In this document: positions 1 through 37,558 of the stretch, in pieces
Layout: every line of letters begins with the position of its first letter
Position numbering within the stretch: the stretch's first letter is position 1
IMG/VR virus record: IMGVR_UViG_3300009161_000011
Span: 1 to 37,558 of that record
Direction: 5' to 3' (one strand)
DNA: 37,558 nt
DNA from: a virus
Position numbers and translations under genes: made by a program
Notes under the pieces: generated by a model
Told to the model about the DNA's origin: nothing
Database searches by the model: none
What the model saw: the letters and a program-made list of their open reading frames with translations, nothing else

Positions 1-123
1 GGGTTGCGGTAATGACGACCTCTGACGTTGACCGATTGTATGACGCTGTTGAGAAGTTGCGCCAAGAGGTACACATGTATCGCGCTGATTTGAATGGTCG
101 CCTTCGCAAACTGGAGATGGACA
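1..123. repeat. Terminal direct repeat, left copy (circular-assembly overlap)
   Basis: These bases are identical to 37436-37558. The reading frame of the last gene runs into the first gene across the join with a TAATG overlap, as neighbouring genes do elsewhere here. The simplest reading is a circular contig, from a circularly permuted or circular genome, printed with one overlap. A true 123-bp packaged terminal repeat cannot be excluded from sequence alone. Confidence 0.95.
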
Positions 124-254
124 ATGCGGAGTGGGATGCGAAAGAGGAGTTGCGCGAGTCGGAGAGAAAGCACTTCTATGCTCGTGCCGCTCTGCTTGTT
201 GCGTGTGGTAGTGTGGCGACTGCGATTATAACTACCATCATGGGGAACGTGTAA
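12..254 (+). CDS. Holin-like / XhlA-like membrane protein
   Basis: This 80-residue protein has a charged, probably coiled-coil N-terminal part (about residues 5-55) and one C-terminal transmembrane segment (about 57-77). That is the layout of XhlA-type, hemolysin-like lysis accessory proteins. The start overlaps the stop of the M23 peptidase gene across the circular join (TAATG), and its stop overlaps the SET-domain gene the same way, so all three are translationally coupled. It lies upstream of the endolysin and a second holin candidate, so a role in membrane permeabilisation or anchoring is likely. No sequence motif proves holin function. It could instead be a membrane-anchored virion or regulatory protein. 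Confidence 0.6.
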   Translation: MTTSDVDRLYDAVEKLRQEVHMYRADLNGRLRKLEMDNAEWDAKEELRESERKHFYARAALLVACGSVATAIITTIMGNV

Positions 255-685
255 TGCTTTCCGAACGTCGTTTGATTGCTGGTGACATGGTGTATGTGAA
301 CCAGTCCACGAAGCATGGTGCTGGCGTGTTTGCTTCTACTGGCTTGCCGAAAGGTACTGTCGTTCATATCGCTCCCGTCTTATTGCTAAAGAAGGACGAC
401 TTGAATGTTATTAACGAGACGGACATTGCCGGGTATGTCTTCACATGGGACGAGACGCGGCTCGCGTTTGCGATGGGTGTCGGCTCGTTGTTCAATCATT
501 CGTCTGACAATAATTGTTTCTATGAGATGTGGTCGATTGGTGATGTCGATAGTGTCTCTAACTTTTGTTACCCGTTCAATGCGTTCCGCTTTGTCACGCT
601 GAGGGATGTCGCGTGTGGTGACGAGTTGACGATTAGTTACACGTCTGAGGATCAGCCTGATCTCTGGTTCGACGAGGTAGACTAA
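254..685 (+). CDS. SET-domain protein (putative protein-lysine methyltransferase)
   Basis: This 143-residue protein carries the SET core with little else. It has a Gly-rich entry motif, HGAGVFA (21-27), followed by the turn LPKGTVV (31-37). The SAM/pseudoknot motif FNHSSDNN is at 80-87 with Asn81-His82. The C-terminal motif GDELTISY (122-129) ends in the expected catalytic Tyr129. SET enzymes transfer methyl groups from S-adenosylmethionine to protein lysines. The length is close to the minimal viral SET proteins of chloroviruses. It has no pre-SET or post-SET zinc cysteines. It sits between a holin-like gene and the endolysin, with a 1-nt overlap upstream. The substrate is unknown and could be a host protein, a phage structural protein or a lysis protein. 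The domain call is firm; activity is inferred from motif preservation. Confidence 0.85.
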   Translation: MLSERRLIAGDMVYVNQSTKHGAGVFASTGLPKGTVVHIAPVLLLKKDDLNVINETDIAGYVFTWDETRLAFAMGVGSLFNHSSDNNCFYEMWSIGDVDSVSNFCYPFNAFRFVTLRDVACGDELTISYTSEDQPDLWFDEVD

Positions 686-736
686 TGAGAACGAACGAGT
701 CGGATCAATAAAAGTTTAAGAAAGTGGGACTGTTAA

Positions 737-1480
737 ATGTATAGGACACTTGCGATCACTAGCCCGCCAATGCACGGGGTACATGTGACGTACGCACAGA
801 AGATGCTGAACGAGTATGGCGTTTGGGTTGGTGCAATTGATGGCGTGTTTGGCGAGTTCACTGGGCGCGCCTGCTCGGAGGCTAAGTACAAACTTGGCTA
901 CGCAAAGTCGAACATCAAGCCGACGTACGGTACACAGTTGGATCGTTTCCTTAACGGTACCTTGAAGCAGACTATTGCTATGAAGATTCGCGCGAAGCGG
1001 CGCGTAAGGAAGCAGCCACTATCCGCGACAGTCATTAGCGTGGCGCGTGAGTACATCGGCGTGAAGGAGTCACCCGCCGGATCGAACCGGGTTCTCTTCT
1101 CTGACTGGTACGGAATCATCGGTCCGTGGTGCGCGATGTTCGTGACGTACTGTTTCGTGAAGGCTGGCAGTAAGGCGTTCGCGCGCGGTGAGCGGTGGGC
1201 GTACTGCCCCTTCATGCTTGCTGACGCACGACAGCAGAAGAATGGTTTGTCTGTTGTTTCCTCTAGGGACGCAGTAAGGGGCGACATTGTTCTTTACTCG
1301 TGGAAGCAGGATGGCGTGGCGAATCACGTCGGTATTGTGCTAACTCCGGTGGATGCTAATGGTAACTTTACTACCATCGAAGGTAATACTTCCGCATCGG
1401 ACTATTCTAATGGTGGCGAGGTTCAGGTTCAATCCCGAAATCTGTCTACTGTTATCGCTTTTGTGCGTGTAATCAAATAG
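737..1480 (+). CDS. Endolysin: peptidoglycan-binding-like N-terminus plus CHAP domain
   Basis: This 247-residue peptidoglycan hydrolase probably releases progeny at the end of infection. Residues 15-55 look like a peptidoglycan-binding type 1 domain, with the pattern AQKMLNEYG followed by IDGVFGEFT. A basic linker (83-93) leads into a C-terminal CHAP domain (about 97-247). The catalytic cysteine is Cys132 in PWCAMF, the histidine is His197 in ANHVGIV, and Glu215/Asn217 lie in IEGNT. CHAP domains act as amidases or endopeptidases on the peptide part of the wall. There is no signal peptide, so export should depend on a holin; candidates flank it at 12-254 and 2408-2590. The start is ATG 737 after a 51-nt gap with only a weak Shine-Dalgarno match. 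Confidence 0.85.
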   Translation: MYRTLAITSPPMHGVHVTYAQKMLNEYGVWVGAIDGVFGEFTGRACSEAKYKLGYAKSNIKPTYGTQLDRFLNGTLKQTIAMKIRAKRRVRKQPLSATVISVAREYIGVKESPAGSNRVLFSDWYGIIGPWCAMFVTYCFVKAGSKAFARGERWAYCPFMLADARQQKNGLSVVSSRDAVRGDIVLYSWKQDGVANHVGIVLTPVDANGNFTTIEGNTSASDYSNGGEVQVQSRNLSTVIAFVRVIK

Positions 1481-1511
1481 TAATTAAACAGAACAAATCC
1501 TTGGGGGTTCA

Positions 1512-2408
1512 ATGCGCGTTATTCGTGTAGCCGAAAAGTTCTCTGTTAAAGATAATCACATCAACCTATATCCGATTGGCGACACGCACCTCGGTGCTGT
1601 CGATGTAGACGAGGCTTCTCTTAAGAGTGACCTTATCAAGATTGCCGCTGACCCCAATGCTCGTATCATTTTTATGGGCGACTCGGGTGACTGCATCACG
1701 CATCGTGACCCGCGCTTCGCTGCTGGCATGTGGAGTCAACGCTACATTGAAGCGATGCACCATGAGGGTGGCGTTATCAGTGAGACGGTCGATCATGATG
1801 TCGAACTGTTTGACCCGGTGAAGGATAAGATTTGGGCTTGGCTTTCCGGCAACCATGAGCGTACTGTGCGCAAGCATACTGATCGTGAGATTGGTAATGA
1901 GATTTGTGCGCTGCTTGGTATCCAGTCGAAGTACCTAGGCTATGGCGGGTTCGTTCGGGTGGAGTGGGAGCGCGAGACAAGTAAGGCTGGGGGCGCTCAG
2001 GCGGTAACTGTCATTGACGCTGCGCATGGTTGGCAGGCTGGTCGTCGTAGTGGTGCGAAGTTGAATCAGATGGAACTGGAACTTTCGTACACTGACGCTG
2101 ACGTTATTCTTCGTGGGCATTCGCATGACCGTGTAGCACAAGTTCTACAGTCGCTACAGATTGAGCGGGCTGGTGTCCGCGAGTGGCTCCGCGTCGTTGC
2201 TCATACTGGGACGTACAAGCAGGGCTGGACGAACTGTGACTATGGTGAGACGCACGATACTTGGGAGGAGACCAAGGGTTTCCGCAAGCGTGGTGCGGCT
2301 ACGAGTGGTCCGCCTGTTATTAAGATCATCCCTACCCTGACTCGTCCTACTGGTGTGCCGGGTGCCGCTACAATTAGTCCTGATGTCAACTACGAGGTGA
2401 TGATCTGA
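1512..2408 (+). CDS. Calcineurin-like metallophosphoesterase
   Basis: All signature motifs of the two-metal phosphoesterase fold are present in order: GDTHLG (23-28, Asp24 and His26), MGDSGD (55-60, Asp57), GNHE (113-116), AHG (171-173) and GHSHD (202-206). The 298-residue length fits a single-domain enzyme. Family members hydrolyse phosphomonoesters, phosphodiesters or nucleic acids, so the substrate cannot be fixed from sequence. The gene lies between the endolysin and a small holin and shares a TGATG junction with the holin. Similar enzymes occur in actinophage genomes, often near structural or lysis genes. A role in nucleic-acid processing is as plausible as one in lysis. Confidence 0.85.
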   Translation: MRVIRVAEKFSVKDNHINLYPIGDTHLGAVDVDEASLKSDLIKIAADPNARIIFMGDSGDCITHRDPRFAAGMWSQRYIEAMHHEGGVISETVDHDVELFDPVKDKIWAWLSGNHERTVRKHTDREIGNEICALLGIQSKYLGYGGFVRVEWERETSKAGGAQAVTVIDAAHGWQAGRRSGAKLNQMELELSYTDADVILRGHSHDRVAQVLQSLQIERAGVREWLRVVAHTGTYKQGWTNCDYGETHDTWEETKGFRKRGAATSGPPVIKIIPTLTRPTGVPGAATISPDVNYEVMI

Positions 2409-2590
2409 TGAACGTTAACCCTAAGATTTCTGCTGCCGCTGCTGCTGGTGCCGTTACGATTGTGCTGGTGTGGGCGCTCGGGCTGGTTGGCGTTGACGTG
2501 CCTACGGATGTTGCATCCGCCATTACCCTGATTGTGGCTGTTGCTGCTGGGTATCTGCGCGGTCAGGGTTCTTGGTCTTCGCGCGTGTAG
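2408..2590 (+). CDS. Small two-TM holin candidate
   Basis: The protein has 60 residues and two hydrophobic segments, about 8-28 and 35-52, separated by a short polar turn with Asp and Pro. Its tail, YLRGQGSWSSRV, is short and positively charged. This is the size and topology of small class II-type holins found beside actinophage endolysins. ATG 2408 overlaps the stop of the phosphoesterase gene. It is the most holin-like product in the cassette, while the upstream 80-residue coiled-coil protein may be its partner or regulator. Function rests on topology and position. Confidence 0.65.
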   Translation: MNVNPKISAAAAAGAVTIVLVWALGLVGVDVPTDVASAITLIVAVAAGYLRGQGSWSSRV

Positions 2591-2591
2591 C

Positions 2592-2804
2592 GTGGACACC
2601 AAAGACTTGCGCAAGTTGAATCAGTTGATTCTCCGGGCGCGCGAACGGATGGTTGCCGATCAGCCTTGGGCTGCGGACGAGTTGCTTCGTGATGCGCAGC
2701 GCATGATTCGCCTAGATATTGGCGAGGGTGTTGATACTACGCCGCGTCGTCGTATGGAGAGTCAAGGCTTACATCGCAACCGCAAGCCTCACACGGAGGA
2801 GTAA
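2592..2804 (+). CDS. Hypothetical small protein, end of the + strand lysis cassette
   Basis: GTG 2592 lies one base after the holin stop and gives a 70-residue charged protein beginning VDTKDLRKLNQLI. It is probably mostly helical, with a basic C-terminus. An in-frame ATG at 2532 inside the holin would add 20 residues of overlapping frame and is less likely. The last 68 nt overlap tail-to-tail with the 51-residue Cys-rich gene on the other strand. I do not recognise the family. Position suggests translational coupling with the holin. Confidence 0.55.
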   Translation: MDTKDLRKLNQLILRARERMVADQPWAADELLRDAQRMIRLDIGEGVDTTPRRRMESQGLHRNRKPHTEE

Positions 2805-2892
2805 CTCCTACGCGCTGCCAGCATGGGAACTCGCAGTCGTCTTCGCAGACACAGTTCGGCGTACTGATCTTCCCGTCAGAGTGGGGCTTCAT
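2737..2892 (-). CDS. Cys-rich small protein (probable zinc-binding)
   Basis: This 51-residue protein has seven cysteines, at 14, 16, 20, 24, 34, 37 and 39. They form a CxC-x3-C-x3-C block and a CxxCxC block around a WQR core. That layout suggests a metal-binding knuckle. The start at 2892 is chosen because it forms an ATGA overlap with the stop of the upstream gene, the same coupling used by many genes in this operon. A longer in-frame start at 2928 would add 12 very basic residues and lose the coupling. It is the last gene of the leftward operon and overlaps a + strand gene convergently. Function is unknown. Confidence 0.65.
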   Translation of the reverse strand: MKPHSDGKISTPNCVCEDDCEFPCWQRVGVTPPCEACGCDVSLDSPYDDAA

Positions 2893-3242
2893 CCTACGCC
2901 GTCGATGTCCGTCTTGCTCTCTTCGCATGACAACAGTCTAGCCTCGTTGTAAGACGTTGACGAGTTTCCTCCATACTTGCGAGCCATCTCTGTGCGCACG
3001 ATGTTCATTGCTGTGTAGAGAATCATGTCGTAGACTTCTTCTTTGTAGTTTTCCATGAAGAGTTCTTCGTCCCAGTTGAGCCACTCGTGGTCGTGTTCTT
3101 CTGAACCGATGTCGTAACGTTCCATCAGTTCTATGTTCAGGTTCTCCCTGATGAGGACGTAGTGGATTTGTTTCTGCGCGTCATGCTTCGCTGCATCTAA
3201 CGCATCCGCTACCATCATGCGTACCCTAGAATCCTGTGTCAT
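2889..3242 (-). CDS. Hypothetical acidic helical protein
   Basis: ATG 3242 is preceded by GGAGG with a 6-nt spacer and gives 117 residues. A TTG two codons earlier is also open but less well placed. The product is acidic and probably alpha-helical, with stretches such as EEHDHEWLNWDEELF and a Ser/Asn-rich tail. It overlaps the upstream gene by 17 nt and the next gene by an ATGA. I do not recognise the family. Its operon also encodes SSB, a RuvC-like nuclease and an annealing protein, so a DNA-metabolism or host-takeover role is possible but unproven. Confidence 0.7.
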   Translation of the reverse strand: MTQDSRVRMMVADALDAAKHDAQKQIHYVLIRENLNIELMERYDIGSEEHDHEWLNWDEELFMENYKEEVYDMILYTAMNIVRTEMARKYGGNSSTSYNEARLLSCEESKTDIDGVG

Positions 3243-3735
3243 CTTCAACCTCCACCGGCTCTACTTCCTTGATGTACTTCTTGCCTTCGTTGCGGAGAAC
3301 ATCCTCGTAAGTGACGATAAATTCTGCGCCTAGTTCTAGTTGTCCTTCGATGATCTCTAGGCGTCTGCCCGTCACAAACCCCTTGGCTTTGACGTTAGCC
3401 TTGAACTCCGCGTAACTGATGTTTACTGCTGTGCCTTCTGCGCAGCCGAGGTCGCAGTAGTCCTTTCCGTTGTACTCAAACGATGCGCGTGGCTGTAGTG
3501 GTGCGCTGCATCGTGCGCAGGATCGGAAGCCTAGGGGTGCTTGGGTTGCGCCGAACATGCGGTCGCCCTGCTGGATCAGCCAACTCGGGTCTTCGTTGGC
3601 GTGGGCTTCGATGCGGGTTACCTTGTACTTGCGGAAGCCAGCAAGGTTATCAATAATCATTCCCTTCTTCTTGTCTCGCTCTATCGCTTCGTCCGCTAGT
3701 GCGCCGACGATCTTGTTGCGGTACGCCTCATCCAT
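3226..3735 (-). CDS. Hypothetical protein with a four-Cys zinc-ribbon-like motif
   Basis: The protein has 169 residues. Its middle contains CARC followed about 20 residues later by YCDLGC, a CxxC...CxxxC pair typical of a small zinc ribbon. The N-terminal third is charged and helical, and the C-terminus is very acidic (EVEPVEVEDD). ATG 3735 lies 8 nt inside the end of the RuvC-like gene, which argues for coupled translation. No enzyme motif is visible. A nucleic-acid-binding or protein-interaction role would fit the ribbon and the context. Confidence 0.7.
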   Translation of the reverse strand: MDEAYRNKIVGALADEAIERDKKKGMIIDNLAGFRKYKVTRIEAHANEDPSWLIQQGDRMFGATQAPLGFRSCARCSAPLQPRASFEYNGKDYCDLGCAEGTAVNISYAEFKANVKAKGFVTGRRLEIIEGQLELGAEFIVTYEDVLRNEGKKYIKEVEPVEVEDDTGF

Positions 3736-4348
3736 GCGATGCCAGCCAGTCGCGGTCTTCGTCGGTCAGGTCGCCGATGGCTGCGAGAGTTTCGATGCGG
3801 TGCGCTAGTGCGATACCGAGCGCGTCGCGGCAGTCTTCGTTCGTTGATTCCCAGAACTCTGGCGAGATTGGCAGGTGGTCTGAGAGGGCTAGGTGGATGC
3901 GTTCCTTCCGGGGTGCGTCGCCTGCTGGGATGGTGAGTTCTCTGGCGAGTACGCTGTGCCACTGGCTTGGCGTGTACCACTCTGTCGTGGTTCCGGTCAC
4001 TGCGCTTACTGCTCCTACGATGGGGAGTAGTTTGCCGCCGAACCCTACTGGGCTTTCGATTGCTACGGACGTGATGTCTACGCTACAGTCGATGACTCCT
4101 AGGAGTGCGCCTAGTTTCTCTGCCACTTCGTAGCATCGTTGTGGCTGCTTCTTTGATTCGATGATGAAGCCGAAGGATGAAACGTCGTCTAGTTTCCCCA
4201 TCGCTGGGATGATGCCGAGCGCGATGTACTTTGTGCTTACGTCGATGCCGACGATCATTGGGTTGCGGTCGCGTGGGGATTCGTGTTCGGGGAACAGTCT
4301 CTCTGTCAGGCAGAGGGGGCATTCGCATTGTTCCGTGGTGTCTGTCAT
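3728..4348 (-). CDS. RuvC-like Holliday-junction resolvase (RNase H fold)
   Basis: This 206-residue nuclease of the RuvC/RNase H-like superfamily would cleave branched DNA before packaging. The visible acidic residues are Asp36 in the first strand (MIVGIDVST), Glu98 in VAIESP, and Asp172/Asp175 in EDCRDALGIA. All match the order of RuvC catalytic positions. The N-terminus has a separate CxCPLC motif (Cys8, Cys10, Cys13) that could bind metal and is not part of the RuvC core. ATG 4348 is preferred because it forms an ATGA overlap with the upstream microprotein gene; the open frame to 4453 is low-complexity and unlikely to be translated. It lies with SSB, annealase and nuclease genes. Confidence 0.8.
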   Translation of the reverse strand: MTDTTEQCECPLCLTERLFPEHESPRDRNPMIVGIDVSTKYIALGIIPAMGKLDDVSSFGFIIESKKQPQRCYEVAEKLGALLGVIDCSVDITSVAIESPVGFGGKLLPIVGAVSAVTGTTTEWYTPSQWHSVLARELTIPAGDAPRKERIHLALSDHLPISPEFWESTNEDCRDALGIALAHRIETLAAIGDLTDEDRDWLASHG

Positions 4349-4422
4349 TTTGTTTTGTCCAGTGCTATTGCGATGAGTATTACTACGACCAGACCAATGA
4401 TTTGTTCTAGGTCTATTTCCAC
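4345..4422 (-). CDS. 25-residue single-TM microprotein
   Basis: GTG 4422 has a good ribosome site, GGAG with a 6-nt spacer, inside the end of the Rpf-like gene and overlaps that gene by 10 nt. It encodes 25 residues: an acidic head (EIDLEQ), a hydrophobic run (about residues 8-20) and a DKTK tail. Its stop overlaps the RuvC-like start as ATGA, so both ends are coupled to neighbours. This double coupling is the main evidence that the short frame is real. It could be a membrane partner of the secreted hydrolase or a regulator. Confidence 0.5.
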   Translation of the reverse strand: MEIDLEQIIGLVVVILIAIALDKTK

Positions 4423-4856
4423 TGGTGGCTCCGCGTGAAGCCACGGAACCCAATTATTTCGCTGCACACCCACGCTGTGTATCCGTAGCCGGGATATGTT
4501 TCTTCTGCCCACTTGTACAAACGCCACGCGCTCCAGACTTGTTCCATCGGGGTGGCGTCACTCATCCGTTCGGGTTGTCCCTTGCGCTTGAAGTCTCCCC
4601 AGTTCTGGAGAGTCATTCCCATGCCGCCGAGAAAACTATAGTTCTTCTCGTTCTTCCAAGCGATGCCTGCCCATGCGCCCTTGCGTCCGCTGGGCTGCTC
4701 GCACTTTCCGATCTCAAGTGCAGTTTTTATCCAGTACTCTGGTGGCGTGTCGGCTTGTTGTGCTGCTCGTGGTGCTGGTCTTGTTAGCGCGTCTGCCGCC
4801 ACCGGGAGTAACCCCAAGGTGGCGACAGTGATTGCGCAGGACAGGATGATGCGCAT
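4413..4856 (-). CDS. Secreted Rpf/transglycosylase-like peptidoglycan hydrolase
   Basis: ATG 4856, one base after the SSB stop, gives 147 residues starting with a clear signal peptide (MRII plus a hydrophobic core and VAADALT near residue 25). The mature part resembles the Rpf/lysozyme-like transglycosylase fold. IGKCEQP carries a likely catalytic Glu beside a Cys, followed by a Gly-rich FLGGMGMTLQNWGDF segment and a C-terminal AWVCSEI that may form the usual disulfide. Rpf-type enzymes cleave glycan strands and can wake dormant actinobacteria. Unusually, the gene sits in the DNA-recombination operon, not beside the endolysin. It could act late as an accessory lysin or alter the infected host's wall. 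Fold assignment is by motif pattern only. Confidence 0.6.
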   Translation of the reverse strand: MRIILSCAITVATLGLLPVAADALTRPAPRAAQQADTPPEYWIKTALEIGKCEQPSGRKGAWAGIAWKNEKNYSFLGGMGMTLQNWGDFKRKGQPERMSDATPMEQVWSAWRLYKWAEETYPGYGYTAWVCSEIIGFRGFTRSHQWK

Positions 4857-4857
4857 C

Positions 4858-5229
4858 TCAGAACGGGATGTCGCTGTCTCCGACTGGTGCGGATACTGGT
4901 GCAGGAGTTGAACCACTACCTTCTTCGGAGCGCGAACCGAACGAGTAGACGCGGTTGGCGATCACTTCGATGCTGTCGCGCTTCTGTCCGTTCTTCTCCC
5001 ACTGCGAGTAGGAGAGTTCTCCTTCGACGCAGACGCGCATTCCCTTGGTGAACTGGGATGCGATCTCGCCGGTCTTGCCGAACGCGACGCAGCGGATGTA
5101 GTTGGTCTTCTCCTGTTCCGCTCCTGTCTTGTCCTTCCACTTCTTGTTGTGTGCGATGCTGAACTTCATCGCTACGCCGTTGGGTTCCGGGTCGCGCGTG
5201 AGGTTCCCGATGATGAATACACTGTTCAT
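4858..5229 (-). CDS. ssb: Single-stranded DNA-binding protein
   Basis: This 123-residue SSB opens with MNSVFIIGNLTRDPE, the standard first strand of the OB fold. It continues with WKDKTGAEQEKTNYIRCVAFGKTGEIA and GMRVCVEGELSYSQW, then GQKRDSIEVIANRV. A Ser/Pro-rich linker leads to the acidic tip DSDIPF, which in bacterial SSBs docks replication and repair partners. It protects ssDNA during recombination or replication. ATG 5229 follows GGAAGG and overlaps the preceding small membrane-protein gene as ATGA. It is slightly short for an SSB but complete. Confidence 0.93.
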   Translation of the reverse strand: MNSVFIIGNLTRDPEPNGVAMKFSIAHNKKWKDKTGAEQEKTNYIRCVAFGKTGEIASQFTKGMRVCVEGELSYSQWEKNGQKRDSIEVIANRVYSFGSRSEEGSGSTPAPVSAPVGDSDIPF

Positions 5230-5405
5230 TTGTTTTCCTTCCGTTCATGGTGGGCTTGGATGAGTGCTGACGGGATTGCCATACACGCATACCATAGCGT
5301 CTGTAGTGCCACTGCGAGCAGGACGAACACGAAATATCCTACTACAAGGATGACGAATCCTCCGACGAGGATTGTGAGCAGGACGCTGGATGCGTCGCCG
5401 AGCAT
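5226..5405 (-). CDS. 59-residue membrane protein
   Basis: ATG 5405 follows the stop of the Cas4-like gene by one base, and the stop overlaps the SSB start as ATGA. The product has 59 residues with a long hydrophobic region (about 8-46, starting SSVLLTILVGGFVI), probably two membrane segments, and a polar tail HHERKENK. Both junctions are of the coupled type used throughout this operon, so the gene is probably real despite its length. Function is not recognisable. Candidates include a superinfection or membrane-perturbing protein, or an early-expressed holin-like protein. Confidence 0.7.
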   Translation of the reverse strand: MLGDASSVLLTILVGGFVILVVGYFVFVLLAVALQTLWYACMAIPSALIQAHHERKENK

Positions 5406-5406
5406 G

Positions 5407-6294
5407 TTAGATGTTCCCGAATGGCGTTGTTGTTCGTGCGCTTAGGCCGTACTCGCAACGGGAGTAGTACCCGCAGAACTTCTCTGAGCATAGCCATGTG
5501 CTGAGTCGTCCGTATGGTGGGAATAGGCCAGTCTCGCAGGCTGCTTCCATCTGGCTGACGGTGGCAAGTATGTTATTAGTTGTTATCTTATCTGTCCTTT
5601 CTTGATTGTGGTCTACGACATGGACGCTTTCGATTCGTCCCGGAGTCTTCCTGCCCACGTCGGCGACTACCCATCCCCGCGCGGCTACGGGAAGGGAGAG
5701 ATCCTGCATGTCCAGTCCAAGGGCATAGACGCTCAGTTGGTCGTCGATGGCGGCCTTGGAAAAGGTGTACTTGCCGCTCGTCTTTTTGCGTGTTGTCTTG
5801 ATGTCTGTGACCATCAGTTGTCCGGGCAGTGGAGAGTCGCTGTTGTAACACAGTTCTACTAGGTCGATGTACCCGGTCAGGGTAACGTCATCTTTTATTT
5901 TATAGTTGATTTCATGTTGCACTGCGACCGGGTTCGCTGTTTGCAGATACCCGTCGGCGTACTCGTTGGCTGCTTCGATCATCTTATCTTTTACCCGATC
6001 ATCTTCTGCGATGTCGGTGTAGTCGAAGTCTTCTCCGGGATCATCCATGTACTTTTCCATGGCATCGACGGCTACGTCTAGCGCATCGTCCTCGGACTTG
6101 TCCATCTTCGCTTCGTTCATAACGTTCGCTGCCTTGTCGAACGCGCTGCCCAGCATGACCTTACCCGGCATGATGCTCGGGATGCCTTCGACGTAGCGAA
6201 ACTCGTACGCCTTCGGACACATCCGAAACTTATTCATCTGGCTGTGCGACACGAACGCCATGCCGTCGTCGTCTTGCTTGGGTAGGTTACTCAT
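5407..6294 (-). CDS. PD-(D/E)XK nuclease, Cas4/RecB-like, with a predicted Fe-S cluster
   Basis: The 295 residues carry the RecB/Cas4 nuclease pattern: an N-terminal SHSQMNKFRMCPKAYEF block, GSAFD (49-53), Asp144 in GYIDLVE, the core Asp164-x-Lys166 in VTDIKTT, and the QLSVYALGL helix with its conserved Gln/Tyr. Four cysteines are placed as in Cas4 and AddB: Cys26 near the N-terminus and Cys269, Cys274 and Cys280 near the C-terminus. In those families they hold a 4Fe-4S cluster. It is probably the exonuclease of a phage recombination pair, resecting ends so the downstream annealing protein can act. Its start overlaps that gene by 8 nt. There is no CRISPR array or Cas1 here, so a recombination role is favoured. 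Confidence 0.8.
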   Translation of the reverse strand: MSNLPKQDDDGMAFVSHSQMNKFRMCPKAYEFRYVEGIPSIMPGKVMLGSAFDKAANVMNEAKMDKSEDDALDVAVDAMEKYMDDPGEDFDYTDIAEDDRVKDKMIEAANEYADGYLQTANPVAVQHEINYKIKDDVTLTGYIDLVELCYNSDSPLPGQLMVTDIKTTRKKTSGKYTFSKAAIDDQLSVYALGLDMQDLSLPVAARGWVVADVGRKTPGRIESVHVVDHNQERTDKITTNNILATVSQMEAACETGLFPPYGRLSTWLCSEKFCGYYSRCEYGLSARTTTPFGNI

Positions 6295-6988
6295 TGGTTG
6301 CGATCTCCTCTAGGTCTTTGACGATTTTCTTTTCTGTCTTTTCCTTGGCGAGCGCCCAAGCCTTTACGTCCTTGGCGACGGACTCGTGCTTGCTGACCTG
6401 CTCCGCGAACGAGGTAAACGTCGTGGCATTGTCGTCAATGATGTTGTGTGCTTTTAGAATCTGTTTGATCTTATCTCGTTGTTGGGGGGTCCACTTCGTT
6501 GCCTGCTCCATCACGAGGTCGGCTGCGGATGGGGGCTGGGCTGCGGACTCAAGGTCACTCTTGCTCCACAGGTTGAGGGCAATGCCGAATCGCATCGCTG
6601 CGTTGCGGATGCCATCACCGATGATCTCCTTGATAAGATCGCCGTCCTGCTTACGCTCGTTTACTTCGACGCTGCCATACCCGACGCGGCTGTGGTCGAA
6701 GATTGTGAGTTTGATCCACATGCCGATGGGTCGCCCGTTGCTGTCCCTGTCCATCAGTGGCTCGCCACTCATAGGGCTGACTGCGTAGGGAGTCCAAGAC
6801 CAGAGGGGGTCGTGGCGTAGCAGCATCTCTGTCACTGCTGCGTGTCCCACGAATGACAGCATCGTCCCACCTTTGGGCTTCTGTTCCACGAGGCTGGCTG
6901 GTGGTGTGCGTAGTTCGGTGTGCAGGTCCCGTAGGGCTGCGATGCGCAGTGCGTCGGGGAGGTCTTGGCTGTCGATGTACTCAATCAT
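6287..6988 (-). CDS. ssDNA-annealing protein, Rad52/Erf-like
   Basis: The protein has 233 residues. The central block (about 43-150) contains LSFVGHAAVTEMLLRHDP, then WSWTPYAV, MWIKLTIFDHSRVGYGSVE and IIGDGIRNAAMRFGIALNLWSK. This matches the Rad52/Erf-superfamily annealing domain seen in actinophages, including its AMRFG helix. The C-terminal third is charged and likely interacts with SSB or DNA. Such proteins anneal complementary ssDNA, promoting circularisation or recombination-dependent replication. The gene is coupled by overlap to the Cas4-like nuclease and followed by SSB and a RuvC-like resolvase. Assignment to Rad52 rather than Erf proper needs a profile search. Confidence 0.7.
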   Translation of the reverse strand: MIEYIDSQDLPDALRIAALRDLHTELRTPPASLVEQKPKGGTMLSFVGHAAVTEMLLRHDPLWSWTPYAVSPMSGEPLMDRDSNGRPIGMWIKLTIFDHSRVGYGSVEVNERKQDGDLIKEIIGDGIRNAAMRFGIALNLWSKSDLESAAQPPSAADLVMEQATKWTPQQRDKIKQILKAHNIIDDNATTFTSFAEQVSKHESVAKDVKAWALAKEKTEKKIVKDLEEIATNE

Positions 6989-7418
6989 TTCGTGCCTTCT
7001 TGTGTTGGTGGTTTTTGATTTCTTCTTTACGTTCCAAGTGCCTGACGATTGTGTCCCTGTTCCATGCGGGTCGATTGCCCGATGGGTTTTGTATCCAGAC
7101 GAGTGGTGGTGGTAGGTATCTGCGCCACCGTGTGTCTGTGGGGTCGATCACCATGCCCTTGTTCTTACCTAGTTCCTTGACCATTGTCAGACTGAGTAGA
7201 TCCCAGTAGTCCAGTGGAACGAACATGCCGTTGGGTAGTTCGTATCCGTGTGATGGCTTGTGGTCTACGATGCTGTGCCAAGCGTTCCCTTCCTTGTAGT
7301 AGGGCTTATCTTCTGGTGCGTAGAAACTTCCGTACGGTTCTCGTCCGCTGTACTTGTTGCGCGGCTTGACTCTATCTACTGACACGAGTGTGCCAAGTTT
7401 GTAGATACGTTCTTCCAT
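6981..7418 (-). CDS. Hypothetical protein (145 aa)
   Basis: ATG 7418 makes a TAATG overlap with the upstream gene and begins MEERIYKLGTLVSV. The longer open frame from 7496 is Arg/Thr-rich and unlikely. The protein is rich in Tyr, Trp and Pro with a basic end (ERKEEIKNHQHKKARND). It contains RNKYSGREPYGSFYAPEDKPYY and a VPLDYWDLLS segment. No family is recognised. It overlaps the annealing-protein gene by 8 nt, so it is probably co-translated with the recombination set. Confidence 0.7.
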   Translation of the reverse strand: MEERIYKLGTLVSVDRVKPRNKYSGREPYGSFYAPEDKPYYKEGNAWHSIVDHKPSHGYELPNGMFVPLDYWDLLSLTMVKELGKNKGMVIDPTDTRWRRYLPPPLVWIQNPSGNRPAWNRDTIVRHLERKEEIKNHQHKKARND

Positions 7419-7909
7419 TAGAGTGGTTGGAGTACGTCTACTGGTGTGTAGCGTGTGTGGTCTGGGTCGAACGAGGATGGCTCGCCGAGAATCCAAGCGT
7501 CGTTTGCGCTCATGTAGCCGTAGACGGTGACAGTCCGATAGTCGGGTGCCTCTGCGTATGCTGCGACCATGAGCCGGTCCATGTCTACGTCGCCTGAGCG
7601 GACAGCGAACGGCTTGCCTTCTTCGCGGACGCGGCGTACTTCGGTGTTGATGCCAACGTCTGCGATCTTCTTGTGCTTGTCGTGGTCGCGCGCGTCCCAG
7701 ACGTGACCACCCCAGTATCGGTTAGTCACCTTAGCCACGGCTAGTTCGCAGCAGCAGGTGGCGATGGTTGCTTTTAGTTCATCTTCTAGTCGTGCGTTGT
7801 CGGCGTAGTGGGAGGCTGGCTTGCTTCCTTGTCGGGCGATCATGCGGCGGATGCCGACGTGTGCCGCCCACTCGTATTCATAGCCGGATAGGTGTATGGT
7901 TGTAGCCAT
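7418..7909 (-). CDS. Possible PD-(D/E)XK-fold protein, function unknown
   Basis: The protein has 163 residues with a strong ribosome site, AGGAG 8 nt before ATG 7909. The N-terminal helix-rich half has YADNARLEDELKATIATCCCELAVAK. It is followed by HDKHKKIADVGINTEVRRVREEGK, then VYGYMSANDAWI. An upstream glutamate, a D-VG-x-x-x-E-V-R strand pair and a following beta strand resemble small phage proteins with a restriction-endonuclease-like fold. That similarity is by eye and tentative. The gene heads the coupled block that includes the annealing protein and nuclease. Confidence 0.65.
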   Translation of the reverse strand: MATTIHLSGYEYEWAAHVGIRRMIARQGSKPASHYADNARLEDELKATIATCCCELAVAKVTNRYWGGHVWDARDHDKHKKIADVGINTEVRRVREEGKPFAVRSGDVDMDRLMVAAYAEAPDYRTVTVYGYMSANDAWILGEPSSFDPDHTRYTPVDVLQPL

Positions 7910-7912
7910 TGT

Positions 7913-8308
7913 TTAGTTCTCCTGTTTTGGCCTGATGGTCATCTGCATACCGGGCGAGTGAATGTGCATCCCGACAGTACAGTTCTGGTTGGAGTGTGAG
8001 AATGTCATCGCCGAACCTCGCGCGTGTTGCGCGATGGCGTTGTAGTTCACCGGCTGTCGCTCGTGGTCGATCCAAGTGATCGCTTCCTCTGCTTCGGTCA
8101 CGCGGATGTCCAGCACGATGTTGCCCTGTTCGACCATAATGCCCCAGCGAAGTAGTGCCTGTTGGATCATGGTTTTAGTTACTGTTTGGATGGTGAGCAT
8201 TTCGTCGGCGCAGTATTCCATGCGGTCGATGATCTGCGTTTCGACGTACGATGGGTCTTCCATGTAGTCGTAGGCTTCTCGTTCTCGGATGTAGTGATTG
8301 GTATCCAT
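7913..8308 (-). CDS. Hypothetical protein (131 aa)
   Basis: ATG 8308 overlaps the upstream stop as TAATG and has AAGGA upstream. The product is acidic and helical at the N-terminus and richer in Met and His at the C-terminus, with the segment TVGMHIHSPGMQMTIRP. I see no catalytic motif. It is the second gene after the probable operon start near 8511 and is likely expressed with the recombination genes. Confidence 0.65.
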   Translation of the reverse strand: MDTNHYIREREAYDYMEDPSYVETQIIDRMEYCADEMLTIQTVTKTMIQQALLRWGIMVEQGNIVLDIRVTEAEEAITWIDHERQPVNYNAIAQHARGSAMTFSHSNQNCTVGMHIHSPGMQMTIRPKQEN

Positions 8309-8511
8309 TAGTATTCCTTTAGGGTGAAGTTGATGTCGCCGACGGTGAAGGGCGTTCCCCGCGTGGCGGAGATGCTGTCGATGTGTTTGCTAATCATGTT
8401 CTCTAGTGCTTCGATGTCTGCTGCCAACTGGTCAGTGTGCGCGACCTCTGCGTACACGTCGGTGGTGACGACGAAGTGTGCGGTGCTTGTTCGCGGGTGT
8501 GCGAATGCCAT
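8308..8511 (-). CDS. Hypothetical protein, first gene of the recombination operon
   Basis: This 67-residue protein starts at ATG 8511 with an excellent AGGAGG site 5 nt upstream. Its leader is short and begins just after a -10-like TATGAT. The sequence contains a helical stretch, TDQLAADIEALENMISKHID, and a C-terminal VGDINFTLKEY. No family is recognised. Its position right after a terminator-like hairpin and promoter-like box marks it as the first gene of the leftward block 2737-8511. Confidence 0.65.
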   Translation of the reverse strand: MAFAHPRTSTAHFVVTTDVYAEVAHTDQLAADIEALENMISKHIDSISATRGTPFTVGDINFTLKEY

Positions 8512-8535
8512 GCTGTCCTCCTGTGGTGTACCCCC

Positions 8536-8541
8536 ATCATA
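8536..8541 (-). promoter_or_regulatory. Candidate -10 box (TATGAT) for the recombination operon
   Basis: Reading leftward, TATGAT occurs about 25 nt before the start codon of the 8511 gene, ahead of its AGGAGG site, and just downstream of the hairpin at 8599-8630. No convincing -35 hexamer lies 16-18 nt upstream. The position fits a new transcription start after a terminator. Confidence 0.4.
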
Positions 8542-8598
8542 CTCGCCGATGAGGGTGGTGTGTTGTTAGAGATGTTCGGGTTTTGTAAAGATTGAGAA

Positions 8599-8630
8599 CC
8601 CCTCTCCGATACCTAAGCGTCGGAGAGGGG
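8599..8630 (-). terminator. Perfect 11-bp hairpin, probable leftward terminator
   Basis: CCCCTCTCCGA (8599-8609) pairs perfectly with TCGGAGAGGGG (8620-8630) around a 10-nt loop. Read leftward it is followed by TTCTCAATCTTT, a weak U-rich tail. It separates the Xis-like gene from the recombination operon, so it probably ends or attenuates transcription from 12-8.7 kb. Confidence 0.6.
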
Positions 8631-8688
8631 GAGGCGGAGGTGGGGAAGGGATCACCTGTTGCCTCAGAACGGACACCCGACCGTCCTT

Positions 8689-8871
8689 CTAGCGTTGATC
8701 GTACCATGCCTTCACGTCGTGTGGGTCTAGCATGGTGCGATTGCCGAAGGTTCGGATGGGTAGGGTGTTGATGCGGATAGCCTTCTCTATCTTGGCTTTG
8801 GTTACTTTCATGTTTCGTGCTGCTTCTTCGATTGTCCAGAGGGTCCCGATGTTTTTACTTGTACTTTCCAT
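8689..8871 (-). CDS. Xis/MerR-like winged-helix DNA-binding protein
   Basis: This 60-residue protein has the compact excisionase-type HTH: WTIEEAARNMKVTKAKIEKAIR forms the helix-turn-helix, followed by PIRTFGNRTML for the wing and the terminal helix HDVKAWYDQR. Such proteins bend DNA or repress promoters. The start at 8871 has AAGGA at good spacing and overlaps the upstream gene by 17 nt. No integrase is present, so a transcriptional regulator is more likely than a true excisionase. It lies just before the terminator and promoter separating two leftward blocks and may control that junction. Confidence 0.75.
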   Translation of the reverse strand: MESTSKNIGTLWTIEEAARNMKVTKAKIEKAIRINTLPIRTFGNRTMLDPHDVKAWYDQR

Positions 8872-9088
8872 CTATGTCCTTGCAGTAGGTGAACAGGTTG
8901 GCGCGTCCTTCGCTTGCCCGGTCTTCCCATTCGTATGACTTGTCTAGGTTGCCTTGCTCGCGGTAGTCTCGGGATCGTGCTGCTGCTCGCTTCCACGATA
9001 CGTCCATCTGCTTGTGGCGAACCCGCTCTGCCGCTGTCATTCGTGCGTACGTCTCCGGGTAGATTACTTCTACATCCCAGATGCTCAT
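8855..9088 (-). CDS. Hypothetical charged protein (77 aa)
   Basis: ATG 9088 overlaps the upstream stop as ATGA and has GGAGG 7 nt upstream, which decides it over the ATG at 9112. The product starts MSIWDVEVIYPETYARM and is rich in Arg, Glu and aromatic residues, with a helical DKSYEWEDRASEGRANLF segment. No recognised domain. It is coupled to both neighbours. Confidence 0.65.
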   Translation of the reverse strand: MSIWDVEVIYPETYARMTAAERVRHKQMDVSWKRAAARSRDYREQGNLDKSYEWEDRASEGRANLFTYCKDIDGKYK

Positions 9089-9387
9089 GCCCGTACCTCC
9101 AGCGTAGTCCACCCGTTTCCTGTTTCCGGGTCGTCGTCTCGGACTTCTGCGAGAAACTCTAGAGCCTCGCCCTCGCTGGCGAATACGCCGTACGATTGGA
9201 TGATGGCGTCGGCGCCGCGCTCGTCGGGGTCACACTTGACTATTGTCCATGTCCCTTCGCGCGGTTCTCTTGCTGCTTCTAGTGTCTCGTAAACGAAGTC
9301 GTAGTCCCTAATAGGGATCTCCACTCCGGCGTTCTGCAACTCCTGAAAGATACAGTGAATCGTGTTGATGTCGTCGGTGTTGCTCAT
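9085..9387 (-). CDS. Hypothetical acidic protein (100 aa)
   Basis: ATG 9387 overlaps the upstream stop as ATGA, with GGAG 6 nt upstream. The protein is acidic, with DYDFVYETLEAAREPREG and a segment, WTIVKCDPDERGADAI, that looks like alternating strands and helices. A small alpha/beta fold is likely. The family and function are not recognised. Confidence 0.65.
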   Translation of the reverse strand: MSNTDDINTIHCIFQELQNAGVEIPIRDYDFVYETLEAAREPREGTWTIVKCDPDERGADAIIQSYGVFASEGEALEFLAEVRDDDPETGNGWTTLEVRA

Positions 9388-9605
9388 GCTCTGCTCCGTT
9401 CTCGTCGTGCGGTTAGTCCTGTCTGTTCGTACTGAATCCCAACGAGCGCGTCTGCTAGTTCCTGCTCGTCTCCGTCCACGTCAGCCTCGTAGATGTGTCG
9501 CGCCTGCTCGGGTGTGAGTTTATCCACGTCTATGATGATGAACTCACACGCCTTGCATGTGCCGAACGATCCATCGGCAAGGCTGTACCAGTAGATAGTA
9601 GCCAT
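9384..9605 (-). CDS. Hypothetical small acidic protein (73 aa)
   Basis: ATG 9605 follows GAAGGG with a 7-nt spacer. The protein begins MATIYWYSLADGSFGTCKACEF, with a single CxxC, then an acidic helical stretch, and ends with Arg-rich TARRERSRA. It is the first gene after a strong hairpin (9626-9655), with the DUF932 gene immediately upstream. Function is unknown. Confidence 0.65.
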   Translation of the reverse strand: MATIYWYSLADGSFGTCKACEFIIIDVDKLTPEQARHIYEADVDGDEQELADALVGIQYEQTGLTARRERSRA

Positions 9606-9625
9606 TGTTATCCCTTCGTTCTGGT

Positions 9626-9655
9626 GGGGGACTGAGCGGTATTGCCCAGTCCCCC
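9626..9655 (-). promoter_or_regulatory. 9-bp intergenic hairpin in the leader of the 9605 gene
   Basis: GGGGGACTG (9626-9634) pairs perfectly with CAGTCCCCC (9647-9655) around a 12-nt loop. It fills the gap between the DUF932 stop and the ribosome site of the next gene. It has no U-tract leftward, so an RNA-processing or stability element is more likely than a standard terminator. Confidence 0.5.
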
Positions 9656-9662
9656 GTTCCGG

Positions 9663-10655
9663 TTAGGCGGTCAGTGCCACCTTGATGCTGCGATCCTTGA
9701 GCGTTGGTACGGTCGCTCCGCCTAGTACGTTCTGGTCTAGGAACTTCTCGTCGGTGCGATGATTCTTGCCCCAGTCAACGTACTCTGCGACTGCTTGGAC
9801 GAATCCCCATTTCGTGTACTTCACGTTGGCGATGTTGTCCACGTCCCATGCCATGTGGATAGCCTCGCGCGTGTTCTCTGCGATGGTCAATCCGCGTGTG
9901 CTTTCCTCGTCCTTCGGCGAGGGCAGTGGCACGAGCATGTCTAGCATCCGCTGAAACGATACGCGGTCGATCTTCTGTACGATCAGGCTGTCGCCCAGTG
10001 CTTGCAGTTCGTCGAAGTAGGCGTTGCTGAACCCGAGCATGTCACGCGCGTCGCGCGCTTTGTCGGTGATGTTCGGCGTGTGCCGTCCCTTCCACATGTT
10101 CTTCGTGCCTTCCATGCTCCACTGCAACGTGTTCTGGCAGACGACGCGGATCGGCGTTGTGTACACGCTGACTGCGGTGTTGCCGTCGTGTCCGTTGACA
10201 AGTGTGACGAACGGGTCGATCTTCTCGTCGGTGTCGCCGCCGATACAGATGTCGCGGTTGAGTCGGGCGAGCGCCCAAATCTTCCGCCCATTGTAAAGGC
10301 TGCCTGCCGTGTGGTAGTGCGCGTCGCCCTTGCCGATGATCTCGTCGAAAAAGTCAAAGGCTTCGGAGTTCTGCACTACATGGTACCTGCCGCCGACGAT
10401 TCCCAGCGCCTCGCCCGTGTCCATGCGGACGTTGGCAACCTTGCCGGGGATGATCGTGGTCAGGTCTGGCGTGTCCATGCCGGTCGGGATGTGCGCGTGG
10501 ACTTCGTGCTGCTCAACAGTCCAGTTGAGACGGGCCAAGTCCATCGCTTCCTTTGCGGTTACAACGTCCGCGTCGATCACGGTGCCGAGCCGGTGCCATG
10601 CCGGTTCTCGCCCCCCGTAGAAAGCGTGGTCGTTGTCTAGGATTCCTGCGCTCAT
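9663..10655 (-). CDS. DUF932 / phage-plasmid-like protein (TIGR03299 type)
   Basis: This 330-residue protein matches the DUF932 family by its opening, GREPAWHRLGTVID, followed by IVGGRYHVVQNSEAFDFFDEI, FVTLVNGHDGNTAV, YTTPIRVVCQNTL, and a C-terminal region about residues 270-320. The length is typical. The family occurs widely in phages and plasmids, usually among early genes. Its biochemical role is not settled; DNA-associated functions have been proposed. ATG 10655 is preceded by GGAAGG. Its leader is unusually structured, with a three-tier stem at 10693-10748 and a short hairpin at 10673-10688. Confidence 0.85.
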   Translation of the reverse strand: MSAGILDNDHAFYGGREPAWHRLGTVIDADVVTAKEAMDLARLNWTVEQHEVHAHIPTGMDTPDLTTIIPGKVANVRMDTGEALGIVGGRYHVVQNSEAFDFFDEIIGKGDAHYHTAGSLYNGRKIWALARLNRDICIGGDTDEKIDPFVTLVNGHDGNTAVSVYTTPIRVVCQNTLQWSMEGTKNMWKGRHTPNITDKARDARDMLGFSNAYFDELQALGDSLIVQKIDRVSFQRMLDMLVPLPSPKDEESTRGLTIAENTREAIHMAWDVDNIANVKYTKWGFVQAVAEYVDWGKNHRTDEKFLDQNVLGGATVPTLKDRSIKVALTA

Positions 10656-10672
10656 GATGTTCCTTCCATTCT

Positions 10673-10748
10673 GGTAGCGGGTGCTACCGTTTATCCTTAC
10701 TTACGATACCGCCTTTCGGTGCGGTGGTGTTGTCGTAGTTGTAAGGAT
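10673..10748 (-). promoter_or_regulatory. Structured leader E of the DUF932 gene
   Basis: Read leftward, this leader has a nested stem: ATCCTTAC/GTAAGGAT (10693-10700 with 10741-10748), TACGA/TCGTA (10702-10706 with 10733-10737) and ACCGC/GCGGT (10708-10712 with 10721-10725). A second hairpin follows, GGTAGC/GCTACC (10673-10688) with loop ACCC on the transcribed strand. That loop matches the second hairpin of leaders C and D. The ribosome site follows directly. Confidence 0.55.
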
Positions 10749-10750
10749 TC

Positions 10751-10770
10751 CGTTAGAGTTATTTCTAACG
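10751..10770 (-). promoter_or_regulatory. 7-bp hairpin after the 29-residue gene
   Basis: CGTTAGA (10751-10757) pairs perfectly with TCTAACG (10764-10770) around GTTATT. It lies just past the stop of the 29-residue membrane peptide gene and before leader E. It has no clear U-tract, so it could be a weak terminator or a 3-prime stabilising hairpin. Confidence 0.4.
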
Positions 10771-10775
10771 GGTGT

Positions 10776-10865
10776 CTAGATTCGCGCCCATAGGATGATG
10801 ATTACGGGGACGAAGGCTAGTCCGCTGCCGACGATGATGATCGTGGCGGTTACGGTTTCGCTCAT
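10776..10865 (-). CDS. 29-residue single-TM microprotein
   Basis: ATG 10865 has a full leader: two hairpins (leader D) and CTAAGGAAGGGAACACC before the start codon, nearly identical to those of three larger neighbours. The product has 29 residues: a short polar head (MSETVTAT) and one hydrophobic span from about residue 8 to 26, ending WARI. Without the conserved leader this frame would be dismissed as noise. With it, the phage clearly invests in its translation. Its membrane role is unknown. Confidence 0.65.
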   Translation of the reverse strand: MSETVTATIIIVGSGLAFVPVIIILWARI

Positions 10866-10930
10866 GGTGTTCCCTTCCTTAGACCGGCGGGTGCCGGATG
10901 GCTAGACAGAGGTTCGACCCTGCTGCCTAG
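10866..10930 (-). promoter_or_regulatory. Two-hairpin leader D
   Basis: Hairpin 1 (10902-10930) has an 11-bp stem with one G-U pair, one bulged C and a GTCGAA loop on the transcribed strand. Hairpin 2 (10884-10897) is CCGGC/GCCGG with loop ACCC. The ribosome block CTAAGGAAGGGAACACC precedes ATG 10865. Order, spacing and loops match leaders B and C. Confidence 0.75.
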
Positions 10931-10957
10931 CGGTGTTGGTCTGTTGTGCGTTCGTGC

Positions 10958-11407
10958 CTATGCCTCCCAGACGTTCACGACGTCGTAGTCGTAGGCGTCC
11001 CAAGAGTCATCGGACGAACCGCTGACCGTGATGTTGACCTCGTTGGAAAGTACGTCGCCGATCATGTCTACCGCATCGGATTCGCTTTCTGCCGTGACCA
11101 CCATCGTGATGCTGACGGGGATGTTTACCGTCACTTCGTAGTCGGATGCAAGGCTGACGATGCTGTGATCGCGGACGAACTGGGCGAGCCGCTGATCGTC
11201 GTTGCACATCTCGCGGATGTCATCCTCTTGCCCGTCGGACAAGGTGCCGATTAGCCGAATGGCTACGCCTAGATCGCTGTCTAGTTCTGCCACTAGCCTT
11301 TCCTGCGTTGCCGCGTGGACGGTGACTGCCTTTACCTGCGCGCGTAGCGCGTCGATGTCGGCGGTGTCCGCGTCAAAGATTGCGGCGGGGTGAGTAACTG
11401 CGTTCAT
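10958..11407 (-). CDS. Hypothetical acidic protein (149 aa)
   Basis: ATG 11407 follows leader C. The N-terminal half is helical (ALRAQVKAVTVHAATQERLVAEL). The C-terminal half alternates beta-type segments (YEVTVNIPVSITMVVTAES) with helices, ending in a very acidic DDSWDAYDYDVVNVWEA tail. The beta-rich part resembles small ferredoxin-like folds, but no family is recognised. It has its own leader, so it may be regulated or processed separately from neighbours. It is probably an early gene. Confidence 0.7.
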   Translation of the reverse strand: MNAVTHPAAIFDADTADIDALRAQVKAVTVHAATQERLVAELDSDLGVAIRLIGTLSDGQEDDIREMCNDDQRLAQFVRDHSIVSLASDYEVTVNIPVSITMVVTAESESDAVDMIGDVLSNEVNITVSGSSDDSWDAYDYDVVNVWEA

Positions 11408-11470
11408 GGTGTTTCCTTCCTTAGTACCGGCGGGTGCCGGATGACCGGGCAGGGATTCGACTCCCTGCCC
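11408..11470 (-). promoter_or_regulatory. Two-hairpin leader C
   Basis: Hairpin 1 (11447-11470 core) pairs GGGCAGGGA with TCCCTGCCC around the loop GTCGAA on the transcribed strand, extended by two more pairs including a U-G. Hairpin 2 (11427-11440) is CCGGC/GCCGG with loop ACCC. CTAAGGAAGGAAACACC then precedes ATG 11407. Compared with B and D, stem bases differ on both sides while pairing is kept. Confidence 0.75.
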
Positions 11471-11477
11471 AGTGGCG

Positions 11478-11672
11478 TTAGACCAGCGGTTCCCAAATAC
11501 TGCGGACGGATTCCGCCTCGAATAGTGCGACTTCGACGGCTTCCCATGCGGGTTGTATTTCGTATGCCAGTGTGTAGACCCCGGCGTCTTCGTACGTTCC
11601 CGCCATGTCGCGCAACGTGTCGCGCATTACCAGTAGCCGCGCGATGTTAGCGGCGTGGGCTGTCTTATTCAT
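11478..11672 (-). CDS. Hypothetical helical protein (64 aa)
   Basis: ATG 11672 follows leader B. The 64-residue product is predicted all-helical, starting MNKTAHAANIARLLVMRDTL, with a mid-section GTYEDAGVYTLAYEIQPAW and an acidic C-terminal helix. There are no Cys residues or catalytic motifs. It is one of the small genes that each have an individual two-hairpin leader. Function is unknown. Confidence 0.65.
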   Translation of the reverse strand: MNKTAHAANIARLLVMRDTLRDMAGTYEDAGVYTLAYEIQPAWEAVEVALFEAESVRSIWEPLV

Positions 11673-11737
11673 GGTGTTCCCTTCCTTAGTGCCGCCGATT
11701 GGCGGATGGCTGGGCGAAGGTTCGACCCTCCGCCCAG
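11673..11737 (-). promoter_or_regulatory. Two-hairpin leader B
   Basis: Hairpin 1 (11710-11737) is an 11-bp stem with one G-U pair and loop GTCGAA on the transcribed strand. Hairpin 2 (11692-11705) is CCGCC/GGCGG with a 4-nt loop. A 4-nt CCAT linker separates them. CTAAGGAAGGGAACACC lies directly before ATG 11672. Confidence 0.75.
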
Positions 11738-11742
11738 CGGCG

Positions 11743-12060
11743 TTAGTTCTGAAGTTCGGCGATGGCGCGGCGCACCTGCCCTTGATGGCATGAGGTTGTC
11801 ACGCTGAACCGCTGTTCCACAACGTGCCAACCGCTAGGCGTATGCCATGCGATAGGGGTGTTGTAGGAATAGACCGTGTAGTCGATGACTTCCCCGCAGT
11901 CGCGCTGTTGGGCATAGTCTGGGCCTTCAGGGTCGATCATGCCGAACCCGCAAGGGGTCGACGCGTGGCCGCTTAGGCTGCCCGTTGCGTTCGTGAACCG
12001 TAGGCCGTGGCTGATGATTGGCGCTAGGTTCGTGCGGCGCGTTGTCTTTACGGTTTTCAT
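11743..12060 (-). CDS. Hypothetical protein, first gene of the leftward early block (105 aa)
   Basis: ATG 12060 follows the conserved CTAAGGAAGGAAACACC block and leader A, and begins MKTVKTTRRTNLAPI. The frame stays open upstream to 12360, but that part covers the structured leader and looks non-coding. The 105-residue product has a basic N-terminus, a segment CGFGMIDPEGPDYAQQRDCG, then YSYNTPIAWHTPSGWHVVEQRF and a C-terminal helix. No family is recognised. As the first gene after the divergent region it is a candidate immediate-early protein. Confidence 0.7.
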   Translation of the reverse strand: MKTVKTTRRTNLAPIISHGLRFTNATGSLSGHASTPCGFGMIDPEGPDYAQQRDCGEVIDYTVYSYNTPIAWHTPSGWHVVEQRFSVTTSCHQGQVRRAIAELQN

Positions 12061-12157
12061 GGTGTTTCCTTCCTTAGTGCCGCCGGATGGCGGACGATTC
12101 GCCCGGGAGTCGAACCCGGTTCGCGCAATGCCACTACCGGAATCGTGGCGCGAATCG
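12061..12157 (-). promoter_or_regulatory. Leader A: tRNA-like structure plus hairpin and ribosome site
   Basis: On the transcribed strand CGATTCG and CGAATCG (12151-12157 with 12095-12101) form a 7-bp closing stem. Inside are a CCAC/GTGG hairpin (12131-12148) and a 5-bp T-arm-like hairpin with loop TTCGACT (12103-12119). There is no room for an anticodon arm and no CCA end. A rival stem, TTCGCG/CGCGAA (12120-12125 with 12149-12154), uses part of the closing stem, so two folds exclude each other. The second hairpin (12080-12093) and ribosome block match leaders B-D. Confidence 0.6.
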
Positions 12158-12158
12158 G

Positions 12159-12212
12159 CTAGGCGCGGCAGTATCCGTCGGCAGTCTGAGTGCCGATAGT
12201 CTGACCGCCTAG
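12159..12212 (-). ncRNA. Two-tier stem-loop in the 5-prime leader of the early block
   Basis: An outer stem, CTAGGCG/CGCCTAG (12159-12165 with 12206-12212), encloses an inner perfect stem, TCGGCA/TGCCGA (12178-12183 with 12191-12196), with a 7-nt loop. It directly precedes the tRNA-like leader A and would be transcribed from a start near 12236. It could be a separate regulatory domain or a processed RNA. Confidence 0.45.
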
Positions 12213-12243
12213 CGTGGTCGATCATTGCTAAGGAAGGAAGGAA

Positions 12244-12251
12244 ACTATAGT
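12244..12251. promoter_or_regulatory. Palindromic -10-like box ACTATAGT (bidirectional)
   Basis: ACTATAGT reads TATAGT on both strands. Leftward transcription from it would begin near 12236 and include all structured elements of leader A. Rightward, an AAGGAAGGAAGG block at 12230-12242 lies just before it. No -35 matches are seen at the usual distance on either side. Confidence 0.4.
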
Positions 12252-12372
12252 GCCGGAGGTTCGTCGCCCTCCGTATCTTTTCCGTCTCCCCGGTGCGGCC
12301 ATGGGATCCATACCACTGACTGCGACACCGCCGGACGTTCGCCCTATCGGACGTAGACACACTCTAAACACA

Positions 12373-12402
12373 GATTTAGGTCTTATGTTGTTACAAAGTC
12401 AA
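12373..12402 (-). promoter_or_regulatory. Candidate leftward promoter (TTGACT-18-TAAATC)
   Basis: On the - strand TTGACT (12397-12402) lies 18 nt before TAAATC (12373-12378). This is the best -35/-10 pair I see facing the early block. A second TTGACT is at 12583-12588 with a poorer -10. Spacing is acceptable but the -10 match is weak. Confidence 0.35.
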
Positions 12403-12865
12403 CACAAACAAAGAATTTACAAATCGAACAGGTGTTCGCATATCGCTCCCTGCGCCCAATTCGCCCCTACCCGCACCCCTTTCCCTGCCACGAACGCAAG
12501 GCCCGGAGAACGCGCGGCAGAGGCCCCACAATCGACACCCCCAAAGGCCCCCGCAACATAATGGAAACTAATGTCAGACATAAGTCAAAAGTGTTGCAAG
12601 CGTGTCACAATCACCCCTATTTACCCTACATTGTGCCGACTTAGTGACGATTCTAAAGGGCCTAGCGTGGCCCCTAACGCGCACCCCAAAACCGAATAGC
12701 GTTACCTGCCCTTCACCGATTCGCAGCAGCAGCGAAGCACGGCACCTCTCCCGACACTAACCCCACGCCAGACAACCACCCCCACCCCACCCCCGGCGGG
12801 CGTGTCCGGGGCTTCGCGGGCGACCGAGGTGTTGTTAATGTGCTGCTCTCCTCTGAACACTCCAT

Positions 12866-12891
12866 GCTAATCCGCAGCCCGACCGATTAGC
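12866..12891. repeat. Inverted repeat GCTAATC/GATTAGC
   Basis: Perfect 7-bp arms are separated by 12 nt. It lies close to the composition switch and could be an operator or initiator-binding site. Nothing further can be inferred from one copy. Confidence 0.4.
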
Positions 12892-12915
12892 AAGAGCGAC
12901 AACCCCACCCAGCAG

Positions 12916-12950
12916 AGAAAGGGCGCTCTCGTACGCAGGCTTTCTTTTTT
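12916..12950 (+). terminator. Terminator-like hairpin with T-run facing right
   Basis: AGAAAG (12916-12921) pairs with CTTTCT (12940-12945), with a possible inner GCG/CGC, followed by a run of six T (12945-12950). It lies at the composition switch in the non-coding region. It could stop stray rightward transcripts before the virion operon promoter. The loop is long (18 nt) unless the inner pairs form. Confidence 0.4.
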
Positions 12951-13292
12951 GTGGGTATGGTTTTTCTTCTGGGTTTGTTGATTTGTTGGTCAATTAGCAG
13001 CAGGCCAGTTGGTCTAATCGCACGAGGTTTTTGCATTGTGGTGTAGATGTGTGGTGTGTTTATCTGCGCTTGGTTTGTGTCTGTGTGTGGATACTTTGGT
13101 AGTGTTGAGTTCGCGGTTTTGTGCGGTTTGGTGTGGTTAGATGATCTTTAATCGTCTTTTTTTGCGTGTTGTTCACGTTTAACGTGTACTTCGTAGCATT
13201 ATTCTCCCCCCCTCCCTAGCGTTATGGCTAGTCATCGTCCGTTTTACATGCTTGATGTCCCTGCATGAGTCTATTCCTAGCCGTTTCCGGGG

Positions 13293-13368
13293 ATCACCCT
13301 TGTGGGTGGTGTCTGTTCGTCTAGTGGAGGGGCAGGATTGTTCTGCTTGGCTCGCTAGTTGCTACGAA
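13293..13368 (+). promoter_or_regulatory. Two hairpins upstream of the virion operon
   Basis: ATCACCC/GGGTGGT (13293-13310, one G-T pair) forms a tight hairpin with loop TTGT. It is followed by a longer imperfect stem with TTCGT/ACGAA ends (13316-13320 with 13364-13368), CTAG/CTAG next, and inner GCAG/CTGC. If transcription starts upstream these would form a structured leader for the virion operon. Confidence 0.35.
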
Positions 13369-13448
13369 TAGGCTCAGAGTTAGGATGTAACGCAGCGGAT
13401 TTAGCGGTCCGGGGGCGTGTTGTAGTGACAGTGTAACTGATGCGCGTC

Positions 13449-13527
13449 TAATATGGTGGTATGTGTAGGATCTTACATAGTTGTATGTACAGTTTTGACA
13501 TACTGGTGGTTGGGTGAGTGATATGTT
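13449..13527 (+). promoter_or_regulatory. Candidate rightward promoter/operator region for the virion operon
   Basis: The stretch has -10-like TAATAT (13449-13454) and TATGTT (13522-13527), and a consensus TTGACA (13495-13500). TTGACA is 21 nt from TATGTT, longer than usual. Overlapping it are GTATGT repeats and a GTATGT/ACATAC inverted repeat (13483-13503), as expected of a regulated promoter. The exact start cannot be fixed by eye. Confidence 0.35.
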
Positions 13528-13550
13528 GTTATTGTCGGAGGATGAGCAAG

Positions 13551-13853
13551 ATGATGAAGCATTACGGTGAGTACAGCGAGGAACTGCGTCAGATTAATTC
13601 TGCGAGTACGATTCGTCGTGGTAAGAACACTAGGGGGAATCCTCCGAGGGGCTTTGAGGATGTGTTTAGTTACACTCAGCCTCGTCGGAATCGTTTTGGT
13701 GCGGGTGATTTGAAGGTTACGAACACTGTGACGGGTGAAGTTACAATGTATAACGCTGAGGAAGTGTCGAAAGCGTTTGCTCATGTTCGTTCTCCTAAGC
13801 ATGCACAGTATAATCTTAAGTACGATAAGAAGGATAAAGTTGACCCTGCCTGA
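13551..13853 (+). CDS. Hypothetical protein preceding the terminase genes (100 aa)
   Basis: ATG 13551 is chosen because GGAGG (13537-13541) is 9 nt upstream; in-frame starts at 13518 and 13542 lie before or right on that site. The product starts MMKHYGEYSEELRQINSAST and is basic. It has a region RRGKNTRGNPPRGFEDVFSY, then a beta-like DLKVTNTVTGEVTMYNAEEV and a helical basic tail. It overlaps the small terminase gene by 14 nt. No family is recognised; position suggests a packaging accessory or regulatory role. Confidence 0.6.
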   Translation: MMKHYGEYSEELRQINSASTIRRGKNTRGNPPRGFEDVFSYTQPRRNRFGAGDLKVTNTVTGEVTMYNAEEVSKAFAHVRSPKHAQYNLKYDKKDKVDPA

Positions 13854-14277
13854 GAAGACGGATAGTGAGACTAAGCATTTCTTTGACGACAATAAGCAGT
13901 CGATCTTGGAGATGGCTAACAAGCCTATTGCGCTGCTCACTATCGCTCAGGCTCACGGCATCAAGGTAGATACGTTGTCTCGTCGCGTCCTTGAGGGCGA
14001 AGACGAGTTCGCGGTAGAGTTCCAGAAGCGTCGCGCCTCGTTGCAAGCGAACCTTGCTAGTAACGTAATGGATCGTGGCGACGCGGACTGGCGCATGCAC
14101 GCCCACGTCCTAGAGCGACTCTTCCCATCCGGCTACGCTAAAGAACGCGCCAACACAATTAAGGTCGAAGCGAGCGCGTTCGACTGGAACTTGCTTGGTC
14201 GTATTCAGGAGAAGGACCTTGCGAAGCGCGAGACTAAACTCGTCGAAGCAGAAGCAGTCGAAGTAAATAATGATTGA
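13840..14277 (+). CDS. terS: Terminase small subunit
   Basis: TTG 13840, with AGGA upstream and coupled to the previous gene, gives 145 residues; no ATG occurs in frame until residue 25. Residues about 30-51 (IALLTIAQAHGIKVDTLSRRV) form a helix-turn-helix. About 70-100 carry ADWRMHAHVLERLFPSGYAK, the W-x7-ER-FP pattern common to small terminases. TerS recognises the packaging site and stimulates the large subunit. The C-terminus is acidic and overlaps the region just before TerL. The function call is good; the start codon is uncertain. Confidence 0.75.
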   Translation: MTLPEKTDSETKHFFDDNKQSILEMANKPIALLTIAQAHGIKVDTLSRRVLEGEDEFAVEFQKRRASLQANLASNVMDRGDADWRMHAHVLERLFPSGYAKERANTIKVEASAFDWNLLGRIQEKDLAKRETKLVEAEAVEVNND

Positions 14278-14321
14278 GCCGTTTGACACTAACCGCGATC
14301 CGGGCGACGAGCAGGACACAG

Positions 14322-15929
14322 ATGACTCGTCAAGTTGACGCGCAAGCAAAGCGACGCAAAGGCAAGACAGTCAAGAAGATCGTCAACGACGTACCACAAG
14401 ACCAGTTCGACCTACGCAGCAAAATCCTCACCGACCCACTCTGGATCTACGAAAACCTCCTAGACTTTCACCCATGGTCGAAGCAGTTGGAAGTTCTCCA
14501 GAGCGTCAGAGACAATAAGCGCACCGTCGTCCGCTCGTGCCACGGCTCAGGAAAAACAGCAGTCGCCGCCGTCGCAGTCCTAGAGTACATGTTAAAGGGG
14601 CCATGTCGTGTAATCACCACTGCGCCGACATGGAGTCAGGTAGAACAATTGTTGTGGCGCGAAATCGCGCAACGCCACCGCAACATTAAACCCGATTTTG
14701 GAAAACTTTTCAAGACGCAACTTGAAATTGCACCAGACTGGTTTGCCATCGGACTCTCCACCGACACGCCAGAACGATTCCAAGGCCACCACGCACCACG
14801 AATGCTCCTCGTAGTAGACGAAGCGAGCGGCGTAGACGATGCAATCTACGAAGCGTCGGAAGGATTCCTTACCGCCGAGGGCGCTCGCGTTCTCCTGATC
14901 GGAAACCCGACACGCACAACAGGAACATTCTACCGAGCATTTAAGCCAGACTCGGGATGGAATCGTGTACACATCAGCGCATTCGACTCGCCCAACTTCA
15001 CCGGAGAAGAAGTACACCCCGACGCTGCCCGCGCACTCGTCACACCAGAATGGGCAGCAGACGCCGCAACACAATGGGGGATTGACTCACCAGCCTACAA
15101 AATTCGCGTACTAGGCAACTTTGCAGAAACCACCGGACGACAATACTTCCAATTTATTGACAAACTCGTTGCCAAGGAACCAACGAAACGCGGAATGTTC
15201 TTTGGACAACCCGTACGCGGCGGAACCGTCTCCTTCGCCGACGACAAGATCGGGCCAATCAAAATCTGGCAAGCACCACAAAAAGACAAACACTACATCC
15301 TGTTTGCCGACGTAGCAGGCAGCGTAACCGACGAAACTTTTAACGCTCGCATGGCATCCGCAGAAGAACGAGACGGGTCCGACTTCTCCGCCGCAGTCCT
15401 GATCGACTCCGAAACGGGACAGATCTGCGCCACCTACCATGGACGCCCAGCCCTAGACCAGTACGCAGAAGACCTAGCGCGCCTAGCCCACACCTACAAC
15501 AAAGCACTACTCGCAGTAGAACGCAACAGCGTCGGACAAGCAGTCCTTCTCATGCTCACCACCACCTTCAACTACTCCAACCTCTACCGGCCTCGTCACA
15601 TGAACAGTACACGCCCAGACCTAGACAACAAGATTGGGTGGATCACAAGCCAGTCCACGCGCCCACGAATGCTCACCGCTCTCCAAATGCAGATCAGAGA
15701 TAACCCGGAGACGATTCGGTGCGAGCGTTTGATTGAAGAAATTAAAACATTTGTATACGACCGGCGAGGAAACTCTGGCGCGGACCACGGAGAACACGAC
15801 GACCTTGTAATGGCTGCCGGTGGCGCGTACGCCATCATGCAAGAAACAACATATCGCCCAATAAACTTGCTTCCACAGAAGCGTACGCGAACGTCTAGCA
15901 CAATTACTAGACGCTCCCCGCGCGTATGA
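14322..15929 (+). CDS. terL: Terminase large subunit (packaging ATPase/nuclease)
   Basis: The protein has 535 residues from ATG 14322, which has AGGA at 5-nt spacing; a TTG at 14274 overlapping the terS stop is an alternative. Walker A is SCHGSGKT (72-79) and Walker B is LLVVDEAS (162-169, Asp166/Glu167), followed by the coupling motif LIGNPTRTTG (192-201). The nuclease half has Asp330 in LFADVAG, the DFSAAVLID strand, VERNSVG and HDDLVMA with its acidic pair. All belong to the RNase H-like terminase nuclease. It translocates DNA into the prohead and cuts it. Codons end in A or C more than in many later genes. Confidence 0.95.
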   Translation: MTRQVDAQAKRRKGKTVKKIVNDVPQDQFDLRSKILTDPLWIYENLLDFHPWSKQLEVLQSVRDNKRTVVRSCHGSGKTAVAAVAVLEYMLKGPCRVITTAPTWSQVEQLLWREIAQRHRNIKPDFGKLFKTQLEIAPDWFAIGLSTDTPERFQGHHAPRMLLVVDEASGVDDAIYEASEGFLTAEGARVLLIGNPTRTTGTFYRAFKPDSGWNRVHISAFDSPNFTGEEVHPDAARALVTPEWAADAATQWGIDSPAYKIRVLGNFAETTGRQYFQFIDKLVAKEPTKRGMFFGQPVRGGTVSFADDKIGPIKIWQAPQKDKHYILFADVAGSVTDETFNARMASAEERDGSDFSAAVLIDSETGQICATYHGRPALDQYAEDLARLAHTYNKALLAVERNSVGQAVLLMLTTTFNYSNLYRPRHMNSTRPDLDNKIGWITSQSTRPRMLTALQMQIRDNPETIRCERLIEEIKTFVYDRRGNSGADHGEHDDLVMAAGGAYAIMQETTYRPINLLPQKRTRTSSTITRRSPRV

Positions 15930-15935
15930 TAAGAT
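15930..15935 (+). promoter_or_regulatory. Candidate -10 box of a leaderless promoter (TAAGAT)
   Basis: TAAGAT lies exactly 7 nt before ATG 15943, overlapping the end of terL. No Shine-Dalgarno sequence precedes this ATG, so transcription starting at or next to the A of ATG would give a leaderless message. The same geometry recurs at 17664, 28719 and 28919. Confidence 0.45.
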
Positions 15936-15942
15936 TATACTC

Positions 15943-16245
15943 ATGAGTAATAAGCCAACAGGACAATTTGCAAAGCAGGCCGCAGGGTTCGCCTCTGACC
16001 GCAAATACTTTGTTGACAATTTTGTTCGCCCCGAAGACAAAAAGGCTTACGACTCGCCAATCGTTAGAGATCGCATGAGGCGAGTGCAGAACAACAACGC
16101 TGCTTCTGCTGCAAGTAAAGAGAACATGACTAAGCGCGGAAACCCCCTGAGCATCGTTGCCAACGAGGAAACACCCAATCCGGCGCGGCGCATGCGAGAA
16201 ATGAACGCAACAAAAGCAAACAGCAAACCGTCTAAAGGACTCTGA
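15943..16245 (+). CDS. Hypothetical basic protein (100 aa)
   Basis: The 100-residue product is basic and polar, with Asn/Ala-rich stretches (RRVQNNNAASAASKEN) and a tail NATKANSKPSKGL. It looks partly disordered, like small packaging- or virion-associated proteins. There is no ribosome site; a -10-like box 7 nt before the ATG suggests leaderless expression. Two further low-complexity genes follow before the receptor-type proteins. No family is recognised. Confidence 0.6.
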   Translation: MSNKPTGQFAKQAAGFASDRKYFVDNFVRPEDKKAYDSPIVRDRMRRVQNNNAASAASKENMTKRGNPLSIVANEETPNPARRMREMNATKANSKPSKGL

Positions 16246-16247
16246 TA

Positions 16248-16499
16248 ATGGCATTCCCCAATACTCCTAAGCCCGCCCCCGGCATAATGGGCGGCGTCCC
16301 TAAACCCGGCCCTGCGCGCACTCCTCCAAAGGCTGGTGCTAAGCCCCCCATGACTGGTGGCCCCTATGGCGGCATTACTGGCGGCGTTGTGAAACCCAAG
16401 AGCGGTGAACAATTGCCACCAACGGCCCCCAAAGCAGCCGGAACCGCATCGACGACTAAGAAAGTCAAGTCGTTTATGAAGAAGTACGGGCAGGCTTAA
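16248..16499 (+). CDS. Pro/Gly/Lys-rich low-complexity protein (83 aa)
   Basis: The product is dominated by Pro, Gly, Lys and Ala (NTPKPAPGIMGGVPKPGPAR), with a more regular basic end STTKKVKSFMKKYGQA. Its composition resembles the disordered ends of the virion proteins at 29735-32124 of this genome. It is probably a virion or DNA-contacting protein. It starts 2 nt after the previous stop. Confidence 0.6.
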   Translation: MAFPNTPKPAPGIMGGVPKPGPARTPPKAGAKPPMTGGPYGGITGGVVKPKSGEQLPPTAPKAAGTASTTKKVKSFMKKYGQA

Positions 16500-16500
16500 C

Positions 16501-16848
16501 ATGCCAATGATGCCACAAGCCGCACCAGCAGGACCCCCGATGGGCGCAATGCCGCCGAGCGGCGCTCCCCCACAGGGCGGAGACGATCAAGCCCCCGCCG
16601 CGCAGATCCTCCCAATCATGGCGATGCTCGCACAGCAGCAGCAGGGCGCGATGCAGCAGCAGCAGCAGCAGGAACAGGCTCTCAAAGAGGCGATGCGTCA
16701 GCAGATCCTTCGTCTTGTCAGCATGATGCCGACGGAAAATCCTGCCGGAATGGCGGCTCGCACTGAGCCAATGCCAACGAGCATGTCGCCAACGGATCAA
16801 AGCGGAACTCCTGATATGGGTAATGCCCCGATGGGTATGGAGGATTAA
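16501..16848 (+). CDS. Met/Gln/Pro-rich low-complexity protein (115 aa)
   Basis: The N-terminus is Pro/Met/Gly-rich and the middle has runs of Gln, including six CAG codons in a row (16654-16671) inside a predicted helix. The C-terminus is again Pro/Met-rich, ending MGNAPMGMED. Such a central helix with disordered flanks would suit a small scaffold, chaperone or minor virion protein. It starts 1 nt after the previous stop. No family is recognised. Confidence 0.55.
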   Translation: MPMMPQAAPAGPPMGAMPPSGAPPQGGDDQAPAAQILPIMAMLAQQQQGAMQQQQQQEQALKEAMRQQILRLVSMMPTENPAGMAARTEPMPTSMSPTDQSGTPDMGNAPMGMED

Positions 16849-16850
16849 TA

Positions 16851-17363
16851 ATGGCTTGGACTACCCCCACACGTTATCCAAACTCTGATGAGCAGGCTAA
16901 TAACGAAGATTTCCTTAACGTCAACGTTATCGACAACCTTGTTAACCACGAAACGCGACTACTTCTTGCAGAAGCAGCGTGGACAACATGGACTCCCACT
17001 TTAAGTGGAGTTACCATTGGCAACGGCACCGTTCAAGCGTATTACCGCAAATATGGAACAACAGTTAACATTGCTTTTGGTATTACGCTTGGTAGCACTT
17101 CAGCAATTACAGGCGATATTCAATTTACGCTTCCATTTAATGCTGCCACTGCTCCCGGCGAGCAGGGATTAACAGTTTTTTACAACGATTTTGGAAACGC
17201 CACATATCCCGGAGTTGGAATTGTTGCAGCGGGAACTGTTTATGCGCGAGCAATAAACGCCGCATCAACATACGCGCAAGTTGCAAACTGTAGTTCTACA
17301 GTTCCTTTTACTTGGAATGCTACGGATCAGATTCGTGTTTCTGGTTCATACTTTTCGGTTTAA
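16851..17363 (+). CDS. Minor structural / receptor-binding-type beta protein (170 aa)
   Basis: The N-terminal part (1-45) resembles the attachment segment of phage fibre proteins (NNEDFLNVNVIDNLVNHETRL). The body begins WTTWTPTLSGVTIGNGTVQA and continues YYRKYGTTVNIAFGITLGST, a beta-sandwich pattern common in actinophage tail or appendage proteins. The final segment alternates polar and hydrophobic residues and ends IRVSGSYFSV. GGAGGATTAAT precedes the ATG. It lies unusually between terminase and portal genes, next to the spike-base-like protein, so the two may form an accessory spike or head fibre. Confidence 0.6.
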   Translation: MAWTTPTRYPNSDEQANNEDFLNVNVIDNLVNHETRLLLAEAAWTTWTPTLSGVTIGNGTVQAYYRKYGTTVNIAFGITLGSTSAITGDIQFTLPFNAATAPGEQGLTVFYNDFGNATYPGVGIVAAGTVYARAINAASTYAQVANCSSTVPFTWNATDQIRVSGSYFSV

Positions 17364-17395
17364 CCTAGCGTTCTGATTGAAGAAAGAAACCACAA

Positions 17396-17671
17396 ATGCC
17401 AACTAACAAATTTTCTCAAAACGATGCGTCTGTCATTGCGCCATATACTCGCGCAGTAAGCCTTACTCTCAGCGACACTGTTGACCTTACCGAAACTCCT
17501 CGCGGCCTACATGTGCATGCGGGTACAGCATCGACTCCAGTAAAAGTAATTATGGCTGGTGACACTGTTGCCGTTACGCTTCAGTTGCAGACGGGATTTA
17601 TCTATCCCCTGCGCGTAAGTCGCGTATACGCTACCGGTACAAGCGCAACAACCGTTATTGCTCTATACTAA
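17396..17671 (+). CDS. Spike-base-like protein (RCAP_Rcc01079-type)
   Basis: This 91-residue all-beta protein has the pattern of the short spike-base family: an N-terminal NDASVIAPYTRAVSLTLSDT, then ETPRGLHVHAGTASTPVKVIM and a C-terminal GFIYPLRVSRVYATGTSAT. The PLRV-x-VYATGTSAT ending is the most telling part. In related phages the family sits near tail or spike genes and is thought to connect spike subunits. Here it precedes the portal. The family call is by eye and moderately confident. Confidence 0.6.
   Translation: MPTNKFSQNDASVIAPYTRAVSLTLSDTVDLTETPRGLHVHAGTASTPVKVIMAGDTVAVTLQLQTGFIYPLRVSRVYATGTSATTVIALY
17664..17669 (+). promoter_or_regulatory. Candidate -10 box of a leaderless promoter (TATACT)
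   Basis: TATACT, a near-consensus box, ends exactly 7 nt before the GTG start of the portal gene. No Shine-Dalgarno sequence is present between the previous stop and this start. It would allow separate leaderless expression of the portal gene. Confidence 0.5.
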
Positions 17672-17676
17672 AAACC

Positions 17677-19407
17677 GTGATTAAAGGCGATCAGACCAAG
17701 ATCCTCTCGCGCTTCAACAAAGCGTTCGCATCCGCGAACCAGCACCACACGAAGCGTGTAGACAAGTACAAGAAATGCGACGACGCATACAACGCTGTAC
17801 TTAAGCCACAAGAAGACAACTGGCAGTCTGACCTTCACCCGCCATACGTCATGCAGATCGTGGAACTTCTCGCGTCTAACCTTATTGACGAGAACTCCAA
17901 AGCAAAGGTTATCCCCGGACAACCAATCAATGCCGAGACAGCATCGTTGCATGAACACCTCCTTCAACAGCAGCGCGAAGCAGACAGATACAACGAAAAA
18001 CTTGTACCATTTGTACTCCAAGCACTGATTCGCGGCATTACCGTTGCAAAGGTGACGTGGCAGGAAGAGTGGCGCAAGACGCAAGTCAAAGAGTTTAAGG
18101 CTTCCCCGTATGGCGCACCCATCGGTAGCGTCACCGAGCAGCGATACCCGTACCGTCAACAGCCTAGTTTTACACCCGTAGACGCCAAGCAGTTCTTGTG
18201 GGACCCCGCCGCACACTCGCTAGACGACGCAGCCGAATGTTTTCACATCACATACGAAACGGTAAGTAGCGTCAAGAATAGTGGCGTTTACGAGAACGTA
18301 GACAAGATTCACGCTGGCACCGCTCCTTCTGGCGTTGACGACGCAACCAACAAACGCAAGGGCCGCGTCGAAATTATTGAATGGTGGCACCGCGAAGGCG
18401 ACGAAATCTACCTCACCACCATCGCCAATCGTGCCGTCGTTCTTCGTGACGAGTGCAGCCCATTCTGGCACGGAGAGTTCCCATTCGTAGTCGCATCGCC
18501 AATGCCTAGCCTATTTGAAATTGGTGGCAAGAGCATTGTAGAAATGGTCGCTGATATTCAGGCAGCACTGTGGGAGATGCAGAATCAGCGCATCGACAAC
18601 ACTCGTTTCATGGCAAACGCGGCAGTGTTCGTTGACCCCGCCGCAGAAATCCAAGACTTCCGCCTACAGCCCGGTGGCATCCTGCGCGCTCGCCCCGACC
18701 AGATCCAGCCTTGGCAGCCCGCCACGAGCATCCTCGCCCCGACCGTACAGGCCGAGGAACTTCTTAAGGGAGACTTGCAGAACCTTAGTGGTGCTGTCAG
18801 TTACCTCAGCGGCGCTTCTAACTCGCAGATGGATCAGACCACTGCCACTGGTATTAGCATTATCCAAAACATGGCGACAAAACGCATCATGCGGATGAAG
18901 CAACAAATTCTATTTGCACTTAAGCGCGTAGGTGAGCAGCAGATTTCGCTTAACCAGCAGTTGCTCCCCAATGCTGTTGCTATTCGTATTGATCGTGGCG
19001 CTGCCGGTATCGAATGGCAAGCCGCTACGCCCGCACAACTTCAGGGCAAGTACGAGTATCGCGTAGAAGACGCTTCCGAGTCGCTGATTCGTCAAGAGCG
19101 CCGCGCAGAAGCACTTGCAAAAGCCAACTTCCTCACCGCTAACTACGCTTTGTTCCAGCAGGATGGCGTCCAGATTGACCTCAAGAAGATCCTTGAAGAC
19201 GTTACGGAAGCGTTTGACGAAGACCCCCGTAAATACTTTAAGGAAGAAGTTGCAGCGCCAGCCCCGACAGGCGCTCCCGCGTCCCCTCCGCAACTGGTCG
19301 GCGGGGTTGGGGCGGAAGCGGCACCGACACCCGAAGCACAGGCGGCGGCTACCGCAGCGCCCGCTCCCGCTGAGGCCGGTGCCGCTGCTCCGCCCGGAGT
19401 AGCATGA
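17677..19407 (+). CDS. Portal protein
   Basis: This 576-residue protein forms the dodecameric ring through which DNA enters the head. The N-terminal helices (DKYKKCDDAYNAVLKP, then LHPPYVMQIVELLASNLID) fit the podovirus portal pattern. So does the conserved core GGKSIVEMVADIQAALWEMQ followed by NQRIDNTRFMANAAVFVDP. A long helical region (about 375-430, KRIMRMKQQILFALKRV) follows, and a Pro/Ala-rich tail ends the protein. Start is GTG 17677 with no ribosome site but a TATACT box 7 nt upstream. The stop overlaps the next gene as ATGA. The disordered Ala/Pro tail of about 60 residues is unusual but does not disturb the core. Confidence 0.85.
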   Translation: MIKGDQTKILSRFNKAFASANQHHTKRVDKYKKCDDAYNAVLKPQEDNWQSDLHPPYVMQIVELLASNLIDENSKAKVIPGQPINAETASLHEHLLQQQREADRYNEKLVPFVLQALIRGITVAKVTWQEEWRKTQVKEFKASPYGAPIGSVTEQRYPYRQQPSFTPVDAKQFLWDPAAHSLDDAAECFHITYETVSSVKNSGVYENVDKIHAGTAPSGVDDATNKRKGRVEIIEWWHREGDEIYLTTIANRAVVLRDECSPFWHGEFPFVVASPMPSLFEIGGKSIVEMVADIQAALWEMQNQRIDNTRFMANAAVFVDPAAEIQDFRLQPGGILRARPDQIQPWQPATSILAPTVQAEELLKGDLQNLSGAVSYLSGASNSQMDQTTATGISIIQNMATKRIMRMKQQILFALKRVGEQQISLNQQLLPNAVAIRIDRGAAGIEWQAATPAQLQGKYEYRVEDASESLIRQERRAEALAKANFLTANYALFQQDGVQIDLKKILEDVTEAFDEDPRKYFKEEVAAPAPTGAPASPPQLVGGVGAEAAPTPEAQAAATAAPAPAEAGAAAPPGVA

Positions 19408-19604
19408 CCGAACTATTAGATTCCGTTCTGGGTCTGAGTATGTGGAGCGCGGTAGAGGAAGAGATCCAGCGCAAAAAAGACGTGTTGCTCCGCCAGATGG
19501 TGTACGATAATGTTACCTACGAAGAGTATTTGCGCATTAGTGGCGAAGTGCGCGGGCTAGACTTTACGCTAAAACTCAAATCAAGGAGAACTTCTGGTGT
19601 CTGA
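19404..19604 (+). CDS. Small helical protein between portal and scaffold (66 aa)
   Basis: ATG 19404 overlaps the portal stop as ATGA. The 66 residues are predicted helical (MWSAVEEEIQRKKDVLLRQM, then NVTYEEYLRISGEVRGLDFT), with a basic end KLKSRRTSGV. Small coiled proteins at this position in podovirus operons are often assembly accessory factors. The scaffold gene begins 8 nt before its stop. The family is not recognised. Confidence 0.65.
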   Translation: MTELLDSVLGLSMWSAVEEEIQRKKDVLLRQMVYDNVTYEEYLRISGEVRGLDFTLKLKSRRTSGV

Positions 19605-20433
19605 AGATGACATGATTACCGAAGCAGTACGAGCCGCAAACGCGGATGAGGAAGTGGTTGAGGAAGAGGGCTACGTCGAAGAGGCGGCGGAGGGCGAGTA
19701 TTACGAGGAAGAGCCGCGCGTATTTGCGGGCAAGTACTCCACTCCTGATGATCTTGAGAATGCGTATCTTGAGTTGCAGCGCAAGTTCCACGAGTCGCGC
19801 CAGCCAGAAGAAGAACAGCAGTACGAGCAGCCCGTCCAGCAGTTCTTTGGTACTGAGCCGCAGAGTCAGGACGAACTCGTTTCGTTCGCCGAGCAGGACC
19901 CAACGAACGCTGCACTCTGGGTTATGCAGAACCAGAACAATGTTCCCGGCGATCTTGCTAACGCTGTCCTTGAGCATTGGTGGACGCAGAAGCCGTGGGA
20001 AGCAACGCAGTACTACATGGATCAGCGCATGTCGATGGAGCGCGATGAGATGGCTGGAATGACGATGCCACTTGTTGAGCAGCACGAGCGCGCAATCATG
20101 TCAGAGGCGTACGATCACCTCGTCGCCAACGTGCCGGACTATGATGAGTATCAGGATCGTGTTGAAGAGTTTATTGACACGCACGACGTGAGCGGCATCA
20201 TTAACATCGGTAGCGAGAATGATCCGGTTGCGCTTTCCGAGGGGCTTGGTACAATTGTAGGTATTCTGAAGTGGCAAGAATATCAAGAAGCCATGAGGAA
20301 TCAAGGAATGCTTGTTCCAGATCAAGAAGTCCCTAACGGTTCGCAAGTTAGCACTAGAAACACAACCACAGATTTTGGTTCTGAATCCAGTGATATGGAT
20401 GAAATGATTCGGGCAATGATTCTTAACGCTTAG
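19597..20433 (+). CDS. Scaffolding protein
   Basis: GTG 19597 with AAGGAG 8 nt upstream gives 278 residues. The protein is strongly acidic, rich in Glu and Gln, with a disordered N-terminus (EEVVEEEGYVEEAAEGEYYEEE), several predicted helices (DDLENAYLELQRKFHESRQ) and a helical C-terminus (DMDEMIRAMILNA). These traits and its location between portal and major capsid genes are typical of capsid scaffolds, which template prohead assembly and leave before packaging. Sequence motifs are not conserved in this group, so composition and order are the evidence. Confidence 0.75.
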   Translation: MSEDDMITEAVRAANADEEVVEEEGYVEEAAEGEYYEEEPRVFAGKYSTPDDLENAYLELQRKFHESRQPEEEQQYEQPVQQFFGTEPQSQDELVSFAEQDPTNAALWVMQNQNNVPGDLANAVLEHWWTQKPWEATQYYMDQRMSMERDEMAGMTMPLVEQHERAIMSEAYDHLVANVPDYDEYQDRVEEFIDTHDVSGIINIGSENDPVALSEGLGTIVGILKWQEYQEAMRNQGMLVPDQEVPNGSQVSTRNTTTDFGSESSDMDEMIRAMILNA

Positions 20434-20518
20434 ACGGGCCGCTAGACCAAGGCGACACCCCAACTAGGGTTTTTGACCAGATTTTTATAAAAAACTTTTA
20501 GTCAAGGAGGTACAGCAA

Positions 20519-21691
20519 ATGGCTGTTACCATTCTCTCGGGTGTCGCTGATGACAACGACATCCTGTCCAATCGACGTATTGTCGATATGGACCCAGTTA
20601 TCAAGATGCTTGAGCCGGACGACGCTCCGCTCACGGTCATGCTTGCGCAGATGCCACAGCGCCCTGCCAAGTCTCAGAAGGTTGAGTGGCTTTCGGATCA
20701 GTTGATGCCGCGCCTCACGACCTTGAACAACAGTGGTAACGTTTCCAGTGTTGCAACGACGTGTGTTGTTGCTACTGGTACTGGTGCGTACTTCCGCGCC
20801 AACGACGTGCTTCGCATGAGCAACGGCGAGAACGTCAAGGTCACGTCGGTTTCGACTGACACGCTGACCATCGTTCGTTCGATTGGTGCAGTCGCAGCCG
20901 CAACCATCACTGACCTCACGGACGTTATCAAGATTGGCAATGCCGCCACTGAGGGTGCCACGCTTGGCACGATTCAGATGACGAAGCAAGTAGCGAACTA
21001 CAACTACTGCCAGATCCAGCGTGATCCGCTGGGTTTCACGAACACGCTTATCAACTCTGACCTGTATGGTGGCTCCGAGCCGCAGTACGAGGCCAAGAAG
21101 AAGTTGATGGAGCATCGTCGCCAGATTGAGAACACGTTGTTTTTTGGTCAGCGTGATCTTGATACGTCTACGGCAGCAACGCCGCAGGCGTATTGTGGTG
21201 GTCTGGTGGACTTCATCAGCACGAACATCACGAGCGTTGGCGGCAGCCTGACGGAGAGCGGTTTTGCTACGTTCCTTCGCAGTTCCTTCCGCTACGGTTC
21301 GCGCGACAAGGTGCTGTTTGCCTCGCCGCTGATCGTTTCGGCACTGTCCTCGTTCGCTCAGAGCAAGTTGGCTCCGAACGATTCGGGTCCGGGCGTCAAG
21401 GACTACGGCGTTTCGCTCCAGACGTATCGTGGCGCAAACGGCACGAGCGTCAAGATCGTTGAAAAGCGCGACTGGTCCGACTTCTCCACAACCTCCAATC
21501 AGGTTGGTTCGTGGGGTGTGCTGGTTGACATGGAAGACGTGATGATGCGTCCTCTCCGCAAGACCGTTCTTCTGCCGGACCGTCAGGCCCCGGACGAGGA
21601 TTCGATCAAGCAGGAGTACCTCACTGAGTACTCGTTGCAGGTCGGCACTGAGCAGAATCACGCTATTCTGCGCGGCGTCACCGGCTACTAA
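20519..21691 (+). CDS. Major capsid protein (SU10-like)
   Basis: This 390-residue protein resembles the SU10-type major head protein family. The N-arm DDNDILSNRRIVDMDPVIKM leads into LEPDDAPLTVMLAQM. Next come a beta-rich domain (GAYFRANDVLRMSNGENVKV) and a QRDPLGFTNTL region. EHRRQIENTLFFGQRDL and the C-terminal LRKTVLLPDRQAPDEDSIKQ are also typical. These features fit the HK97 fold used by this family. AAGGAGG at 20511-20517 is among the strongest ribosome sites here, as expected for the most abundant virion protein. An 18-bp hairpin with wobble pairs follows the stop. The 86 bases upstream hold an A/T-rich tract and a weak CCC/GGG hairpin but no gene. Confidence 0.88.
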   Translation: MAVTILSGVADDNDILSNRRIVDMDPVIKMLEPDDAPLTVMLAQMPQRPAKSQKVEWLSDQLMPRLTTLNNSGNVSSVATTCVVATGTGAYFRANDVLRMSNGENVKVTSVSTDTLTIVRSIGAVAAATITDLTDVIKIGNAATEGATLGTIQMTKQVANYNYCQIQRDPLGFTNTLINSDLYGGSEPQYEAKKKLMEHRRQIENTLFFGQRDLDTSTAATPQAYCGGLVDFISTNITSVGGSLTESGFATFLRSSFRYGSRDKVLFASPLIVSALSSFAQSKLAPNDSGPGVKDYGVSLQTYRGANGTSVKIVEKRDWSDFSTTSNQVGSWGVLVDMEDVMMRPLRKTVLLPDRQAPDEDSIKQEYLTEYSLQVGTEQNHAILRGVTGY

Positions 21692-21710
21692 GCCAACAAG
21701 TTAGACAACA

Positions 21711-21753
21711 GGGAGCCTCTGGCGCTACAATAAAAGTAGTGTTAGAGGCTCCC
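21711..21753 (+). terminator. 18-bp hairpin after the major capsid gene
   Basis: GGGAGCCTCT (21711-21720) pairs perfectly with AGAGGCTCCC (21744-21753). The inner GGCGCTAC (21721-21728) pairs with GTAGTGTT (21736-21743) using three G-T wobbles, leaving loop AATAAAA. There is no T-run after it, only TTCAACGTT, so it may be a partial terminator or a 3-prime stabiliser for capsid mRNA. The wobbles suggest selection at the RNA level. Confidence 0.6.
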
Positions 21754-21781
21754 TTCAACGTTCAGAAAGAAGAATTATCTT

Positions 21782-22474
21782 ATGCGATTTGTTAGCCGAT
21801 CTGCTAACTACATGCTCATTGCCCGACCAGATGCCGATTTTGAGGTATTTGAGAATCGGGAAGGTACCATGCTTCCGCGAATGATTCGACGCCCAATCCT
21901 GATCCTAGAATTTAAGCACGGTATGGTGCGTCCCGACGAGTCGTACGCAGCGACTATGCACTGGCAGGGACAGGCTACAGTGCGAACCGACCCCGAGCGC
22001 TTAAACGCTCATGGTGATTCGGCAAACGGCGTGTATGGTGCCGTACCGTATCAGCGTGGCGTTAGCATTCAGGACGGCGTTGGTCGCATTGTTGGCGTTA
22101 GTGGGTCTAGCCGCCCAGACTTTAACTTTAGTTTGTACGACACAACGTGGCTGGAAGACGCCGAGGATCGTGCAGACGCAGAGAAGGCACTGCTTGAGAA
22201 CCCCGACAATGGTGCGTGGTACGTCAAGGTTGACGCAATTGAAGTTCCGCTTCCGTGGCCTAACTACAACAAGGTTCGCGCCAAGTCTGGCAGCACCGTT
22301 GCGGCAGAGATCGCTCGTCGCTGCGAGGAAGACGGCTACGACACGGCTCACGTTATCGACTACGAGAAGACTCACGCCAATCGTCCCGCAGTGCTAGAGG
22401 CACTAGAGGCTCTTGGCAAGCGCACTGCTGACGAAGTAGAAGCAGCAGAAGCACTGACGGTACAGGTAGTCTGA
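21782..22474 (+). CDS. Hypothetical head/virion protein (230 aa)
   Basis: The protein has 230 residues and starts MRFVSRSANYMLIARPDADF. The N-terminal part (about 35-120) is beta-rich, with LEFKHGMVRPDESYAATMHW and PYQRGVSIQDGVGRIVGVSG. The C-terminal part is helical and acidic, ending ADEVEAAEALTVQVV. It lies right after the capsid hairpin and before a zinc-motif protein, a place often used by decoration, vertex or head-completion proteins. No family is recognised with confidence. Confidence 0.65.
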   Translation: MRFVSRSANYMLIARPDADFEVFENREGTMLPRMIRRPILILEFKHGMVRPDESYAATMHWQGQATVRTDPERLNAHGDSANGVYGAVPYQRGVSIQDGVGRIVGVSGSSRPDFNFSLYDTTWLEDAEDRADAEKALLENPDNGAWYVKVDAIEVPLPWPNYNKVRAKSGSTVAAEIARRCEEDGYDTAHVIDYEKTHANRPAVLEALEALGKRTADEVEAAEALTVQVV

Positions 22475-22830
22475 TGATTGGCGTTCCCGTCCAAGCACAC
22501 GGAGAGGAAACGCTAGATTACGTTGCGCCCGGAGAAGAAAGCACGATCAAGTGGTACTTGAACGACGAGGCTTTTGATCGTATCCGGGCTGGAATGGTTT
22601 GTCCTAATTGTCTTGAACCATTCCCAGCGCGTCTAGGTGTTGCCAATACGTCTGCTTGGCGGGAACACGCCCACCTGTACTCCAAGATTCGCACGAAGGA
22701 TGAACTCTTGACGCTTGTTGCGCAGGAGCGTTGTCCTGTTTGTAGCACTGAGGTGTCTAACGAGATGCTTAACTTGACGCATCGTGGTGCTGATCCGTTT
22801 GATCCGACGCGGATGGGTGGCTCTAACTAA
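22474..22830 (+). CDS. Small protein with paired CxxC motifs (118 aa)
   Basis: The protein has 118 residues. CPNCLEPFPARLG and, 44 residues later, CPVCSTEVSNEM form a zinc-ribbon-like pair of CxxC motifs. The region between contains a helical WREHAHLYSKIRTKDELLTLVAQ. It is coupled by single-base overlaps to both neighbours (TGATG, TAATG). A structural zinc site in a head-tail junction protein is plausible but unproven. Confidence 0.65.
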   Translation: MIGVPVQAHGEETLDYVAPGEESTIKWYLNDEAFDRIRAGMVCPNCLEPFPARLGVANTSAWREHAHLYSKIRTKDELLTLVAQERCPVCSTEVSNEMLNLTHRGADPFDPTRMGGSN

Positions 22831-23528
22831 TGAGTACGTTCGCACAAATCCGTGATCGCGCACAAAACATGGCGCTAACCGAAGATTCGACGACGGCTGG
22901 CATTATGGTCAACGACACATACCGCGACATGGTTCACCAAGCACAACTTAAGTGCGGAAACACCGTAGAATCGCTTGTTCAGGGACAAAACCTGTACACA
23001 CTCAGCACAAGTTTTAGCATCACTGACTTAGGGATGGTTCAGTACATGATGTACAAGCCGGTTGGTGAGACTCAGGGCTACGTCCTTGAACCATCCGACC
23101 TAGAGACAGTACTCCAGTTGTCTTCCACCAGCCCAACAGGGTATGTACGCAAATACGCCTTCCAAGGCTTAGATAATCTTTTTTTGTGGCCTTCCCCTCA
23201 GACAACTGGGGATGTTTTGACGATTTACTACACCCAAGACCCAACAGCCCTGTCTTCCGACGGCGATATTCCCGTCAGCGTCCCGTCCCAATGGCACCAC
23301 ATCATCAGCGTCGGTGCAGCAGCGCGACTATGCGACGCAGTTGGCGAAGACATCAGTCTTTCTAACGCTTTGCAGGCACGATACGACGTATTATTTACAG
23401 GATTCCTTAAATGGGTCAAGAATCGTCAAGGTCGCGGCACTCAAGTCATGCAGAGTGGTTACATTCGTAGCGCAGGGTTCCCCAACCATAATCGGAGCGC
23501 GTACTACTCGTCCATGGGTAACGACTAA
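22830..23528 (+). CDS. Head-tail adaptor protein
   Basis: The protein has 232 residues. The first part is helical (QIRDRAQNMALTEDSTTAGI with NDTYRDMVHQA). A beta section follows, LFLWPSPQTTGDVLTIYYTQ, then DIPVSVPSQWHHIISVGAAA. This is the usual arrangement of podovirus adaptor/tail-tube proteins that dock under the portal, and the FLWPSPQ...GD..TIYY signature is particularly common. ATG 22830 and the stop both overlap neighbours as TAATG. Distinguishing a P22 gp4-type from a T7 gp11-type adaptor needs structure prediction. Confidence 0.7.
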   Translation: MSTFAQIRDRAQNMALTEDSTTAGIMVNDTYRDMVHQAQLKCGNTVESLVQGQNLYTLSTSFSITDLGMVQYMMYKPVGETQGYVLEPSDLETVLQLSSTSPTGYVRKYAFQGLDNLFLWPSPQTTGDVLTIYYTQDPTALSSDGDIPVSVPSQWHHIISVGAAARLCDAVGEDISLSNALQARYDVLFTGFLKWVKNRQGRGTQVMQSGYIRSAGFPNHNRSAYYSSMGND

Positions 23529-25636
23529 TGGGTAACGGCTCGCAGTGGGCCACCATTTCGTCCTTTTCGGGTGGCGAAAAGAGTGACATTGATTCTAGGT
23601 CGCTCCCCGACAATGCTCTCCAATTTGCTTCTAATGTCATAACTGATAAGACTGGTCGCCTCGTTAAACGCGGGCCTATCGTTCCGTATCTCACGACAGC
23701 GCAGACTGGGTTCTATGATGCTCTTGGCACATCAGATGATTCCGAAAACACTGCGTTGCAACTTGGTTATGCCGCGCGTTTTTCAACAGTATCGACCTCT
23801 AAAGTTTGTTTAGATTCTTTTTTGCTTGCTGGCGGTTCTTCCGCTATTGCTGTTAACGTTGCAACCTCAAACCATGATGTTGGAAACTACACAAGCGGAA
23901 AAATTGGGGCCTCGTTCAATACGTTTGGACTATGCGCATTTCCCGTTTACGAAAACATTCCCAAAGTTGGCGCGACATATAACAATTTTCCTTTTATATG
24001 GGCTGGTGGCGCTCAAGCCGACGTTGGCGCATATCAAACGACAACGGGTAGCGCAACCATTACGGCAGGATCGGCAAAGATACAGTTTGGCAGTCTTGCT
24101 CTTTATAACGCTTTTAAAGCAACAGTTATGCGGGGACAATTTTTTTATGCAACGGTCGGCGCTGGTACTAACCAGTACGAGTACGTTGGGAAAATTATAG
24201 CCCAAGACGATGCTGCGTTTTCAATGACCGTTAACCCAGCACCAAAAAATACTTTTACCGCTACATACTATTCTCGTTCAACAACATTTGGGATGGCTGG
24301 CGCAAACTTTGAAACTGGTGGTGGCGCGCGTCCGACTGGAGCAACGGTCGGCGCTATTCATCAGAACCGCGTTGTGTGTGTTACTCAAGGTCAAAATCAA
24401 TATACGTCATTGTCGGCTTTTACTCCCCCATCGTTTATCGGTCTGTCGGCAAGTTCTAATACAATTACTTGGAGTTCGATCACCAGCGAACCAGCAACGG
24501 CAACAAACACAAAGTCTGATGGTTTACTTGCTTTCTTGTATGCGGGCTGGCCAAAGAGTCAAACAATTACGCTAGACACGGCTGGAATTACCGGCATCGT
24601 TAGCATTGACGCAAACAACCTTATGGTTTTGTGTGTAGATAAAATTCTTATGTTGAGTGGTACGCTCGGCACCGTCCTGCCCAATGCTTCTGTTAATACA
24701 AACTCTATTAACATTCGTACTCTTTCCAATAACATTGGTTGCGCCTACCCGGAAAGCATCCAGCGCACACCAGCCGGAATCATGTTCTCCGACACAAACA
24801 CCGTATACCTCACAGATGGTGCGACGTTTACAAACACTATGGAGAACAAAATCCAATTCTCCTACGGATATTTTAAGGGAAGCGTAGGTATTTACGGAGC
24901 AGACTTTCCTTGTGGGTCTGGCGTTGTTTTAAATAATTACTACATTCTGTTTACAAAATACGGACAACACCTTATTTGTGACATCAGCAACAATTTTTCG
25001 TGGTCGCGTTTTGCCACAACAGATTCCGTAGGCCCCGCTGCGTGGGGTATTGGCATAACCGACCCGTCTGGTTCAAGCCAAGTGTACGCCCCTAAGTTTG
25101 CGGTTGACCTGCCCGGAAACTACTCCGCTTCTGGGTCGCGTATTTGCAGACTAGACACAATTGCAATCACAGACGCACTAATCACTTCTACCGGCGCTGG
25201 ATTCTACCAAGCAAAAGACGCCGACTGTGGCGTCATAAACGTCAGCATTCTGACAAAAGCATTCACCTTTGGAACACCTGCACTTAAGTGGATTAAAAAA
25301 GCAATGTTTCTCTATTTTGTTGACGCAACAGAATCATCAACGACACAGTGCGTTACCGTAACGGCGCGAGAAGAAACTACCGCAGATCCGTTTGGAACAA
25401 TACAAAGCACCGTTTACTTGCCACAGCAGCAATCGCCGACACTGGTCCGCAGGGCGCTACCCCTAACAACGGGTGCCGCCACTTCCCGGTTTGACGCAAA
25501 CGCTATTACGTTTGGGATTACGACAAACTATACGGCAACAGCAACCTTTCCATTCCCGCCTGTTATTAATCCATTCGCTCTATACGAAATCGAAGTTAAC
25601 TACAACACGCTACGCCGCGGACGAACGGTAGCGTAA
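23528..25636 (+). CDS. Tail nozzle-like / large tail protein (702 aa)
   Basis: The 702-residue, beta-rich protein begins with a segment typical of podovirus nozzle proteins: DIDSRSLPDNALQFASNVIT, then KTGRLVKRGPIVP. The remainder alternates short strands and loops, with beta-propeller-like repeats (for example VYLTDGATF and VLNNYYILFTKYGQHLICDI). It is poor in charged residues, as tail tube/nozzle proteins often are. It follows the adaptor and precedes the fibre genes, both overlapped as TAATG. The most probable role is the distal tail conduit, analogous to T7 gp12. Confidence 0.65.
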   Translation: MGNGSQWATISSFSGGEKSDIDSRSLPDNALQFASNVITDKTGRLVKRGPIVPYLTTAQTGFYDALGTSDDSENTALQLGYAARFSTVSTSKVCLDSFLLAGGSSAIAVNVATSNHDVGNYTSGKIGASFNTFGLCAFPVYENIPKVGATYNNFPFIWAGGAQADVGAYQTTTGSATITAGSAKIQFGSLALYNAFKATVMRGQFFYATVGAGTNQYEYVGKIIAQDDAAFSMTVNPAPKNTFTATYYSRSTTFGMAGANFETGGGARPTGATVGAIHQNRVVCVTQGQNQYTSLSAFTPPSFIGLSASSNTITWSSITSEPATATNTKSDGLLAFLYAGWPKSQTITLDTAGITGIVSIDANNLMVLCVDKILMLSGTLGTVLPNASVNTNSINIRTLSNNIGCAYPESIQRTPAGIMFSDTNTVYLTDGATFTNTMENKIQFSYGYFKGSVGIYGADFPCGSGVVLNNYYILFTKYGQHLICDISNNFSWSRFATTDSVGPAAWGIGITDPSGSSQVYAPKFAVDLPGNYSASGSRICRLDTIAITDALITSTGAGFYQAKDADCGVINVSILTKAFTFGTPALKWIKKAMFLYFVDATESSTTQCVTVTAREETTADPFGTIQSTVYLPQQQSPTLVRRALPLTTGAATSRFDANAITFGITTNYTATATFPFPPVINPFALYEIEVNYNTLRRGRTVA

Positions 25637-26961
25637 TGGCGCTTGATGCGTCCTCCACAGAAGAAGCGCGCATTGCCCTAAGCGCCGCTGGTCCAATCCC
25701 GAACGCTGTTCTATACAATAACGCTAAAGACCTAGCAGCCGCGATGAAAGCGGCAGGCGTCACGTTCGGTGGTACGTCTGACCCACTCCCGATTGGTTCG
25801 ACTGTCGCGTATTCTGGTGGCGCGATTCCGACTGGATATCTTGATGCTGACGGGTCTAGTCAACTCCGAGCATCTTATACGGATCTTTTTAACGTTATCG
25901 GTACGACGTATGGGGATGGCGCTGTACCGGGTACGACGTTTGCGCTTCCAAACTTTACTGGTACTTATACAAACTTTATTATTAAGGCGACGGCGGCCGC
26001 TGCTAGTAGCACTGTGGTTAGCGAGACGCTCATTGCGGTGCCTCTGGGGACGCTTCAGTTGTATGCTGGTAGTGTGTACCCGACGGGCTGGGCGCGCGCT
26101 GACGGGGCCGCTGTGAGCCGTACAACGTACGCAGGCTTATTCGCCATTATCGGAACTACCTACGGTGCGGGCGATGGCAGTACGACGTTTAACCTGCCAA
26201 ACCTCTTATCCAGTGGTACGCCTAGCCCGGTTTACATTATTAAAGTTACTCTTACGGGTAGTGTTGAGCCGTCTACTGTTGCTCATGCTTCGTCGCATAT
26301 TCGTGCTGGCACTGATGTCATTGACGGGGATCGGGTGCAGGTTGATTATGTGCCGTCTGCGTATACGCGGAATGCTGCGGCTACTGGCGCTGGCGCGGTA
26401 ACTGACCTTACTGCTCATCTTGCGGGGATTGATACGGATAAGTTGCGTGTCGGCGCTACTGCTGGCGGTGGGCTGACTGGTACATACCCCAACCCGACGG
26501 TGAGTAGTATCTCTGGTCTTGCGGCTGGCGGTGCTTTAACAGGAACATACCCGAACCCAACAATTGCCGACCCAACAATGTTTTCTGCTTATGGTTTAGC
26601 GAGTTATACAATTAGTGGCGGCGTAGAATTCGTATTTAACACTGTTGTGGTAAATATTGGTTCTGGATATAATTCTTCTACGGGCCGGTTTACTGCGCCA
26701 GTAGACGGCTATTATATGTTTCATTATTCGTTTCTTAGTCAGGCTAGTGCTGCTACGGTTGATACTAGGCTCAGGGTAAACGGATCTACGCTGCTTGCTG
26801 CTGCTTATTCGGGAGATAGTGTGTCTAGTTATAAGTCGGGTGGCGCGTCTGCGGGTACGTTTTTAACGGCGGGTCAGTATGTTTCTGTTATTTCTTGGGG
26901 TACTTCTGTTTGCCATGCCGATGCGGGGCATCAAGTTTTTTGTGGTAGCAGGGTAAAGTAG
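25636..26961 (+). CDS. Tail fibre: two collar domains, GTYPNPT repeats, C1q-like tip
   Basis: The 441 residues divide clearly. Two phage tail-collar domains in tandem start at PIGSTVAYSGGAIPTGYLDA (about 52) and VPLGTLQLYAGSVYPTGWARA (about 134). Each contains the Y..LF..IGTTYG.G motif. The repeat GGGLTGTYPNPTVSSI/GGALTGTYPNPTIAD follows (about 278-315). The last 110 residues are C1q/TNF-like: TGRFTAPVDGYYMFHYSF, then RLRVNGSTLLAAAYSG. C1q-like tips on fibres form trimeric receptor-binding heads. It is the best candidate for a host-recognition protein. Confidence 0.78.
   Translation: MALDASSTEEARIALSAAGPIPNAVLYNNAKDLAAAMKAAGVTFGGTSDPLPIGSTVAYSGGAIPTGYLDADGSSQLRASYTDLFNVIGTTYGDGAVPGTTFALPNFTGTYTNFIIKATAAAASSTVVSETLIAVPLGTLQLYAGSVYPTGWARADGAAVSRTTYAGLFAIIGTTYGAGDGSTTFNLPNLLSSGTPSPVYIIKVTLTGSVEPSTVAHASSHIRAGTDVIDGDRVQVDYVPSAYTRNAAATGAGAVTDLTAHLAGIDTDKLRVGATAGGGLTGTYPNPTVSSISGLAAGGALTGTYPNPTIADPTMFSAYGLASYTISGGVEFVFNTVVVNIGSGYNSSTGRFTAPVDGYYMFHYSFLSQASAATVDTRLRVNGSTLLAAAYSGDSVSSYKSGGASAGTFLTAGQYVSVISWGTSVCHADAGHQVFCGSRVK
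26461..26575 (+). repeat. Direct repeat coding for GGxLTGTYPNPT, also present at 27888-27925
   Basis: Two adjacent copies here encode GGGLTGTYPNPTV and GGALTGTYPNPTI, and a third lies in the next-but-one fibre gene (GGDLAGTYPNPTV). DNA identity is highest around the TACCC(C/G)AACCC core. Such shared linkers let fibre tips swap by recombination. Confidence 0.6.
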
Positions 26962-26973
26962 AAAGGATTTGTT

Positions 26974-27711
26974 ATGAGTATTTTTGGTGCAGGACACGAA
27001 GTAGTAACAAGCACAACACGCCCCGCCACGCCCACCATCGGACAAATCATATTTGAGACAGACACACTCTCGTATCGCTGGTATAACGGAACCGCATGGG
27101 AAGGCGTCACGCCAATCGGTACCATCCAACCATTTGCTGGAACAACCGCTCCTAGCGGGTGGCGCTTCTGCGACGGTGGTGCCGGGACGGGTGCTGGTAC
27201 TGGAACGCTAAACGGTTCTGCGGGACAACCATTTTCCGATCTATGGCTTGCAATTGGTAACGCCTTTAATGTTGCTGGAGTGCGAGCCGCATTCTATTTG
27301 CCGGATATGCGCGGACGAATTCCATCAGGAAAAAGTACAAACCTTACTTACAATGCGGTTGGCAATAGTGATATTACTGCGGAGCCATCTCGCGCCCCGA
27401 TACACTCACACGGCATTTCCCATACGCATACTATGGCTAGCCATACACATGATGATGGTAGTTACTTTGCTAAAAGAGTAATGGGTGGTGGTGTTGAATA
27501 CTTGCAAACTGGTGGTTCTGCTAGTTGGACTTCAAATACGCGCCTTGCTACGGGTGGTCCAGTTGGAGATACTAACAACTTCAGCGGTGGCACTAAAGTT
27601 GGAGGCACTTCTGGTGGTCCTAGCACGAACACTACGGATAGTATGAGCATTGCAAACAGTGTTGCTGCTGGTCCCTCTTATCTTGTCACTAACTACATCA
27701 TTAAGATTTAG
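26974..27711 (+). CDS. Tail fibre protein with collar domain and His-rich metal motif
   Basis: The 245-residue product begins with a short adaptor segment (TTRPATPTIGQIIFETDTLS), then a collar domain (PIGTIQPFAGTTAPSGWRFCDG). A His-rich loop follows (HSHGISHTHTMASHTHDD), similar to the metal-binding HxH repeats in T4 gp12-type short fibres. The C-terminus ends SYLVTNYIIKI, as collar proteins usually do. AAAGGA lies before ATG 26974. It shares its first 40 residues by pattern with the following protein, suggesting both attach to the same tail component. Confidence 0.75.
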   Translation: MSIFGAGHEVVTSTTRPATPTIGQIIFETDTLSYRWYNGTAWEGVTPIGTIQPFAGTTAPSGWRFCDGGAGTGAGTGTLNGSAGQPFSDLWLAIGNAFNVAGVRAAFYLPDMRGRIPSGKSTNLTYNAVGNSDITAEPSRAPIHSHGISHTHTMASHTHDDGSYFAKRVMGGGVEYLQTGGSASWTSNTRLATGGPVGDTNNFSGGTKVGGTSGGPSTNTTDSMSIANSVAAGPSYLVTNYIIKI

Positions 27712-27719
27712 GAAACATT

Positions 27720-28391
27720 ATGACTACAGCATTCTCTGGACTAGGACAAACCACCGGCACCGCAGCGGAACGTGTCGCTCTTGTTTCTCCACAGATTGGT
27801 CAACTCTTTTTTGAGACTGATACTACGTTGTTTAAGGTGTGGACTGGTTCGACGTGGATCACAACGCTAATTCCTCTCGCTGCTGGTGGTGATCTTGCCG
27901 GGACGTATCCAAACCCGACGGTAGCGTCTGTTGGGGCGGCTGCTCTTCCTGTTGGTAGCGTTGTGCAAGTTGGTCGGTACGAGTGGGGTAACTTGACAAC
28001 CATGAGCGGGGCAACATTTACAACTTGCAACTCGTCGTCGTATACGTTTACACCAATATACGCAACCTCTAAACTATTTGTTTTTGCAGACATCTCTGTC
28101 CATGCCTATAAGGGTGGCGGCGTGGAGGCGGGAATGTCAACGCGATTGTTATGGCGCGGTTCGGTAATCAGCATGCAGAGTGCAGTTGCGGGTCACGAGC
28201 ATTATGTCTACACTAACCAGACAAACACCGACCTTTATATGCGTTCAGCAAAAAACGCAACAGTAACTGCCGGTGCCGGTGCCGGTGCCCTCACCACGCA
28301 GATTCAGGCTTACGCTGCGACCGGGACGGTTGAAGTAAATCAAGCCAACCAATGGGGAAGCGGTTACACGATTTTTGAGGTAAAACAATGA
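27720..28391 (+). CDS. Third tail fibre / tip protein (223 aa)
   Basis: The N-terminus (PQIGQLFFETDTTLFKVWTG) parallels the preceding fibre's attachment segment. It is followed by a GGDLAGTYPNPTVASVGAAA linker like that of the first fibre. The C-terminal 130 residues are a beta-sandwich-like tip (FTPIYATSKLFVFADISVHA) ending GSGYTIFEVKQ, a pattern common for phage receptor-binding tips. AGGAAA precedes ATG 27720, and the stop overlaps the next gene as ATGA. Together the three genes form a mosaic fibre set with interchangeable parts. Confidence 0.68.
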   Translation: MTTAFSGLGQTTGTAAERVALVSPQIGQLFFETDTTLFKVWTGSTWITTLIPLAAGGDLAGTYPNPTVASVGAAALPVGSVVQVGRYEWGNLTTMSGATFTTCNSSSYTFTPIYATSKLFVFADISVHAYKGGGVEAGMSTRLLWRGSVISMQSAVAGHEHYVYTNQTNTDLYMRSAKNATVTAGAGAGALTTQIQAYAATGTVEVNQANQWGSGYTIFEVKQ

Positions 28392-28711
28392 TTACTAGAA
28401 AGATTGATTATGTTGACGCTCTAATTAGTCTTGTCCCCGGTGCTTGTTGGTCTAGTGATGGAACCCTAGAGGGCTTGGATTGGATAGACGAAACTATTGA
28501 GCGTCCTACCAACGAGGCAATTGAGGTTGAGGTTTCTCGCTTAGTGGAACAACAGGAAGCGAATGCGTACCGTGTTGACCGCGCTAACAAGTATCCGCCG
28601 ATTGGCGATCAGTTAGATGCGCTGTACCACGCTGGAGTTTTTCCTGCTGATATGGCGGCACAGATCCAAGCAGTAAAAGACGCGCACCCCAAACCGGATG
28701 TTTCAGCGTAG
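28388..28711 (+). CDS. Small fibre-associated protein with YPPIGDQLDAL motif (107 aa)
   Basis: The protein has 107 residues. The C-terminal half contains RANKYPPIGDQLDALYHAGV, followed by AAQIQAVKDAHPKPD. This is a common signature in small phage proteins encoded after tail fibres (XkdW-like in some annotations). Its role is not established; fibre assembly or tail association is inferred from position. ATG 28388 overlaps the fibre stop as ATGA. Confidence 0.65.
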   Translation: MITRKIDYVDALISLVPGACWSSDGTLEGLDWIDETIERPTNEAIEVEVSRLVEQQEANAYRVDRANKYPPIGDQLDALYHAGVFPADMAAQIQAVKDAHPKPDVSA

Positions 28712-28718
28712 TGGCTGG

Positions 28719-28724
28719 TACAAT
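28719..28724 (+). promoter_or_regulatory. Candidate -10 box of a leaderless promoter (TACAAT)
   Basis: TACAAT ends exactly 7 nt before ATG 28732. No ribosome site lies between. An identical hexamer with the same 7-nt spacing occurs before the next gene, at 28919. Confidence 0.5.
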
Positions 28725-28731
28725 AAACACG

Positions 28732-28908
28732 ATGAATCCGAACAAACTCTTAAGCATGAATAATGCGCAACGCACAAACTTCAAGACCACTATGCCACGC
28801 ATTGCTATGAGTCCGGGACAAGAGCGTCAGATTAAGCCGCGTAGTGCGAATCGTGGGAAGGCTGATCCTGCGGCTGCACTTAAGAGACTATCGGCTTTTA
28901 AACCGTAG
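28732..28908 (+). CDS. Small basic protein (58 aa)
   Basis: ATG 28732 is preferred over an in-frame GTG at 28711 because TACAAT lies 7 nt before it, as for the gene after it. The 58 residues start MNPNKLLSMNNAQRTNFKTT and are basic, ending KADPAAALKRLSAFKP. It is probably a small virion or DNA-associated protein. No family is recognised. It opens the gene group of low-complexity internal-virion-type proteins. Confidence 0.55.
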   Translation: MNPNKLLSMNNAQRTNFKTTMPRIAMSPGQERQIKPRSANRGKADPAAALKRLSAFKP

Positions 28909-28918
28909 CCTTCTTGTG

Positions 28919-28924
28919 TACAAT
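28919..28924 (+). promoter_or_regulatory. Candidate -10 box of a leaderless promoter (TACAAT)
   Basis: TACAAT ends 7 nt before ATG 28932 (spacer GAACTAG), with no Shine-Dalgarno sequence. It is the fourth site with this geometry in the rightward operon. Confidence 0.5.
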
Positions 28925-28931
28925 GAACTAG

Positions 28932-29735
28932 ATGATCCCTTCCCAGAATAAAAGTAACGATACGAAAGTTCCTGCTGTTCCGGGGACTCTTGCGTATTTT
29001 ATGAAGAAGACTTCTGCGGATGGTAGGGGTAACGCTAAGAATCGTGCGTATACGCTTTATAAGCGCGAGCAGCAGGCCATTCGTCGCGGGGACGTTGGTC
29101 CTAGTAAGCGGGGGTCTGTTCCTGCGCGTACTCCTGTGACGAGTCCGTCGGGTGCTACTGTTACTAAGTCTGATTCTAGTGGTCCTTCTGGTTCGTCTAC
29201 GGCTGGTAAAGTTGCGGCTACGGTTGGGTCTGCTGCTGTGGTTGCCGGTTCCGCATTTGCTTTGGCTAAGAAGATTCAGGCAAAGGAGAATCGTATGGAA
29301 GCCTCCGCTAAGCGGAGTAACGATCAGCAGAAGGCTAGGGAAGATCGTCAGAAGGAACAGGCTAAACGTGATCGTGATGCGGCGAAGAAGCGCGCTCCCG
29401 ATTCGGCGGCTAAGAATAATGATGCCACTAAGGATGCGGGTCGGAAGGCTGATGCTGGTCGTGGTCGCACTACTGGCACTGATGCGACGAGGGCGGCTCA
29501 GAATACTGCGGGCGCTCAGTCTCAGCAGGACGCTAAGTTGAAGCCTCGTACTAATACTAAGCCGACGGCACCGCGTAGGCCCGTTCGCGTAGCAGGCCCA
29601 GAGGCTAATGCTTCTGCGAGTGCGCGCGCTTCTAATGCGGCTCGTTATAATGCTCCCAATGCTAGTGAGGGCGCTCGGTTTAGTACTAGCATTGGTCGTA
29701 GTTTTGGTCGTCTTATAGGTAGTCGATTTAAGTAG
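28932..29735 (+). CDS. Basic Ala/Lys/Arg-rich internal-virion-type protein (267 aa)
   Basis: The 267 residues are strongly basic. The N-terminal 60 residues have an ordered pattern (GTLAYFMKKTSADGRGNAKN). A small-residue hydrophobic stretch (about 92-112, KVAATVGSAAVVAGSAFALA) could be membrane-active. The rest is Lys/Arg/Ala-rich and likely coiled or disordered (QQKAREDRQKEQAKRDRDAA), ending RSFGRLIGSRFK. It probably coats or enters with DNA as an internal virion/ejection protein, as in T7-like phages, but no homology signature is available. It is preceded by a leaderless-type promoter box. Confidence 0.55.
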   Translation: MIPSQNKSNDTKVPAVPGTLAYFMKKTSADGRGNAKNRAYTLYKREQQAIRRGDVGPSKRGSVPARTPVTSPSGATVTKSDSSGPSGSSTAGKVAATVGSAAVVAGSAFALAKKIQAKENRMEASAKRSNDQQKAREDRQKEQAKRDRDAAKKRAPDSAAKNNDATKDAGRKADAGRGRTTGTDATRAAQNTAGAQSQQDAKLKPRTNTKPTAPRRPVRVAGPEANASASARASNAARYNAPNASEGARFSTSIGRSFGRLIGSRFK

Positions 29736-30835
29736 TGGCTGTTAAGGCCCCTGCTCCAAAGGCTCCTCCTAAGCCGCCTGCTCCTGTTGTGAAGGCTCCT
29801 GCGCCCAAAGTTGTTGCGCCTGCTCCTGTTGTTCGTACTCCTGCTGGTAAGCCGGTGGCGAAGCCCGGTGCAAAGCCGGGTGGAGTTGTTAAGCCTCCTG
29901 CCGTTTTAAAGCCGGGTGGTGTTAAGCCGGGTGGAAAGCCGGGTGGTATTAAGCCGGGTGGGAAACCGGGTGGTATTAAGCCTCCTGCCGTTAAGCCCGG
30001 AGCGAAGCCCGGAGCAAAACCCGCTGGGGGGGTTAATGCTGGGGGGGTTAATGCTGGGGGGTTTAACGCTGGCGATACCACTGGTAGCGGAAACGAAGAC
30101 ACAGGAGCCGTACCAGATGCCGCGCCTGATCCCGTTGTTGACCCGACCAAGGCAATTGCTGGCGACGTACAACTTGGCGATTCCGCGCTTGGGCAAGACC
30201 TAACTAATTCCAATACGTCACTAGGATTCGGTTACGGCAATGCTGCTGGCACTGGGTATGCGGGTGTCAACGATATTTTTGGTGCGCCGGGAGCAACACC
30301 GGGTGCCGGTCTAAAATTGCGCGACGCGCTTGGACGAGAGATTAGTGCTGATCCAACTAAGGCTTCTGAACTTCTAGGTACTGACGCTTATTCTCCAGAT
30401 GGTGCTGCGCAGAACATTGCTGGTACGCAACTTGGTTCGACGATTACGGATGCGCGCAGAAGTGCGGCGAATGCTGCGGAGATGCGTTCTGCTAGTGGCG
30501 CTCTTCAGGGTGGTACGGTGAATGCTGCGGAGACTGGTCGTAAGATGCAGAATTCTGCTGATGTTAATGCGCTTCTTGGTAAGTTTGCTTCTAATATCAG
30601 TGGTATTGGCACGAAGCGTCTTGAAAACATCGCTGGTAGTCAGACTGATCGGTCTGGGAATACGGCTGGTTATGCGGGCGCTCCGACTCTACCCGTTAAG
30701 CCGGGTGCGAAGCCGGGTGCGAAGCCGGGTGCGAAGCCGGGAGCGAAGCCGGGAGCAAAGCCCGGAGCAAAGCCGGGGGCAAAGCCAAGCGCGAAGCCAA
30801 AGCCTAAGCCCAAGCCCAAAGCGGGAGCGCGATAA
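29735..30835 (+). CDS. Repeat-flanked internal-virion-type protein (366 aa)
   Basis: GTG 29735 overlaps the previous stop. The ends are low-complexity: residues 1-100 are Pro/Lys/Gly repeats (KPGGKPGGIKPGG) and 335-366 are KPGAK repeats. The middle (about 110-330) is a normal, mostly helical sequence (ADPTKASELLGTDAYSPDGA, EMRSASGALQGGTVNAAE). Three G6-G7 tracts separated by 8 nt (30026-30061) encode GGVNAGGVNAGG. Position and composition suggest a DNA-binding internal virion protein. No family is recognised. Confidence 0.55.
   Translation: MAVKAPAPKAPPKPPAPVVKAPAPKVVAPAPVVRTPAGKPVAKPGAKPGGVVKPPAVLKPGGVKPGGKPGGIKPGGKPGGIKPPAVKPGAKPGAKPAGGVNAGGVNAGGFNAGDTTGSGNEDTGAVPDAAPDPVVDPTKAIAGDVQLGDSALGQDLTNSNTSLGFGYGNAAGTGYAGVNDIFGAPGATPGAGLKLRDALGREISADPTKASELLGTDAYSPDGAAQNIAGTQLGSTITDARRSAANAAEMRSASGALQGGTVNAAETGRKMQNSADVNALLGKFASNISGIGTKRLENIAGSQTDRSGNTAGYAGAPTLPVKPGAKPGAKPGAKPGAKPGAKPGAKPGAKPSAKPKPKPKPKAGAR
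29861..30068 (+). repeat. KPGGx coding repeats and G-tract repeats
   Basis: A degenerate AAGCCGGGTGG-type repeat encodes Lys-Pro-Gly-Gly units, followed by three copies of a 15-nt unit with G7, G7 and G6 tracts (30026-30032, 30041-30047, 30056-30061). Homopolymer runs of this length are prone to slippage. Confidence 0.75.
30700..30832 (+). repeat. 12-nt KPGA repeat array
   Basis: About seven copies of a 12-nt unit (AAGCCGGGTGCG and variants) encode Lys-Pro-Gly-Ala, then decay into Lys-Pro repeats. Third-base drift between copies (GGTGCG, GGAGCG, GGAGCA) shows the array has diverged under protein-level selection. Confidence 0.85.
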
Positions 30836-30837
30836 TT

Positions 30838-32124
30838 ATGGCTATTAAGAATGCCCCTATCTTTTCCCCTAAGCCCAAGGCTGCTGCGCGTAAGGCTGAT
30901 GGCGTAAAGCCCGCCGCGACTAAGCCTGCCGCGACTAAGCCTGCCGGGACTAAGCCTGCTGGGACTAAGCCTGCTGGGACTAAGCCTGCTGGGACTAAGC
31001 CTGCTGGGACTAAGCCTGCCGCAAAGCCCAAGCCTGCCGCAAAGCCCAAGGCGGAAGCAAAGCCCAAGGCAAAGCCCAAGGCTGGAGCATCCACAAACTC
31101 CAATAAGACTCCCGTTGTTGGACCGTACGATAGGGCGTACCTGACTCAGCGTCAAAAAGATAAGAACGCTGTCACAGAAACAAACGCAATGACGCTTTCC
31201 CCCGCCGACATTAATCGGCAGTACGAGGCCGAAACTAAGGGCGCGGAGGCTCTTAACACTGGCTATGCTGATGCGATTGCTGCACAGCAGGCCGCCAACG
31301 CCAAGGCAATGGGTACCATTCAGGGCGCTGCCGGTCAGGGCGTCGGTAGTGCGCTACTTACTGGTGCTGCTGCTAGTGATGCTCTGGGTGGTCAGGGCGC
31401 TGCGCTCGCGTCTGGCGCGTATTCGGCAAATGTGTTGAAGGATATTTTTGGGCGCAAGAATGAGGCTCAGACTAACCGCACGATTGATTACAAGGCTAAC
31501 CTTGGTAAGCAGCGCGCTCTTCAGACCACGAAGGAAGAGGAGAAGCAGGCTGCGCGTATTGAACGTCAGGCTGCTGGTGCTGCGTACGGCTTTAAGGTTA
31601 GTCAGGCAGAGCGAGCGCAGCAGAATAGTGATCGTACTTACGGTCTGGCTCTTGATAAGTTTAATCTTGCTGTTCAGAAAGCCGCTAAGGACCCGTCGGG
31701 AAGCATTAAGAACATTGGTAGTTTCATTGATAATTATGTTAAGACTGCCGCTAAGGGTGGCGGGACCAAGGCTAGTGGCGACTACTCCGGCAAGGTAACG
31801 TATACAGATAGCGACAATAAGGTCCATGTTGTCGATGTTAAGGGTGTCAAGTTCAACCCCGCCGGTAAGACAAAGGCACAGCGTGACAAGTTCTGGACTG
31901 ATTACATGATTAATAACCAAGGCTATGACGTTAAGCGGATTGGCGCGCGTGACGTTAATCGTGGAAACACTGCTCAGGACACAGCACAATTACTTTTTGA
32001 GGGACTTACTGGTCCGGGTTATAACCTTTCACCACAGGACGCATACACCGCCATTCTTAAGAGTGTGTGGGGTTCTCAAAATGCTGCTGTTGCCGGTACA
32101 GTTTACGATTCTTATGGATCGTAA
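30838..32124 (+). CDS. Internal-virion-type protein with N-terminal KPAGT repeats (428 aa)
   Basis: Residues 20-85 are Lys/Pro/Ala repeats, including tandem TKPAG units from a 15-nt DNA repeat, then KPKA repeats. The C-terminal 330 residues look folded: a helical section (SPADINRQYEAETKGAEALN, EEEKQAARIERQAAGAAYGF) and a final alpha/beta section (GKVTYTDSDNKVHVVDVKGV, RDKFWTDYMINNQGYDVKRI). The basic repeat arm may contact DNA, as in capsid-internal proteins. Only 2 nt separate its stop from the next, giant gene. Confidence 0.55.
   Translation: MAIKNAPIFSPKPKAAARKADGVKPAATKPAATKPAGTKPAGTKPAGTKPAGTKPAGTKPAAKPKPAAKPKAEAKPKAKPKAGASTNSNKTPVVGPYDRAYLTQRQKDKNAVTETNAMTLSPADINRQYEAETKGAEALNTGYADAIAAQQAANAKAMGTIQGAAGQGVGSALLTGAAASDALGGQGAALASGAYSANVLKDIFGRKNEAQTNRTIDYKANLGKQRALQTTKEEEKQAARIERQAAGAAYGFKVSQAERAQQNSDRTYGLALDKFNLAVQKAAKDPSGSIKNIGSFIDNYVKTAAKGGGTKASGDYSGKVTYTDSDNKVHVVDVKGVKFNPAGKTKAQRDKFWTDYMINNQGYDVKRIGARDVNRGNTAQDTAQLLFEGLTGPGYNLSPQDAYTAILKSVWGSQNAAVAGTVYDSYGS
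30914..31019 (+). repeat. 15-nt TKPAG repeat array
   Basis: About seven tandem copies of ACTAAGCCTGCTGGG and close variants encode Thr-Lys-Pro-Ala-Gly. Middle copies are identical at the DNA level, which implies recent expansion or copy-number change. Confidence 0.85.
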
Positions 32125-32126
32125 AC

Positions 32127-35100
32127 ATGCCCCGCGTCCCAACTAGCGGTCCCGGTAGCGCAAAGGCTAAGGCTGTAGCGGCTAAGTTCAAGGCTAGTGG
32201 TCCGGGTCGTCCCGCTCCAATTAAGAAGCAGCCGCTTCCTGCGTATGGCCCATACAAGTTGCCGCTTACTAATGTTGAGAAGCGCATTGTTATTAGCAAG
32301 CGTACGCCTAAGTATGTAGATACTCCGCGTGGTCGTATCGCTACGGGTGGTGGTGGTGTCGGATTCTTTACGAAGGGCGATAAGACTCCAATCATGGCGC
32401 GTGTTCGCCAGCGGGCGTTAGCGCGTCAGAGCGGTATTGAGAATACGGCTGCTGCTCGCGCTCTTGCCGACGAGTCTGCGCCCAAGCCTGTTGAGGCTGC
32501 GCCGATTCGTCCTGACGAGTTTGGACTTGCGGGATTCTATGATGAGCATGTTCTTCCTGTTCTTGGGCGCGCGTTCGGAGATCTTGTCGATACGACTAAG
32601 GACACCTACGGCACAAACATTGCTCTGGCTCCACTGGTCTATCCGGTTGTTTACGGAGCGAAAGCAGTTGATACGGTAGCGAAGAAGGCTGGTGTTGATA
32701 CTGGTATTGAAAATAAAATCAATACTGGTTTCGACACTTACGCGCAGGATATTGTTGGTGGCGCGCTTGGCATTGGTAAGACAAAGGGTTGGGATAACGC
32801 CAAGCCGTATGTTGTTCCGGTGATTGATAAAGGCGCGAAGATCGTAAAGGAGAGTGGTTCAATTGCTAAGAATGCTGTTTCAGATTCTGCCGATTGGACC
32901 GATAAGAATCTTACGGGCAATGTTGTCTATGACTGGTCTAAGAAAAATGCTGCGGTTCCGGCAAAGGATTTTGTTGCCGACTCTTACGAGTACTTGTTTA
33001 ATCCGGGCTTGACTAAGCGTATTGATTCTCTTTCACCTCGTAATCGTGAGAAACTTTACGCTTCAAACGATATGGCGAATCGTGATCCGAGTGCTGTTTC
33101 TTCTGCTTACACTCCCCAAGAGCGCGAAGACTTGATTCTTCTTGCGTCGGGGCAGGCAAACGCTAACTCGCCTTGGGCTGGTTACAACTCTGGTTTTACC
33201 GTTGAAGAGTTGTCGAAGATGTCTGACTATGAACTCATTAATGCCGCGACTGGTGCGCACTCTAACGTTATGCAGCGTGTGTGGAATGCGGCTCAGAGTG
33301 ATTTTAAGAAGATTGGTGGTATGTCTGCTGGGTTTAAGCAGTTAAATGACATTGTTCAGGAGTCGAAGGACAAGGGCGACTATCGTGGCCTTGGCTATAT
33401 GGCTGAGTATTTTGCAAAGCAGGCTGGGTATAACGTTTGGGCGTTGCTTCAGGCTTCTCAGTACGCCGGGACCGTTGGACTGAGCGGCGACTATAAACCG
33501 CTTGTAAGGGCCTTGCAGACGGAGCCTATCCTTACCACTCTGGACGCTGCGGCAACCGCGTCTGCGGCCGGTAAGGGCCTTACGGCGCTGCTTAAGACTG
33601 GTGGGTTGGCTACTAAGGTTGGTGCTATTGCCAGTCGCGTCCCGATTGCGGCTCGCGTTGGCGCGCGTATCGCTACTACTGCGGAACGCGCTGCCGAACC
33701 GGGTTCTATCATTGGCGCTCCACTTCGTGCGGTTGCTGCGACTGGGCGTGGTGCGCGTAGAATTGCCGACACGGAAGTTGTTGTTGCCAACAACCCAGTC
33801 GCGGCAAGCCTCCGTAAAACTACCGAAGGCGTGGACTCTAACTCTGGGCAGGGAACCGTCTACCTTCCGGGCGATAGTTTCTTTAGCAAGAGCAGGTCTA
33901 TTCTTAGTAAAAAGGCTTACGAGCAGGACAACGCTGTCGGTGCAGTCATCCGTGACGTAAGCCGTAAGATGGACGCCGCAAGAGAACGCGCTCTTATCTC
34001 GCATGTCACAAACGTTATGGGTTCGCAGCGCGCACAGGTTTACGTTAAGGCTTTCCAACGACTAATCAAGCAGGACCCGATTGTTGCACAGCGCGCAATG
34101 TTTGACCTTCAAGGCTTGGATGTACTGGATCTTCCCAAGTCTCTCGCTGGTGCGCTGGGTAATGCGGCTGATGGTGGCAAGATAGTTATTGGTCCGGCTG
34201 AAGAGTCGGCTCGTTTGCAGCGCGTACTTAATGGAGAGTTGTGGGTCCGTGAGGGTGCGGGAGACATCCCCGACCAGTTTAGGTATACCACCGAGGATAT
34301 TAGTAGCACCGGATTTAAGCAGGTACTTACTGCTGCTGAGGCAGAGAAGCGTGGCATTACCGACCAGTCGCGTTATAGGCGTCTTACTTCTACTGAGACG
34401 GATAATCTTGTTGCCAATAATGATAGTTTGCTCCGCATCGCAAACGTTGACGAAGCCAAGGTAACACAGGCAAAAGAGTTTCTTTCTGTTGCTATTGAGG
34501 GTGCGCGTCGTGGACGCGGCGAACCGCCGAAGAGTATCGAAGGGTTTGCGACCGCTGACGAACTCGCTAACATCAAAGCCCTTGACGCTCTTGGGAAGAC
34601 TGGCAATAAGGGTGTTCAAGATCTTCCCGGTGGTCTTGGTTCCAAGTTGGGCATCCCGGAGGCGACTGGTCCCTCTCGTCGTACTGAGGGCTTGTCGTTG
34701 TTGGCGCGTTTGCAGGACCCGACGGTTGCTCGTCTTCAGGCTTCTCCGCTTGCTGGTGTTCTGCGAACTAAGATTGAGGATATTCTTGCCGGAAAGGAGG
34801 CCTCCCGTCTGGAGCCAAAGGTACTTGCTGAGGCGCAGGGCAAGATTGATGCGTATGTAGAGTCCGCGTTGCGGGATCTTATTGAGGCTGGCGACATCCC
34901 GAGTGGTGGTAAGGCGTTCTTCCCGACGGAGAAGGCTGCCAAGGGTGCAAAGATGGCTTACGATCCGAACATGGCTCTCGCTGGTCGTGCTGGTAAGCGC
35001 AGCCTTATTGATGTACATACTGCGCAGATTGCGCTTGTCGGTAGTGCTGATGAGATTGCCAAGTTTGGTTCTGTGCTGGCTCAGAACTTGCGATTGCCGA

Positions 35101-36848
35101 TGATGGCGTTCCAGATTGTTACTCGCCTTAACGCTTACCTTATGCGCACTGGTGTTGTTATCAAGATGGCTAAGACAGAAGAAGATTTTGCTAAACAACT
35201 TGACTCTATTGTTGAACTTCAACAACTTTACAATGGTACGAAAGATGATTTTAGAATCATTGTTGTAGACGAGAAAACGGGTTTCTTAGGCGAGCGTCTC
35301 GTTAAGGATCTTGAAACCGAATCTCTTGACAAGGTTGCGTCTAAGGGTGTTGAGGGAATACAGATTGGCGAAGCGCGTATTGGCGAGATCATTAACGAAG
35401 CCATCCGGACTAACGCTGTCGATGCGTTTGACTTTAAAAGAATGAATGGCAAGCGTATTGTTATTGTGGAAACAAGTAGACTTAAGAAGTTGAATGAGGA
35501 GATTGCGAGAGCCTCTCAAGCGCCACGGTTCCTTGAGAAACTGAGCCGTAAGTGGGTTCGCGTCACTCTTAACACGCTGCCTCGTACAGCGTTTACCAAC
35601 ATTGTTGGCTCTGCTGTTCTTGCTGGGTTGGGTGGCGCTAGGTTCCGTGGCTTTGCCGATGCGTTCAAGTTGATGCAGACGGGTGACATTCCTCCTGAAA
35701 TTTCTCGTGTTGGTATGGCTGGTCTGGTTGATACTCCATTTGCTGCGCGTCTCGGTGATGGTGGGCTTTGGGCGAGTACTGGTCAACGCTACATGGATAC
35801 ATTGCAGATGGGCAACGTCATGGGTGAGGACTTCTCGCGCATGGCAGTCTTCGTCGGGTCTGTTCGTAAGTCACTAAAGAAGGACCCTATTCTTGCAGCA
35901 CAGTTGGATAGGGAACTTGCAGCCGCAGGTAAGGTTAACGCGGACTTTGAGGATTTGTTGGCGTACGTTGCGCGTGGTGAGTATCGTGATGCAAAACTTG
36001 TTTCGCCAGAGGCTATTGCTGTACGCGATAAGGCGCTTGCGAGTGCCACTGATTTCCTTGGTGCGCAGTCTGGGCTTACCTCTGCCACTAGAAAAATTAC
36101 TAGCGTAATTCCTTTCTATCATTGGTATGCGCATATCATTAAGTTGTACTTCTGGACGATGCCGGTTAACTATCCGGGGCGAACTATCTTCCTTAATACT
36201 CTTGCGCGTATCTCTGGGGATGAGCAGCGCGAGTCGGGCTTGATGGATTCTTATTACAGTGACGCAATGCGTGTTGGTACAGAGATGGTGGGTGGGAATG
36301 AGTATGCGGTTGGTCTTCGTTCTGGCGTGTTGCCGTTCTCCGGGTTCGGCGGAATCGGGGCGGGCGAGTCGTCTGCTCCTCTAGTTGATTATATTTTCTC
36401 TTCTACTACTCCTTTAATTACGGCACCCCTTGTTGCATCTGGGGTGACCGGAGACTTCCGCCCAATGTTAAGCGCGAACGGCGAACGCATCCCCAATATC
36501 CTTGCCCCCGGTGGCATCGAAGCGTCGATGGCACAATTAGAACGATCCATTGCTCCCCTCGCTTTGCTGCAACGAACACTATCCCCATCGGGAAGCGTTC
36601 TGTATTCTGCTGCGCAGGGTTTCCCTGAAGTGCAACAGAAAAAGCCCGGAGAGGATTATGCTCTTACGCCACGAGGCGTTCCGGGACTCGGAGGATTCCG
36701 TGGTATCGCAGAGGCGGCGCTCGGTGGGCTTACTGGTATAAGTGTTATCCGAACCCCCGTCTCTGGTCCCGTTAAGAGGCGGCAGATTAAGGGTCGTGAG
36801 AAGTCTCAGATACAGGCTTTTAAAGATTCAAAGAAGAAAGAAAAGTAA
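32127..36848 (+). CDS. Giant internal virion / DNA-ejection protein (1573 aa)
   Basis: ATG 32127 is chosen, since the open frame back to 32067 overlaps the previous gene and is Cys-rich noise. The 1573 residues start with a basic arm (PRVPTSGPGSAKAKAVAAKF) and continue as a mainly helical protein. The middle contains QASQYAGTVGL (near 440). Two hydrophobic helices are at about 1140-1172 (FTNIVGSAVLAGLGGARF) and 1324-1347 (SVIPFYHWYAHIIKLYFW). Large multi-helix proteins at the end of podovirus operons (T7 gp16 type) eject ahead of the DNA and form a conduit through the envelope. The hydrophobic helices fit that idea. No lysozyme motif is seen in it; a separate M23 gene follows, overlapping at TAATG. 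Confidence 0.55.
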   Translation: MPRVPTSGPGSAKAKAVAAKFKASGPGRPAPIKKQPLPAYGPYKLPLTNVEKRIVISKRTPKYVDTPRGRIATGGGGVGFFTKGDKTPIMARVRQRALARQSGIENTAAARALADESAPKPVEAAPIRPDEFGLAGFYDEHVLPVLGRAFGDLVDTTKDTYGTNIALAPLVYPVVYGAKAVDTVAKKAGVDTGIENKINTGFDTYAQDIVGGALGIGKTKGWDNAKPYVVPVIDKGAKIVKESGSIAKNAVSDSADWTDKNLTGNVVYDWSKKNAAVPAKDFVADSYEYLFNPGLTKRIDSLSPRNREKLYASNDMANRDPSAVSSAYTPQEREDLILLASGQANANSPWAGYNSGFTVEELSKMSDYELINAATGAHSNVMQRVWNAAQSDFKKIGGMSAGFKQLNDIVQESKDKGDYRGLGYMAEYFAKQAGYNVWALLQASQYAGTVGLSGDYKPLVRALQTEPILTTLDAAATASAAGKGLTALLKTGGLATKVGAIASRVPIAARVGARIATTAERAAEPGSIIGAPLRAVAATGRGARRIADTEVVVANNPVAASLRKTTEGVDSNSGQGTVYLPGDSFFSKSRSILSKKAYEQDNAVGAVIRDVSRKMDAARERALISHVTNVMGSQRAQVYVKAFQRLIKQDPIVAQRAMFDLQGLDVLDLPKSLAGALGNAADGGKIVIGPAEESARLQRVLNGELWVREGAGDIPDQFRYTTEDISSTGFKQVLTAAEAEKRGITDQSRYRRLTSTETDNLVANNDSLLRIANVDEAKVTQAKEFLSVAIEGARRGRGEPPKSIEGFATADELANIKALDALGKTGNKGVQDLPGGLGSKLGIPEATGPSRRTEGLSLLARLQDPTVARLQASPLAGVLRTKIEDILAGKEASRLEPKVLAEAQGKIDAYVESALRDLIEAGDIPSGGKAFFPTEKAAKGAKMAYDPNMALAGRAGKRSLIDVHTAQIALVGSADEIAKFGSVLAQNLRLPMMAFQIVTRLNAYLMRTGVVIKMAKTEEDFAKQLDSIVELQQLYNGTKDDFRIIVVDEKTGFLGERLVKDLETESLDKVASKGVEGIQIGEARIGEIINEAIRTNAVDAFDFKRMNGKRIVIVETSRLKKLNEEIARASQAPRFLEKLSRKWVRVTLNTLPRTAFTNIVGSAVLAGLGGARFRGFADAFKLMQTGDIPPEISRVGMAGLVDTPFAARLGDGGLWASTGQRYMDTLQMGNVMGEDFSRMAVFVGSVRKSLKKDPILAAQLDRELAAAGKVNADFEDLLAYVARGEYRDAKLVSPEAIAVRDKALASATDFLGAQSGLTSATRKITSVIPFYHWYAHIIKLYFWTMPVNYPGRTIFLNTLARISGDEQRESGLMDSYYSDAMRVGTEMVGGNEYAVGLRSGVLPFSGFGGIGAGESSAPLVDYIFSSTTPLITAPLVASGVTGDFRPMLSANGERIPNILAPGGIEASMAQLERSIAPLALLQRTLSPSGSVLYSAAQGFPEVQQKKPGEDYALTPRGVPGLGGFRGIAEAALGGLTGISVIRTPVSGPVKRRQIKGREKSQIQAFKDSKKKEK

Positions 36849-37447
36849 TGGCATTATCTAGCGGAAGACAGTCTTACTTTTCTGACATCGCTCCTACCCT
36901 TGCGAAGAAAAGCAAGTTAAACATTGCAATGCCAGATAGAAATAGCAGCAGTGCTTTGAGTCCAATTTCCTCGTCGCCTCCTGTCCCGATTAGTAAGGCC
37001 GACATTAAGTCTGGGGCTATTCAGTTTGGTGGCTCGGCGGACGGTCGCGTGTACAACATCGGAGGATACCCCGTTGCACTTAAGGGTGCGATCATTGGGA
37101 CTCCCGGATCTGGTACGCATACTCGTGGCAACTGGGAGTCCGACAACGCTGTTGACATCAGCGCCAAAATCGGTACGCCGATCCTTGCTACACAGGACGG
37201 AACGATTGGGAAGATTTATAAGAACCAGAGTGGTGAGTCTGCACTTAAGGGGATACAAGTCCACCTTGGCACGGCAGACAACGAGTGGTTCTATACCCAC
37301 CTGTCCAAAATGGCCGCTGGCATGGCTGTTGGTACGCGCGTCAAGAAGGGCCAAGTCATCGGGTATAGTGGCGACGCTAACGGTGTTGGACACTTGCACA
37401 TTGGCGTTGAACATGGCAACCCGCGCGACATTCTAGGGTTGCGGTAA
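36848..37447 (+). CDS. M23-family peptidase (probable virion-associated or lysis enzyme)
   Basis: This 199-residue protein has a disordered N-terminus (about 1-60) and a C-terminal M23 domain (lysostaphin/LytM-like). The entry strand NWESDNAVDISAKIGTPILA keeps the metal-binding Asp but has Asn where most members have His. The expected WFYTHLS and VGHLHIGVE (His-x-His) motifs follow. M23 enzymes cut peptide cross-bridges. It directly follows the giant ejection-type protein and runs into the holin-like gene with a TAATG overlap. It may thus act in wall penetration at entry, or in lysis. Confidence 0.8.
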   Translation: MALSSGRQSYFSDIAPTLAKKSKLNIAMPDRNSSSALSPISSSPPVPISKADIKSGAIQFGGSADGRVYNIGGYPVALKGAIIGTPGSGTHTRGNWESDNAVDISAKIGTPILATQDGTIGKIYKNQSGESALKGIQVHLGTADNEWFYTHLSKMAAGMAVGTRVKKGQVIGYSGDANGVGHLHIGVEHGNPRDILGLR

Positions 37448-37558
37448 TGACGACCTCTGACGTTGACCGATTGTATGACGCTGTTGAGAAGTTGCGCCAA
37501 GAGGTACACATGTATCGCGCTGATTTGAATGGTCGCCTTCGCAAACTGGAGATGGACA
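37436..37558. repeat. Terminal direct repeat, right copy
   Basis: This is an exact copy of bases 1-123. See the left copy for interpretation. Confidence 0.95.
37447..37558 (+). CDS. Second, partial copy of the holin-like gene
   Basis: These bases repeat the first 112 nt of the gene that starts at position 12. It is cut only by the window end, so it is the same gene seen again and not a truncated paralogue. Confidence 0.95.
   Translation, partial: MTTSDVDRLYDAVEKLRQEVHMYRADLNGRLRKLEMD

Follow-up and report, generated by a model that had tools for sequence, protein, structure and literature searches.

The analyzed window is a whole virus record of 37,558 bases. Its early operon is located on the minus strand and runs from position 12060 downwards; the terminase genes run the opposite way. 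The 5' leader of the first early gene, herein referred to as leader A, is conserved in the relative L008, where the first gene differs. The 5' limit of leader A is a guess drawn from a conserved TTGACT at 12402-12397, and no consensus sigma-70 promoter was found at this leader. The features of the region, including the leaders of the next three genes (B to D), are as follows.

12061-12370, minus strand: leader A, 5' leader of the first early gene
12254-12273, minus strand: upstream hairpin CGGAGG-GCGACGAA-CCTCCG, with two compensatory pairs changed in L008
12228-12239, minus strand: anti-SD strand of the closing helix P1, TTCCTTCCTTAG, conserved in L008
12158-12213, minus strand: two-tier stem-loop adjoining the acceptor stem
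12095-12157, minus strand: anticodon-less tRNA-like element of leader A
12157-12150 with 12102-12095, minus strand: acceptor stem of this element
12149-12130, minus strand: D-arm-like hairpin of this element
12129-12120, minus strand: linker of this element
12119-12103, minus strand: T-arm of this element, loop TTCGACT at 12114-12108
12080-12093, minus strand: hairpin 2, CCGCC-ATCC-GGCGG, between the tRNA-like element and the SD
12066-12077, minus strand: SD strand of P1, CTAAGGAAGGAA, with the SD core AAGGAAGG at 12075-12068
11743-12060, minus strand: first early gene, 105 aa, PHROG of unknown function
11709-11738, minus strand: leader B, 12-bp minihelix with loop GTCGAA; hairpin 2 at 11705-11692, SD at 11687-11680
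11444-11473, minus strand: leader C, 12-bp minihelix with loop GTCGAA
10901-10931, minus strand: leader D, 12-bp minihelix with one bulge and loop GTCGAA

The tRNA-like fold in leader A is real. Its parts, as claimed in the initial annotation, were recovered here: a 7-bp closing stem (CGATTCG/CGAATCG, 12157-12151 with 12101-12095), now extended to 8 bp by an inner C-G pair, a D-arm-like hairpin (GCCAC-GATTCCGGTA-GTGGC), and a 5-bp T-arm (CCGGG-TTCGACT-CCCGG), with neither an anticodon arm nor a CCA. The two-tier stem-loop that had been placed just upstream is also present (z -3.65), with zero unpaired bases between it and the tRNA-like stem. A descriptor consisting of an acceptor stem of at least 7 bp followed directly by a 5-bp Watson-Crick T-arm with T[TC]C[AG]A matched the window only at the leader A locus; shuffled windows gave 0.02 matches each (150 shuffles). 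The folding energy of the window copy of the element is not unusual (z about 0). Since this copy is not unusually stable by itself, the case for the fold rests on relatives. ARAGORN detected no tRNA or tmRNA in leader A, and no Rfam family was found in the window at the gathering cut-off. Below the cut-off, the best Rfam match was mascRNA for leader A, L008, L032, and L009; leader A scored 25.3 bits against mascRNA-menRNA (RF01684), for which the gathering cut-off is 42.5 bits.

An exact-pattern search of viral contigs for close relatives of leader A returned only L008 and a near-identical copy, L004. In L008 the whole leader is kept at the operon start despite the different first gene, which ties leader A to this position, as had been noted initially. 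The MFE structure of L008 has the same tRNA-like shape (z -2.1), and in the consensus fold of both sequences the tRNA-like domain is accompanied by the two-tier stem-loop, another hairpin, and a long closing helix. The window and L008 differ by 17 substitutions over the leader. Three pairs were changed on both sides and kept, two were changed on one side and kept, and none was broken (P = 0.00025 for at least three kept double changes under random placement). One of the compensatory changes is located in the T-stem and two in the upstream hairpin. The acceptor stem is identical in the two sequences and thus receives no covariation support from leader A alone. Position 55 of the T-loop is C in L008. 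The contig L021 reaches the promoter region, and its leader is short and has no leader A element. No relative of the terminase was found in genome contigs.

The initial annotation had also proposed two exclusive folds, with retention of both pairings in related phages as a check. The tRNA-like fold is kept in L008. The letters of the competing stem (12120-12125 with 12149-12154) are present in the window, but in L008 this stem contains a C.A mismatch, and the energetic penalty for forcing it is 5.6 kcal/mol for the window and 12.6 kcal/mol for L008. Thus, two exclusive folds are not supported. The switch-capable character of the leader is retained in a different pairing, the predicted SD/anti-SD helix, which is supported in place of the competing stem. 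TTCCTTCCTTAG in the leader can form 12 pairs with the SD region CTAAGGAAGGAA, a length of SD/anti-SD complementarity reached in 0 of 3000 shuffles. The resulting helix P1 (leader 12239-12228 with SD 12077-12066, minus strand) encloses the two-tier stem, the tRNA-like domain, and hairpin 2, and is kept in L008 with an A-U to G-U change. Predicted SD pairing in the full leader is 0.999 for the window and 0.99 for L008; with everything 5' of the tRNA-like domain removed (cut at 12157), it is 0.23 and 0.67, respectively. The SDs of the next genes are further possible partners of the anti-SD, at about -19 kcal/mol each; with a generic actinobacterial 16S tail the value is about -10 kcal/mol. SD/anti-SD pairing was sought in the freshwater class II elements, and none was found there.

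Some further features overlap the leader. An upstream ORF of 27 codons (MDPMAAPGRRKRYGGRRTSGTIVSFLP) is located at 12311-12228 on the minus strand, with its stop codon at the anti-SD. This ORF is open in L008 too, has no SD, and shows mostly non-synonymous changes. A possible GCAATG/CATTGC pseudoknot (12226-12221 with 12130-12125, minus strand) would join the linker after the anti-SD to the tRNA-like domain; it is unchanged in L008 and so carries no covariation information. Two coding interpretations were rejected: in L008, the reading frame shared with the first gene is interrupted, and the start codon of the plus-strand ORF 12250-12561 is missing.

Simpler hairpins were found in the leaders of the following genes. 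The leaders of the next three genes, together with five leaders of L008, each form a hairpin whose stem is exactly 12 bp long and whose six-base loop reads RTCRAA, and they also carry hairpin 2 and the same SD. In the first hairpin of these sister leaders, six pairs have two-sided changes and 97.9% of cells are paired. Because 12 bp is the length of the acceptor plus T stem of a tRNA, leaders B to D may be reduced forms of the tRNA-like element. The same leader plan was observed in L029 (1-940), with a minihelix, a CATCCGGC hairpin, and an SD; there the SD differs (CCCCGGGAGGGAA) and the loop is GTCACA. Continuous minihelices of 12-14 bp with loop TTCGACT, resembling leaders B to D, were observed in the leaders of Predator gp52 (L053, 16401-16431) and Thumb gene 54 (L054, 18577-18612).

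Elements of this kind are distributed more widely among actinobacterial phages. The distant relatives L009, L032, L034, L037, and L038 have one early-region element each. It combines an acceptor helix with a short segment containing GG and a canonical T-arm, and no anticodon arm is present. Eight freshwater phage contigs (e.g., L032, 2472-2525) share an invariant sequence, GTGCGCCCGGAGGGCAGGAGG, that directly follows the tRNA-like element and looks unstructured. A weak BLAST match led to the mycobacteriophage Cosmo and from there to Predator, Thumb, and Konstantine, which belong to Cluster H. Many of the early gaps in these three phages contain an anticodon-less element, then a hairpin, then a start codon. 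In the 13 Cluster H elements all pairs are kept, and 6 of 11 have two-sided changes. The covariance model R1, built only from these 13 elements, gave full-length matches to the freshwater elements in four contigs (E 5e-5 to 0.01) and matched only the T-arm of L009. Additionally, it detected 24 elements in the Streptomyces phages Lika and Joe and the mycobacteriophage Send513 (E 1.7e-12 to 7.6e-5). An alignment of 44 distinct sequences contains only standard pairs at the scored positions, and two-sided changes occur in 9 of its 11 pairs. The alignment was fitted to the model, which favors structure; shuffled and slid controls lay far away.

At the elbow, the letters of these elements hardly vary. 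The two G residues of the D-like segment are present in 50/51 and 51/51 sequences, and the T, C, and A of the T-loop in all 51. The base after the helix is mostly A (37/46), followed by C (41/46). Elements end 30-58 nt before an annotated start in 43 of 46 cases. The family elements are a kind of tRNA-like RNA signal. Neither Rfam, checked in four other phage loci, nor ARAGORN recognized any of the family elements, and no annotation of such elements was seen in the records examined. No published description of such mycobacteriophage elements was found in the open literature, which was the scope of the search, subscription papers lying outside it. The anticodon-less element before many early genes of Mycobacterium and Streptomyces phages is apparently unannotated. 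A BLAST search with the Cluster H consensus touched 282 phage records, including 140 of Streptomyces phages; some of these matches, e.g., the Klebsiella ones, probably occurred by chance. Elements at L053 15208-15247 and L057 3827-3866 sit inside or far before annotated gene starts, which suggests that the starts of Predator gp49 and Send513 gp54 are mis-annotated.

Leader A resembles this family in several respects. The family has an acceptor-like helix stacked on a T-arm of at least 5 bp, with a total of 11-13 bp. The stack of leader A, 8 + 5 bp, ends in the 7-nt T-loop TTCGACT, its D-like segment contains GATTCYGGTA in both the window and L008, and the ATG of the first early gene follows 34 nt after the element, with hairpin 2 and then the SD in between. 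It differs from the family in having a real D-arm-like hairpin and a ten-base linker, i.e., a longer D region; a D-arm-like hairpin or longer D region was also found in the leaders of the first early genes of Thumb and Konstantine. R1 matched the T-arm of leader A and not its full length (E 0.026 for the window alone, 0.13 jointly). Because R1 recovers only the T-arm, the kinship rests on architecture: leader A appears to be a variant of the family in this sense, and common descent is not claimed.

We propose, with a probability of roughly 0.45, that the leader A element is a punctuation signal for host RNase P, possibly also RNase Z, coupled to the SD lock. Leader A would act as a mimic of the tRNA elbow, with an acceptor-like helix stacked on the T-arm, a GG-holding D-arm-like loop, and no anticodon. 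It would represent the D-arm-bearing form of an element recurring before start codons in actinobacterial phage early operons, usually in the order tRNA-like element, hairpin, SD, ATG. Host RNase P, possibly RNase Z, would recognize this mark and cut the transcript, giving a defined leader for each gene. As the element sits inside the SD/anti-SD helix, cleavage at the 5' end of the element would separate the P1 strands and could make the SD of the first gene accessible. The choice of RNase P follows from the invariant elbow letters and the stacked helix, which are what this enzyme recognizes. Hairpins composed of acceptor stem, T-stem, and T-loop are classical model substrates cleaved by RNase P (PMC11143913), so the target geometry suggested in the initial annotation is plausible by analogy. 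The tRNA-like mascRNA and the plant mitochondrial t-element are likewise RNase P substrates (PMC4919922).

Several findings argue against parts of this proposal. The two-tier stem adjoins the acceptor stem directly, so that a free 5' leader is lacking and RNase P may be impeded, and no CCA follows in leader A; both speak against efficient cleavage. Coupling to SD release is weakened by L008, where SD pairing after the cut would fall only to 0.67. The lock is absent from the freshwater class II elements and leader A from L021. The broader statement has odds somewhat short of even: in many actinobacterial phages, anticodon-less tRNA mimics cut by host RNase P and RNase Z would serve as punctuation in the early polycistronic RNAs, and here the first mark would also unlock a sequestered ribosome-binding site. 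In mitochondrial transcripts, tRNAs located between genes mark the cleavage sites. If true, the phage elements would be a bacterial-virus counterpart of this punctuation, with tRNA mimicry used repeatedly along an operon. They would also add, in phages of well-studied laboratory hosts, a layer of RNA signals that is apparently unannotated, and explain the roughly 90-nt gaps between early genes. The cultured phages Thumb, Predator, Send513, Lika, and Joe carry such elements, which makes the idea directly testable.

The same elements could instead be operators, the elbow being bound by a phage or host tRNA-binding protein (e.g., a tRNA-modifying enzyme or a phage regulator) that controls translation or stability of early mRNAs without cleavage. 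Many copies at the same distance from the starts of different genes, with invariant loop letters, have the look of an RNA-operator regulon, and leaders B to D keep a fixed 12-bp stem and the RTCRAA loop. No candidate binding protein was identified, and such a protein must be common to unrelated phage groups, so a host factor would be favored; we consider this reading unlikely. Hairpins at mRNA 5' ends commonly stabilize transcripts. The leaders could accordingly be passive structures, whose stable helices protect the mRNA 5' end or insulate the SD and whose tRNA-likeness is only a convenient stable fold. That leaders B to D are plain hairpins fits such a role, but a passive stem would not need an invariant GG, invariant T-loop letters, or a set helix length, and this makes it rather improbable.

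Still less probable is an SD lock of riboswitch type, with the tRNA-like domain as no more than a structural junction. The lock would open in response to a ligand or to translation of the 27-codon upstream ORF, or through folding kinetics. This reading would draw on the length of P1, unmatched in the shuffles, on its retention in L008, and on the upstream ORF that is open in both phages and ends at the anti-SD; the lack of an SD and the mostly non-synonymous changes in that ORF count against it, and the same tRNA-like element in lock-less phages is left unexplained. Descent from a decayed tRNA or tmRNA gene, or from an attP core that copies the 3' half of a tRNA, is very improbable. The T-arm sequence is tRNA-like, and some phage matches (MrMagoo, GMA2, Nibb) resemble tmRNA ends or attP. 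Yet both strands of the acceptor helix covary, and the elements occur in multiple copies, on the coding strand, before start codons. An integration site was rejected, as integrase and resolvase are absent from nine related records. The BLAST matches in GMA2, MrMagoo, Nibb, and Hestia, which looked like tRNA, tmRNA, or attP sequences, were set aside.

The elements proposed here as RNase P marks share traits with several known RNAs. mascRNA/menRNA (RF01684, MALAT1 3' end) also has a tRNA-like fold without a real anticodon arm and is excised by RNase P and RNase Z (PMC4919922). It is found at the 3' end of a vertebrate lncRNA, whereas the phage elements are repeated before start codons and score far below the Rfam cut-off. 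Mitochondrial tRNA punctuation and t-elements are similar in that intergenic tRNAs or tRNA-like elements mark cleavage sites (for the t-element, PMC4919922); these systems are organellar, and cleavage of the phage elements is a proposal. The C4 antisense RNA of phages P1 and P7 is processed by RNase P and occludes ribosome-binding sites (PMC5320573). In contrast to leader A, where Rfam C4 found no match, it is a trans-acting immunity RNA with three stem-loops and a different fold. The bacterial Y RNA YrlA mimics the D, T, and acceptor arms without an anticodon (PMC8394870), but requires an Rsr/Ro60-binding stem and the Rsr protein. A Y RNA was rejected, as no TROVE (Rsr) protein was found in nine related records, some of them incomplete; the host may have an Rsr. 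The tRNA-like domain of tmRNA also has no anticodon arm and a similar T-arm; it differs in being a two-piece domain closed on a long mRNA-like part, and neither ARAGORN nor Rfam found a tmRNA here. The SAS/ESAS motifs of Cluster K mycobacteriophages are repeated, RBS-linked, and located before early genes, with inverted repeats for which the authors found no support as RNA hairpins (PMC3203893), whereas the hairpins in the leaders of this phage covary strongly. The conserved RBS motif of SAS/ESAS is GGGATAGGAGCCC or GGGAAAGGACCCC; the leaders of this phage have a different one, CTAAGGAAGGRAACACC.

Two other observations were made in the analyzed sequences. A GOLLD RNA scoring above the Rfam cut-off is located in Send513 (L057, 13206-13666), in a 1.2-kb gap before the exonuclease gene. 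At positions 254-682 on the plus strand, the window encodes a phage protein with a SET domain (Pfam: PF00856, E 1.7e-12).
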